Shown: piece after piece, positions 1 to 44,263 of the stretch | Position numbering within the stretch: the first letter of the stretch is position 1 | Layout of the letters: every line of letters starts with the position of its first letter | Virus record (IMG/VR): IMGVR_UViG_3300037882_004189 | Location: 1-44,263 of that record | DNA from: a virus | Direction: 5' to 3' (one strand) | Length of the DNA: 44,263 nucleotides | The notes under the pieces: generated by a model | The model's database searches: none | What the model was told of the DNA's origin: nothing | What the model saw: only the letters and a program-made list of their open reading frames with translations | Program-made: the position numbers and the translations under genes

Positions 1-15
1 AAAAAAAAAAAAAAA
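1..15. repeat. A15 homopolymer at the left end of the window
   Basis: The window opens with 15 A and closes with A20-G-A4. If the molecule is circular or circularly permuted these would join as about 40 A interrupted by one G, which suggests the assembly was opened at a homopolymer. It could instead be a library or assembly artefact. Confidence 0.6.
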
Positions 16-54
16 TATAGTATAAGAACAAAACGAAAACAGACGGTACGTACG

Positions 55-91
55 CGATATGGCTCGTACAACTATTGAACGAGCCATATCG
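55..91. repeat. Perfect 13-bp inverted repeat, copy 1 of the 33-bp family
   Basis: Positions 55-67 and 79-91 are exact reverse complements around an 11-nt loop (68-78). The inner 33 bp (57-89) align without gaps to 8915-8947 (26 of 33 identical) and to 36060-36092. No T-run follows on either side, so this is not an ordinary rho-independent terminator. It may be an operator or another protein-binding site. Confidence 0.75.
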
Positions 92-321
92 GGCGGGGCG
101 TGGGGACAAAACGTGTAACCCTCAAGTGTGTTTTACAGGAAAATGTAGTTTGCATAAGGGCGGTATATGGGGTGGTCTGGGGGAATGGGAGGGTGGTATA
201 TGGGGCGCGGGCATACGCGATCACACACGGGCATTCCGCCCGCCCGCATATACCCTACCAGCCATGTGCAACATCGCCGTGTGCGGTCACGTGTGTGCGA
301 TGACGCACGCATCGGCGCAAC
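92..321. other. GC-rich non-coding left end with repeats
   Basis: I see no convincing gene here. GGTATATGGGG occurs directly at 162-172 and 195-205. GGTATATG recurs inverted at 247-254, so roughly 195-212 can pair with 237-254 in a long imperfect stem. Several CACACG/GTGTGCG-type short repeats lie between 220 and 315. The overlapping open frames have odd compositions and no Shine-Dalgarno. An origin, packaging or terminal region is possible but unproven. Confidence 0.5.
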
Positions 322-351
322 AAAAAACCCCCACGCTTTCACATGGGGGTT
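322..351 (-). terminator. Rho-independent terminator of the left leftward operon
   Basis: Read leftward, an 8-bp stem (AACCCCCA pairing with TGGGGGTT, 344-351 with 326-333) encloses a 10-nt loop and runs directly into six T (322-327). It lies just downstream of the leftward gene at 376-582, so it should end that operon. Confidence 0.85.
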
Positions 352-375
352 ATGTATATTAGTTCTTTAGAAAAT

Positions 376-582
376 TTACTCTTCCATACACACATACGGG
401 GTTTTTGTGACCCATATAAACTCAGGTTTAAATTGTTCACATACGGCTTTTACATGTTCTATTGCATCGGCTTTTGTCGAGTGGCAACTGTCAAAACATA
501 TTTTATTATTTTTATTAATCATTATGACGAGCCAAACGTTATCACGTGAATAATAACCCTCTACATTTATTGTTGTGTTCAT
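376..582 (-). CDS. Small hypothetical protein, 68 aa
   Basis: I do not recognise this protein. It is 68 aa with a hydrophobic strand near residues 16-22 (VWLVIMI) and three cysteines (29, 33 and 48), followed by a helical-looking stretch and a Trp/Val-rich C-terminus, compatible with a small alpha/beta fold. The start is supported by AAAGGA about 8 nt upstream. It is the last gene of the left leftward operon: a TTGACA/TATAAA promoter lies about 45 bp upstream and a strong terminator about 25 bp downstream, so it can be expressed alone. An early host-interaction protein is a guess from position only. Confidence 0.6.
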   Translation of the reverse strand: MNTTINVEGYYSRDNVWLVIMINKNNKICFDSCHSTKADAIEHVKAVCEQFKPEFIWVTKTPYVCMEE

Positions 583-625
583 AACTCATTCCTTTATTGC
601 ACATTGGGCGGGATTGCCCGATTTG

Positions 626-655
626 TTTATAACATAGACTGGCGCACAATGTCAA
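626..655 (-). promoter_or_regulatory. Sigma70-like promoter for the gene at 376-582
   Basis: On the minus strand a perfect TTGACA (650-655) is followed after 18 nt by TATAAA (626-631). It points leftward into the gene starting at 582. This is one of the best sigma70 matches in the window. Confidence 0.75.
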
Positions 656-677
656 CACCATGCGCCGAGGTTTTTGG

Positions 678-1136
678 TTAAAAATCAGGCGTAAATTCCA
701 CTTGCACCTTTTGCGCCCTGCGTGCAATTTCCGCCGCGACAGCCACTTGCACTCTATCCTTATGTTTTTCAATCAACACATCAAGGAACTTTTCTTGATC
801 CCTATCGGACAATCCGATAAATTCTTTCCATTCAGGGCTTTTCTGTCCGTATTGTTTCTTAACCCCTGCACGTACAAGCTGCCGCGCGATAGACGTTTCC
901 CCGCTAACCCCAGTGCTTTGCGCCCGCCCAATATCCCCACGCATGAACCGTGCGATCTGTTCTTTCACATGCGCCACTTTTTGCTCGTTATTCGCAAAAC
1001 GATCATTCCCGCCCACCATGTCATTGAACACCCGTTGACATCCGTATGCGATGATCTTTTGTTGTGCCTCGAGTGGCATTTGTTCAAACGGGACTTCTAT
1101 CGTTTCAGTCCTTGCTACCGTTGTGAAGTATTGCAT
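678..1136 (-). CDS. Hypothetical protein, 152 aa
   Basis: The product is not recognised. The 152-aa chain is charged and mostly helical, with no signal peptide or membrane segment. A central basic region near residues 80-95 (IARQLVRAGVKKQYG) and many Arg, Lys and Gln residues would suit nucleic-acid or protein binding, but no known domain stands out. AAGGAA precedes the ATG by about 9 nt. It is the third gene of the left leftward operon. The gene ends just upstream of the second promoter (626-655), so the operon may be transcribed in two segments. Confidence 0.6.
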   Translation of the reverse strand: MQYFTTVARTETIEVPFEQMPLEAQQKIIAYGCQRVFNDMVGGNDRFANNEQKVAHVKEQIARFMRGDIGRAQSTGVSGETSIARQLVRAGVKKQYGQKSPEWKEFIGLSDRDQEKFLDVLIEKHKDRVQVAVAAEIARRAQKVQVEFTPDF

Positions 1137-1197
1137 CTGTCTATTCCTTACGTGGTGAAACTCATCAGCGAGGGATAACCACTTACCCTCGGACGCG

Positions 1198-1374
1198 CTA
1201 AGCGCGTTTCGTTACATCAGGTGTTTGTTCAATAACTTCAAAAGGGGCAGCAAAGTCATACAAGCCCCGCGTACGTGTTACGATGTAATAAGTTTTTTCT
1301 TCGTAAGTAAACTCTTTTATTACTTCTTTCCGCTGTAGCCTGCCATAATTATCACTATATTCTATCTGCATCAT
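1198..1374 (-). CDS. Small hypothetical protein, 58 aa
   Basis: This 58-codon frame begins at ATG 1374 (a second ATG at 1371) and ends with TAG at 1198. The start overlaps the TGA of the preceding gene, and AGGGGA lies about 6 nt upstream, so translation is probably coupled. The peptide is rich in Tyr, Lys, Arg and Glu (MQIEYSDNYGRLQRKE at its start) with alternating polar/aromatic residues suggesting a small beta-sheet fold. No family is recognised. Its place in a compact operon between two genes of similar spacing is the main argument that it is real. Confidence 0.55.
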   Translation of the reverse strand: MMQIEYSDNYGRLQRKEVIKEFTYEEKTYYIVTRTRGLYDFAAPFEVIEQTPDVTKRA

Positions 1375-1568
1375 ATTTCTTCCCCTGTCATTCTTTCATA
1401 AAGACTTTTCAACTTTTCACATCTTCTATCCTGATTTGACAATTCTTGTTCTTTTAACTCATGATACAAAACTTTTACCGCGTGTGGTGTTAATTCTTCT
1501 TCTCGTAATATAATTCTGTTCTTAGTTCTTTGCCAGTATTCTTTGTTACGTTCAGTTTTCGTTTTCAT
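1371..1568 (-). CDS. Small basic helical protein, 65 aa
   Basis: The start at 1568 (MKTKTERNKEYWQRTKNR) is chosen because AAAGGGA sits about 8 nt upstream; a longer frame reaches 1628 without ribosome-binding support. The 65-aa product is highly charged and almost entirely helical, with many Lys, Arg and Glu, and no recognised motif. It is the first gene of the left leftward operon, about 45 nt downstream of a TTGACA promoter with a 12-bp palindrome in its spacer. A small DNA-binding regulator would suit the position but is only a guess. Confidence 0.55.
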   Translation of the reverse strand: MKTKTERNKEYWQRTKNRIILREEELTPHAVKVLYHELKEQELSNQDRRCEKLKSLYERMTGEEI

Positions 1569-1612
1569 CTTTCTATTCCCTTTCCGTTGCCAACTCGTTG
1601 GTTGGTATACAG

Positions 1613-1641
1613 ACCTTAGCCATACCACATACGTATGTCAA
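1613..1641 (-). promoter_or_regulatory. Sigma70-like promoter for the left leftward operon
   Basis: On the minus strand a perfect TTGACA (1636-1641) and a weak -10 TAAGGT (1613-1618) are 17 bp apart. A perfect 12-bp palindrome, ACATACGTATGT (1627-1638), overlaps the -35 and spacer, and a GGTATGGC half-site like that of the 33-bp repeats (1619-1626) lies next to the -10. This arrangement would suit repression of the promoter. Confidence 0.55.
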
Positions 1642-1952
1642 CCCCTTTTTTTCACTTTTTTCAATTTATTTTTCGCCGAGTCTATCCGATCACTTCCACC
1701 TCGTGCGCCATGTCGTGTTCTTTTTCCCGAACCCCACCCCCTTACTCCTCCAGCCCCCACCCCCCACTTCGCTGGTGGCGGCACCCCTCTTTCCCCCTAC
1801 CAACACCTTCAGACAAAATGTGGTTTTTACTGCATACGTACCGGAGCCATATCCGCTTTTCCTCCTTGCCCACGCCCGCCGAATGTGGTAGAGTAGGGGC
1901 GGGCGCGATCCCCCGCGAGACAGCCATACCGCCCTCTAGCCTGAGCACACCA
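1642..1952. other. Divergent intergenic region, no gene seen
   Basis: This stretch separates the leftward operon from the rightward late block. It is C-rich on the plus strand around 1731-1800 and has open frames without ribosome-binding sites. Two short elements, GCCATATCC (1850-1858) and GCCATACCG (1923-1931), match the ends of the 33-bp repeat family, but such short matches may be chance. Confidence 0.5.
1866..1894 (+). promoter_or_regulatory. Candidate promoter of the late block
   Basis: TTGCCC (1866-1871) and TAGAGT (1889-1894) are 17 bp apart, each matching the sigma70 consensus at four of six positions, about 60 bp upstream of the small terminase gene. It is the best candidate in the gap but only moderate. 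Confidence 0.4.
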
Positions 1953-2543
1953 ATGAACCTCGATATTCCCCTCCGCCTTTCCGGCCGCGCCGCAAAACCC
2001 CTTGTGGCCGTGGAGTTACGCGAACTTGATACATCCGACCTCGCCCTACTTTCCATCGAGCGGGGGACGGAAGCAGTTCCGATCAAACGCCTCGGCGAAC
2101 GTCACCATTCCCTCGCACGACTTCTTGCGCAAGGCACTTCCCCAGGGAAAGCCGCTATCATAGTCGGCCTCTGCAATTCCCGCGTGAGCGTATTAAAATC
2201 CGACCCTACCTTCATCGCCCTTGTCGAGTTCTACAGAGAGAAGGTTGACATCGCCTACTCAGACATGCATTCAACCCTTGCCGGACTTTCCCTCGACGCT
2301 ACCCTCGTCTTACGTGAACGGCTCGAGGACAACCCTGATGAAATCACAGTAGGCCAGCTTCTCGAGATCACTAAGATGGGCGCGGATCGCACAGGGTTCG
2401 GTCCGAAGAGTTCCCAAGACCTCAACGTCAACGTTGGCCTCGCCTCTGGTATGCAAGCCGCCCGTGAACGCGTCGAGGCGCGGCGTCGCACAATCAACAT
2501 AACACCTTTGCAGGAAAGTTCTCCAGATGACCTCCCTCACTAA
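1953..2543 (+). CDS. terS: Terminase small subunit
   Basis: The likely role is recognition of phage DNA and loading of the large terminase subunit for packaging. The 196-aa protein starts at ATG 1953 (MNLDIPLRLSG). The open frame continues upstream, but with odd composition through the promoter region. Residues about 50-90 contain a helix-turn-helix-like segment (LLAQGTSPGKAAIIVGLCNSRVSVL) of the kind seen in podoviral small terminases that scan for short binding sites. A helical oligomerisation region and a basic C-terminus follow. The Shine-Dalgarno is weak (TGAG). Its position at the head of the late block, with the large subunit four genes later, agrees with the call. Confidence 0.75.
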   Translation: MNLDIPLRLSGRAAKPLVAVELRELDTSDLALLSIERGTEAVPIKRLGERHHSLARLLAQGTSPGKAAIIVGLCNSRVSVLKSDPTFIALVEFYREKVDIAYSDMHSTLAGLSLDATLVLRERLEDNPDEITVGQLLEITKMGADRTGFGPKSSQDLNVNVGLASGMQAARERVEARRRTINITPLQESSPDDLPH

Positions 2544-2820
2544 CCTCACCCGCGTACTACTCCAGAACGCATCCGGCACCGGTTCCCTCGTCACTATCCT
2601 CACCCCAGGTATCTACGCTTGGGTAACCGAAGGAACGTTCGGCGGCTCTACTGTTTACTTCGAAGTCCTCGAAGCGGACGGCGTAACATGGCAGACGGTT
2701 GTGTTTTCTTCTGTGACCTCACGTGTCCCGATCCTAATCGAGCAAGGGAAGTGCGTTCGCGCCCGAGTCCTCGGCGGCACAAGCCCCTCTATCACTTCCC
2801 GCTTGGAGTTCATAGCATGA
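2527..2820 (+). CDS. Hypothetical beta-rich protein, 97 aa
   Basis: The protein is 97 aa, rich in Thr, Val, Ser and Gly, and predicted by eye to be mostly beta strands, as in small virion or head/tail decoration proteins. No family is recognised. It overlaps the end of the small terminase gene by 17 nt, with AGGAAA upstream of its ATG. Its stop overlaps the start of the SGNH hydrolase gene (ATGA), so it may be coupled to and act with that esterase. Confidence 0.6.
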   Translation: MTSLTNLTRVLLQNASGTGSLVTILTPGIYAWVTEGTFGGSTVYFEVLEADGVTWQTVVFSSVTSRVPILIEQGKCVRARVLGGTSPSITSRLEFIA

Positions 2821-4238
2821 CGGGCGCATACACTCACATCTACTCTACCCTCGACGCGGGGGTAATAACCGGCGCAGGCGCGACGGAAGCGGTTCCTCGA
2901 GTCGCTGCCCTCGGCGATAGCCTTGTCGCCTATGCAACGCAGACTTTTGTCGGGTCCAGCCCTGCGCTGAAAATCCGCACTGGGTTTGATGTACTTGGTT
3001 ATTCTCTTGGGCGTCTCAGAAGTTTTAATGAGAATACATGGAATGATGCTTCAGCCCCTTTCAACGGCGCATACGGCTCAAACTTCGGGCGCGGTAGCCA
3101 GTGCATCGGGCCGAGCCCTAGTTTCGCCGGCATCAACAGCTTTATCCCCGACGTAGTCAGCCGCCGCCCTGCAGTCGTCATTTACGCCGCCGGCACAAAC
3201 AACATCCTCGGCAAAGACGACCTCCAACCAGGTCTCCCAACCGCCCCTGCTTTTTTTTCCTCTAACACCTCTTACATCCTCACTGCCCTTGACTCCGGCG
3301 TTGCCGCACTTCGCGCTGGAGGCTCTGCCGTCATCATCGCCACGATCCCTATAAGCGGAACGTATGCGAAAGACAGCACATCCGACCTTCTACGCCGCGC
3401 CGTGAACACAGGCATCCTCGCTATGCACAACCCAGCTAATCGCGTGTTCGCGTGGGATCGCGCAGCTGCTTGTGAAAACGGTGACGGCACAATAAACACA
3501 AACTGCTTCCAGTCCGACACGATCCACTTTTCCGCCTACGGCGCGTGGAAAGCCTCTCTTACCCTCGACCCTGCCATCTCCGCCATCCTCCCTTCTACCG
3601 ACATCTTCGCTACAGTTCGGGCCGGAACTTCCCTCCTCATAATGCAGCCGGGGATGCTCGGCACAGGAGGGACGCTGAGCACAGGTGCTGGAGTAACAGT
3701 TTCGGGCGTTGTTTGCACAAACGGTTCACTTGCTGGTGCTGCCGCAACCGCTGATCACACTGTTGCTTCGAAAGAGGTCGTCTCAGGTTCAGAAGAAAAA
3801 CAAGTATTCACGATCACGCCTAACGGGGTTTCCGGTTCAATCACTTTCGAGTCTCAGATCTTGACACCACCCTTACTCACAAACGGGGATTGGTATCAAG
3901 CGTTTTGTGAAGTAGAGGACGACGGGCTTGGTCGATGGACGCAGATGCAACTTCAAGGACGGGTTACGGAGGGGACGAATACAGTTCGCGCCGCATCCAA
4001 CGCGTTTCAGGTGTATTCTCCTGACCACCTTCGCGCACAAGGGCCGGAACTCGGCTCCCCTTCCTCCCGTTTCCTTCTCGTCGGATGCCCTGCCCTTGTC
4101 CCCTCTGGTTTCACAATCGGACGCCTCCGTGCAAACCTCGTCATTTCGTGGCCGGCTACTTCCGGTACTTTCGTAGTCAAGCTTTCCCGAATGGGCGTTT
4201 TCAAAATCCCTAACCCGCGCACAGCGTGGCAATACTAA
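2817..4238 (+). CDS. SGNH/GDSL-family hydrolase, probable virion esterase
   Basis: Three of the diagnostic SGNH blocks are visible in the N-terminal half: the nucleophile block GDSLV (near residue 36), GTNN (near residue 125, the Asn of block III), and DTIHFSAYGA (near residue 230) supplying the Asp-x-x-His pair. Such enzymes remove acyl groups from sugars; on phages they often deacetylate surface polysaccharide or O-antigen. The C-terminal half (roughly 260-473) is Thr/Gly/Ser-rich and beta-like, as in virion attachment domains. The start at 2817 gives an ATGA overlap with the preceding gene; a longer frame from 2619 would overlap that gene deeply and is rejected. Its position far from the tail fibre genes is unusual. 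Confidence 0.75.
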   Translation: MTGAYTHIYSTLDAGVITGAGATEAVPRVAALGDSLVAYATQTFVGSSPALKIRTGFDVLGYSLGRLRSFNENTWNDASAPFNGAYGSNFGRGSQCIGPSPSFAGINSFIPDVVSRRPAVVIYAAGTNNILGKDDLQPGLPTAPAFFSSNTSYILTALDSGVAALRAGGSAVIIATIPISGTYAKDSTSDLLRRAVNTGILAMHNPANRVFAWDRAAACENGDGTINTNCFQSDTIHFSAYGAWKASLTLDPAISAILPSTDIFATVRAGTSLLIMQPGMLGTGGTLSTGAGVTVSGVVCTNGSLAGAAATADHTVASKEVVSGSEEKQVFTITPNGVSGSITFESQILTPPLLTNGDWYQAFCEVEDDGLGRWTQMQLQGRVTEGTNTVRAASNAFQVYSPDHLRAQGPELGSPSSRFLLVGCPALVPSGFTIGRLRANLVISWPATSGTFVVKLSRMGVFKIPNPRTAWQY

Positions 4239-4246
4239 GGAACATC

Positions 4247-5071
4247 ATGATGGTAGCCAGTAACTTTAAAGACAGCCTTCGCCGCGTTCTTCTCCACGAG
4301 GGAGGATACGTAAATCATCCTCGGGATCCTGGAGGCCCGACAAACAAGGGCGTGACGCAGCGGGTTTACGACGGCTATCGCAAAGGGAAAAGTCTCCCTA
4401 CTCAGTCCGTTCAGCACATCCAAACAGCTGAAATAGAGGACATTTACAAAAAACAATACTGGGACGCCATTCGCGGCGACACCCTTCCTCTCGGTATCGA
4501 CTACGCAGTATTTGATTTCGCTGTAAACTCCGGAACAAACCGCGCCATTCGTTTTCTTCAACAGTCTGTTAACGTCACTGTCGATGGCCAGATAGGGGCT
4601 ATAACCCTCGCTGCCGTTACCTCCCACCCTAACCACGATCTACTAATAAAAATCTACATCGACAAACGCTTAGCATTTCTTAAGCGCCTCAGCACATGGC
4701 CTACTTTCGGCAAAGGCTGGATGTCCCGCGTTCTTAACGTCCTCACCGTTGCACAACAACAAGCGAGCGGCGCACGAACGGTTAACGAACCTCGCTGGAA
4801 CGAACAAGGGGCGCGTAAAGCAAATCCTGCCGAGGCCGCCCCTCTTCCTTCCGTCGCCCCTTCGGACGCCGTGAGCGGTGCAGGGGTAGCCACTGTTACA
4901 ATTTCACAGGCAGTAAATTCCCTTACCCCTCTTGCCGGCACGTCCCCCTCCATCGACACTCTTATTGCAGGGTTGACCGTCGCTGGCGTGGGCCTCACCG
5001 TTGGCGGAATAGCTTGGCGCTACTTCGCCACCCTCCGGAAAGAAAAGGCAGAAAAAGAATTAGGGAACTGA
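4247..5071 (+). CDS. Endolysin, GH108 N-acetylmuramidase with C-terminal hydrophobic segment
   Basis: This enzyme should cleave the glycan of peptidoglycan at lysis. Residues about 5-110 show the GH108 hallmark HEGGYVNHPRDPGGPTNKGVT, with the catalytic Glu, followed by YWDAIRGD and DFAVNSG. A peptidoglycan-binding-like segment (VDGQIGAITLAAV) comes next. After a long Ala/Ser/Pro linker, a hydrophobic segment near residues 234-257 (LIAGLTVAGVGLTVGGIAW) precedes a charged tail. That suggests a C-terminal membrane anchor, unlike the usual soluble form or N-terminal signal-anchor. ATG 4247 is preferred over GTG 4226 because AAGGA lies 5 nt upstream. Confidence 0.85.
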   Translation: MMVASNFKDSLRRVLLHEGGYVNHPRDPGGPTNKGVTQRVYDGYRKGKSLPTQSVQHIQTAEIEDIYKKQYWDAIRGDTLPLGIDYAVFDFAVNSGTNRAIRFLQQSVNVTVDGQIGAITLAAVTSHPNHDLLIKIYIDKRLAFLKRLSTWPTFGKGWMSRVLNVLTVAQQQASGARTVNEPRWNEQGARKANPAEAAPLPSVAPSDAVSGAGVATVTISQAVNSLTPLAGTSPSIDTLIAGLTVAGVGLTVGGIAWRYFATLRKEKAEKELGN

Positions 5072-5072
5072 A

Positions 5073-5537
5073 ATGCCAGCAGAGCAAGTTTATCTCGGGG
5101 ATTTTCTCCGCCGACTGGAAGACCACGGGAAAGAACTACACAGCCTTGCTCGTGAAGTTACTGAAGTAAAAACTTCCGTCAACGCTTGGCACGTAGAAAT
5201 GCGCGGAACAGTTCATTCTAGTTTCGATCACTTCAAAGAGGTCACTAGTAAGACAGAAGAAAAAGTCCGAGACTTAGAAAAACTTATTACAGTTATTGCG
5301 GGGCAGGTCACAGATGTTACTAGTCAGGTTTCCGAGGCAACTGTTTTAATAAATCTTGCAGTAAAGTCTAAATCAAAAACCGAGGCAACTGTTGACCACA
5401 TAGTACTAACCGCTGGTACTTTTGGCACAATTCTTCTAATAACTTTCGGCGCCCCTTACTTCACAGCGAAGGAAGATTTCTGGAATACTGTCTGGATCGC
5501 AATTAAAAGCGCCGTAAAACTCAAGGCGGGAGGGTAA
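5073..5537 (+). CDS. Coiled-coil membrane protein, candidate lysis protein
   Basis: Residues 1-105 are charged and heptad-like (many Val, Leu, Glu and Lys; KVRDLEKLITVIAGQV), predicting a long coiled coil. One hydrophobic segment follows at about 108-130 (IVLTAGTFGTILLITFGAPYF), then an amphipathic end. No signal peptide is seen. The gene starts one base after the endolysin stop with AGGGAA upstream, and the large terminase gene follows. Holins and spanin-like proteins often sit beside an endolysin, so a lysis role is inferred. The long coiled coil before the membrane span is not the classic holin pattern, and a structural membrane protein is possible. Confidence 0.5.
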   Translation: MPAEQVYLGDFLRRLEDHGKELHSLAREVTEVKTSVNAWHVEMRGTVHSSFDHFKEVTSKTEEKVRDLEKLITVIAGQVTDVTSQVSEATVLINLAVKSKSKTEATVDHIVLTAGTFGTILLITFGAPYFTAKEDFWNTVWIAIKSAVKLKAGG

Positions 5538-5540
5538 AAA

Positions 5541-7058
5541 ATGTTACAAGACCTTATCGTCGAACTTGCTTCGTTTTCTTCCGACCCCCTTGGCTTCGCA
5601 TACTATGCGTTTCCTTGGGGCGAGGGGGAACTTTCGAAACACGACACGCTCGCACCTTGGCAAGAAGAACTTCTAATCGACCTCGGGCGCGGGATCATCT
5701 CCATTCAAGAGGCCATCTTCACCGCCCAGTCCGTAGAACCAATCCAGATCGCCCGTACCTCCGGCCACGGGATCGGCAAATCCGCCCTCGTTGCAATCAT
5801 CATTTGGTGGGCTATCTCCACTTTCGAGGACACCAAGGGAGTCATAACTGCGAACACAGAAAACCAGTTAAAGACAAAAACCTGGGCAGAAGTAGCTAAA
5901 TGGCATCGTCGCTTTATCGGCCGAGAGCTTTTCAAATTCACAGCCACCTCTATTTTTTCCGTAGATCCTCTCCATGAAAAAACCTGGCGGATTGACATGG
6001 TTCCTTGGAGTGAACGGAATACGGAAGCGTTCGCAGGCCTGCACAACGAAGGCAAACGCATTCTTATCATCTTCGATGAGGCCTCCGCGATCCCCGATGT
6101 TATCTGGGAGGTAACCGAGGGCGCACTTACGGATGAAAACACTCAGATCATTTGGCTTTGCTTTGGAAACCCGACTCGTAACAAAGGGCGCTTCCGTGAG
6201 TGTTTTGCAGGCGGCCGATTTTCCCACCGCTGGCAATATGCCGCGATTGACTCTCGCGAGGTACGGTTTACAAACAAAGAACAGATCGCCCGCTGGATCG
6301 CCGATTACGGCGAGGACTCCGACTTTGTTCGCATCCGTGTTCGAGGTATCTTCCCTCGTGTAGACGCTTCCTCCTTCATCCCCTTTGACCTTGCTCGCGG
6401 CGCACTTAACCGCGAGATCCTTCCGCAAACAGGTTGTGCAATTGTCCTCGGCGTAGACGTGGGCCGCTTCGGTGACGACCCCTCAGTCATCTACCCTCGA
6501 CAAGGACGTGACGCTTCCTCCCGTCCCCCGCTTATCCTTCAGGGCCTGTCCACAATGGAACTCGCCGCAAAAGTCGCTGGTGAGTTCCTTCGCCTTCGTG
6601 CCGCAATCTGCTTCGTTGACTCCGGCGGCGTAGGTGGTGGTGTAGTGGATCGGCTTGAACAGCTCCGCATTCCCGTCCACTCAGTAGACTTTGGGTCTGG
6701 CTCAAAAACCCTCGATGCGAAAGGGGTTAAGTACGCGAACAAGAGGGCCGAGATCTGGGGCTTAATGCGAGACTGGCTCGCCACCGGCTCGATCCCTTCC
6801 CTTAAGACCGGCGAACATTGCACTCTCGAGGACGAACTAATTGGTCCGAACTACGGCCTCAACAATAAAGAAGAAATCCTCCTCGAGGCCAAGAAAGACA
6901 TGCGAAGTCGTGGAGTTCCTTCCCCGAACGTAGCAGATGCCCTCGCGTGCACCTTCGCTTTTCCCTCTTACGAAGTCCTTCCTGGTTCCCCTGTTCCAGA
7001 AGAAACAAAACCTGAAACCGAATACGACCCCCTTGCTAGAGAAAGATTAAGCGCATGA
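5541..7058 (+). CDS. terL: Terminase large subunit
   Basis: This is the ATP-driven DNA packaging motor and headful or end-cutting nuclease. The N-terminal ATPase has a Walker A GHGIGKS (near residues 75-81), a Walker B ILIIFDEAS (near 174-182) and the coupling-type motif GNPTRNKGRF. The C-terminal RNase H-like nuclease has VLGVDVGRFGDD (near 302-311), VDSGGVG (near 360) and NVADAL (near 465), supplying the acidic residues. The 505-aa length is normal for the family. The ATG follows the lysis gene by 3 nt, and the stop overlaps the next start (ATGA). Confidence 0.95.
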   Translation: MLQDLIVELASFSSDPLGFAYYAFPWGEGELSKHDTLAPWQEELLIDLGRGIISIQEAIFTAQSVEPIQIARTSGHGIGKSALVAIIIWWAISTFEDTKGVITANTENQLKTKTWAEVAKWHRRFIGRELFKFTATSIFSVDPLHEKTWRIDMVPWSERNTEAFAGLHNEGKRILIIFDEASAIPDVIWEVTEGALTDENTQIIWLCFGNPTRNKGRFRECFAGGRFSHRWQYAAIDSREVRFTNKEQIARWIADYGEDSDFVRIRVRGIFPRVDASSFIPFDLARGALNREILPQTGCAIVLGVDVGRFGDDPSVIYPRQGRDASSRPPLILQGLSTMELAAKVAGEFLRLRAAICFVDSGGVGGGVVDRLEQLRIPVHSVDFGSGSKTLDAKGVKYANKRAEIWGLMRDWLATGSIPSLKTGEHCTLEDELIGPNYGLNNKEEILLEAKKDMRSRGVPSPNVADALACTFAFPSYEVLPGSPVPEETKPETEYDPLARERLSA

Positions 7059-7252
7059 GTTCCTTGATGCCAAAACCAAAGCCGCCTGTAGCCCCGCCAC
7101 CGCCTCCTACAGCCCCGACTGCCGCAGATGCTTCTGTCGTACAAGCAGGACAGATGCAACGGGGCGGCCTTACTTCCCTTATCTCCACAACCCCGCAAGG
7201 CTTGACAAGAAAAGCAGCAACAGCCAAGACCTCTTTGATCGGGGGTAACTAA
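7055..7252 (+). CDS. Small proline-rich protein, 65 aa
   Basis: The N-terminal third is nearly all Pro, Ala and Lys (PKPKPPVAPPPPPTAPTA), and the rest is small polar residues. It is probably unstructured. It is coupled on both sides: ATGA with the large terminase and TAATG with the portal gene. Short proline-rich proteins occur at this place in several podoviral genomes, but no function can be read from the sequence. A packaging or portal accessory is a guess. Confidence 0.6.
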   Translation: MSSLMPKPKPPVAPPPPPTAPTAADASVVQAGQMQRGGLTSLISTTPQGLTRKAATAKTSLIGGN

Positions 7253-8907
7253 TGAAGATCTCTGTAGAAACCCACCAAAAAATGTTGGGGACAATCTCCG
7301 CCTTAGAGGCCGACCGGCTTCCTTGGTGGCAGCATTGGCGTGACCTTTCTGATTACATCCTGCCCCGCCGGTATGCGTGGCTACTCTCAAAAACGGAAGC
7401 AGCCAGACGCGCCACGCGGAACGCCCACATCCTCGACAGCACGGGCACGAATGCAGCACGCACTCTTGCTTCCGGCATGATGAACGGAGTAACCTCTCCC
7501 GCCCGTCCATGGTTCAAGCTCCGTGTACAGGGCGCAGAAGAAGCCGATCACGAACTCCGCATCTGGCTAGACGAAGTCGAACGCCGCATCCTTCTCATCA
7601 TGGCGGAGTCTAACTTTTACAACGCTATGGCAGTTCTCTACCTCGACCTCGTGATCTTCGGAACTGGGGCTATGATCATCTACGAGGACTACAAGAACGT
7701 AATTCGCTGTTCAAACCCTGCCCTCGGTGAGTTTTACCTTGGGCAAGATTTCGGCCAGAGCGTTAACACCTTTGCCCGTACTTTTTGCCTCAAAGTTCAC
7801 CAAGTCGTAGGTGAGTTCGGGGAAGAAAACTGTTCTGAACAGGTTCGTAATCTATGGAAACAGGGCGGCGGCGCGAGGCAAAAAGATGTAACCATCCATC
7901 ACTTGATCGAGCCAAACCTAGGCAAGGACGGCATCCTCCCTGATCGTTGGGCTTTCCGCGAAGTTTACTGGGAAAAAGGCCAGACCGGCGGAATGATTTT
8001 GCGCAAGAAAGGTTTCGATGAAATTCCTGGCATTTTCCCTCGGTGGGAACTTTGTGGCAACGACGCCTACGGAACTGGCCCTGCCTCCGATGCATTGGCC
8101 GACATCATCCAGCTCCAACAGGAAACAAAACGGAAAGCGCAGAGCCTTGACAAACTCGTGTCTCCTCCGATGATCGCGTCGCTCCACATGCAGAACCGGC
8201 CGCTTTCCCTTCTCCCAGGCGGCGTAACTTTTGCGGCGGATATAAACGAAGCTGGGGCAAAACCCCTCTACACCGTAAACCCTCCCCTTGGTGAGATGAC
8301 CCTCGACATCCGCGATGTGCAGACTCGAATTCGTGAGACTTTTTTCAACCAACTCTTTCGTGACATTTCTATGCTCAGCACCGTTCGCTCTGCCACCGAG
8401 ATTGACGCGCGGCAACAAGAGAAACTTGTTCTTCTCGGATCAGTCCTTAATCGATTTGAGAACGAAGCCCTTGACCCTGCAATCAACCGCATCTTCGGTG
8501 TAGCCCTGCGCGGTGATCTTCTTCCTCCAGCCCCAGAACGTTTCGCCGGAAAGAAGGTTGAGATCCAATACGTCTCGATCCTTTCAACCGCTCAGCGAGC
8601 TGTAGGCGTAGCCCCACTTGAACGCGCCTTCGGTTTGTCTGGCAACCTTTCCGCCGTCTATCCCGGTGTTCTTAACGTCCTCGATCCTGAGGAAGCTTTC
8701 CGCATGTACTGTGAGGATATCGGCGTACCGGCTCGTGCAATTAAATCTCGCGAAGCGGCGCAACAAGACAAAGAAAACCAAGACAAACTTCAGCAACAAA
8801 GGGAAGGCGCGGCACAAGGCGAAGCTCTTGCAAAAGCAGGCGCAAACCTTTCCAAGACAGAAGTCGGCGGGGGACAAAACGCAGTGGAAATGCTTCTTGG
8901 TGCGTAA
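7252..8907 (+). CDS. Portal protein (head-to-tail connector)
   Basis: The product forms the dodecameric ring at the head vertex through which DNA is packaged and ejected. At 551 aa it matches the T7-type head-tail connector family in length and pattern: WWQHWRDLSDYILPRR near residue 24, LDSTGTNAARTLASGMMNGVTSPARPWF near 61-88, and a C-terminal Gln/Lys-rich helical tail. It lies directly behind the terminase and before the scaffold and capsid genes. Its TAATG overlap with the preceding small gene suggests coupled translation. Confidence 0.93.
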   Translation: MKISVETHQKMLGTISALEADRLPWWQHWRDLSDYILPRRYAWLLSKTEAARRATRNAHILDSTGTNAARTLASGMMNGVTSPARPWFKLRVQGAEEADHELRIWLDEVERRILLIMAESNFYNAMAVLYLDLVIFGTGAMIIYEDYKNVIRCSNPALGEFYLGQDFGQSVNTFARTFCLKVHQVVGEFGEENCSEQVRNLWKQGGGARQKDVTIHHLIEPNLGKDGILPDRWAFREVYWEKGQTGGMILRKKGFDEIPGIFPRWELCGNDAYGTGPASDALADIIQLQQETKRKAQSLDKLVSPPMIASLHMQNRPLSLLPGGVTFAADINEAGAKPLYTVNPPLGEMTLDIRDVQTRIRETFFNQLFRDISMLSTVRSATEIDARQQEKLVLLGSVLNRFENEALDPAINRIFGVALRGDLLPPAPERFAGKKVEIQYVSILSTAQRAVGVAPLERAFGLSGNLSAVYPGVLNVLDPEEAFRMYCEDIGVPARAIKSREAAQQDKENQDKLQQQREGAAQGEALAKAGANLSKTEVGGGQNAVEMLLGA

Positions 8908-8914
8908 TAGTACT

Positions 8915-8947
8915 GTATGGCTGGTACAACCGTTGAATGCGCCATAC
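8915..8947. repeat. 33-bp inverted repeat, copy 2
   Basis: Outer arms GTATGGC (8915-8921) and GCCATAC (8941-8947) are exact inverted copies. The core GGTACAACCGTTGAATG (8923-8939) is shared with the other copies. It fills most of the 77-bp gap between the portal gene and the next gene. Confidence 0.7.
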
Positions 8948-8961
8948 CTTAAATTTTAACT
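8933..8961 (+). promoter_or_regulatory. Candidate promoter overlapping repeat copy 2
   Basis: TTGAAT (8933-8938), inside the 33-bp repeat, is followed after 17 bp by TTAACT (8956-8961). Each matches four of six sigma70 positions. If used, it would raise expression of the scaffold and capsid genes, and a protein bound to the repeat would block it. Confidence 0.35.
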
Positions 8962-8984
8962 TGCTAACCCCTTCGGAGTATGTT

Positions 8985-9362
8985 ATGAATGATATAAAAG
9001 CCGAACGCGCGGCAAAACGGGAGGCTGCAGTCGAGGCCGCAAAAGTAACCGCCGGAATTTCCGCCGCACTTTCCTCTACCGAAGGCCGAGCCCTTCTTTG
9101 GTGGGTACTGGAAATAAGTGGAACTTTTCAGCAGTCTTTTTCCTCCAACGCCCTACTTTCTTCCTTCAACGCAGGTAAGCGGGAAGTAGGCCTTCTAACT
9201 CTTGCGCGAATAACACAAACAGATCCTTTAGCGTTCATTCGAATGCAAGCTGAAAGAGCACAGGCACATGACACAAGAGCAAGCACCGGCCCCGACAACG
9301 ATGGAACAGGTTCCGGCGACAACAACGGATACGACCCCTCCCTCTACGGAGACGACGAATAA
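8985..9362 (+). CDS. Bbp19-like small virion-morphogenesis protein
   Basis: Residues about 30-85 carry the pattern EGRALLWWVLEISGTFQQSF ... FNAGKREVGLLTLARI, which I recognise from small proteins encoded between portal and scaffold in BPP-1-like podoviruses (Bbp19-like). The exact role is not established. ATG 8985 is chosen because GGAG lies 6 nt upstream; earlier in-frame starts run into the repeat. The C-terminal 30 residues are Asp/Gly-rich and are encoded in the same DNA as the N-terminus of the scaffold protein in another frame. Confidence 0.7.
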   Translation: MNDIKAERAAKREAAVEAAKVTAGISAALSSTEGRALLWWVLEISGTFQQSFSSNALLSSFNAGKREVGLLTLARITQTDPLAFIRMQAERAQAHDTRASTGPDNDGTGSGDNNGYDPSLYGDDE

Positions 9363-9888
9363 CCCCCCGAGTTTACTAGACACTAAGGCTACAGCAGCGC
9401 CAGAAGTTTCGTACACACCGCTCGCTGTAGCCGACCTTAAACTTCCTGAGGGCTTCACCGCGAATGAAGAGAACCTCGGAAAGTTTCTCGAGATCACTAA
9501 CGGGGCAAAACTCCCCGTCGATGTGACCGAGAAACTAATTGGACTTCAAGCGGAACTCACAAAGCAAGCGTCTCAACAGGCTAGCGAACTTTGGGAAAAA
9601 ACGCAAGAGAGCTGGCAAGCCGAGGTCAAAAAAGACCCTGAAATCGGCGGCCAGCAGTTAGACGAAAACCTCTCTCACGTAGTCAAGCTTATCGACCGCA
9701 TCGGCGGTCCTCAAGCACAAGCTATTAAAGAGGCGTTTTCCTACACCGGTGCAGGTAATCATCCTGCGATTATCAAGTTTCTGGTTAAAGTCGGCAAAGA
9801 GTTTTCGGATCCAACTCCTGTTTTAGGTAGTTCTGCCTCCGCCCCTACCGACATTGCCGCCCTCTTATTCCCAACACAAGGAAAATAA
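9268..9888 (+). CDS. Capsid scaffolding (assembly) protein
   Basis: The protein should guide capsid shell assembly and then leave the procapsid. It is 206 aa, with a disordered Thr/Pro/Glu-rich N-terminus (residues 1-45), a highly charged helical middle (GLQAELTKQASQQASELWEKTQESW) and a short hydrophobic end. This composition, and the place directly before the major capsid gene, fit podoviral scaffolds. The ATG at 9268 gives a 95-nt overlap with the preceding gene; ATG 9301 is a shorter alternative. Neither start has a strong Shine-Dalgarno. Confidence 0.7.
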   Translation: MTQEQAPAPTTMEQVPATTTDTTPPSTETTNNPPSLLDTKATAAPEVSYTPLAVADLKLPEGFTANEENLGKFLEITNGAKLPVDVTEKLIGLQAELTKQASQQASELWEKTQESWQAEVKKDPEIGGQQLDENLSHVVKLIDRIGGPQAQAIKEAFSYTGAGNHPAIIKFLVKVGKEFSDPTPVLGSSASAPTDIAALLFPTQGK

Positions 9889-9891
9889 ACA

Positions 9892-10887
9892 ATGGCTGTT
9901 CTAGCAACTACCAATCCAACACTTTTAGATCTCGCAAAGCGAACAGATCCTGCCGGCAAAATCGCCGGGATCGTAGAACTTCTCGACCAGGAAAATGGCA
10001 TTCTCGAAGATATGACCTGGGTCGAGGCTAACGGTGTAACAAGTCACCGCACAACAGTTCGCACAGGACTTCCTGCTCCTACTTGGCGCAAGATGTACGG
10101 CGGCGTTCAACCTACAAAGTCAACAACACGCCAGATCACTGACAACATTGCTATGCTCGAGGCTTACGCGGAGGTCGATAAAGCCCTCGCCGATCTCAAC
10201 GGCAACACCATTGCTTTCCGGATGTCGGAAGAAAAAGCACATATTGAAGGCATGATGCAGCGGATGGCTACCACACTTTTCTATGGTAGCGAGATCATTA
10301 CACCAGAGTCTTTCACAGGCTTTACGCCACGTTTTAACCTTCTTTCAGCGGAAAACGGGCAGAATATTATCGACGCTGGTGGAACAGGTTCAGATAACAC
10401 TTCTATCTGGCTTGTTGTTTGGGACTCAGACAAGTGCCACGGGATTATTCCTAAAGGCTCGCAAGCAGGTCTACAACAAAAAGACAAAGGCGAAGTCACT
10501 ATCCAGGATGTTGACAACCAAGGCGGAAGAATGGAAGCTTATCAATCTCACTACCGTTGGGATTGCGGTCTCAGTGTTCGTGATTGGCGCTACGTAGTTC
10601 GCATCGCCAACATTGATAAGTCGAACCTTTTGAACACTGCGGCGACTGGCGCGGATATTTCCGACCTTATGGTTCAAGCTATTGAGCGGGTGCATGGTCT
10701 TAATGGGCGTCCTGTATTTTATGTAAATCGGACTATCAGATCAATGCTCCGCCGGCAGCAAATCAACGCGACAAAGAACTCTACCCTCACTGTCGACGGC
10801 CTCTCCGGCAAACAAGTTCTAATGTTCGACGGTATTCCTGTTCGCAGGGTTGATGCATTAGCCGCTGATGAAGCACGTGTAGTATAA
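9892..10887 (+). CDS. Major capsid protein, BPP-1 type
   Basis: The 331-aa product should be the shell protein with the HK97-like fold. Its N-terminus (MAVLATTNPTLLDLAKRTDP) and the stretches TTVRTGLPAPTWRKMYGG and AYAEVDKALADLNGN are typical of the BPP-1 Bbp17-like capsid family as I know it. AAGGAAAATAAACA precedes the ATG, a strong ribosome-binding site as expected for the most abundant protein. Genes for scaffold and cement protein flank it. Confidence 0.92.
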   Translation: MAVLATTNPTLLDLAKRTDPAGKIAGIVELLDQENGILEDMTWVEANGVTSHRTTVRTGLPAPTWRKMYGGVQPTKSTTRQITDNIAMLEAYAEVDKALADLNGNTIAFRMSEEKAHIEGMMQRMATTLFYGSEIITPESFTGFTPRFNLLSAENGQNIIDAGGTGSDNTSIWLVVWDSDKCHGIIPKGSQAGLQQKDKGEVTIQDVDNQGGRMEAYQSHYRWDCGLSVRDWRYVVRIANIDKSNLLNTAATGADISDLMVQAIERVHGLNGRPVFYVNRTIRSMLRRQQINATKNSTLTVDGLSGKQVLMFDGIPVRRVDALAADEARVV

Positions 10888-10897
10888 CAGGAAAGAA

Positions 10898-11359
10898 TTG
10901 AAAATGCTTATTGATGAAAGAACTGAATTTCTCGATGCCACTCCCCTTAACACAGGTGCAGCAGGTACTTACTTACTCGGCGACGTTATCGACCTTGGAA
11001 CAGTAGCTTCGGGCGATCTCGGAAACGGGCAGCCTATGTACCTTGTTATCACAGTAGATACTGCGGCGACTTCTGCCGGGGCTGCTACAGGTAACTTCAT
11101 CCTTGTTTCAGACGCTCAGGCGGCTATTGCAACAGATGGATCAGCTACTGTTCACGCGCAAACGGGCGCACAGGCACTAAGTGGCTTAACAACATCAAAC
11201 CGTTTCGTTATTCCGCTTCCGCTTCAGGGGCCGGTTTACGAACGCTACCTCGGTATTTTACAAACAACAGGAACGGCTGCTTTCACAGCCGGAAGACTTA
11301 ACGCTTTCCTCACACTAGCTCCTGCCGGTTGGACAGCTTACCCTGACGCAGTTAACTAA
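10898..11359 (+). CDS. Capsid cement protein, Bbp16-like
   Basis: The sequence resembles the BPP-1 cementing protein, a jelly-roll protein that clamps capsid subunits from outside: MLIDERTEFLDATPLNTGAA near the start, then VIDLG, GQPMYLVITVDTA and PGRL-like strands. It is 151-153 aa, beta-rich and poor in Lys, as expected for a shell protein. TTG 10898 has AGGA 5 nt upstream. ATG 10904, 11 nt from the AGGA, is the alternative and gives the usual MLID N-terminus. Confidence 0.8.
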   Translation: MKMLIDERTEFLDATPLNTGAAGTYLLGDVIDLGTVASGDLGNGQPMYLVITVDTAATSAGAATGNFILVSDAQAAIATDGSATVHAQTGAQALSGLTTSNRFVIPLPLQGPVYERYLGILQTTGTAAFTAGRLNAFLTLAPAGWTAYPDAVN

Positions 11360-11370
11360 GGAAAAATAAA

Positions 11371-11550
11371 ATGGCAAAAGTAAATTTTAAACGAGACTTT
11401 TACGATAGTAACGGTACTTTCTGGATCGCCAAAAAAGGTCCGTACAACATTGAAGATGCTAGTGTTCTTTCCGCCCTCCCATCAGATGCAACTGTAGACG
11501 GTGTTCCTTTCAAAGCCCCTTCTAAAGAAGAAGTTAATAAAAAACTTTAA
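11371..11550 (+). CDS. Small hypothetical protein, 59 aa
   Basis: This 59-codon gene fills the gap between the cement and tail-tube genes. AAGGA lies 8 nt before ATG 11371, and TAA is at 11548-11550. The protein starts MAKVNFKRDFYDSNGTFWIA and is basic at both ends with an acidic middle. It resembles the small head-completion-like proteins often found after the capsid gene, but I cannot assign a family. Codon use and spacing match its neighbours, so I consider it a real gene. Confidence 0.75.
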   Translation: MAKVNFKRDFYDSNGTFWIAKKGPYNIEDASVLSALPSDATVDGVPFKAPSKEEVNKKL

Positions 11551-11565
11551 CAAAGGTTCGGTCGG

Positions 11566-12240
11566 ATGGCTCAAGATGAAGTTACTCTTTACAATCTCGC
11601 ATTGAGTATTGCAGGGGCACGCTCTAAAATAAGCAGTCCGACCGAACAATCTCGTGAAGCAGAGATCTGCCGCCTATGGTATGAACCCGTTAGACGGCAG
11701 GTACTTCGCGCCGCACCTTGGGCAGCCGCTCGTGCACAAGCCCGACTCGCTTTGAAAATCGAACGCACAGTAGAAACGTGGGTAGCCGGCGATCCGAACC
11801 CAGAGTACCGTTTCGCATACGCCCTTCCCCTTCGCTATCTTCAAGCCCGTTACCTCGTAGACTATGCCCGTTTCGATATCTCGCTTCTTTCAGAGAACGA
11901 AAGCGCGTTGATGACAAACAGTGAAGCCGCCCTTCTTTACTATACATTCGACCAGACCTTGATCTCAATGTGGTCGCCCGACCTGTATCTTTCAATCGCC
12001 CACGCCCTCGGCGCGTATATTTGCCTTCCACTCAACGGCAAAGTCCAGATGGCCGCTCGTGCACAAGCGCAAGCTAATTCCCTGATCCTCACATCTCGAG
12101 AGCAAGCGGCGAATGAAAGCTACGAGCCCCTCGACGTTCCGCCGGATTGGATCGCGGCAAGGGGAAGTATCTATTCTAACTCAACGCCTCGCTACATTTA
12201 CGCGGCTGGTCCAATGATTACGGCGGTGAGCAATGTCTAA
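11566..12240 (+). CDS. Tail tubular protein A (gp11-like adaptor)
   Basis: It should form the adaptor ring joining portal and nozzle. The 224-aa protein has the family's features: an N-terminal helical segment EVTLYNLALSIAGARS, then AEICRLWYEPVRRQVLRAAPW and the Arg/Tyr-rich PEYRFAYALPLRYLQARYL, then a helical C-terminal half. Its gene precedes the nozzle gene with an 8-nt overlap, the standard podoviral order. Confidence 0.85.
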   Translation: MAQDEVTLYNLALSIAGARSKISSPTEQSREAEICRLWYEPVRRQVLRAAPWAAARAQARLALKIERTVETWVAGDPNPEYRFAYALPLRYLQARYLVDYARFDISLLSENESALMTNSEAALLYYTFDQTLISMWSPDLYLSIAHALGAYICLPLNGKVQMAARAQAQANSLILTSREQAANESYEPLDVPPDWIAARGSIYSNSTPRYIYAAGPMITAVSNV

Positions 12241-14989
12241 CGTCATACAGTATGCTTACGTTTCCGGCGAACTTTCCCCCAAGCTTTACTCACGCAGTGA
12301 TCTCGAGAAGTTCGATCTCGGGCTTGCCCTCGCGCGGGACTGGTTTGTTGATTACCGTGGAGGGATTTCCACCCGACCTGGTACTGAGTTCAAAGAATGG
12401 CAGCAGTTCCCTAACGATACAATCCGCTGGTTTCCTTTCGAGTTCTCCTCTAACGTTGCGAATACGAACTTTGTTATCTTCGGTAACGGCTACATCCGCT
12501 TCACGCAAGAAGGCAACTACATTCTTGAGACAGCGAAAACCGTTACCGCGCTGTCGGGCGGAGTTGTAACGATTGCCTCCCACGGTTACACTACCGGCGA
12601 TCTCGGGCGGTTCCCTTCCATAACAGGCCCTGTGTCATACGCCGGTCGACTTTTTGAGATAACCGTTCTTTCCGCAAATACGTTCAGTCTGAAAGATCAG
12701 TTTGGCAATACGGTAACTGACGCAACCGCTTTCGTGTCCGGCACTTTTGCCCGCGTGTACACTCTCCCTTCTCCATACACGCATACAGATCTTCCCGACC
12801 TGAACGTAGAGCAAATTCGTGACACCCTTCGCCTCACACACTATGGATACAAGACACGAGATCTTACTCGGGTTGCAGCTGCTAGTTGGACACTTGGCGA
12901 AACCGTTTTCAACTCCCAAGTCCCTGCTCCTTCGTCTATCGCAGGTAGTTCTTCTTCCCCTGGTAGCGCAGGAGTAGTTTATGCTGTTACAGCTGTAGAT
13001 TACTCTGGCGCGGAAAGCCTTCCTTCCGCTTCCCTTGTAGTACAGAACACTGTTAACTTTACAGTCACTGCAGGTTCATTCGAAGTTTTTTGGTCACCTG
13101 TACCTGGCACGGCGTACTACAACGTCTATCGCTCAACTGTTGCAGTAGACGGGGCAAGAGTAACCCGTTCAATGCAGTTAGGTTTTCTTGGGCGGGCTTA
13201 CGGCACTATTTTTCTCGACACAAACATAATCCCTAACTTCACCAAGATGCCGCCGCAGTTTAACAACCCGTTTGAGGACGGCGCAATTCGCTGGATTAAT
13301 GTAGCCTCTTCCGGGACAGGTTATACAACTTCTTCTGTTCTTTCTATAACCGATCCAACTGGAACAGGTTTCAGCGGTTACGCTGTTATATCTTCCGCAG
13401 GGCAGGTTCTCGGCGCTATTGTAGTTAACGGCGGGAAAAACTATACCGCACCTGTTGTGAACCTTTCTATCGGAACGGGAACAGTGTTCACTACCGAGGT
13501 CGGGCCTGTTGGCCAAAATTACCCAGCTGTTTCCGCTGTATTTCAGCAACGTCAAGTGTACGCCGGAACGTTATCTGCCCCACTCGGTATATGGGGATCG
13601 CGCCCGAAGCGGTTTAATAACTTTGACACTTCCTCAATTGTAGTTGATAACGACAGTTACGATTTCGAAGTCGATGCCGCAAAAGTTTCTTTAATCCGTC
13701 ACCTGTTTCCAACCCGTGGCGGCCTTCTTGTCATGAACAACATTGGCATCTGGCAGCTTTCCGGCGGAAATCAAAATGCAGTCACACCGACAAACGCTCT
13801 TGCCGAGCCTCAGTCCTTCACCGGCATCTCAAACCTTACCCCGATCCGTATTGAGACTGATGTCCTCTACGTCGAAAGCAAAGGGTACACAGTTCGCCAA
13901 CTCGCCTATAACGATCTGGCAAAACTTTACGCCGGCACAGATATATCAATTCTTTCCTCCCACTTCTTTGGAAAAGGTAAAGAGATTATCTCGTGGACTT
14001 ACGCACAAGAGCCGTACAAACTCGTGCACGCGATCCGTGAGGACGGCTACCGCCTTCTCGGCACCGTAGTTAAAGACCAGAACATTTTTGCGTGGACTCT
14101 TGCTTCTACCAAAGGCTTTTACAAGCAGGCTATTACAGTACGGGAAGATCGTCTTGACCGCGTTTACCTCGATGTAGTGAGGACGATAAACGGAAAGACT
14201 GTTCGCTACATTGAGCAAGAAGCGGAAAGAGAGTTCACGAAGATCGAGGATGCATGGGGGCTCGACTGCGCCCTTGCCCTTACACCTTCGTACCCAGATG
14301 CAAGTCTTATGGTCTCCGGCACAACTGCAACCGCTAGTGCTGCAGTATTTTCACCTGCCGACATCGGGGCGATTATCTTTGCAGCCGGCGGCAAGGTTCG
14401 GATTGAAACCTACATCTCCACAACACAAGTTACTTTTCGCGTCTTGCAAGCCTTCACTTCCTTTATCCCCCAAACCACTACCCCAATTGTAAGCGCTTCT
14501 GGCTCTTGGACTAAAGACCAACCTGTCACAGTTATCCGTGGCTTGTGGCATCTCGAGGGTGAAACTGTTTCTATCCTTGGGGACGGAAACGTGTTCATGC
14601 CTCTTACTGTTGTTAACGGCACTATCACTCTCCCAATCGGAGTCGTTCGGGCGATCATTGGCATTTCCTATAAGTGTGTTGCGCAGACACTTCCTGCTAC
14701 GGCTTCGGGTGTTATTGTGGAGGGAAAACGGAAGCGGGTTGTTGGAGTGGCCACTCGGGTCAACAACAGCCGTGGGCTTAAAACCGGAAGCAGTTTAACT
14801 TCTCTTTACGAGGCGAAAGATCGCACGGTAGAACTAGCTGGTGAGCCAATACTTCCCCACTCTGATATGCGGTATTCCGCAATCGAGCCGGAGTGGAATA
14901 CGGAAGGGCAAACTTACTTCGTGGTTGAAGATCCGCTTCCCGTTTCAATCCTCGGCCACGTGCTAGGTATGGAGGTCGGCGATGATTAA
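12233..14989 (+). CDS. Tail nozzle protein (tail tubular protein B, gp12-like)
   Basis: The 918-aa protein should form the hexameric nozzle at the tail tip. Its start SNVIQYAYVSGELSPKLYSR and the following DWFVDYRGGISTRPGTEF are typical of podoviral nozzle proteins. The rest is a long beta-rich series with repeated Gly/Ser/Thr segments, including a fibronectin-like stretch near residues 225-300 (SAGVVYAVTAVDYSGAESLPS). It overlaps the genes on both sides by 8 nt. Confidence 0.87.
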   Translation: MSNVIQYAYVSGELSPKLYSRSDLEKFDLGLALARDWFVDYRGGISTRPGTEFKEWQQFPNDTIRWFPFEFSSNVANTNFVIFGNGYIRFTQEGNYILETAKTVTALSGGVVTIASHGYTTGDLGRFPSITGPVSYAGRLFEITVLSANTFSLKDQFGNTVTDATAFVSGTFARVYTLPSPYTHTDLPDLNVEQIRDTLRLTHYGYKTRDLTRVAAASWTLGETVFNSQVPAPSSIAGSSSSPGSAGVVYAVTAVDYSGAESLPSASLVVQNTVNFTVTAGSFEVFWSPVPGTAYYNVYRSTVAVDGARVTRSMQLGFLGRAYGTIFLDTNIIPNFTKMPPQFNNPFEDGAIRWINVASSGTGYTTSSVLSITDPTGTGFSGYAVISSAGQVLGAIVVNGGKNYTAPVVNLSIGTGTVFTTEVGPVGQNYPAVSAVFQQRQVYAGTLSAPLGIWGSRPKRFNNFDTSSIVVDNDSYDFEVDAAKVSLIRHLFPTRGGLLVMNNIGIWQLSGGNQNAVTPTNALAEPQSFTGISNLTPIRIETDVLYVESKGYTVRQLAYNDLAKLYAGTDISILSSHFFGKGKEIISWTYAQEPYKLVHAIREDGYRLLGTVVKDQNIFAWTLASTKGFYKQAITVREDRLDRVYLDVVRTINGKTVRYIEQEAEREFTKIEDAWGLDCALALTPSYPDASLMVSGTTATASAAVFSPADIGAIIFAAGGKVRIETYISTTQVTFRVLQAFTSFIPQTTTPIVSASGSWTKDQPVTVIRGLWHLEGETVSILGDGNVFMPLTVVNGTITLPIGVVRAIIGISYKCVAQTLPATASGVIVEGKRKRVVGVATRVNNSRGLKTGSSLTSLYEAKDRTVELAGEPILPHSDMRYSAIEPEWNTEGQTYFVVEDPLPVSILGHVLGMEVGDD

Positions 14990-15398
14990 GCTCGTCCCCT
15001 TTACCTCCTTTCCTTCTGATTTAGAAAGCAAACTCTTGGCGCATGCTGCGAAAGAGTTTTCGCTTTTCGATGAAGAACTTTTGAAAAAAAGCACACTGTC
15101 TCGGGCGATTTACGTAGGCGATAACTGCATAGGACACGCAGGAATTCTTCGCTACTCCCTTCTTTCTCCTCCGTTGTTGTGGCTTCTACTTAATTCCTCT
15201 GTCAATCGTTGGCACGCGCGGGAACTTTGTAAAGTAATAAAAGCAATTTCCCCGATGTTTCCTCACCTCCAAACAGTTGTTGAGGTCGGATACACCGCTG
15301 GGCATCGCTTTGCTTCCGTCTGTGGCTTTGCCCCGCTTGAGAAATTCACAGCTATTCACGGGCGCAATTTTCAATTTTATGAGGTTCACTATGGCTGA
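14982..15398 (+). CDS. GNAT-like acyltransferase-fold phage protein (gp13-like)
   Basis: The 138-aa protein has a GNAT-like outline: VGDNCIGHAGILRY in the N-terminal half, and a C-terminal VEVGYTAGHRFASVCGFAPLEKF, where GNAT proteins place the acetyl-CoA-binding and GFxP segments. T7 gp13 and relatives at the same locus share this fold and take part in virion assembly; whether this one is catalytic is unknown. GGAGG sits 6 nt before the ATG inside the end of the nozzle gene. Confidence 0.6.
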   Translation: MIKLVPFTSFPSDLESKLLAHAAKEFSLFDEELLKKSTLSRAIYVGDNCIGHAGILRYSLLSPPLLWLLLNSSVNRWHARELCKVIKAISPMFPHLQTVVEVGYTAGHRFASVCGFAPLEKFTAIHGRNFQFYEVHYG

Positions 15399-15891
15399 AT
15401 TAGCTGTAATCGCGGCAGTTGGTGGGGCACTTGCATCAGCAGGTGGCACTATCATGGGCGGCATGGCGCAGAAAAATGCCTCCGACTATCAAGCACAAGT
15501 CGCGCGGATGAATGCACAGATCGCGCAGGAAAACGCTAACCGTGCAATCGAGCGGTCTCAAATCGAACAACAGGATCAAGATCGTCTTACGCAAGCGCAG
15601 ATCGGGACACAAGAAGCGCTTCAGGGGGCAAGTGGCCTGAGTCTTTCCGGCGGCTCACAAATTCTTACTCGGAAGGGCGCTGCAGAACTCGGTCGCCGTG
15701 ATGCGCTTAACGTTCGTCAAGCCGGTGAGATGGAAGCATACACATACAAGACACAAGCTGTAAACCAAGAAGCAGGCGCTCGTTTGGCAAAAGCTCAGGG
15801 GAGCAGCGCCCTTCTCGGTTCATGGATCTCGGCCGGAGGAAGTTTACTTTCCTCCGCAAGTAAGTTTAAGAAATCGGAGACATTACGATGA
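15391..15891 (+). CDS. Internal virion protein, gp14-like
   Basis: It is a candidate ejection protein that would help make the channel through the envelope. The start at 15391 has GAGG 6 nt upstream. The 166-aa product begins with a hydrophobic Ala/Gly segment (residues 4-28), followed by a long Gln/Ala-rich helix (NAQIAQENANRAIERSQIEQQDQDRL) and a second Gly/Ser/Ala-rich segment near 140-155. This two-hydrophobic-segment layout and the position before two large virion proteins match T7 gp14-type proteins. Confidence 0.75.
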   Translation: MAELAVIAAVGGALASAGGTIMGGMAQKNASDYQAQVARMNAQIAQENANRAIERSQIEQQDQDRLTQAQIGTQEALQGASGLSLSGGSQILTRKGAAELGRRDALNVRQAGEMEAYTYKTQAVNQEAGARLAKAQGSSALLGSWISAGGSLLSSASKFKKSETLR

Positions 15892-18800
15892 AAATACCTA
15901 CCACCGTCTCTACGCGTACCCAGCCGACGGAACGAGGGCTTGCCCCGCTTGACGGCTCGGCAACCGCTGCGTCCTTTGGTTCGACCACGGCACAAGGCAT
16001 CGTCAACCTCGGGGAAGGTGCACAAAAACTTGGCAACGCGTTTCTCGTTGAGGAAAAAGCACAACGTGAAAAAGTAGAGGACTTTGAAACGGCACGTCGC
16101 CTTACAGAACAAAACACCGAGTTCGCGCTCGAAGTTGATGGAATAAAGAAAGCTGCGCCGCCCTCTGGTGTCGGAGTGCGTGAGCAGATCGAAGGCGCGT
16201 TTAACAAACGGTTCAACGAATTTCTCGGAACAGTGCCGGAGCGAAGCAAGGCAGAGTATGGATACAAACTCGAGGGAATGCGCGGGCAACGTGTTGTTGA
16301 TGCCTCGCAATTTGAAACGGTCGCCGGCAGGGCGTTTTATAAAACAGGAATTGACGATGAAACCTCAAGAGCGAAAATCGCCATTAATCAGACACCCGAC
16401 TTATACGACGCTGAACGCGCTCGCGTCTTTGAAACGGTGGATAAAAGCGGGCTTTCTGTTATCGAAAAAGAGGAAATAAAGCGTAACGTTGAACGGGGCC
16501 TGCAACAGGTTCACTACAAACGCTCTTCCGCGAACGGTACGTTTACCCCTGCAAACACTCCTGTTGAAGGAGCGGTCTCGGTTTTCGTTGATCGGATAAT
16601 CGGGGCGGAAAGTGGAGGTAATCCGAATGCGAAAAATCCTAAATCTTCTGCAGCAGGTCTCGGCCAGTTCATTGACTCTACTTGGATTGAACAGCTGCGA
16701 AAGACACGACCAGATCTTACGCAAGGGCAGCCTGATGAAAATCTTCTCGCGCTTAAACTTGATCCGAAACTCCAGCGGGAAGTCTTAACAAACTTTACAA
16801 TTGAGAACGCAAAAAGCCTGCGCAAGGATGGGATCGTTCCGTCCCCCTCTAACATTTACCTCGCACACTTTCTCGGGGCAGCGGGAGCAAAGCGGGTACT
16901 AACAGCACGGGAAAATCAACCGATTGAAACAGTAGTCGACTCCGCTTCTATGAAAGCCAATAAGGAAGTGTTTTCAAAAGCCTCTACTGTTGCAGAGCTT
17001 AAAGCGTGGGCGCAAGGAAAAATGGGCGATGCCCAAATCCCGGCTGGTGCAGCCGCAGTAAAAGATGAACAAGGTTATTGGCGAGTACCTGGCGTCGAGT
17101 ACGATTTGCAAGGAAAAATTCGTGCAATCCCTCCGACTAAGGAATACATTGAGCGGGTTATGCCTGCACTTAAAAATATAGCTCCTGATCTCGGGATCAA
17201 GATTACTTCCGGCGGCCAAGATCCGTTTACGGGAAAAGCATATGGCTCGCATCGACATGATGTAAATGAAAAAGGTGAAGCCAACACAACTGACTTTGTT
17301 CTCACGCGAGGCGGAAAACCTGTAACTCCGAAAGAGGATCCAAAACTTTATGAGCGGGCAGCTGAAGAACTCGCGGCACAGGGCTTTACCGGGATCGGTC
17401 ACTACAGCTGGGGAATGCATGTAGGGGGCGGAAGTCGTGCTGTGTGGGGGCCGGATAAAACAGCGGCTACTGCAGCGCCAGCTATAACGGCAGCGGTGCA
17501 ACGAGGTTGGGCGCGTGCGGCGGATGGAAACAAAGATGCACTAGATACTGATCCCCGTTACGGTGCGCTTACGTACGAAGATCGCGTTTCTCTCCGCGCC
17601 GATGGGCAACGAGAAGCTGCTGCACAATCAAACGCACAGCTTCAGCAAGAACAAATTGCGATGACACAGCAAAGGAATAAACTTTACACAGATCTGTTTG
17701 ATGGAAAAGCTGGACAGGCTGATATTGATAACGCCCGTATGCAGGGAATACTTCCTGACTATGAGGGAATTAAAAAGGCGACTGAGATACTCAATAGGAA
17801 AGCGGAGGGAATTTCTCTGGAACAAGCTGCGATGCAGAAGCTTGGGACTAATGGAGCGGTTTGGTCGCCAACGGATAGTGAAGATAAAAAGATGCTTAAT
17901 GCCTTGATCGGGGAAAAAGGGCAACAGGCCCTCGGTCAAAAAGATAAAGCATATCTTACTGACTTTGTTATCCCTGTAGTAGAACGATCCCGCGACATTC
18001 CCACTGACGTAGTTGGAACGCTTACCGGTATGATCCGCTCTCGTGATCAAAGCCAGGTAGAATATGCACTTGACTCCCTTACCCAGTTACAGGACAATTC
18101 ACCTAGGGCTTACTCCGACCGGATCAGTGAGGAAACAAAGAACGATGTCAGCCGCTATCGAGCACTAAAGGACACTGTGCCGATGGACGAACTTATCCGC
18201 ACGATCAACGGAGGGAACAGTCAGGAAGAACGTGTTGCCTCTGAGATGAGAAGAAAAGATGGAGAGAAACTTCTCGCAACGAAAAGTGGGAAAGTTCCGA
18301 AGATCGACGCGCTTGTGAAAGAGATCGTTGGCGACTACGACGGCTGGTTTTCCTCAGCACCGCAGCTCGGAAAATCCGCTGCAATGTCTACGGCGATCGA
18401 AAGGTTCTCAGAAGAACTTTGGCTTACTGAGTATATAAAAACAGGAAAAGAGGATGCCGCGACTAAGGTAGTTAAAGAGCGAGTTAAAGAACGTTTTGGG
18501 GTTAGCGAGCTCGGCGGGAACGGAAAGATCCTGATGGAACTGCCGCCGCAAAATGCAGGGTATCGATCGCTTGGTGGAAGTTTTGACTGGATTGATAAAG
18601 ATGTTCGGGAAGGACTTAAGCTCAAGCCAGAAGAAAAGTATGAACTAATAACAACAGAACAAACGAGACTCGAACACAAGGCATGGAAAGAAGGAAGAGG
18701 GCCTTTGCCCTCATATGATATTATAAAACTCGACGCCAACGGGGTTCCTCATGCAGGAGTCTTTGATGAAAAAGGCAGACCTAAACGGGTTAGGTTTACT

Positions 18801-19121
18801 CCAAAACCAACAGATATACAAGCCGACCTTGACTACGCAACAAGAGAAGAAGCAATAGCTAAAAATGATTTATTTTTTGCTGAAATAGGAAGAACGGGGG
18901 CTATGGATCCTGTCCCTTCTTTACCAACGGGTGAAAAAGAAACTCCATTTAGTTCCGCTTTCAAAGAACAAATTCCAGTCCCAAAAGAACTTAGAGCGGA
19001 ATATGCTAGAAGAGTACAAGAGCGGTTTGAGTTACAGAAACCTTTTTTAACAAAAGAGGAAAAAGAAAAAAGTAAAAAGTACTTAGACCAGCTACAATCT
19101 ACACATTCTTCTCCACTATAG
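15888..19121 (+). CDS. Internal virion protein with lytic transglycosylase and M15-type peptidase domains
   Basis: The 1077-aa protein is probably ejected into the envelope to open peptidoglycan. Residues about 230-375 form a soluble-lytic-transglycosylase domain with IIGAESGGNPNAKNPKSSAAGLGQF, including the catalytic Glu and the GLGQF loop. Residues about 420-525 carry an M15-like zinc-peptidase signature: SHRHDVNEKGEANTTDFV (the H...G.A...D pattern) followed by GHYSWGMHVGG, supplying the last His. The C-terminal half is helical and charged without a known domain. It is ATGA-coupled to the preceding gene. Two muralytic activities in one ejection protein are uncommon. Confidence 0.85.
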   Translation: MKIPTTVSTRTQPTERGLAPLDGSATAASFGSTTAQGIVNLGEGAQKLGNAFLVEEKAQREKVEDFETARRLTEQNTEFALEVDGIKKAAPPSGVGVREQIEGAFNKRFNEFLGTVPERSKAEYGYKLEGMRGQRVVDASQFETVAGRAFYKTGIDDETSRAKIAINQTPDLYDAERARVFETVDKSGLSVIEKEEIKRNVERGLQQVHYKRSSANGTFTPANTPVEGAVSVFVDRIIGAESGGNPNAKNPKSSAAGLGQFIDSTWIEQLRKTRPDLTQGQPDENLLALKLDPKLQREVLTNFTIENAKSLRKDGIVPSPSNIYLAHFLGAAGAKRVLTARENQPIETVVDSASMKANKEVFSKASTVAELKAWAQGKMGDAQIPAGAAAVKDEQGYWRVPGVEYDLQGKIRAIPPTKEYIERVMPALKNIAPDLGIKITSGGQDPFTGKAYGSHRHDVNEKGEANTTDFVLTRGGKPVTPKEDPKLYERAAEELAAQGFTGIGHYSWGMHVGGGSRAVWGPDKTAATAAPAITAAVQRGWARAADGNKDALDTDPRYGALTYEDRVSLRADGQREAAAQSNAQLQQEQIAMTQQRNKLYTDLFDGKAGQADIDNARMQGILPDYEGIKKATEILNRKAEGISLEQAAMQKLGTNGAVWSPTDSEDKKMLNALIGEKGQQALGQKDKAYLTDFVIPVVERSRDIPTDVVGTLTGMIRSRDQSQVEYALDSLTQLQDNSPRAYSDRISEETKNDVSRYRALKDTVPMDELIRTINGGNSQEERVASEMRRKDGEKLLATKSGKVPKIDALVKEIVGDYDGWFSSAPQLGKSAAMSTAIERFSEELWLTEYIKTGKEDAATKVVKERVKERFGVSELGGNGKILMELPPQNAGYRSLGGSFDWIDKDVREGLKLKPEEKYELITTEQTRLEHKAWKEGRGPLPSYDIIKLDANGVPHAGVFDEKGRPKRVRFTPKPTDIQADLDYATREEAIAKNDLFFAEIGRTGAMDPVPSLPTGEKETPFSSAFKEQIPVPKELRAEYARRVQERFELQKPFLTKEEKEKSKKYLDQLQSTHSSPL

Positions 19122-19140
19122 TAACAAAGGAAACAGCGAA

Positions 19141-22100
19141 ATGGAATTTGTAGAACAAAATGATAACCTTGGATTTAGCTCCGGCTACCAGCCCAAGCCA
19201 GAGAAAGTTGCACCGACTTTTGGTGAAACAGTAAGTGCCGCCGCTACATTAGACAGTAGTGTACTTGCTGCGTATAATCTTGTATTAGAAGCTAATGCAC
19301 CACCTTCGCCTGTTGATTTTAACTTTAGTGTAGTTAAAAGACTGCAAGAGTGGGATAAAGAAAACGGAACTAATCTGTTTAATGATTACCGCGCTAATTT
19401 TCTCGGAGCGCGAAATGACGCAGATTTTTTGCGGATTGTTGGGAAGATTAAAGAGGAACAAAAAGCAGAACAGACGCTTGAACAAGCAGGAATGACAGGT
19501 ACAGTACTTAGACTCGCTATGGGAATTGCTGATCCAACACTGTTCATTCCATTTATCGGACAGGCAAAAGGGACGGCTGCGGTTGCCAAGGGCGCGGCGT
19601 TAGTTGGTGCAGGTACGGCGCTGCAAGAAATCCCGCTTCAGATGCAGCAAGAAACACGTACGGCAGGGGAAAGCGCGTTGGCCATTTCCGCTGGAACAGT
19701 ACTCGGCGGCATTCTTGGTGGCGCAGTTAGTGTTATGAGTAAAGGGGAACTTTCCGCACTCACTAAACAACTTGAAGCCGAGGCGAGTATGTATCGTTCA
19801 ACGGTTGAACCAACCATACCGGGCTCAATGGGCGCGGCCGCCGTACCAAAAGAATACGCTGGTAAACTTAAAGACTCAAAGGCAATGAAAACGGCGGATT
19901 GGCTTGGACCTGTTTCTCGAGTTATCAACCAAGATATAGATAAAGAAGCTTCTTGGGGGATGTCGCAACTGTCCGACAGTGGCGGCCTTCGTATGGAAGG
20001 AAACGTAAGGGGGATTAACACGTCAGAGGGCGGGACTGTTGAGTCACTTATCAAACCATACTACGGACAGTTTGCGGTTGTTACTGAGACTCTAGATCAA
20101 AGTTATGCTAAACACATTTACGGGGAAAATTCTGTTCCGGGTTTGTTCCCTAATTTACGGGCGGGGGTTAAAGGACTTCTTGATCCGAATAAGTTTTCTA
20201 AAAGCGAGTTTAGGGAAGAGGTTACTAAAGCACTGTTCAACGGCGATCTACATGAGATGAAAGAAGTCGCGGAAGTAGCGAAGGACATTCGGACGCGGAT
20301 TTTTGATCCTATGCTGAAAGAAGCTCAGAACGTAAAGCTCTTCGGGGAAATGAAACCGATGAAAGACGCGAGTTACTTTCACCGCATGTACGACACATAT
20401 AAGATAAAAGCAAATCAGAACAATTTTATTGAACTTCTTTCTGGCGAGTACGCGAAGAAACTGAACGAAGAGTTTGGGGAAAAGTTAGCGCGGCTTACGG
20501 AGAAAGAGCGCCGCGATACAAACCTTATCGCAGATCTTGTTCGACCGAAGGAAGAAGTTGCGGCAATGCGGCAGCAGTTCACAGGAGAAAAAGCTGCGCT
20601 TGAAGCAGGGCGCAATGCTGATCTTGTGGGGGTAGAGGATCAAATTAGTGCGCTTCGTTCTCAGGCTCGTCTCGCCGCAAAGACAGGTGATAAAGAAGCA
20701 GCGGCAGATGCACTTGCGCAAGCGAAAGAACTTGAGAAGAACGCAGGTAAAGACCTCAGTTCGCTTCGTGAGCAACGTGCTGAAATTAACCGTCGACTAG
20801 CAGGGCTTTCTAAAGCAGCTTCTGTTCTTGAGGAACGACAACTGAAAAAGTTCACCGAGATTGACAAGATCGACGACCTTAACCTTAACCAGTTCGACCG
20901 CATTGCACGGACTGGACAGAAGGTACTTAACAAGTTAGAAACAGTTTCAGATAAAGAACTTGGTAAATTGTTGAAGGGACTTGGTAACGACTTTGCTGAA
21001 ATGGAAGGGCGGCTAACTAAATCCGAGGGTCGGGTAGCTCGTTTGCTTGAAGCGGAAAATCCTGACATGCAGCGGTTGTTACAAGCGGAAGGTGTGAGTG
21101 TAAAACAAACGGGACAGTTGTCTGACATTGCCGCGCGGATGGAAGAACTGGATACGATTGATCGGGCAGCTTTAAAAAACGATATAAGAGAAGCGCTTGA
21201 ATTGCTCAAGGAACGTTCTCTTGAGTTAACTAAGAACCGTATAACAAGGCAGGGGCGATTAGAAGAAGCGGCAGCAAAGCTTTCCCCTGAAGCAAGTGCA
21301 GCGGGGCTCGCAGGTATTAAAGCACAAGGGCAACTTCGGCGAGAAACGTTTCTGGAAAAGTCTCGTCTCGGTGGTGCGGATAACATAGACTTCAACGCAC
21401 GTACTGCTGACTTTGCTCAGTACGCCCGTGAATTAGCCACTGATACAACAAACAAGATCATCGGCACGCAAGGTCGGATACCGCTTCAGGAAATTCTTTC
21501 CGGCCCTCGTGGGGCAGAGATGGCGCGGGTACTTGACATCGAGTCTAATCTTCTAATGGACTATCTTGAGAAGGATGTAGAGAAAGTTATCCGCGCTTAC
21601 CTTCGTACAATGGCACCAGACATCGAGCTTAAGCGGAAGTTTGGCAGCGTCACGGCTCAACCGTTGTTTGACAAGATGATCCAGAACTATAATAGTAAGG
21701 TTGAGAAGCTGGGAATTTTACAAAAAGAAGGTAAGATGACCGCAGAACAACTGTCGAAGGAAGAAAGTATTCTTAAGAAAAATCTCGAGGATAACCAACG
21801 GGATCTTACTGCTGTGATCGGCCGCTTGCGTGGGACTTGGGGAATACCGGATGATCCAGATGCGATCCCCTACAGGATGGGCAAAGCCATAATGAACCTT
21901 AACGTCCTTCGTCTGATGGGAGGTACATTGCTTGCAAGCATTCCAGACGCCGCGCGAGTTATACAACGGTACGGTTTGACTCGTACTTTCAGGGATGGAT
22001 TTACCCCTTTAATAACTAACCTCAGTACTTTAAAACTATCAGCACGAGAAGCTAAGCTTTCTGGTGGGGCAAACGATGCTCTCATGCACACAAGGGCGCA

Positions 22101-23091
22101 GTCTATAAACGATGTTCTTGATGATTACGGTCGTCACTCGAAGTTCGAGCGTGGACTTGAGTACGCTACAAATCAAATGGGCGCTGTAGCATTGTTTGAT
22201 AAATGGACTGTGGCAATGAAACAATTCAGTGCTTCGGTTATTATTGGCAAGATGACAGACTCACTTGACATTGTTGTTGGAGGGGCGAAAGCGAATGCGA
22301 AAGACACGGCAGAAGCGATTGAATTTCTTGCCGCAAAGGGGCTTAACGGTCCTCTGGGCAGACGCGTCTATGATCAGTTGTTAACTCCAGAAGGAGGGAA
22401 TAGAATAAAAGGAGTTCTTTATCCAAACACAGAGGCTTGGGTTGATGCAGAAGCGACGAGAGTTTTTCGTGGTGCGTTGGCTTCTGAGATGGGAAACACT
22501 ATCATAACCCCTGGGGTTGAACGCCCATTGTGGATGGATAGTTCTATGACGGGGCGGATGCTAGGACAGTTTAAATCTTTCGGAATGTCCTCGACTTATA
22601 AAATTCTTTTATCAGGAATACAGCAAAGGGATGCTGCGTTCTTTAATGGCACTATGGTGTCCTTTGGTCTCGGTGCACTTTCTTATTATCTCAGCGCTGT
22701 ATCCGCCGGAGGTGAAAGTTACGAAAAGATGTTGAAGGCAACTCCTGAAAAATGGGCGGATGAGGCGATTGCCCGTTCAGGTATCTTGGGAATTTTTTCA
22801 GACGGCCAGCGGTTTCTTGAACGCATTCCAGCAACACAGCCGTATGTAAGTTTTAGCGGCGATCGTACTGCACGGCGGGGGGGCGATGGCGCACTGGAAG
22901 TTATACTCGGCCCAAGCTACGGCCTAGCTAAGACTGCAAATAAAGTATTAACAGGGCTCGACGAACCAACACAATCAACTCTCAAGAGCATTCGGCAGAT
23001 GATGCCGTGGCAAAACCTTATTCTTTGGCGGAATATTCTCGACGAAATTGAAAAGAATGCAGGCCAAAACTTACCAGAAAAGAGGAACTAA
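19141..23091 (+). CDS. Large internal virion (ejection) protein
   Basis: This is the largest product, 1316 aa, and probably part of the DNA-ejection channel, like the large T7 internal core proteins. Residues about 120-200 include hydrophobic Ala/Gly-rich segments (AVAKGAALVGAGTALQEIP, ALAISAGTVLGGILGGAVSV). Residues about 430-780 are a very charged coiled-coil region rich in Glu, Lys, Ala and Arg. The C-terminal part is mixed. No enzyme motif is seen. AAAGGAAACAGCGAA precedes the ATG. Its end overlaps the fibre gene start (TAATG). Confidence 0.75.
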   Translation: MEFVEQNDNLGFSSGYQPKPEKVAPTFGETVSAAATLDSSVLAAYNLVLEANAPPSPVDFNFSVVKRLQEWDKENGTNLFNDYRANFLGARNDADFLRIVGKIKEEQKAEQTLEQAGMTGTVLRLAMGIADPTLFIPFIGQAKGTAAVAKGAALVGAGTALQEIPLQMQQETRTAGESALAISAGTVLGGILGGAVSVMSKGELSALTKQLEAEASMYRSTVEPTIPGSMGAAAVPKEYAGKLKDSKAMKTADWLGPVSRVINQDIDKEASWGMSQLSDSGGLRMEGNVRGINTSEGGTVESLIKPYYGQFAVVTETLDQSYAKHIYGENSVPGLFPNLRAGVKGLLDPNKFSKSEFREEVTKALFNGDLHEMKEVAEVAKDIRTRIFDPMLKEAQNVKLFGEMKPMKDASYFHRMYDTYKIKANQNNFIELLSGEYAKKLNEEFGEKLARLTEKERRDTNLIADLVRPKEEVAAMRQQFTGEKAALEAGRNADLVGVEDQISALRSQARLAAKTGDKEAAADALAQAKELEKNAGKDLSSLREQRAEINRRLAGLSKAASVLEERQLKKFTEIDKIDDLNLNQFDRIARTGQKVLNKLETVSDKELGKLLKGLGNDFAEMEGRLTKSEGRVARLLEAENPDMQRLLQAEGVSVKQTGQLSDIAARMEELDTIDRAALKNDIREALELLKERSLELTKNRITRQGRLEEAAAKLSPEASAAGLAGIKAQGQLRRETFLEKSRLGGADNIDFNARTADFAQYARELATDTTNKIIGTQGRIPLQEILSGPRGAEMARVLDIESNLLMDYLEKDVEKVIRAYLRTMAPDIELKRKFGSVTAQPLFDKMIQNYNSKVEKLGILQKEGKMTAEQLSKEESILKKNLEDNQRDLTAVIGRLRGTWGIPDDPDAIPYRMGKAIMNLNVLRLMGGTLLASIPDAARVIQRYGLTRTFRDGFTPLITNLSTLKLSAREAKLSGGANDALMHTRAQSINDVLDDYGRHSKFERGLEYATNQMGAVALFDKWTVAMKQFSASVIIGKMTDSLDIVVGGAKANAKDTAEAIEFLAAKGLNGPLGRRVYDQLLTPEGGNRIKGVLYPNTEAWVDAEATRVFRGALASEMGNTIITPGVERPLWMDSSMTGRMLGQFKSFGMSSTYKILLSGIQQRDAAFFNGTMVSFGLGALSYYLSAVSAGGESYEKMLKATPEKWADEAIARSGILGIFSDGQRFLERIPATQPYVSFSGDRTARRGGDGALEVILGPSYGLAKTANKVLTGLDEPTQSTLKSIRQMMPWQNLILWRNILDEIEKNAGQNLPEKRN

Positions 23092-24644
23092 TGACATTAG
23101 CAACAACTACGAGGGTGGCAACTGCCATCGGCAACGGAGTCACAACCGTTTTTCCTTTTTCTTTCTCTGTCCGACAAAGCGCGGATTTAGAGGTACGGCT
23201 TTATACTCGGGCGGATAATACCTTCACGATTATCTCGCCGGCAAACTATAGCGTTACGGGGATCGGTCCGACTTCAACAGGCGGGGCTGTAACCTACAAC
23301 CCAAGTGGAATACCTATTCCCTCAACACAGATGTTAGTAATCTACCGCACTGTTGCATATGTACAAGATGTTGAGATTGATAATCAAGACGGGTTTTACC
23401 CTACTGTAATAGAACAACAACTCGATCGGATTGTTATGCAGATCCAGCAAGTGGCGGAACAAGTTAGCACCGCCCTGCTTATTCCACCAACGGCGACTAT
23501 CAGTGATGATGAGTTAATCACACTGATAATTCAACTCGGGGCACAACAGGCACAACTTGACATCATAGCCGATTGGATTTCGGGCGCATCTGCATTAGCA
23601 ACACTTGACATAACAGGTTTTGTTTTTGCTACAGGAGGACAAACTATTGTGCCGGTTGCAGACGGGTACGTTCCAGGAACTTTAACTGTAAGACGCAACG
23701 GCATCGAACAACTGCAGGGAACTCCAATCGGCACAGGAGTAACAGACTTTGATTGCCAAGCTACTGACGGAGTTAACATTGTGTTTCCTTCCTCGGTGCT
23801 TGCTGCGAATGATTGTATCTCGTGGACAAAGAAACGAAACTTTGATGTTGCTAACATTCCTGCTGAAGGGGTTAGTTTTATTCCTTCTGGCGGGATCGTG
23901 GCAACTAACGTACAAGCTGCGTTGGTAGAACTTGATACAGAAAAAGTCCCAACAACACGGCAGATAACAACAACGGGACTGTTAACTGGAGGCGGGGCGC
24001 TAAGTGGTGATCGTGTTTTTGCTGTGCCGAAGGCGACTAGTGCGGAAGTAATTGCAGGCGTTGACGATACAAAAGCAACAACTCCGCTTGGAGTGCGCGA
24101 TGCAATCTTAGCTTCAGGTGGAACGCCTGCCGTTCTATTGATTAACTCAGGAGTTACTACTGCACAGGCAGTGCTTGACCTAGCGTTGTCTGGTGGCTGG
24201 CGAGGGTATCAACTTATTATTGATCAGCTTGAACCTGTTACCGCTACCCAACCGTTACTTGCCCGCTTGTCTTTTGATGGAGGGGCGACTTACGTTGCAG
24301 GGGCTTCTGATTATAAGTTCTCCGGAAGGTACGATGATGAAGGAGGTGCTACAGCAGCGTGGAATAGTACGGGCACAACAAGCTTTATTCTCGGACGCGT
24401 GCAACCAGCGGTAGCAGGAAATAACTCGCGCCTTAATCTTTCTGTATCTGCAATAAGCTCTGGGTATCGGACAAGAGTAGACTGGCTTTTTAACCATGAC
24501 TTTACTGGTCCGTTGAGTACAATGCTTGTGGCAGGTGGCAAGTGTATGGGGGGAAATATTACCCCTACCCACATAAGACTTCTTTATAACTCTGGCAATA
24601 TCGCAGCCGGAGCTCGTTGGCAACTTTATGGATTAAGGAATTAG
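23091..24644 (+). CDS. Tail fibre protein with gp17-like N-terminal domain
   Basis: The N-terminal 130 residues (VATAIGNGVTTVFPFSF, LYTRADNT, QDGFYPTVIEQQLDRIVMQIQQV) match the virion-anchoring domain of T7-like tail fibres. The middle contains repeated fibre motifs such as TTRQITTTGLLTGGGALSG and a SAEVIAGVDDTKATTPLGVRDA segment common in phage fibres. The last 140 residues form a beta-rich C-terminal domain ending in GARWQLYGLRN. It probably anchors the receptor-binding apparatus, with the following tailspike gene as partner. Confidence 0.85.
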   Translation: MTLATTTRVATAIGNGVTTVFPFSFSVRQSADLEVRLYTRADNTFTIISPANYSVTGIGPTSTGGAVTYNPSGIPIPSTQMLVIYRTVAYVQDVEIDNQDGFYPTVIEQQLDRIVMQIQQVAEQVSTALLIPPTATISDDELITLIIQLGAQQAQLDIIADWISGASALATLDITGFVFATGGQTIVPVADGYVPGTLTVRRNGIEQLQGTPIGTGVTDFDCQATDGVNIVFPSSVLAANDCISWTKKRNFDVANIPAEGVSFIPSGGIVATNVQAALVELDTEKVPTTRQITTTGLLTGGGALSGDRVFAVPKATSAEVIAGVDDTKATTPLGVRDAILASGGTPAVLLINSGVTTAQAVLDLALSGGWRGYQLIIDQLEPVTATQPLLARLSFDGGATYVAGASDYKFSGRYDDEGGATAAWNSTGTTSFILGRVQPAVAGNNSRLNLSVSAISSGYRTRVDWLFNHDFTGPLSTMLVAGGKCMGGNITPTHIRLLYNSGNIAAGARWQLYGLRN

Positions 24645-24646
24645 TA

Positions 24647-25753
24647 ATGACAAAAGCAACTACATTAGCAAGTGGATTTGATCAGCAAAGTTTTGACAGT
24701 ATTGCATTGGCGCAATCGGCGGTTATTCCTGCGGCGGTAAAGGGGGTGTTACTGTTAGGGTACTCGGCGCGAGAAGATGCTCCTCCCGTCAACTACCTTC
24801 GTGCCGCGACTCAACCTTCGCATGCAGGTAAGTTTCAATCTGCAGATGGTGCGTGGTGGGAACTAAACGCGGCGCAAGTTTCCCCTCAGCACTTTGGTGC
24901 AGTTGGCAGTGGTGCTGTGAACGATAGGAACGCTGTTGAGAACTGGTTGAAGTATTTACAGGCGGAAGATAGTACAGGTATATTGCCGCCGCGATCTCAA
25001 TACCGTATTGATAGTGCTCTTTCTGCTATTGAGAAGGCGGTTAAGATTGAAGGCGCGGGCAGCACCTCATCTGGTTTCGTTAGAAATTTTAATGGAACAA
25101 GTGGGGTTGGAATTTTTCACCTTACTCCTAGCGCAGACGCGAGTAGCAACCCAAACGGGACTAAGTTAGCAGGGTTCTATGCTAATATGGCGGCAGGTAC
25201 TACGGGTGGTTGTCATATATCAGGTGTGTCAACATCGGCGGTTGCATTAGCTGAGATCGTTTTAGAGGATTTATATCTAACAACCTTCGGCTCGAATACA
25301 AATGAGAACGTACTGAACTTTAACGGTACGGCTAAAACAACGGGCGCTATTGGTGTGAGGGTTCTTACTTTAAGAAACGTTAAATGCTTCGGCGCTACCG
25401 GATACAGCTGTGTGTTTTCGGGGGTTGAGTCTCTCCACTGGACTGGCGGTGGTGTGTATGCGGCGGGAAGTACAGGTACGGCGAGCGGCGGAATACAGAT
25501 CACTGGTACGGCAACGGTGAAAAGCGCAAACCACGCAATGCACATCGACACCTGTAGCGGACTTAACCTCACCCAGCTGAGCGGAGGGCAATTGCATATT
25601 TCAAGCATTGGGGCAATTAGTTCTTTTAGTATTGCTAATGATATAACCTGTTCAAACGTGTGTGTTTACACTGGGTTCTTAGGAGGGACGGTAACAAGCA
25701 ACTGGGTTTCTTCTGGCGTTCGCAGAACAGGCGCGGCTTTCGCAACAACGTAG
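24647..25753 (+). CDS. Tailspike-like beta-helix protein
   Basis: The 368-aa product shows pectate-lyase-like beta-helix features: AQVSPQHFGAVGSGAVNDRNAVENWLKYL (the GA..DG..N.T.A-type entry motif), then a long run of short Val/Gly/Ser/Thr turns. The C-terminus lacks an evident trimerisation domain. Such proteins bind or cleave surface polysaccharide. No catalytic residues can be assigned. ATG 24647 has AAGGA 7 nt upstream and is preferred over an ATG at 24617. A short N-terminal region suggests attachment through the preceding fibre. Confidence 0.7.
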   Translation: MTKATTLASGFDQQSFDSIALAQSAVIPAAVKGVLLLGYSAREDAPPVNYLRAATQPSHAGKFQSADGAWWELNAAQVSPQHFGAVGSGAVNDRNAVENWLKYLQAEDSTGILPPRSQYRIDSALSAIEKAVKIEGAGSTSSGFVRNFNGTSGVGIFHLTPSADASSNPNGTKLAGFYANMAAGTTGGCHISGVSTSAVALAEIVLEDLYLTTFGSNTNENVLNFNGTAKTTGAIGVRVLTLRNVKCFGATGYSCVFSGVESLHWTGGGVYAAGSTGTASGGIQITGTATVKSANHAMHIDTCSGLNLTQLSGGQLHISSIGAISSFSIANDITCSNVCVYTGFLGGTVTSNWVSSGVRRTGAAFATT

Positions 25754-25763
25754 GAGTTTAAAT

Positions 25764-25859
25764 ATGGAGGAAGAACAACTCGAGTTTTTTACTGAAGAAG
25801 AAATGGGAGGGAAAGTTATTGTTTCCTTCCCTCAGGAACAACCTCATGTAAACCCATAG
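25764..25859 (+). CDS. Possible small acidic protein, 31 aa
   Basis: An AGGAG 8 nt upstream of ATG 25764 opens a 31-codon frame ending at TAG 25857-25859. The peptide is very acidic (MEEEQLEFFTEEEMGG). It would be the last gene of the rightward block and overlaps the end of the convergent ATPase gene by 44 nt. The strong ribosome-binding site is the only real support. Confidence 0.35.
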   Translation: MEEEQLEFFTEEEMGGKVIVSFPQEQPHVNP

Positions 25860-27033
25860 TGTTCATCTGTCTTTTAATCAGTCCGGCCTTCTGCATAATT
25901 TCTACAATCTTCATTACGTTGTGGGCCGGAGTTCTTTGTTGAATAAAGTTTACCAGCCGGTTCTCAAGGATCGGCTTTTTGTCCTTGATATAAAGGGTGT
26001 AGAGGAAATGCCACGCCTCGTTAATAACCGTACTATCGCCGCCGGCGTTCATTGCTTTGAAGATGTCGGGCATGTGAGACTCGGCTTCGAGTAACCAGTC
26101 AAGTGCTTCAGTAAAGTTCTCTAATGTAATGTTTAAGCTATCGCCAGAACTTGCACTGGCAACCATGCACAACTTAAGTAGGTGTGCACTACGGCGGATA
26201 TTATACGTGGCTAGTTTTGGATGGTCTGGTTGCGGAGGACCACCAGCAAGATGCCACTGGGTAAATCCTATTCTTGCATCAGGTTCAAATTGCATCGGGC
26301 CGTACAGCTTGCCAATAGAATTAAGATCGAAGGTAAGTTCCTTTCCTAACTTCTCGTTCCTAGAGTTGTCGCTGAAAAGATCCTGTAAATGGCTGTCGCC
26401 GGAATAGATAAGATTTACCCTGGAAATAAACCCTTGTGTCCAAGCGCCCTCCGGCATTACGTTGTTGAGGTAAGACGGGGTTGTTGCGGCCAGAAGATTT
26501 AACTGCGGCTTGTCAATCATAAACTTAAGCGCGGCGCTTCTCTTCCGCTCCGAGTACGGGTGTCCATCATACACGTCTGTGAGTACGTTCATAAACTCGT
26601 TATCATAACCTGGGATCAACACACCGAGCTCGTTGGCGAGGATCTTTAACGAGTTAAAATTGAATTGCCCAAACCCACCTTGCCCGTCTTTATTCGTCAC
26701 CACTCCTTTGCGTTCCGCTTCTCGCAGCTCGTCCATGAGGGAAGCTTTAGAAACAGAAGAGGAAGCGAGGTGGTGGTCGTCAAGACTCTGCCATAACTTT
26801 TGCACAGTTCTTGTAACTACTGTTTTCCCTACACCTGGGGGCCCGACTAGTACGCAGAAAAGGTTTGGGTAAAGAGGGGCTACGTTTGTAGTTATCCAAA
26901 CCCTTCGTTCAAGCGCCCCTGCGACAGCTGAGATTGCTCCCCACTTCCGGAACAAATCCGGCGAGGGCAAGCCTGCTGTGTAGGCATAAAAGCCGTCTAT
27001 CCAGTTAACTAATTTACGCTGCTTTATCATCAT
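25816..27033 (-). CDS. AAA+ ATPase, DUF3987-like, probable replication protein
   Basis: The 405-aa protein has a clear Walker A, GPPGVGKT (residues 64-71), and a later LAATTPSYL segment of sensor-1 type. The start, WIDGFYAYTAGLPSPDLFRKWGAISAVAGALERRVW, is typical of DUF3987-like ATPases found with phage or plasmid primases and helicases. It probably unwinds or loads at the replication fork; no primase active site is visible. Its start overlaps the DNA polymerase stop (ATGATGA), linking the two. No terminator is seen at its end, which overlaps the convergent late block. Confidence 0.65.
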   Translation of the reverse strand: MMIKQRKLVNWIDGFYAYTAGLPSPDLFRKWGAISAVAGALERRVWITTNVAPLYPNLFCVLVGPPGVGKTVVTRTVQKLWQSLDDHHLASSSVSKASLMDELREAERKGVVTNKDGQGGFGQFNFNSLKILANELGVLIPGYDNEFMNVLTDVYDGHPYSERKRSAALKFMIDKPQLNLLAATTPSYLNNVMPEGAWTQGFISRVNLIYSGDSHLQDLFSDNSRNEKLGKELTFDLNSIGKLYGPMQFEPDARIGFTQWHLAGGPPQPDHPKLATYNIRRSAHLLKLCMVASASSGDSLNITLENFTEALDWLLEAESHMPDIFKAMNAGGDSTVINEAWHFLYTLYIKDKKPILENRLVNFIQQRTPAHNVMKIVEIMQKAGLIKRQMNTMGLHEVVPEGRKQ

Positions 27034-28631
27034 TTAAACCGGAGTTTGGAGTGGGAAATTCTTTTGCGACTATCGTTGCCTTTGTATTTTATTAAGCCAT
27101 CGGGGTTGTCCTTGACGCTCCCGACCTGGGAAGGTAAACACATTCCCCGCCTGACGTGGTCTTTATTCCACATCTCGATGTCACCCCAGTTCCAGCCTAC
27201 CTTAGCCTCGGTTGGTACGCAGAACTCGCGGCCGCCCTTAAGTACGAGCGGGGCTTTGATTGCTTCGATCGCCCACGGTACAATTTCGTCCTCGAGTTCT
27301 TCGGGGTACTGGAAGAGAAGGGAGTCGTGAACCTGGACAAGGATCTGTACCTTACCGGAGCGGAAGATGTTAAGGAGGCCGATATTAATTTCTTCCCCCG
27401 TCATCGACTGAGGACAAAAGGAAATCGCTTCCCGCAAGGTGCTGTCGTCTTGTGCACGACCAAAGAAGTGGCGGCGGCGATTGAACAGGGTGGTGAGGGA
27501 AGAATGTGTATGAAGCTGTTCCCGCACCCACTTGTGAAATAGCTGGATTTCTGGAAAACCCTCGAAGTAGCCGGACTGAAATTCCCGAACGTTTGACACA
27601 GGGATCTTGGTGTGCATTGCCATTGTCGGGGCAGTGCCGTAGAAGTTTGTGCCGTGTCCGAGCCGCTTCGCCATATCGCGGTAAGAAAAGTCTCGGTAAG
27701 CGATCTCATCTGCAATAGCCCGCCAGCCTTTCCGTTCTTCCGGCCACGGTAGCTGTGGGTTTGCCATCCGGCAGACGAAAGTGTGAAGGTCGCCGGACTC
27801 ACAAGCGTCAAGGTAGCGGCCGATAACTGCATCGTGTTCTGTTCCTTTAAAAATATTCCAGCACATAGCGCCGAGGTTACGGGAGTCGGCTTGCTCGAGA
27901 TCTATGTTACAGAACTTCATGCCACGGTCTGCGCAAAAGATTGAGCGGAGAGAACGACTGATGTTCTGTGAATTGCTTCCAGTTCCAAAGTCGGAAGCAG
28001 AGGAAGAAAGACGACCTGTGTTTGTGCCGGCGATGTTGAAGCCGTACCGGAAGCGTCCGTCTGCGTCGATGCCGGTTTCCAAGAACGAGCGCTTCTTGTC
28101 AAGATCACGCAGAGCAAGGATGTGATTGCAAATAGGCTCGGCGTAGAAGTTTATAGAAAGCTTCTCGATCGCTTCGCGGTTAACAGTTGGAGCGAAGATA
28201 CCGTTGGCGTTGCGCTTCTTAATAGGCTTTAGCTCCATTACTTTGTAAAAAAGGTTCTGTAGCTGTGCGTTGCTGCGCCACCAAAGGGGGGAAGAGCAGG
28301 GAAAGCCTACGCCCTCGGAAACGATTTCCATCAACTGTGTGTTGAGGATTTCGATGTCCCGCACTGTGGAATGAAGTACAGCTCCGCGCCTGTTCTGGTC
28401 AACGAGTAGCCCGCGAAGCGTCATCTCCATAATCGGGCCTTGTAGGGCGCGGGAGAAGTCGTAAGTATGGCGGGCTACTGAGTCGAGTTGAGGGAGTAGG
28501 GCATCACGAACCTCAAGAGTAACTGCTGCGTCGAAGCCGTTGTATATCCACTCCCGTTCATTACTTGTGAGAGATTGATCGCCGTATGTACCAGTGTCAA
28601 AGCGCAGGTTTTCGGTGTCAATTATTTTCAT
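27030..28631 (-). CDS. DNA polymerase family A, C-terminal part (polymerase domain)
   Basis: The 533-aa protein contains the family A polymerase motifs: A, FCNIDLEQADSRNLG (near 239-253); B, RDMAKRLGHGTNFYG (near 317-331); and C, VQVHDSLLFQ (near 428-437, His-Asp intact). Its first 45 residues hold WIYNGFDAAVTLEV, which looks like exonuclease motif III (YxxxD). The other exonuclease motifs lie in a separate upstream gene (29102-30109). The polymerase is therefore split inside the proofreading domain, with a DUF1937 gene between. ATGA overlap with that gene supports the start. Confidence 0.9.
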   Translation of the reverse strand: MKIIDTENLRFDTGTYGDQSLTSNEREWIYNGFDAAVTLEVRDALLPQLDSVARHTYDFSRALQGPIMEMTLRGLLVDQNRRGAVLHSTVRDIEILNTQLMEIVSEGVGFPCSSPLWWRSNAQLQNLFYKVMELKPIKKRNANGIFAPTVNREAIEKLSINFYAEPICNHILALRDLDKKRSFLETGIDADGRFRYGFNIAGTNTGRLSSSASDFGTGSNSQNISRSLRSIFCADRGMKFCNIDLEQADSRNLGAMCWNIFKGTEHDAVIGRYLDACESGDLHTFVCRMANPQLPWPEERKGWRAIADEIAYRDFSYRDMAKRLGHGTNFYGTAPTMAMHTKIPVSNVREFQSGYFEGFPEIQLFHKWVREQLHTHSSLTTLFNRRRHFFGRAQDDSTLREAISFCPQSMTGEEINIGLLNIFRSGKVQILVQVHDSLLFQYPEELEDEIVPWAIEAIKAPLVLKGGREFCVPTEAKVGWNWGDIEMWNKDHVRRGMCLPSQVGSVKDNPDGLIKYKGNDSRKRISHSKLRFK

Positions 28632-28957
28632 TTATTCCACCTAACGTAAGTAATTGGTTTGTTTAACTTTTGTGCGAGTTCTAGCTCTGCCCTAATGCCA
28701 ACGGAGTTTGCCCACCCGTCCAACATAAACACCTCGACTTCGTCAGCAGCACTAAGCATTTTTACGTTAAAAGACTCCCAGCTCTTTGCATCGTACGGAA
28801 AATCAAAGTATGTTGCGAACTGATGCCCGTATACGATAGGGGAGAATACGGACGTGCCTTGTTGAAGTTGTGTTTTGCAGTAAAGTAAAGCTTGCCGGTA
28901 TCGAAATTCACGTACGGGAAGCTCTTTGTGTGAGTAAGGGGAAGCGAGGTAGATCAT
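28628..28957 (-). CDS. DUF1937-family protein, nucleoside-deoxyribosyltransferase-like fold
   Basis: The 109-aa protein begins IYLASPYSHKELPVREFRYRQA and continues with VFSPIVYGHQF, a W-x-x-x-(N/D) segment and VFMLDGWANSVGIRAELELAQ, the pattern of DUF1937. That family is related in fold to nucleoside 2-deoxyribosyltransferases and may act on nucleotides; its reaction is not established. AAAGGA lies 10 nt upstream. It interrupts the DNA polymerase gene set. Confidence 0.75.
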   Translation of the reverse strand: MIYLASPYSHKELPVREFRYRQALLYCKTQLQQGTSVFSPIVYGHQFATYFDFPYDAKSWESFNVKMLSAADEVEVFMLDGWANSVGIRAELELAQKLNKPITYVRWNK

Positions 28958-29101
28958 TGTCAGTGTTTCCTTTCTTTTGAGTACTCGTATTAAATGACTA
29001 AATCAGAAACGTTTCTACAGGCAAACGATCGGCAGGACTTCCAACCGAACAACCTCCAAAAACCTTTTACGGGTTGCCAATCGCCCCATTGCTCTTACAT
29101 C
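28958..29101. other. Untranslated gap inside the polymerase gene set
   Basis: This 144-bp gap separates the glycosylase-exonuclease gene from the DUF1937 gene. It contains a perfect palindrome GAAACGTTTC (29008-29017) and repeated AACC-type elements at 29037-29057. I see no confident promoter, terminator or group I intron core. It is unusually long for this tightly packed strand. Confidence 0.5.
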
Positions 29102-30109
29102 TCAGTCCTCCTTTTTAACTGATGTATTTTTCCGTTCCATTTTCCACGCCGCCTCATCAGTGTATATGCTGCCGAGAAATGCGAGGCCTTTTTGTAGTTC
29201 CGGCTGAAGCGCGTGGTGCATTAGCATAGTGTCATCGCCGTTAATCATTCCGTGAACTGGAATGCCGTATGAACGCCACAAAAAACCTGCATCGTACATA
29301 AAGTTTTGCCCTACGTTTATGCGAGGGGAGCGGAAGAGTTTCCTGAGGTAATCCCAAACTTTAAGTTCCTCCTCGAGTGTAGACCAATAGTTTCCTCCTG
29401 GTTTTGTTGGATCGTAAAAGGGGATTACAATGGCTCGATCCTTGGTAGGCGCAAGCCCGATGCAGGTTATCTGATTACTTATAGTCTCGATGTCGGTGGA
29501 TAGGACGAGGGAAGGCTCGATAAAAGTTTCGTGGAAAGAAAGGATGTCGGACAAAGACGGCTCGATGTGAACGAAGCGCCGGAGGCGGCGAACGTCTGGA
29601 TACTCCTGTTCCCTTGCTGCTTTAGCACAGTCGGCGGTAAGGATCGGGCGCAAAGAGTAATCGCGCAGAACCGCTGCCGGATGATAGGAGCAAAGTACCT
29701 TGCCGAACTCCGTTTGTACAGACGCCCCTCGGACTTTTGAAATCCGTGAGTCCTGTAGGAAGAACCAAGAAGCTGTTCCGCCGAGAGCAAGGATCAGGTT
29801 GGGCTTGATCGCGGCGATCTCTTTCTTGAGGCGAGTTAGTTCGTGGGTGTACTCGTTACTTATCCAGCCCGAGGGGTGCTTAGGCATACCGACTATAGCT
29901 GCGCGTTTATCTGATACAGTAATGCTTTTAATATCCCCACCAGCTAGGTGGAAGTTAAACACGTTTGTGAGGTAGCAATCTTTTTTCTCAATTCCGTTTT
30001 GTGCAAGGACTTGAGATAAGAGAAAACCGGCAGCCCCCACGAAAGGCTGGCCGGCTTCTTCCTCTTGTCGCCCGAAGGCTTCACCGCAGATTAAGATTTT
30101 ATTCTGCAA
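29102..30109 (-). CDS. Uracil-DNA glycosylase domain fused to N-terminal part of a 3'-5' exonuclease
   Basis: Residues 1-165 are a family 4/5-like uracil-DNA glycosylase: GEAFGRQEEEAGQPFVGAAG (near 9-28) and SYHPAAVLRD (near 143-152) are its two active-site motifs. The N-terminal CxxC that helps bind the 4Fe-4S cluster in family 4 enzymes is absent. Residues about 195-320 are a DnaQ/Klenow-type exonuclease with motif I STDIET and motif II GQNFMYDAGFL, but no motif III; that lies in the polymerase gene. The start is TTG 30109, with AAGGA 9 nt upstream; a stop codon in frame just upstream rules out an earlier start. It probably pairs with the polymerase subunit. Confidence 0.85.
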   Translation of the reverse strand: MQNKILICGEAFGRQEEEAGQPFVGAAGFLLSQVLAQNGIEKKDCYLTNVFNFHLAGGDIKSITVSDKRAAIVGMPKHPSGWISNEYTHELTRLKKEIAAIKPNLILALGGTASWFFLQDSRISKVRGASVQTEFGKVLCSYHPAAVLRDYSLRPILTADCAKAAREQEYPDVRRLRRFVHIEPSLSDILSFHETFIEPSLVLSTDIETISNQITCIGLAPTKDRAIVIPFYDPTKPGGNYWSTLEEELKVWDYLRKLFRSPRINVGQNFMYDAGFLWRSYGIPVHGMINGDDTMLMHHALQPELQKGLAFLGSIYTDEAAWKMERKNTSVKKED

Positions 30110-30494
30110 TTTGGTTCTTCCTTCTTGCTATCTCGTCTCTAATATAAAATGCAGCTTTTTCTAAATCAACTAACGCAGCCCCTTTACTATCCGCCCGCCA
30201 GATGTACTTGATAGCGTTGCCGAGATTAAAGTTCATGTGCCGCGTTATCTCTATGCATTCAATGCCGCTGGGGTGAGAAGTGTAGTGAACGGGGCACTCA
30301 ACCTGATCGTGTTTTGAAAGGACTGGTTGCGGTAAAGGTTGTTTACTTAGTGCCTTAAGTACCTCCTTCATCTCGGTAAACAATTCTTTCTCTGCTGGTA
30401 TCGAGGTATTTGCTGGTAAATCTTTCCAGTCGCCGCCTTTATTTTTTTCTGCTTCTATTTGTCTTTTCATATGATTTTCGATGGTTCCAGCCAT
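30099..30494 (-). CDS. DUF3310 protein, related to T7 gp1.7
   Basis: The C-terminal half carries the DUF3310 pattern HYTSHPSGIECIEITRHMNFNLGNAIKYIWRADSKG, followed by DLEKAAFYIRDEI. In T7 gp1.7 a related protein phosphorylates dTMP and dGMP, so a nucleotide-metabolism role is plausible here; the catalytic assignment is inferred. ATG 30494 follows AGGAGG by 5 nt, an excellent site. ATG 30512 is an alternative closer to the upstream stop. The gene overlaps the glycosylase-exonuclease gene by 11 nt. Confidence 0.8.
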   Translation of the reverse strand: MAGTIENHMKRQIEAEKNKGGDWKDLPANTSIPAEKELFTEMKEVLKALSKQPLPQPVLSKHDQVECPVHYTSHPSGIECIEITRHMNFNLGNAIKYIWRADSKGAALVDLEKAAFYIRDEIARRKNQIAE

Positions 30495-30513
30495 TTCTAC
30501 CTCCTCCGTCATT

Positions 30514-31749
30514 TTATTTCTCCCATGCTTCACAAGAACGTTTATAGAACTCTTCACTCTTTTCTAGTCCGAGAACGTAGTTAGCGTTCAGGCTTTTGGC
30601 GGCTTTGAGTGAGTTAGCACTGCCGGCGGTCGGGTCTAGCATCACGCTGTTTGCATCGCACACCATACGAAAGAAGTGCTTGAGCATTGGCACTGGCTTT
30701 TCACTCATGTGAATTTCCTTATCTTTCCCTGGGTGGGAAAAGACGTTGGAGACGGCCTGAACAACAAGACGATCTCCGCGTGAGGCAAAGAAAGCTGTCT
30801 CGTAAATCCGGCGAGGTCCTCGTTTTGGATCGGGGAGTAGTCCTGTGTTGTCGGACTTGTGCCAGATGAGAGGGAACGGGTTAACCTTCCAGCCCATTTC
30901 AGTAAGGAGTTCTAAAGTTACCTGATAGTAATCCATTGAAAACCAGAAGATAAGGTGAGCGGAGTCTGCTACTACGTTTGACATAGCGGTCTTGAGGGTT
31001 TTAAGGAGGGTGAAGTAAACTTCTTTCCCGTCCTCATACCTGCCGTAGTTATCAATGTTACTGCCCTGCTTCTGCTCATCTGCGTTGATACCGTAAGGAA
31101 AATCGCAATGAATAAGGTTGAACTTATTGCCTGTGTAAGATTGCGCCCACTCGTTGAAGTCCGTGTTTAGAAGTGGGACTTCGGGGGTGTCTTTATCTGT
31201 GCCTGCGATAGAAGAAAGAATAGAGTTTCTCTCTCGTTCTTTCTTGCGAAGGAGAATGTTTAGCGCCGTTTTCATTTGCGGTTGGGTTATAATCTTTTCG
31301 TTCCCTTTTTCTATCTCTTTTGCGAGGTCGATTTTGTGAGAAAGAATTGCTTTTGATACGTTAAGTTCCTGAGCGGTTGCTTCTTGCGTCCAGCCTGGTT
31401 CTTGTTTTTGTTTCAACTCATGGTACTTTGCCATGGCCGTTGTCTCTTCCTGCCATGTAAGGTTCTTGCGTTTGATGTTTTCTTCTAGCTCGATCATGTG
31501 AAGATCTTCGGGTTCGAGTTCGTCAACGTAACGCACCTCGATATGTGACCAGCCAAGGGAGGTGACGGCGGTTAAGCGGCGTTCACCTGCTACGAGGTTG
31601 CCCTCCCGATCTACTACGATAGGGTGAAACAGGCCGTAACGCGCGATCGAAGCGGCGAGGTCTGGGATGTCAGTTAGCTCACGGCGCTGACGGTTCTCGC
31701 GATCGATGGTGATGGAGGAGATGGCTAAGGGTTGGCCGGCGCTGATCAT
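30514..31749 (-). CDS. ParB-like domain fused to N4/N6-type DNA methyltransferase
   Basis: Residues about 8-140 form a ParB/sulfiredoxin-like domain with IVVDREGNLVAGERRLTA (catalytic-type GxRR motif near 55-59) and a following helix-turn-helix-like segment (WTQEATAQELNVSKAILSHKI). Residues about 190-411 are a DNA methyltransferase with the catalytic DFPYG (216-220, a DPPY variant) and a C-terminal AdoMet-binding DPTAGSANSL (372-381). The phage probably modifies its own DNA, possibly against restriction, at sites that cannot be predicted. The start gives an ATGA overlap with the preceding small gene. Confidence 0.85.
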   Translation of the reverse strand: MISAGQPLAISSITIDRENRQRRELTDIPDLAASIARYGLFHPIVVDREGNLVAGERRLTAVTSLGWSHIEVRYVDELEPEDLHMIELEENIKRKNLTWQEETTAMAKYHELKQKQEPGWTQEATAQELNVSKAILSHKIDLAKEIEKGNEKIITQPQMKTALNILLRKKERERNSILSSIAGTDKDTPEVPLLNTDFNEWAQSYTGNKFNLIHCDFPYGINADEQKQGSNIDNYGRYEDGKEVYFTLLKTLKTAMSNVVADSAHLIFWFSMDYYQVTLELLTEMGWKVNPFPLIWHKSDNTGLLPDPKRGPRRIYETAFFASRGDRLVVQAVSNVFSHPGKDKEIHMSEKPVPMLKHFFRMVCDANSVMLDPTAGSANSLKAAKSLNANYVLGLEKSEEFYKRSCEAWEK

Positions 31750-31943
31750 GCTGAAAGACTTTCAAGTAAATAGAGCGGGACAGGGAAAGCGGAAAGGTTT
31801 CCGTCTGGATCAGACTGGGAAGAGCAAAAGGTGATGGCCGCTGCTTCCTCAAACTTTCGTGCGAGTTTCCAGTCGGAAGTTCCGCCGGATGCCGATAACC
31901 ACGCACCTGAGCGAATTGACCAGATAAGATAGCTAGATTTCAT
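31746..31943 (-). CDS. Small hypothetical protein, 65 aa
   Basis: The 65-aa protein is neutral and Ser/Ala-rich with a central helix DWKLARKFEEAAAITF; the pattern WSIRSGAWLSASGGTSDWK is not one I recognise. AAGGAG lies upstream of ATG 31943, and the stop overlaps the ParB-methyltransferase start (ATGA). It may assist that enzyme, judging by coupling only. Confidence 0.6.
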   Translation of the reverse strand: MKSSYLIWSIRSGAWLSASGGTSDWKLARKFEEAAAITFCSSQSDPDGNLSAFPVPLYLLESLSA

Positions 31944-31965
31944 TGCATTCTCCTTGAGAAAAATT

Positions 31966-32011
31966 AAGACCAGGGAATTGGTTCAACCATCGAATGTGGT
32001 CCGCTCCCCTG
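31966..32011. repeat. Hairpin region with degenerate copy 4 of the 33-bp repeat
   Basis: CCAGGG (31970-31975) and CCCTGG (32007-32012) bracket a segment whose core TTGGTTCAACCATCGAATG (31978-31996) matches copy 3 at 16 of 19 positions. The flanking arms of the other copies are not conserved here. Read leftward the stem is followed by a T-rich stretch (31955-31965), so weak termination or attenuation is possible. Confidence 0.5.
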
Positions 32012-32041
32012 GCCTGCCTTTAGAGTACTCCCGAGAGGACT

Positions 32042-32509
32042 CTATTCACGAATGGGCGCTGTTCTTTGGATCTCGGCATACTTTACTTCCGGATCGTTCT
32101 TATCAGCACGGTGCTTGATCTCGCCGTCAAACTGAGTGTTGAAAGCTTTTGCAATCGCTTCTCCAAAAGTCATATCGGCAACGCCTTCTACTGCACAATG
32201 TTTCTCAATAAACTGCCGCAGTTTGAACTGAGTGTTTCCGCTTTTGGTTGTGTCGTTATTGTCGAAAAGAAACTTTACAGAGCTGATCACGTTACCTATC
32301 CCGCCGAACTCTTTGAGTTCTTCTTGATCAACATTCTCATAGGCTTCAAGGGCTTTAGAAATAAAGGTGACCTGTGTGTACGCGCCGTTTGCAATCTCTT
32401 CAATCTGAGGAGGCTTAGTTACAATGAAGCGGTACATACCAAGCGGCGGGATAGGTGGGCGTTCAACATCTGCTAGTTTCTTGTTTGCGATCGCAGCAAA
32501 ATTTACCAT
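32042..32509 (-). CDS. Probable single-stranded-DNA-binding-like protein
   Basis: The 155-aa acidic protein starts MVNFAAIANKKLADVERPPIPPLGMYRF and continues with a beta-rich core typical of DUF669/SSB-like phage proteins encoded beside Sak4-type recombinases. I infer ssDNA binding from this pairing and the overall look, not from a definite motif. GGAG precedes the ATG. The Sak4-like gene is 58 nt upstream on the same strand. Confidence 0.5.
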   Translation of the reverse strand: MVNFAAIANKKLADVERPPIPPLGMYRFIVTKPPQIEEIANGAYTQVTFISKALEAYENVDQEELKEFGGIGNVISSVKFLFDNNDTTKSGNTQFKLRQFIEKHCAVEGVADMTFGEAIAKAFNTQFDGEIKHRADKNDPEVKYAEIQRTAPIRE

Positions 32510-32566
32510 TTAAGTTCTCCATTAAATACCGAGGAAGGTGCTCGGCTCACCTCTTAGACGGATACG

Positions 32567-33352
32567 TTACGCCGTCTTAAGCTTTTTAAAAATCTCCGCG
32601 AGTCCAGTTCCGAGGGGAAGGGTTACTTCGAAACCTGGGCCGGGAGTTTTAAGATCAATTACTGAGGTAGGGGCGGTGCGGATGCTCCGCACGACGGAGT
32701 CACCTTTGCCAGTTTTTTCCGCTAATACGAGAGTGTTAAGGTACTTGGCGAGCTTTGGACCGAGGGCTTTACCAACTGCTGACATCGTACCTTTGGTTGT
32801 GCCGTCTGTCCACTCGTCATAGGTTACATGGGAGATTATGATTACGTTTGTTTTAAACGCTTCACCAGTTAGTAACGCAACTGTATCCTCGACTGCTTGC
32901 TGCGCGAGATAGAACCACTGGCGAGGATCTTTTGCCGAGGAGTTCATCCCCTTTGCCCACTCGAAAGCGGCCTTGCCGTAAGCGGTTAAGGAGTCGATAA
33001 CGAAGATAGTTTCTTCCCCCCACTCACAGGGCTTGGTTTCGTCAGTCCATTTTTCCAGTAGCTTAAGGGAGTTGGTGAAGGCTTTAGGCTGACCGTCAAG
33101 GATCAGACCCTGGGAACTATGGACTTTGTACTTGTCTCTGTAGGTTTCGTAATCGACGTTGGCGAGTTTGTCCGGGCACTTAACTTTTGCCCACTCGCGC
33201 AACGCATCGAGGCCGTTATCGAGGTCGAGGATCTTAAGTTTGTATCCAGCCTGGACAAGGGAGACAAGTGCGCCGGTCTTACCTGTTCCACTGTCGCCGA
33301 TCAAGGCAAGCTTTACAAACTTTGATCCGTGATGGTCTGCGAGATTGGCCAT
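32567..33352 (-). CDS. Sak4-like RecA-fold ATPase (phage recombinase)
   Basis: The 261-aa protein has Walker A GDSGTGKT (19-26), Walker B ETIFVIDSLT (near 114-122) and IIISHVTYDEW, the layout of Sak4-type AAA/RecA-like annealing or strand-exchange proteins. They are about this length and often neighbour an SSB-like gene, as here. It should act in recombination-dependent replication or end repair. TAAGGAAAAATAAA precedes the ATG. Confidence 0.8.
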   Translation of the reverse strand: MANLADHHGSKFVKLALIGDSGTGKTGALVSLVQAGYKLKILDLDNGLDALREWAKVKCPDKLANVDYETYRDKYKVHSSQGLILDGQPKAFTNSLKLLEKWTDETKPCEWGEETIFVIDSLTAYGKAAFEWAKGMNSSAKDPRQWFYLAQQAVEDTVALLTGEAFKTNVIIISHVTYDEWTDGTTKGTMSAVGKALGPKLAKYLNTLVLAEKTGKGDSVVRSIRTAPTSVIDLKTPGPGFEVTLPLGTGLAEIFKKLKTA

Positions 33353-33363
33353 TTTATTTTTCC

Positions 33364-33552
33364 TTAATTCATTATGTAAAGTTGGGTTAGGTTTTCTGCA
33401 ACGAAAACTATTTTAACGGAAGAAGGAAGGTCGTAATTTTCTGGACACGACATAGGGAAAGGAAGAGGTCTTGCCCAAGGTAGGGCATCGTAGCGCCCAT
33501 CTTTTGTTCTGTACATTATGTAGTAACTTATCTGTTGTTCATCGGATCCCAT
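33364..33552 (-). CDS. Small hypothetical protein, 62 aa
   Basis: The 62-aa protein (ISYYIMYRTKDGRYDALPW near its start) looks like a small beta-strand-rich fold. It is not recognised. ATG 33552 overlaps the nuclease gene end by 25 nt; ATG 33516, just after that stop, is an alternative that would cut into the first strand. Neither has a clear Shine-Dalgarno. Confidence 0.5.
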   Translation of the reverse strand: MGSDEQQISYYIMYRTKDGRYDALPWARPLPFPMSCPENYDLPSSVKIVFVAENLTQLYIMN

Positions 33553-34490
33553 GGAGTTTTCTTTGTAAATGAGCCTCGGAGAAATTGATCGCGGAACTGC
33601 TTGGGCTTGGCACAGATCTCGCGGAACTCACAGCCGCCGTAGTTACCGCAAGCAGTGAGGTTACGAGGGAAGGCGCGTTCGGCATCAGCAGAGTCTTGCC
33701 ACTGAACAAAGTTTTTTCGTGCGCCTGCAGCGATGCCTTGCATTTCCTCGTACCACTCTTCAAGCTGAGGCTCGGAGCGGAAAGTGAAACCGCGCTCGAA
33801 ACGGGTGAAACCAACGGCTATCTGTGCCCCGTCAATGATTGCGCCCTTCACGGGGAGGTTGTAGATAATCTTGCCGACGAAGGTGTACATTGACATCTGA
33901 AGGGATAGGTCAAACTCAGAAAAGAAACGGGCGGAGATTGTTGTGCCTGTTGTTTTCTGATCCATGATGTAGGGATTGTCGGAGTAGGATACGAGGCGGT
34001 CGATGTGGCCGGAGAAAATAAGGTCGTTGTCAACTGGTAGTTTGAACGTGTACTCGACACCTGGTACTCCGTTGGCGAGCATGATCACTGAGGTGGGGTC
34101 GTCTCGGAAATGATCGAAGTACCAAACGATAGTGCGGATAAGGGTCTCGCGAGTTTTAAGATTGTGCATGGACTCCCAAGGTGCGCCTGTGTCAGGGATA
34201 GGATTACCTTCTTCGTCGAGGTCGTACTCCCACGTAGCAATAAGGGCTTCCTTAACGATCTCGATCAGGGCATCGTCGGAGGAAAGTCCTGCGGCGAGAT
34301 GTTTGAAGTAATGCTCAAGCGCGGTTGCGTAGTGGCCGCCGAACTCGAGGTGGACTGATCGGCGGTCGGGTTGCCAACCCTCGATAAGCTTGTAGTAATA
34401 TTTGCGAGGGCAAGTGGCGGCAAGGGATAGGGAGGTTGAGTCCCAACAGAACTGACCGGAGGTGGTGAAGGATTTGCTGACTTGGGTCAA
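33528..34490 (-). CDS. PD-(D/E)XK nuclease with probable Fe-S cluster (Cas4/AddB-like)
   Basis: The 320-aa protein has the PD-(D/E)XK pattern: FGGHYATALEHY (near 50-61), GVEYTF with Glu146, SGHIDRLVSY with Asp164, and MDQKTT with Asp177 and Lys179, followed by QMSMYTF. Four cysteines, 27, 281, 287 and 293 (ATCPRKYYY and TACGNYGGCEFREICAKP), are placed as in Fe-S nucleases of the Cas4/AddB type. A role in processing DNA ends with the nearby Sak4-like and UvrD-like proteins is likely. The start is TTG 34490, overlapping the TGA of the preceding gene. Confidence 0.85.
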   Translation of the reverse strand: MTQVSKSFTTSGQFCWDSTSLSLAATCPRKYYYKLIEGWQPDRRSVHLEFGGHYATALEHYFKHLAAGLSSDDALIEIVKEALIATWEYDLDEEGNPIPDTGAPWESMHNLKTRETLIRTIVWYFDHFRDDPTSVIMLANGVPGVEYTFKLPVDNDLIFSGHIDRLVSYSDNPYIMDQKTTGTTISARFFSEFDLSLQMSMYTFVGKIIYNLPVKGAIIDGAQIAVGFTRFERGFTFRSEPQLEEWYEEMQGIAAGARKNFVQWQDSADAERAFPRNLTACGNYGGCEFREICAKPKQFRDQFLRGSFTKKTPWDPMNNR

Positions 34491-34690
34491 AGGTCTAACC
34501 CTCCTGGGATAAGTTTCGCGGCAAGGGCAGAGACTGCTTTTTGTTTTTCGGTAGGCGCTTTTACTTTACCTGCTGTAACGCTGCCAAGGACAAAAGAAGC
34601 ACGGCGTTTGCGCATTTCGCATACAATGGAGGAAATATCTTCTTTGGTAAGTTTAAGAGGGTCGGTCGCAAAGATCTGGGCAATGTCCAT
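34487..34690 (-). CDS. Small hypothetical protein, 67 aa
   Basis: This 67-aa basic helical protein (LTKEDISSIVCEMRKRRASFVLG) is unrecognised. Its TAATG and TTGA overlaps with both neighbours indicate strict coupling in the recombination operon. A small DNA-binding accessory to the nuclease is possible. Confidence 0.6.
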   Translation of the reverse strand: MDIAQIFATDPLKLTKEDISSIVCEMRKRRASFVLGSVTAGKVKAPTEKQKAVSALAAKLIPGGLDL

Positions 34691-34872
34691 TAGATTTCTA
34701 CCTCTATGTTTATCTGTTGAGTGTTCTTATCTTTGTTTTCTTTGACGTAGCGGCGCACGAGGGTGCGGATAACTTTAGCTGCCCCGAGCTGTGGAAACAT
34801 TCGCTGAATACAGTCGAAGTCGCCCTCGTAAAGGTTCAGTGTATGTTTTTGTATTGGCTCAATCTCTTTCAT
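34690..34872 (-). CDS. Small protein, ribbon-helix-helix-like, 60 aa
   Basis: The order HTLNLYEGDFDCIQRMFPQLGAAKVIRTLVRRYVKEN resembles a ribbon-helix-helix repressor: a short strand then two helices ending in a basic stretch. The match is by shape, not by a definite motif. AAGGAG lies about 7 nt before ATG 34872, within the end of the previous gene. A regulator or plasmid-type accessory is possible. Confidence 0.5.
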   Translation of the reverse strand: MKEIEPIQKHTLNLYEGDFDCIQRMFPQLGAAKVIRTLVRRYVKENKDKNTQQINIEVEI

Positions 34873-35071
34873 TAGAGGGCTCCTTCCTGATTAGGAAAAG
34901 TTCATTCGGGCTTATTGGGGAAGGCACGAGTGAGATGTTACCGAACTCCGCTGGCCTTGCGCGGATGATGGAGTAAAGCGCAGAACGGAGTTTGGTAATA
35001 TCATCTGTCTTTACGATGATACCAAGCGGAGTTGAAGCCGCTCGGTAAAGAAATTCTGTGAGGTCAGTCAA
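34859..35071 (-). CDS. Small hypothetical protein, 70 aa
   Basis: The 70-aa protein (STPLGIIVKTDDITKLRSALYSIIRARPAEFGNISLV) looks like a compact alpha/beta domain and is not recognised. The only available start is TTG 35071, which overlaps the HIRAN gene stop by 8 nt. Coupled translation is the likely reason a weak start suffices. Confidence 0.55.
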   Translation of the reverse strand: MTDLTEFLYRAASTPLGIIVKTDDITKLRSALYSIIRARPAEFGNISLVPSPISPNELFLIRKEPSNERD

Positions 35072-35363
35072 AGTGATTAAACTCTATTTGTGCGGATAGA
35101 GGGGTGCGCTTGGAGAAGATTGTGGCGCGGTATGTCTCATCGTTGCGAGCGTCGTCGTCGAGTAAAGGAGCTAGTTCTTTTGCCTCTTTACTTGTGATGA
35201 AACCAAGGTGGTTGTTATCTGCGTCGATAACTTTAATCGCGTTGCTGTCGTACTCGTTTTCTGGATCTCGAATGAGGAATACTTCATCGCCCTCTGCGAG
35301 ATCTTTTACTAAAAGTTTTTCTTCAAGGGTACGGTGGCTGACGCCGACGAGGGTGAGGATCAT
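35064..35363 (-). CDS. HIRAN-domain protein, single domain
   Basis: The 99-aa protein is almost entirely a HIRAN domain: LVGVSHRTLEEKLLVKDLAEGDEVFLIRDPENEYDSNAIKVI followed by NHLGFITSKEAKELAPLLD. In helicases such as HLTF this domain binds 3' DNA ends at stalled forks. Free-standing HIRAN proteins occur in phages and bacteria and may target partner enzymes to DNA ends. It sits between recombination genes and two tandem hairpins. Confidence 0.85.
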   Translation of the reverse strand: MILTLVGVSHRTLEEKLLVKDLAEGDEVFLIRDPENEYDSNAIKVIDADNNHLGFITSKEAKELAPLLDDDARNDETYRATIFSKRTPLSAQIEFNHFD

Positions 35364-35463
35364 TAGAGGGGGACTCCGTTAAGGGGGGTGAAATCGTTGC
35401 CGGATTACTGTTCCATCCGGCGTAAGTCACACAAGGATAAGGGGGTAACCTTGTGAAGGACGG
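35364..35463. other. Intergenic gap with two strong hairpins
   Basis: Two perfect 7-bp stems lie in tandem: GCCGGAT with ATCCGGC (35398-35420 region) and CACAAGG with CCTTGTG (35430-35456 region). Neither is followed by T residues on the coding strand. They would form in the leader of the HIRAN mRNA and could stabilise or regulate it. Confidence 0.6.
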
Positions 35464-35970
35464 TTAGAGCTGCAAGGCACCTGAAAGAGAATTAAGGCGA
35501 TCTTTTTTATCTGCAATTGCTTGACGTGCAGCTTCTAGAACTTGCTCGGAGGTAGCAACGCTGTTGATCTGTGCCTCGATTTTTGCATCCCACTCTTCCG
35601 CAGTCATATTGGCGGGCACAGACTTAAAGTTGCGGCCGCTCTTTTGTAGGTGGTCAAGGATCACAGCTTTAGCAATTGCACGAGCTTCGCGTTCTACTGG
35701 ATCGAGGCGAGTAGCTGCTCCACCTGTTCCACCGATACGGAATGCGTACTCAGCGTCGTACGCAGCGACTTTCTCGATAACGGCGATGATCGCTTCTTCT
35801 GAGTCTAGCTCGTAAGCTTCTTTAACTGCTTTTGCAACGTTGTTGCGAATGTTCTCGTGACGGAGTTGGTTAAGCGCGTTTGCTTCTGCTGCGTTAAGAA
35901 CGTGGCCTTCGTTGTAGGGTGATGAAAGTTCAAATGATTGGCCGGAGATGATTACTGTCTTGGTTGTCAT
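35464..35970 (-). CDS. Conserved phage protein of unknown function, 168 aa
   Basis: The segment SPYNEGHVLNAAEANALNQLRHENIRNNVAKAVKEA is one I associate with conserved podovirus and siphovirus proteins of unknown function located among replication genes. The rest is helical and acidic, with no membrane segment. It has its own leader with a candidate promoter and a copy of the 33-bp repeat 90 nt upstream, suggesting strong or regulated expression. Confidence 0.65.
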   Translation of the reverse strand: MTTKTVIISGQSFELSSPYNEGHVLNAAEANALNQLRHENIRNNVAKAVKEAYELDSEEAIIAVIEKVAAYDAEYAFRIGGTGGAATRLDPVEREARAIAKAVILDHLQKSGRNFKSVPANMTAEEWDAKIEAQINSVATSEQVLEAARQAIADKKDRLNSLSGALQL

Positions 35971-36007
35971 TGTTTTAATCCTTTATAGGTTTGGGTTGGT
36001 AACGAAT

Positions 36008-36038
36008 TTAATATTGCATAGTCTCAAACGAATGTAAA
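36008..36038 (-). promoter_or_regulatory. Candidate promoter for the gene at 35464-35970
   Basis: On the minus strand TTTACA (36033-36038) and TATTAA (36008-36013) are 19 bp apart, a little long for sigma70. The 33-bp repeat copy 3 lies about 20 bp upstream of the -35. Confidence 0.4.
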
Positions 36039-36059
36039 GAACTATTTTAGAGGAGTTTG

Positions 36060-36092
36060 GTATGGTTGGTTCAACCGTTGAACGATACATAC
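36060..36092. repeat. 33-bp inverted repeat, copy 3
   Basis: It aligns to copy 2 at 27 of 33 positions with no gaps. Its centre GTTCAACCGTTGAAC (36069-36083) is a perfect 7+1+7 inverted repeat. It abuts the helicase stop codon. Confidence 0.7.
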
Positions 36093-37538
36093 TCAACTGG
36101 GTTCTAGTTGAAACCCTTCCGAGGTGATGTAGGTTAGGGTTTCTTTCGCACGGGTCTGGATGACGTAGCGGAGGTTACCGTCCTGACCAGTGTCGCGCAA
36201 AAGATCTTGGTTGAGGAAGAACACGTGAGAGAACTCAAGGCCTTTCGCTTTGTGACCAGTCATTAACTCGATTGGACCTGACATAGAGAAGAGGTTCTGT
36301 GCTTTTGTCACAGCCCCGCCGAGGGTTGTTTCGCCCTCGAAGAAGATGCGGATACACTCGGCTTGATCGCGGATCGACGCGGGGTCTCGGACTTTCTTTA
36401 GCCTTCCCTTGAGCCAACGTTCTCGTTTTTTCTCTGCCTCTTCGATCGGAAGGGAGGCAGAGCCGAAGCGGTTCATTATGGTAAGAAGGGTTTTGCCGAG
36501 ATCGTTGCCCACGAGTTTAGGGTAGCGTCCTGCGCGTATAAGTTTAATAGCGAGGGAAAAAAGTGGGGCGTTGTTTCGGCAAATTATGGCGACTTCGGAA
36601 GAAGGGAGGTGGGAAGCGTTCCAAAAATCGAGGGTGGTGACTTCGCCTTGCTTTGCCCACTCAGGGTAGAGCATGTGGGGAGCTCGCCAACGTGCGGTCT
36701 CGACGATAGAGACGGGGCAACGGAAGGAGATGGAAAGTATTAGCTCGCGCATGGAAAAGGTTTTCTTTAGCTCACGCATGGAAGAAGCGTGGGCGCCTCG
36801 GAAACCGTAGATGGCCTGACACTCGTCGCCTACGGCTATTAGACGTTTCTTACAGAACTTCCGCATGAAGGCGTGGTTGAGGGAGGAAAGATCTTGCGCC
36901 TCGTCGATGAGGACGAGGGGGTACTGGGGAAGGGAACAAGGGAAGCAGGTGGGCATGAGGATCTGGTCGTTGAAGTCGATGATGCCCTCGAAGGAACGCT
37001 GGATGGATTGGATCGAGGCGTCGCGGATTAGTTGGCGCTGAAGGGGGGTGAACTCTATGTCAAGGTGGGAGTCGAAGAACTCCTGGTCGTCAAGAAGAGG
37101 CTTGGCTTTGGGGAACTCGTTGTCGGGGATGTAGCCGGCGGTTTTGCCTGACTCGATGGCACGGAGCATGTCGGGGAAGGCTTCGAAGTTTTCCTCTTTT
37201 TCTTCTGGGGTTAGGAGGTTTAGAAGGGCGGTGAGGATCTCGTAGTTCTTCTTCGTGTTGAGGGTGAGGCGGGTTCCAAGGGTTTGTCCCCATGCCCCGT
37301 GCCCGAGGGCGTTGAGGGTCTTTGACTCACAGTTGGCAGGTAAGCGCACGCGCATCTCATCGGCAATCTTCTTGTTGAAAGAGAGGCATAGGATGGAGGT
37401 CTTGCGCAGGGCTTGGGCGACAAGGAGAAGGGTTGAGGTCTTGGCTGCCCCTGCAAGGGCGGAGATGAGGAGGTTGTCCTCGGTCTCAACCGCCGCCTCG
37501 ACTATGGCAAGTTGTTCAGCTGTGGGAGTGAAGGTCAT
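36093..37538 (-). CDS. UvrD/Rep-like superfamily 1 DNA helicase
   Basis: The 481-aa enzyme has motif I SALAGAAKTST (26-36), motif Ia SILCLSFNKK, motif II VLIDEAQDLSS (near 207-217), motif III AVGDECQAIYGFRGA and motif VI VIQTRAKETLTYI. It should translocate 3' to 5' on ssDNA in replication or recombination. It is shorter than bacterial UvrD, as phage versions are. Start ATG 37538 overlaps the upstream stop. Confidence 0.88.
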   Translation of the reverse strand: MTFTPTAEQLAIVEAAVETEDNLLISALAGAAKTSTLLLVAQALRKTSILCLSFNKKIADEMRVRLPANCESKTLNALGHGAWGQTLGTRLTLNTKKNYEILTALLNLLTPEEKEENFEAFPDMLRAIESGKTAGYIPDNEFPKAKPLLDDQEFFDSHLDIEFTPLQRQLIRDASIQSIQRSFEGIIDFNDQILMPTCFPCSLPQYPLVLIDEAQDLSSLNHAFMRKFCKKRLIAVGDECQAIYGFRGAHASSMRELKKTFSMRELILSISFRCPVSIVETARWRAPHMLYPEWAKQGEVTTLDFWNASHLPSSEVAIICRNNAPLFSLAIKLIRAGRYPKLVGNDLGKTLLTIMNRFGSASLPIEEAEKKRERWLKGRLKKVRDPASIRDQAECIRIFFEGETTLGGAVTKAQNLFSMSGPIELMTGHKAKGLEFSHVFFLNQDLLRDTGQDGNLRYVIQTRAKETLTYITSEGFQLEPS

Positions 37539-37738
37539 TTCTTAAATCTTTCTCGTAAAAGGTGCTCGAGCTTTGCTACTTCGGCGATGGCGGTTTGAAC
37601 CTGGTTGAGGATCTCAACGGAGGCAAGCTTACTGCTTCCTGCTTTGTCTATCTCTATTATTTTTAGAAAGAGACGACATGCGCCAATCTTCCCGTTAAAC
37701 TCCCAGCGGGCAAGGCGGGCTTCTTGTTCTTTGGTCAT
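37535..37738 (-). CDS. Small hypothetical helical protein, 67 aa
   Basis: A 67-aa helical protein with a leucine-rich C-terminal helix (ILNQVQTAIAEVAKLEHLLRERFKK). Its start and stop overlap both neighbours by ATGA-type junctions. No family is recognised; it may pair with the helicase encoded directly behind it. Confidence 0.6.
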   Translation of the reverse strand: MTKEQEARLARWEFNGKIGACRLFLKIIEIDKAGSSKLASVEILNQVQTAIAEVAKLEHLLRERFKK

Positions 37739-38046
37739 GAGCGAGCTCTTTCTGTAAGCGCTGCGTGAAGGGCTTCGTAAGTTGAAGCGTGAAGAAGGTT
37801 GAAACCTACTGGTGAATTAGGATACCATTGTGCAGTCCAAATAGAATTTGTGGTTATACATTTCTGGTATTCTTCAGGTGAAACAAAAAATTTTTTGCTG
37901 TAGTAACGGTAAGCTTCTTCTTTTTTTGCATCGTAATTTAAAGTTTGTTCAGCATTAAGATAGTTTGAGGCCTCCTCGTTCCAACTAATTTTTAAGTTAG
38001 AGAATGTACCAACACACAGACAGTTTTTTATTTCTTCAAGAGTCAT
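37735..38046 (-). CDS. Hypothetical protein, 103 aa
   Basis: The 103-aa protein is rich in Tyr, Asn and Lys (SNYLNAEQTLNYDAKKEEAYRYYSKKF) and unrecognised. ATG 38046 gives an ATGA overlap with the gene upstream; ATG 38067 is also possible. Its base composition is more A+T-rich than its neighbours, which may mark recent acquisition. Confidence 0.55.
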   Translation of the reverse strand: MTLEEIKNCLCVGTFSNLKISWNEEASNYLNAEQTLNYDAKKEEAYRYYSKKFFVSPEEYQKCITTNSIWTAQWYPNSPVGFNLLHASTYEALHAALTERARS

Positions 38047-38309
38047 GAGCGGTTCTCTAAAAGCCATGCTTCGAGGCCTGGGTCGGTTATTGCCCCGCCG
38101 ATGTGGAGGGATATAGCTATTCCTTTCGGTCTGTTTTTGCTGTAGTAGTCGACCTCTACTTTTAAAGGGCTAAATAACTCAACCCCTGCACAAAAAGCAA
38201 GAAGGGTTGTTAAGGAGCTCGCGAGGTTCTCAGCTGAGTAGGAAATAAGGGCGGGGTAATAGTTGCCAGTAGGGGGGACAAAACGAACGTGTGAGTAGAA
38301 AGTTTGCAT
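38043..38309 (-). CDS. Hypothetical protein, 88 aa
   Basis: An 88-aa protein with alternating strands and helices (FYSHVRFVPPTGNYYPALISY, VEVDYYSKNRPKGIAISLHIGG). No family is recognised. AAAGGA precedes the ATG, and the stop is coupled to the next gene. Confidence 0.55.
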   Translation of the reverse strand: MQTFYSHVRFVPPTGNYYPALISYSAENLASSLTTLLAFCAGVELFSPLKVEVDYYSKNRPKGIAISLHIGGAITDPGLEAWLLENRS

Positions 38310-38322
38310 GGCGGGAGTTCCT

Positions 38323-38598
38323 TTACCAGGTTAAATAAGCTTTTACGATGCGGAGATCATCAACCTTGCGGTCGGTTTTTTCCTCGATGGTTAAGTACGG
38401 GGCAGTTGGTTTGTGGGAGGTAACAAGTACGCCTGTTTCCCACAGGGTTTTACTTCGGCTTGCTGCGCTTTTGGAGGAGAAAACACGGGGTTTTATTTTT
38501 GAAGATTGTCCTTCAGGGTTCCACCTAGTCATGCCCTCGCGGAGAAGGGGCAGGAAATTGCCTGTAGCACGGTGGAGGAGAAGGTAGACACGGATCAT
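38323..38598 (-). CDS. Hypothetical basic protein, 91 aa
   Basis: A 91-aa basic protein starting MIRVYLLLHRATGNFLPLL, with the middle rich in Ser, Lys and Arg. It resembles small phage proteins of unknown function of the kind found in early regions. AAGGAGCCACC before the ATG is a strong site. Confidence 0.55.
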   Translation of the reverse strand: MIRVYLLLHRATGNFLPLLREGMTRWNPEGQSSKIKPRVFSSKSAASRSKTLWETGVLVTSHKPTAPYLTIEEKTDRKVDDLRIVKAYLTW

Positions 38599-38607
38599 GG
38601 TGGCTCC

Positions 38608-38865
38608 TTAAAGATCGAGGTCAAAGTTAAAAGTTAACTTAGCAGGTGGCGTCCAGGGTGGCGGGCGAAGGGCTTCATGAGCTCGAACGAATGCTTCACA
38701 CTCCGCCCAGGTTCCGATGTGGATTAGTTGCATTGCGCTAGCGCTGTTAGCGTGTCCGTACTGGAAAAGCGCGAAGTTGCCCGACGAAAGGAGGAGGATG
38801 TTGGATTGGTTGGAGTATATTTTCTTGTGGGCTTCGATTTCATCAGGGGTCAAGGGCGTTACCAT
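38608..38865 (-). CDS. Hypothetical protein, 85 aa
   Basis: An 85-aa protein with a compact alpha/beta look (NILLLSSGNFALFQYGHANSASAMQLIHIGTWAECEAFVRAHEAL) and a Pro-rich then acidic C-terminus. It is not recognised. It overlaps the preceding gene by 7 nt with a weak GGAAAG site. Confidence 0.55.
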   Translation of the reverse strand: MVTPLTPDEIEAHKKIYSNQSNILLLSSGNFALFQYGHANSASAMQLIHIGTWAECEAFVRAHEALRPPPWTPPAKLTFNFDLDL

Positions 38866-39089
38866 TCATCTTTCCACACCTGATAATTGTGAGTATCAAC
38901 AATTTGCACCCATTCTCGGCGTTCTTCCTGTTCTAGTCTTTTTGCACGGCGTCTTGCATACTTCAGTGTAAAGCAGGCACTGTCAAAATTATGAAAACCT
39001 CCTGTGCTTGCCATTGGATCAGGTCGAGCTGCAAATACCCAGTATCTAGGAATAAGGTCGGGTTCTTTTTTCTTGAAAAAATTAAACAT
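38859..39089 (-). CDS. Hypothetical protein, 76 aa
   Basis: The start at 39089 (MFNFFKKKEPDLIPRYWVF) is set by AAAGGA 8 nt upstream; the longer open frame to 39335 runs through another gene. The 76-aa product is basic with many Arg (LKYARRRAKRLEQEERREW). It is unrecognised. Confidence 0.6.
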   Translation of the reverse strand: MFNFFKKKEPDLIPRYWVFAARPDPMASTGGFHNFDSACFTLKYARRRAKRLEQEERREWVQIVDTHNYQVWKDEW

Positions 39090-39100
39090 TTTATTTCCTT

Positions 39101-39448
39101 TTAAATGATAATACCTAGGCTTTGGCGGAGAGCCTCGACCTCGGGATCGAACTTCGGTGTGTTGTACTCGACGATTAAGCCCATACTTTCTGGTGTCTGA
39201 ATGTCTACGAAGCAGACGTTTTCTTCGACACGGATTGAAAGGGAGTCGTAGGGGGTCGGGACTGGGGGAACAGGATTGTCGGCGTTGAGTTCGCCCCAGA
39301 GGACTTTGCGGAAGTGATAGGCACGCTGTCGCCAACGAATAGCTTTGCCGCGCGTTTCGGCAGTGATCTTTGCTCCGTTGGTGGAAAGCGCTCCGTCGAA
39401 GATCTCTTTCACATCAGCGAAGCGAGAGGAATGTTTTGCGAGGGACAT
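39101..39448 (-). CDS. Hypothetical protein, 115 aa
   Basis: ATG 39448 (MSLAKHSSRFADVKEIFDG) follows AAAGGAG; an ATG at 39493 would overlap the preceding gene. The 115-aa protein has a basic helical half (TRGKAIRWRQRAYHFRKVL) and a beta-like C-terminal half. No family is recognised. Confidence 0.6.
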   Translation of the reverse strand: MSLAKHSSRFADVKEIFDGALSTNGAKITAETRGKAIRWRQRAYHFRKVLWGELNADNPVPPVPTPYDSLSIRVEENVCFVDIQTPESMGLIVEYNTPKFDPEVEALRQSLGIII

Positions 39449-39462
39449 TAAGAGGGACTCCT

Positions 39463-39741
39463 TTAAAGACTGATTTCGAAGTTGGAAAAGCAAATTGCAG
39501 GGCGGGAGGCGGGTTTTTGACTCTTGTGTTTCTTAACTTGTTGGCGCAGCATAATATCAACCATAGATTGTAGCGGGCGGGATGGCGTGGCGATTTTGTG
39601 GACTGGAATAGTTTTCCGCGCCATTAAAAGGGAGTGGATGAACTGTAATCCTTGGATGTTGTTTAAGACTTCGATAGTGTGGCCGGACTCGTCGGTGAGG
39701 GAGAAATTACCGCTGGCGGCTAGGTCGAGGGATAGTGGCAT
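39463..39741 (-). CDS. Hypothetical protein, 92 aa
   Basis: A 92-aa protein with a basic C-terminal half (MLRQQVKKHKSQKPASRP). AAAGGAG before ATG 39741 is strong, and a TATAAT promoter lies about 25 bp further upstream, so it may be expressed apart from the genes before it. Function unknown. Confidence 0.6.
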   Translation of the reverse strand: MPLSLDLAASGNFSLTDESGHTIEVLNNIQGLQFIHSLLMARKTIPVHKIATPSRPLQSMVDIMLRQQVKKHKSQKPASRPAICFSNFEISL

Positions 39742-39766
39742 CGGTGGTCTCCTTTTCTGTTGTGTT

Positions 39767-39795
39767 ATTATACCTTAGGCTGTTAAAGAAGTAAA
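39767..39795 (-). promoter_or_regulatory. Internal sigma70-like promoter
   Basis: On the minus strand TTTACT (39790-39795) is followed after 17 bp by a perfect TATAAT (39767-39772). It would restart transcription into the gene at 39463-39741 and beyond. Confidence 0.6.
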
Positions 39796-39890
39796 GTAAG
39801 AAGTTTTCCTGAAAGAAAGATTATCAGGGCGGTGAAGGGGATGCCGATCCAGATGAAGGACTCGGCAGGGAGGGAGAATTTCTTTTTCAT
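39783..39890 (-). CDS. Small single-span membrane protein, 35 aa
   Basis: A 35-codon frame starts at ATG 39890, which overlaps the TGA of the gene before it (ATGA). It reads MKKKFSLPAESFIWIGIPF and then a hydrophobic run ending KLLTLLL. Three Lys before a membrane segment suggest a cytoplasmic N-terminus. The ATGA junction and membrane character make a real gene likely; a host-membrane effect is possible. Confidence 0.55.
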   Translation of the reverse strand: MKKKFSLPAESFIWIGIPFTALIIFLSGKLLTLLL

Positions 39891-40180
39891 TTTTTTATTA
39901 CTTCTCTATCGGCTAAGAGCACGGAATTAACAATCCCTACAAAAGCTTTTGCCTGCATGAGGACGTCTTGCCCACCCTCATCAAGTGGGAGGCTCTCCAT
40001 TTCAGATATGCAGGCTTTCAAAGCTTTTTGGCATCTGTTCGCTTTGTCATGCTCTTTGTTAAATAGTTCAAATATAGAGATCGCCGTGTCCTCGTCCATA
40101 AATGGACTTATCTGGGCGCCGTCCAACATAATGCAGCCCTGCCTAAGACTTGTTGATTTTTGGAATTTTATTTTGAGCAT
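39887..40180 (-). CDS. Hypothetical protein, 97 aa
   Basis: ATG 40180 (MLKIKFQKSTSLRQGC) has AGAGGA 7 nt upstream; ATG 40225, joined by ATGA to a 19-codon frame, is an alternative. The 97-aa protein is helical and acidic in its C-terminal two thirds. It is unrecognised. Confidence 0.6.
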   Translation of the reverse strand: MLKIKFQKSTSLRQGCIMLDGAQISPFMDEDTAISIFELFNKEHDKANRCQKALKACISEMESLPLDEGGQDVLMQAKAFVGIVNSVLLADREVIKK

Positions 40181-40221
40181 TACAAATCCTCTGAATTTAA
40201 TATTTATTATCTCACGCAATC

Positions 40222-40281
40222 TCATGCACGCAAAGCCATTACAATAACTTGCACAGCCTCTTTTTTAATTGTAACAGTCAT
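40222..40281 (-). CDS. Possible 19-codon peptide or leader
   Basis: The frame MTVTIKKEAVQVIVMALRA starts at ATG 40281, overlapping the TGA of the gene before it, and its own stop overlaps ATG 40225. It may be a coupling leader rather than a functional protein, or the pattern may be chance. Confidence 0.25.
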   Translation of the reverse strand: MTVTIKKEAVQVIVMALRA

Positions 40282-40718
40282 CACTTCACCTCGCGTTGCA
40301 AGGCGGTGGATATTAAATACCTGAGCCTATCTTTAAATTCTGTTCTGTTTGTATCATATATTGGGCGTAAGTTTTCTTTTTGCAAGAAAGAATTAGCCTG
40401 TTCGAACCCTATTTCACTGATGATGAGAGGTTTGTCTTTTTCCGCGCTATAAAACTCTCTGAATTTTTCCACGCCAAGCTGGGTCAGTATGTAAAGTTTT
40501 TGGGTGTGCGCAGGTTTTTCCACGTATCTTTTTCTAAAGTACATTCTCGAAAGAGTGTTTCGAATAAGCTGAATGGATTTCGGCGTAACTTCTTCTATGA
40601 TTTTTAATTCTACGGCTTTTTTCACAACCTCGCCTTCAGTAAACCAATAAATTGGTTTACTAGCTGCAAAGCCAACTGTTAAAATACAAGCCTCCAAAGA
40701 GTGTAATTTACTCATCAA
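40281..40718 (-). CDS. Hypothetical protein, winged-helix-like, 145 aa
   Basis: The 145-aa protein carries KSIQLIRNTLSRMYFRKRYVEKPAHTQKLYILTQLGVEKFREF, a layout like a winged-helix DNA-binding domain (helix, recognition helix, wing, then TQLG). This is by shape only. It could regulate phage or host promoters. It is ATGA-coupled to the gene before it; ATG 40718 or 40715 may be the start. Confidence 0.5.
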   Translation of the reverse strand: MMSKLHSLEACILTVGFAASKPIYWFTEGEVVKKAVELKIIEEVTPKSIQLIRNTLSRMYFRKRYVEKPAHTQKLYILTQLGVEKFREFYSAEKDKPLIISEIGFEQANSFLQKENLRPIYDTNRTEFKDRLRYLISTALQREVK

Positions 40719-41068
40719 ACCAGCCCCATTTCTTTTTTAAGCGCCTGTAATTGCTGATCCGCGAGTTCGTTAAGTTGATTTTCTGGAATGCAGTTGATGA
40801 CACGAAGAGCGAGGCTTAGTTGTTTTTGTAAAAGGTCAACTGTATTTTGTTGCTGTTTAATCTTATTTTTGTAGTGTTCAAGATTTTTATTAATATTATA
40901 AATTGCTTCTGCTTTTAGGTGTTCTTCTAAATAGTAAAGAAGGTCTCCGTATACATCATCAATTGCTTCTTTGAGCCTTTTTTGTGCGACTTCTTTAAGT
41001 TTTTCGCTAATAGCTTCGGCCGATTTTTGCCAATCAGCATCAGTAGGCTTACCTCTTTCCCGTCTCAT
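40715..41068 (-). CDS. Coiled-coil hypothetical protein, 117 aa
   Basis: The 117-aa protein is almost all helix with heptad-like Leu and Ile (INKNLEHYKNKIKQQQNTVDLLQKQL), predicting a coiled coil or helical bundle. Its start overlaps the previous stop by ATGA with AAAGGA upstream. Function unknown. Confidence 0.6.
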   Translation of the reverse strand: MRRERGKPTDADWQKSAEAISEKLKEVAQKRLKEAIDDVYGDLLYYLEEHLKAEAIYNINKNLEHYKNKIKQQQNTVDLLQKQLSLALRVINCIPENQLNELADQQLQALKKEMGLV

Positions 41069-41256
41069 GAAATTAATCCTTTAAATTTTCTGCATAGTTT
41101 AGCAATCGCCGTGGTTATCCGCTCTACGAGACGGCGTATAAATTCTAAAAAAGAGTAGCCGATGATCCAAAGTGCTACAAGGGCAGCGAATCCGAGGAAT
41201 AAAACTAGGTTAGCAGTGTGGTAACCCACAGTGGCGGTGAAACCTTCGTAAAACAT
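41065..41256 (-). CDS. Small membrane protein, 63 aa
   Basis: The start at 41256 (MFYEGFTATVGYHTANLVLFLG) overlaps the TAA of the gene before it; a longer frame to 41331 is not supported. A membrane segment spans about residues 15-37 (NLVLFLGFAALVALWIIGYSF), followed by a basic tail with Arg and Lys. It is probably an inner-membrane protein with its basic C-terminus inside. Confidence 0.65.
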   Translation of the reverse strand: MFYEGFTATVGYHTANLVLFLGFAALVALWIIGYSFLEFIRRLVERITTAIAKLCRKFKGLIS

Positions 41257-41648
41257 TATAATACTCCGTAATCTGTCTGTTTTGCATCCCGAAAAGCGAG
41301 CTCGGCACGTTCGTCTATCTTGTCGCCCCATTCATCCTCGCCCCCATATTCACTGTGGTCGGAGAGAAAGTTCTGGACTATCTCGGGGAGGTCGTCCCAA
41401 GGGGTTTCCCACTCGTGAGTTTCGTAGTATTCGAGAATTTCCGAGATTTCAACAAAGTGCACTGTTTCGTTTTTTTCATCTATCTCGAGAAGGGATGAGA
41501 AATAAGGGTTGGAAGAATTTGCCATGAACTGGGGGGATTTTAGAAAGGCTTCGAGGTTTTCGTGGAGGAACTCTTCCCTCCATCTCTCAGGCATATACTC
41601 AGAGGCCGTCTTATCACCGTCGAAGAGGGTTAGGATATATTTTTTCAT
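41256..41648 (-). CDS. Acidic hypothetical protein, 130 aa
   Basis: The 130-aa protein is strongly acidic (HFVEISEILEYYETHEWETPWDDLPEIVQNFL) and aromatic-rich, as many phage DNA-mimic or inhibitor proteins are, though nothing specific identifies it. AGGAG precedes the ATG and both ends overlap neighbours. Confidence 0.55.
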   Translation of the reverse strand: MKKYILTLFDGDKTASEYMPERWREEFLHENLEAFLKSPQFMANSSNPYFSSLLEIDEKNETVHFVEISEILEYYETHEWETPWDDLPEIVQNFLSDHSEYGGEDEWGDKIDERAELAFRDAKQTDYGVL

Positions 41649-42001
41649 TGCTTTGGCTCCTGAAAAGAAAAATCTACACTTTCACTGTAATACCCATTAC
41701 TCTCCCCAAGCCAGCGCACATCGACTGACCCTTTTATCGAGCGAAAAGTGTAGAATGTCCATGTGCGGCTATCGTCACTGGGCTCAAAACCTTCTGGATC
41801 ACTTCCTTCTCTTTCCTCGGCGACAAGAAGAGGGTGACCAAGTAGGTCATCCCAGTCCCCGTTTACGTCCTCTATGGTTACAATCTCGCAACAATCTTGC
41901 TGGTGATACCATCGAGCTATAGCTCCATTTGAGAACTTGAAGGTTATCTCGTCGTATTCTTGCTTTATCTCTACAGGTATTAAGCCTATTAACTGTTCCA
42001 T
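41645..42001 (-). CDS. Acidic protein, DUF7448-like
   Basis: The pattern YHQQDCCEIVTIEDVNGDWDDLLGHPLLVAEE resembles a family (DUF7448, from memory) common in phages and of unknown function. The 118-aa protein is acidic with a C-terminal beta-like half. AAGGAC precedes the ATG. It overlaps a 52-aa membrane-protein gene by 13 nt. Confidence 0.5.
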   Translation of the reverse strand: MEQLIGLIPVEIKQEYDEITFKFSNGAIARWYHQQDCCEIVTIEDVNGDWDDLLGHPLLVAEEREGSDPEGFEPSDDSRTWTFYTFRSIKGSVDVRWLGESNGYYSESVDFSFQEPKQ

Positions 42002-42147
42002 ATTTTTTTGTCCTTTAAGGTTGTTAAGAAAGAATTAAATTCGAAAAGCTGGTTTTCAATTCGTACTATACAGATGTATATAGCTGTAAATCCGAGGGTA
42101 ATAGAAAGGGTGACTAAAAATAGAAGTGCTACAGAGGTTTCTATCAT
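41989..42147 (-). CDS. Small membrane protein, 52 aa
   Basis: A 52-codon frame starts at ATG 42147, overlapping the TGA of the preceding gene, and ends at TAA 41989. Residues about 6-29 form a membrane segment (VALLFLVTLSITLGFTAIYI), followed by a polar tail ending KDKKIWNS. The coupled start and clear membrane character suggest a real gene, comparable to the other short membrane proteins of this region. Confidence 0.6.
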   Translation of the reverse strand: MIETSVALLFLVTLSITLGFTAIYICIVRIENQLFEFNSFLTTLKDKKIWNS

Positions 42148-42368
42148 CAACGGACTCCTTTTGCGTGGAAAAGTTCGGCGCGGCGGAGGCTTTCTTTGGC
42201 TGCCTTACAAAGATCATTGGCAAATACTGGAAAATATACCTCCGCCACTGTGTTATGGACGTTTACTAAGTACTTTCCTGGTTTTTGCTCATTCTCGGCC
42301 GTCAGGCGAATTGTGAATGACATCCCCAGCGTTCGCACACTTGTCTCAAATTCTTCGATATTAAACAT
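42147..42368 (-). CDS. Hypothetical protein, 73 aa
   Basis: GGAGAG 4-5 nt before ATG 42368 sets the start (MFNIEEFETSVRTLGMSFTIRL). ATG 42407, which overlaps the previous stop by ATGA, would add 13 residues. The protein is beta-rich then helical and not recognised. Confidence 0.55.
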   Translation of the reverse strand: MFNIEEFETSVRTLGMSFTIRLTAENEQKPGKYLVNVHNTVAEVYFPVFANDLCKAAKESLRRAELFHAKGVR

Positions 42369-42403
42369 TTTACTCTCCAAAAAACGAGCTAAAGAAACAA
42401 GCT

Positions 42404-43003
42404 TCATTTGTATTTTTCGCTAAGTTTTCCTTCATGATCTAAAAAACCTTTTTCCTGTAAAAAGGTAACAGCACTTTCTTTTGAGAGCTTTGCTTTTGCA
42501 GAAGCCTCTGAGGGGGTGAAAGGAGGAATGCATTTTACCCCCGTATACAAAGTGCCGTCTGCGTGGAAGAGATAACCTTCACTGCTAATGTGGTTTTCAA
42601 GGTTTTCGCTACTTGTTTGATACAAGAACTCGTAGTGAAAGAGGTTGTGAAGCCATTTTTCTAGCTCGCGCTTGGCTTCTGCGTCCTGCTCGGCGGCAAA
42701 GAGATTTACAATCTCGCGCATAACGAGATCATGAGGGAAGTATTTTGCAAGCACCTCTTCCCACTCTGGATTTGGCGTGCGCTTGAACTCAAGGAAAGTA
42801 AGAGGCGGAGCTGGTTTTTTTATGTCGGTGAAGTTTACTCGGTAAGATGTAATTCCTAGAACTTTCTCCATGCCCTTAATGTCATCGCTATCCCAAAGTA
42901 TCTCACAAAGTTCGGACAGGGAAGGGGTTATTTCCCCTTCCAAATCATCCATAACTTTTTGCTGTGCATCTTCATCCAGCTCGTCGTAGGTGAAAAGTTC
43001 CAT
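42404..43003 (-). CDS. Hypothetical protein, 199 aa
   Basis: The start at 43003 (MELFTYDELDEDAQQKVMDDL) overlaps the TGA of the 52-aa gene before it. The first helix recalls the short ELFTYDELDEDAQ-type opening of other phage early proteins; in full the protein is acidic, mostly helical and unrecognised. A longer frame to 43189 is rejected because it covers that upstream gene. Confidence 0.6.
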   Translation of the reverse strand: MELFTYDELDEDAQQKVMDDLEGEITPSLSELCEILWDSDDIKGMEKVLGITSYRVNFTDIKKPAPPLTFLEFKRTPNPEWEEVLAKYFPHDLVMREIVNLFAAEQDAEAKRELEKWLHNLFHYEFLYQTSSENLENHISSEGYLFHADGTLYTGVKCIPPFTPSEASAKAKLSKESAVTFLQEKGFLDHEGKLSEKYK

Positions 43004-43161
43004 CACAGCGCCCCATAGTGGCGAGATGCAAGAGAAAGCGCTGTGTCGAATGAGCGCACAATGTACTCGCGCCCTGCGATGAGAAGGCGAATGCACCCGT
43101 TTGAAAGTGGCTGGAAGCGAATGCCGAGGGCGATAAGGGTGTTCTTTTCTTTCTGTGTCAT
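43003..43161 (-). CDS. Small hypothetical protein, 52 aa
   Basis: AAAGGA about 8 nt upstream opens a 52-codon frame at ATG 43161 (MTQKEKNTLIALGIRFQPL), ending with TGA at 43003 that overlaps the next start. The peptide is basic, with Arg, Leu and Ile in a pattern that would fold as a short strand-helix unit (CIRLLIAGREYIVRSFDTAL). Its ribosome-binding site and coupling support a real gene. Confidence 0.65.
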   Translation of the reverse strand: MTQKEKNTLIALGIRFQPLSNGCIRLLIAGREYIVRSFDTALSLASRHYGAL

Positions 43162-43269
43162 TTTCTTGTCCTTTCCCTGCTGTGCTCATCAGTTACAGAT
43201 AGCAGGGGTACTGTAAGACAGGGGCAAAGCCCTGTTTCGCGGGTAGTAAAGGGTAACTTCCAAGCCCCG

Positions 43270-43494
43270 TCACATGAAGTTAAAGATGAACATAAGCCCG
43301 AGGCCGAGCCCGATGCTGACAAGAACAGTTCCCGCTATTGCGGCTGCGATTACGTGCGCGAAGATTTTAAGCAGTTTAGAATAAGTATAACTGAATTTTT
43401 TCCCATCACGGCAAGTACCAGTTACAAGGTAACGATCCCCTTCTTGATGTTCCCAGCTACTTGCGCCATTAACTCTTTCTATTGGACTTTTCAT
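43270..43494 (-). CDS. Small membrane protein, 74 aa
   Basis: The N-terminal 40 residues are polar (WEHQEGDRYLVTGTCRDGKK), followed by a membrane segment at about 46-71 rich in Ile, Gly, Val and Leu. An AAAGGAAATAAAAA leader precedes ATG 43494 inside the end of the first gene of the operon. Topology, if any signal, would place the N-terminus inside. Function unknown. Confidence 0.6.
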   Translation of the reverse strand: MKSPIERVNGASSWEHQEGDRYLVTGTCRDGKKFSYTYSKLLKIFAHVIAAAIAGTVLVSIGLGLGLMFIFNFM

Positions 43495-43966
43495 TTTTTA
43501 TTTCCTTTTTTGCTGCGGCGATTAATTCATCAAGCGGTTCGGAGGAGCGGGGGGAAGAGGCGAACCAGTGCGCCCAAAAAACCTCGCCCTGTGGGGTCGC
43601 GCCCCAGTTGATCCCTAGCTGCGGATGTTTCACTGCAAGGCTTCCCGCGTTTCTCAACCAATTTTCATTAAAGACTATCGTTTTTGGCTGCGATGTTATT
43701 TCAGGAAAGCGGTAGAGATCTAGGCGCTGCCGTTTCACGTCCTCCCGCGCTTGCCGAAACATGCGCTCGAGGGCAAGAACGCCGCGCTTGTCCCCTTTGG
43801 TGAAATAGTTGTGCCAGAACTTTGCGCCCTGCGGCGTGTCAGCCCATGAGATACAAGGAGGCGCTGAACCACAAGGGCTAAAGAACTGTGTAAGGTTTTC
43901 TAGTACATCTTGCGGGGTCGTGCCCATTGCTGCCCAGTTAAAACGAATATTTCTGTTGCGTGGCAT
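43469..43966 (-). CDS. First early protein, two internal W..TPQG..FW repeats
   Basis: The 165-aa protein contains two similar units, residues about 39-79 and 119-158: ISWADTPQGAKFWHNY and INWGATPQGEVFWAHW, each followed by a helix (LERMFRQAREDVK, LDELIAAAKKEIK). A weaker third copy is at 9-24 (FNWAAMGTTPQDVLEN). I do not recognise the repeat. It is the first gene behind the main leftward promoter, so it is likely an early protein. AAAGGA precedes the ATG. Confidence 0.65.
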   Translation of the reverse strand: MPRNRNIRFNWAAMGTTPQDVLENLTQFFSPCGSAPPCISWADTPQGAKFWHNYFTKGDKRGVLALERMFRQAREDVKRQRLDLYRFPEITSQPKTIVFNENWLRNAGSLAVKHPQLGINWGATPQGEVFWAHWFASSPRSSEPLDELIAAAKKEIKNEKSNRKS

Positions 43967-43988
43967 ATTCTTTTCCTTTCGATAACGT

Positions 43989-44017
43989 ACGATAGCACAG
44001 GCTGAAAGCGGTGTAAA
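43989..44017 (-). promoter_or_regulatory. Main leftward early promoter
   Basis: On the minus strand TTTACA (44012-44017) and TATCGT (43989-43994) are 17 bp apart, five and four of six consensus matches. It lies about 20-45 bp upstream of the first gene of the leftward operon. Confidence 0.6.
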
Positions 44018-44215
44018 GCCCGTATTTGCAGGTTATGTAGATTTTTTCGCGTCTCGGTATACGCCCCGTGCTATGCGCTCGTGCTCCCCCATAAATACCC
44101 ATATGCCCACCTTATATTACCTACATGATGCTGCATAAAGCGTGGGAGGGTTGCGTGTTTGCCCACGTGGTGGGTGTGCAGCCGTACAGTGGGGTATGGC
44201 GCTAGGACTTTATTC
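44018..44215. other. Right-end non-coding region
   Basis: No gene is seen. CCCAC-GTG-GTGGG (44162-44174) forms a short hairpin. GGTATGGCGC (44193-44202) is an exact reverse complement of the end of repeat copy 2, a possible half-site. If the ends join, this and the left end form a single non-coding region of about 0.6 kb. Confidence 0.45.
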
Positions 44216-44263
44216 GGGGGGGGGGGGAATATATTCCTAAAAAAAAAAAAAAAAAAAAGAAAA
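44216..44263. repeat. G12 tract and A20-G-A4 tract at the right end
   Basis: Twelve G (44216-44227) are followed by a short AT-rich spacer and 20 A (44239-44258), one G and four A. Such adjacent homopolymers are rare in the rest of the window and may be a genuine genome end, a nick-related element or an assembly artefact. Confidence 0.5.

Follow-up and report, generated by a model that had tools for sequence, protein, structure and literature searches.

A phage family A DNA polymerase divided within its proofreading domain is probably a two-subunit enzyme

How can a replicative DNA polymerase carry proofreading residues if its gene is broken inside the exonuclease domain? The question is raised by the virus record IMGVR_UViG_3300037882_004189, whose full 44,263 nucleotides are referred to here as the window. 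Read along the minus strand, a chain of 335 residues with a TTG start, combining a uracil-DNA glycosylase (UDG)-like domain with exonuclease motifs I and II (positions 29102 to 30109), is followed by a 144-bp spacer with stops in all frames (28958 to 29101, not assigned to a strand), a DUF1937 gene encoding 109 residues (28628 to 28957, minus strand; PF09152, 1.1e-12), and a chain of 533 residues with an ATG start that carries exonuclease motif III and a family A polymerase domain (27030 to 28631, minus strand; PF00476, 9.5e-28). The TTG start of the front chain overlaps the end of a DUF3310 gene, and the sequence ATGA (28628 to 28631, minus strand) joins the DUF1937 stop to the start of the polymerase chain, which suggests translational coupling of these two genes. 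The open reading frames and their order agree with the gap and intervening gene reported in a preliminary description of this DNA, and translation and profiles bore out its assignment of exo I and exo II to one protein and of exo III and the polymerase to another. Elsewhere in the 44-kb record, neither a second PF00476 region nor a PF01612 match was found. A scan of bacterial assemblies for a host returned only four close matches, all of them on short contigs from bins belonging to unrelated phyla, and no host was therefore assigned.

AlphaFold2 was used to model each chain singly. The front chain, predicted from a family alignment of 79 sequences, reached a pLDDT of 92.5, with residues 329 to 335 disordered; Foldseek related it to family 4 UDGs of T. 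thermophilus and T. maritima (2.6e-12 for the latter) and to the exonuclease region of Klenow. The UDG-like domain spans residues 1 to 175 (29585 to 30109, minus strand), and both profile (PF03167, 4.7e-21) and fold place it in the uracil-DNA glycosylase superfamily, so that its fusion to the front half had been recognized correctly. With UDG_fam4 (NCBIfam TIGR00758) it scored 82.7 bits, below the curated cut-off of 125.3, and it was not assigned to family 4. No Fe-S CxxC precedes motif 1 at the N terminus of the domain, and the only cysteines recurring widely among split relatives are Cys45 and Cys64. The fold is nevertheless family 4-like, and the window retains the triad E10, N49, and H143, which we take, from established family 4 motifs, to be the catalytic and uracil-binding positions.

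The DnaQ-like exonuclease motif set (DxE, NxxxD, YxxxD) is complete but spread over two chains, and on the front chain alone PF01612 gave 4.1e-4 and 20.6 bits, under its cut-off of 23.6. Specifically, translation placed exo I (STDIET, D206 and E208; 29483 to 29500) and exo II (NFMYDAGF, N269 and D273; 29282 to 29305) on the front chain and exo III (YNGFDAAVT, Y30 and D34; 28518 to 28544) on the polymerase chain, all on the minus strand. The motif positions thus confirm a break inside the exonuclease that leaves each half without a complete site; the residues named earlier are present, but their numbering (D205, E207, D271) was slightly off, the actual ones being D206, E208, and D273, together with Y30 and D34 of the polymerase chain. 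The front chain ends at the cut in a tail identified by alignment (29102 to 29146, minus strand), in which W322-K323 is followed by 12 residues running to K-K-E-D; its residues 329 to 335, disordered in the single-chain model, may become ordered upon binding.

Membership of the second chain in DNA polymerase family A is indicated by its PF00476 match, by Foldseek similarity to Taq, Bst, and Klenow, and by the catalytic residues D244, D436 (motif A and C aspartates), and K322 (motif B lysine), which are invariant in an alignment of 83 sequences. The polymerase domain, delimited by profile, alignment, and Foldseek, covers 27177 to 28484 (minus strand). Modeled from the same 83-sequence alignment, the chain reached a pLDDT of 94.4 with exo III on a helix of residues 23 to 48. 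The motif is thus preformed in the single-chain model, an observation that we counted in favor of a two-subunit enzyme.

Comparison with unsplit homologues located the cut. The two chains are consecutive parts of a single PHROG DNA polymerase profile (phrog_17, positions 480 to 788 and 808 to 1241) and of Klenow (chain index 18 to 123 and 174 to 601), where the front chain matches residues of approximately 341 to 446 and the polymerase chain those from 497 onward; the cut therefore falls inside the exonuclease, after exo II but before Tyr497, which belongs to exo III. An independent IMG/VR contig, 92 to 94% identical in DNA and with 99% identical chains, is split likewise, which excludes the sequencing error that the preliminary description had allowed for.

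Relatives were collected by scans with an alignment of each chain, keeping the best 80 loci per chain. They comprised 121 gene pairs in which both chains are present and the polymerase sequences differ, counting the window and Caulobacter phage Kuura and including a few near-copies. All 121 are cut at the same loop; as the loci were picked by similarity to the window, this uniformity speaks for its clade only. In a polymerase tree of 97 regions, built by a quick method and with some long outer branches, all 77 split rows formed one clade (SH-aLRT 100) on a long stem, and 14 unsplit UDG-exonuclease-polymerase proteins fell outside it. The best explanation of these sequence data is that the cut occurred once, in the ancestor of a large phage clade. 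Kuura, the sole isolated phage found in the clade, branches within a basal subgroup.

The spacer differs widely among the 121 pairs. The stop-to-start distance ranges from -4 to 1924 bp (median, 540), and in 11 pairs it is at most 4 bp, most of these overlapping and leaving no spacer. At locus L140 a single in-frame TAG stands between the two chains. Genes of the DUF1937 family are the commonest occupants (57 loci), followed by the DUF7768 family (19) and RNA_pol_A_CTD-like genes (12), with HNH endonuclease genes at a few loci (L085, L086, and relatives) and further kinds besides. The DUF1937 protein of the window is nucleoside 2-deoxyribosyltransferase-like and bears an S-x-G-x3-E motif; it is 61% identical in amino acids to the copy of the nearest relative, the flanking chains being 99% identical. 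By these sequence comparisons the gene is a replaceable passenger of the spacer. It is highly unlikely that its insertion caused the break, as had been proposed: common as it is, the family is missing from 64 split pairs, among them abutting ones and the basally placed Kuura, and comparison of the window with its nearest relative shows that one copy has been swapped for a diverged one.

The same pairs bear on whether a single protein is made after all, through intron splicing, protein splicing by a split intein, or a frameshift or bypass over the spacer. Introns are frequent in phage polymerase genes and are suspected in OM43 phages with a split polA (PMC10580990), and an origin from a former intron had also been suggested. 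However, no Rfam family, introns included, was detected in the window region; some pairs abut or overlap, the relative frames of the two chains are evenly spread (46/41/34), and in 75 of 121 pairs the polymerase chain has a ribosome-site-like motif ahead of it (16 with random codons, 26 at most). Within the 144-bp spacer of the window, promoter, terminator, and unusual RNA-folding signals did not rise above chance, and reading in all frames recovered no lost exonuclease sequence. Neither chain carries an intein-like extension, and conserved termini flank the cut on both sides: W322 and K323 occur in all 129 front chains and K332 in 118, and the polymerase chain begins with a conserved M-(K/R)-I-I-x-T. 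With variable spacers, spread frames, ribosome-site-like motifs, and no intron or structure signal, splicing, bypass, and readthrough are not needed, and we consider a single final protein extremely improbable. The split is neither a sequencing error nor an intron, nor is it a decaying gene.

If two chains are made, proofreading might have been lost, the halves being remnants or serving separate jobs as a UDG-like protein and an exonuclease-minus polymerase. Neither chain holds the full set of exonuclease residues, as this reading would have it, yet on both the residues are nearly invariant: D206, E208, N269, and D273 were each found in 129 of 129 front chains, and among 126 polymerase chains D34 and T38 were present in all and Y30 and N31 in 124 each, Tyr30 being replaced by Arg in two. 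Comparing the window with its nearest relative gave dN/dS values of 0.019 for the front chain and 0.021 for the polymerase chain; the exonuclease segment showed a dN of 0 at a dS of 0.23. The UDG triad behaves differently, being intact in 77 of 123 clade members and drifted in 46. Near-invariant catalytic residues, the unchanged exonuclease segment, and the conserved termini indicate that exonuclease chemistry is under strict selection over both chains and glycosylase chemistry is not. They make loss of proofreading very unlikely; of the two alternatives offered originally, assembly or loss, assembly is strongly favored. A further alternative is that the front chain acts apart from the polymerase as a free exonuclease/glycosylase whose site is completed by its own K-K-E-D tail. 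The acidic character of the tail is conserved, but the acids themselves vary (22 of 129 chains have Gly at position 334 and 14 lack position 335) and belong to the part that the model leaves disordered, and it is on the polymerase chain that the true exo III aspartate is found, without variation; we give this possibility hardly any credence.

We therefore favor, with a probability of roughly 0.85, the view that this family A polymerase is naturally composed of two subunits, that residues of both complete its proofreading site, and that its gene was split once, probably via an HNH insertion; retention of the cut by more than 100 related phages makes it very likely that the two pieces join into a working proofreader. 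In such an enzyme, the only family A replicative polymerase of the phage, each chain would be translated from its own start. The front chain would contribute the sheet of the exonuclease, which bears Asp206, Glu208, and Asp273, and the N terminus of the polymerase chain would bring the final exonuclease helix with Tyr30 and Asp34. Binding presumably takes place via the surface that the cut exposes on the exonuclease domain, so that a 3'-5' proofreading site with exonuclease activity would be completed at the subunit interface.

A likely origin of the split is illustrated by locus L181, a sister lineage that belongs to an otherwise unsplit, MW202489-like group (nearest relatives in the polymerase tree, L178 and L176). 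At the same exo II-exo III loop it carries a gene for a 142-residue HNH endonuclease (phrog_3377, 8.3e-28) that begins just past the stop of the front chain and whose end overlaps a GTG able to start the exo III-polymerase part. As no Rfam intron was detected there, the insertion looks intronless, like that in nrdA of phage Aeh1 (PMC2988022). By analogy with this one recent case, the ancient split probably arose via a free-standing HNH endonuclease: a homing-type gene would have entered the exo II-exo III loop and later been lost, leaving a spacer in which small genes, DUF1937 and others, may come and go. In Vibrio phage MF497422 and in MW202554 the cuts in the polymerase lie elsewhere and hold different inserts; breakage of this type of polymerase has thus happened repeatedly.

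Split phage polymerases and genes in pieces are a known kind of arrangement. The present case agrees with it in that unsplit homologues exist and both pieces are conserved; the break in the window holds DUF1937 rather than an endonuclease gene. The unsplit phage proteins (phrog_17; for example, Microcystis phage Mel-JY34, MW202489, BK063670) share the domain order, are homologous throughout, and lie in similar synteny, with a methyltransferase gene upstream in several and a DUF3987/primase-type gene downstream, but they are single chains with a short, uninterrupted exo II-exo III loop. Kuura (OQ067476; Kuura_029 and Kuura_026), of the same clade as the window, is split at the same loop, its spacer holding two other small open reading frames instead of DUF1937. 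Insertion has likewise divided gp43 of T4-type Aeromonas phages, whose products 43A and 43B co-purify in active form, and NrdA of phage Aeh1, whose pieces reassemble and work (PMC2988022). Like the window pair, for which assembly is predicted, these are replication enzymes in two chains; they differ in being a family B polymerase or a reductase and in lacking a UDG-like domain. The polA of the OM43 phages MEP401/402 is of family A and lies in two open reading frames with a small one between (PMC10580990), but there the cut is in the polymerase domain and the exonuclease is whole on one chain. ExnV1 (PDB 7r0t) is a stand-alone exonuclease derived from phage polA (PMC9629493); in contrast to our front chain it is complete, exo III included, was reported as probably truncated, and has no partner chain. 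Among open-licence papers, we found no description of a cut through the proofreading site that is fixed over a large clade.

Should the two chains indeed assemble, a family A polymerase has long retained, throughout a clade of about 100 sequenced phages, an active site for proofreading that straddles a subunit boundary, and the pair would form a natural system for giving proofreading to one polymerase chain or keeping it back. The series from intact gene through fresh endonuclease insertion to ancient, stable split would then illustrate how single proteins become complexes. It is conceivable, though we regard it as unlikely, that the front chain serves a family A replicase as a proofreading subunit able to dissociate, in a role like that of epsilon in bacterial DNA polymerase III. 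In that event, proofreading would be switched on only by the docking of this chain, which would complete the active site, and the time of docking would be set by the UDG-like domain together with how much of the upstream chain is present. A coupling of uracil sensing to replication, as envisaged in the preliminary description, appears overstated: the UDG-exonuclease-polymerase fusion is ordinary and common to this polymerase family, and the triad is not conserved in about one-third of the clade. A degenerate UDG domain had seemed linked to a deoxyribosyltransferase-like spacer gene (36/38 versus 36/74; Fisher, 3.5e-7), a link left unsupported once shared ancestry was corrected for. The split also explains how such loci can come to be annotated with the front half labeled hypothetical and the back half taken for a complete polymerase. 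In Kuura, the UDG-exonuclease chain is annotated as "hypothetical protein," and the passages found in the Kuura paper name only a DNA polymerase (PMC9959647).

The closest approach to a fused gene within the clade of phages sharing this polymerase split is found in L140 (1933-1938), where a single in-frame TAG is all that lies between the two chains. Genes encoding the UDG-exonuclease-polymerase protein have also been broken independently, elsewhere than at the cut of the clade, in L006 (MF497422; break at 6668-7222, insert a 184-residue ORF) and in L008 (MW202554; break at 2878-3138, insert an ORF of the NrdR zinc-ribbon type). The HNH endonuclease inserted at the clade's loop in L181, a locus of the otherwise unsplit sister group, has relatives in Pseudomonas phages MR6 (MT104469, 9803-10189) and MR12, which lie beneath features annotated as putative DNA polymerase.

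Within the spacer between the two chains, a deoxyribosyltransferase-like gene (window 28628-28957 and the corresponding clade spacers) is present in 36 of the 38 members with a degenerate UDG triad (E10, N49, and H143 in the window) versus 36 of 74; this association was lost once ancestry was corrected for. The counterpart of the gap at window positions 28958-29101 can be read in the nearest relative, L002, as a 47-codon ORF, whereas a TAA at the second codon ends this reading frame in the window. L002 carries an additional small ORF of approximately 150 bp immediately before the DUF1937 gene.

The polymerase chains of L084, L085, L086, and L148 contain in-frame inserts of approximately 230 to 290 residues within the polymerase domain; these are probably inteins, and the L148 chain yields a LAGLIDADG match. 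At the motif B position apparently equivalent to Phe762 of the Klenow fragment, the window polymerase chain has a histidine (H326; 27654-27656), which is shared by more than 90% of the clade. The UDG-like domain matches the N terminus of the phage phiLo family A polymerase (1,142 residues), whose solved structure (PDB 9qhs) may serve as a template for the UDG-exonuclease arrangement.
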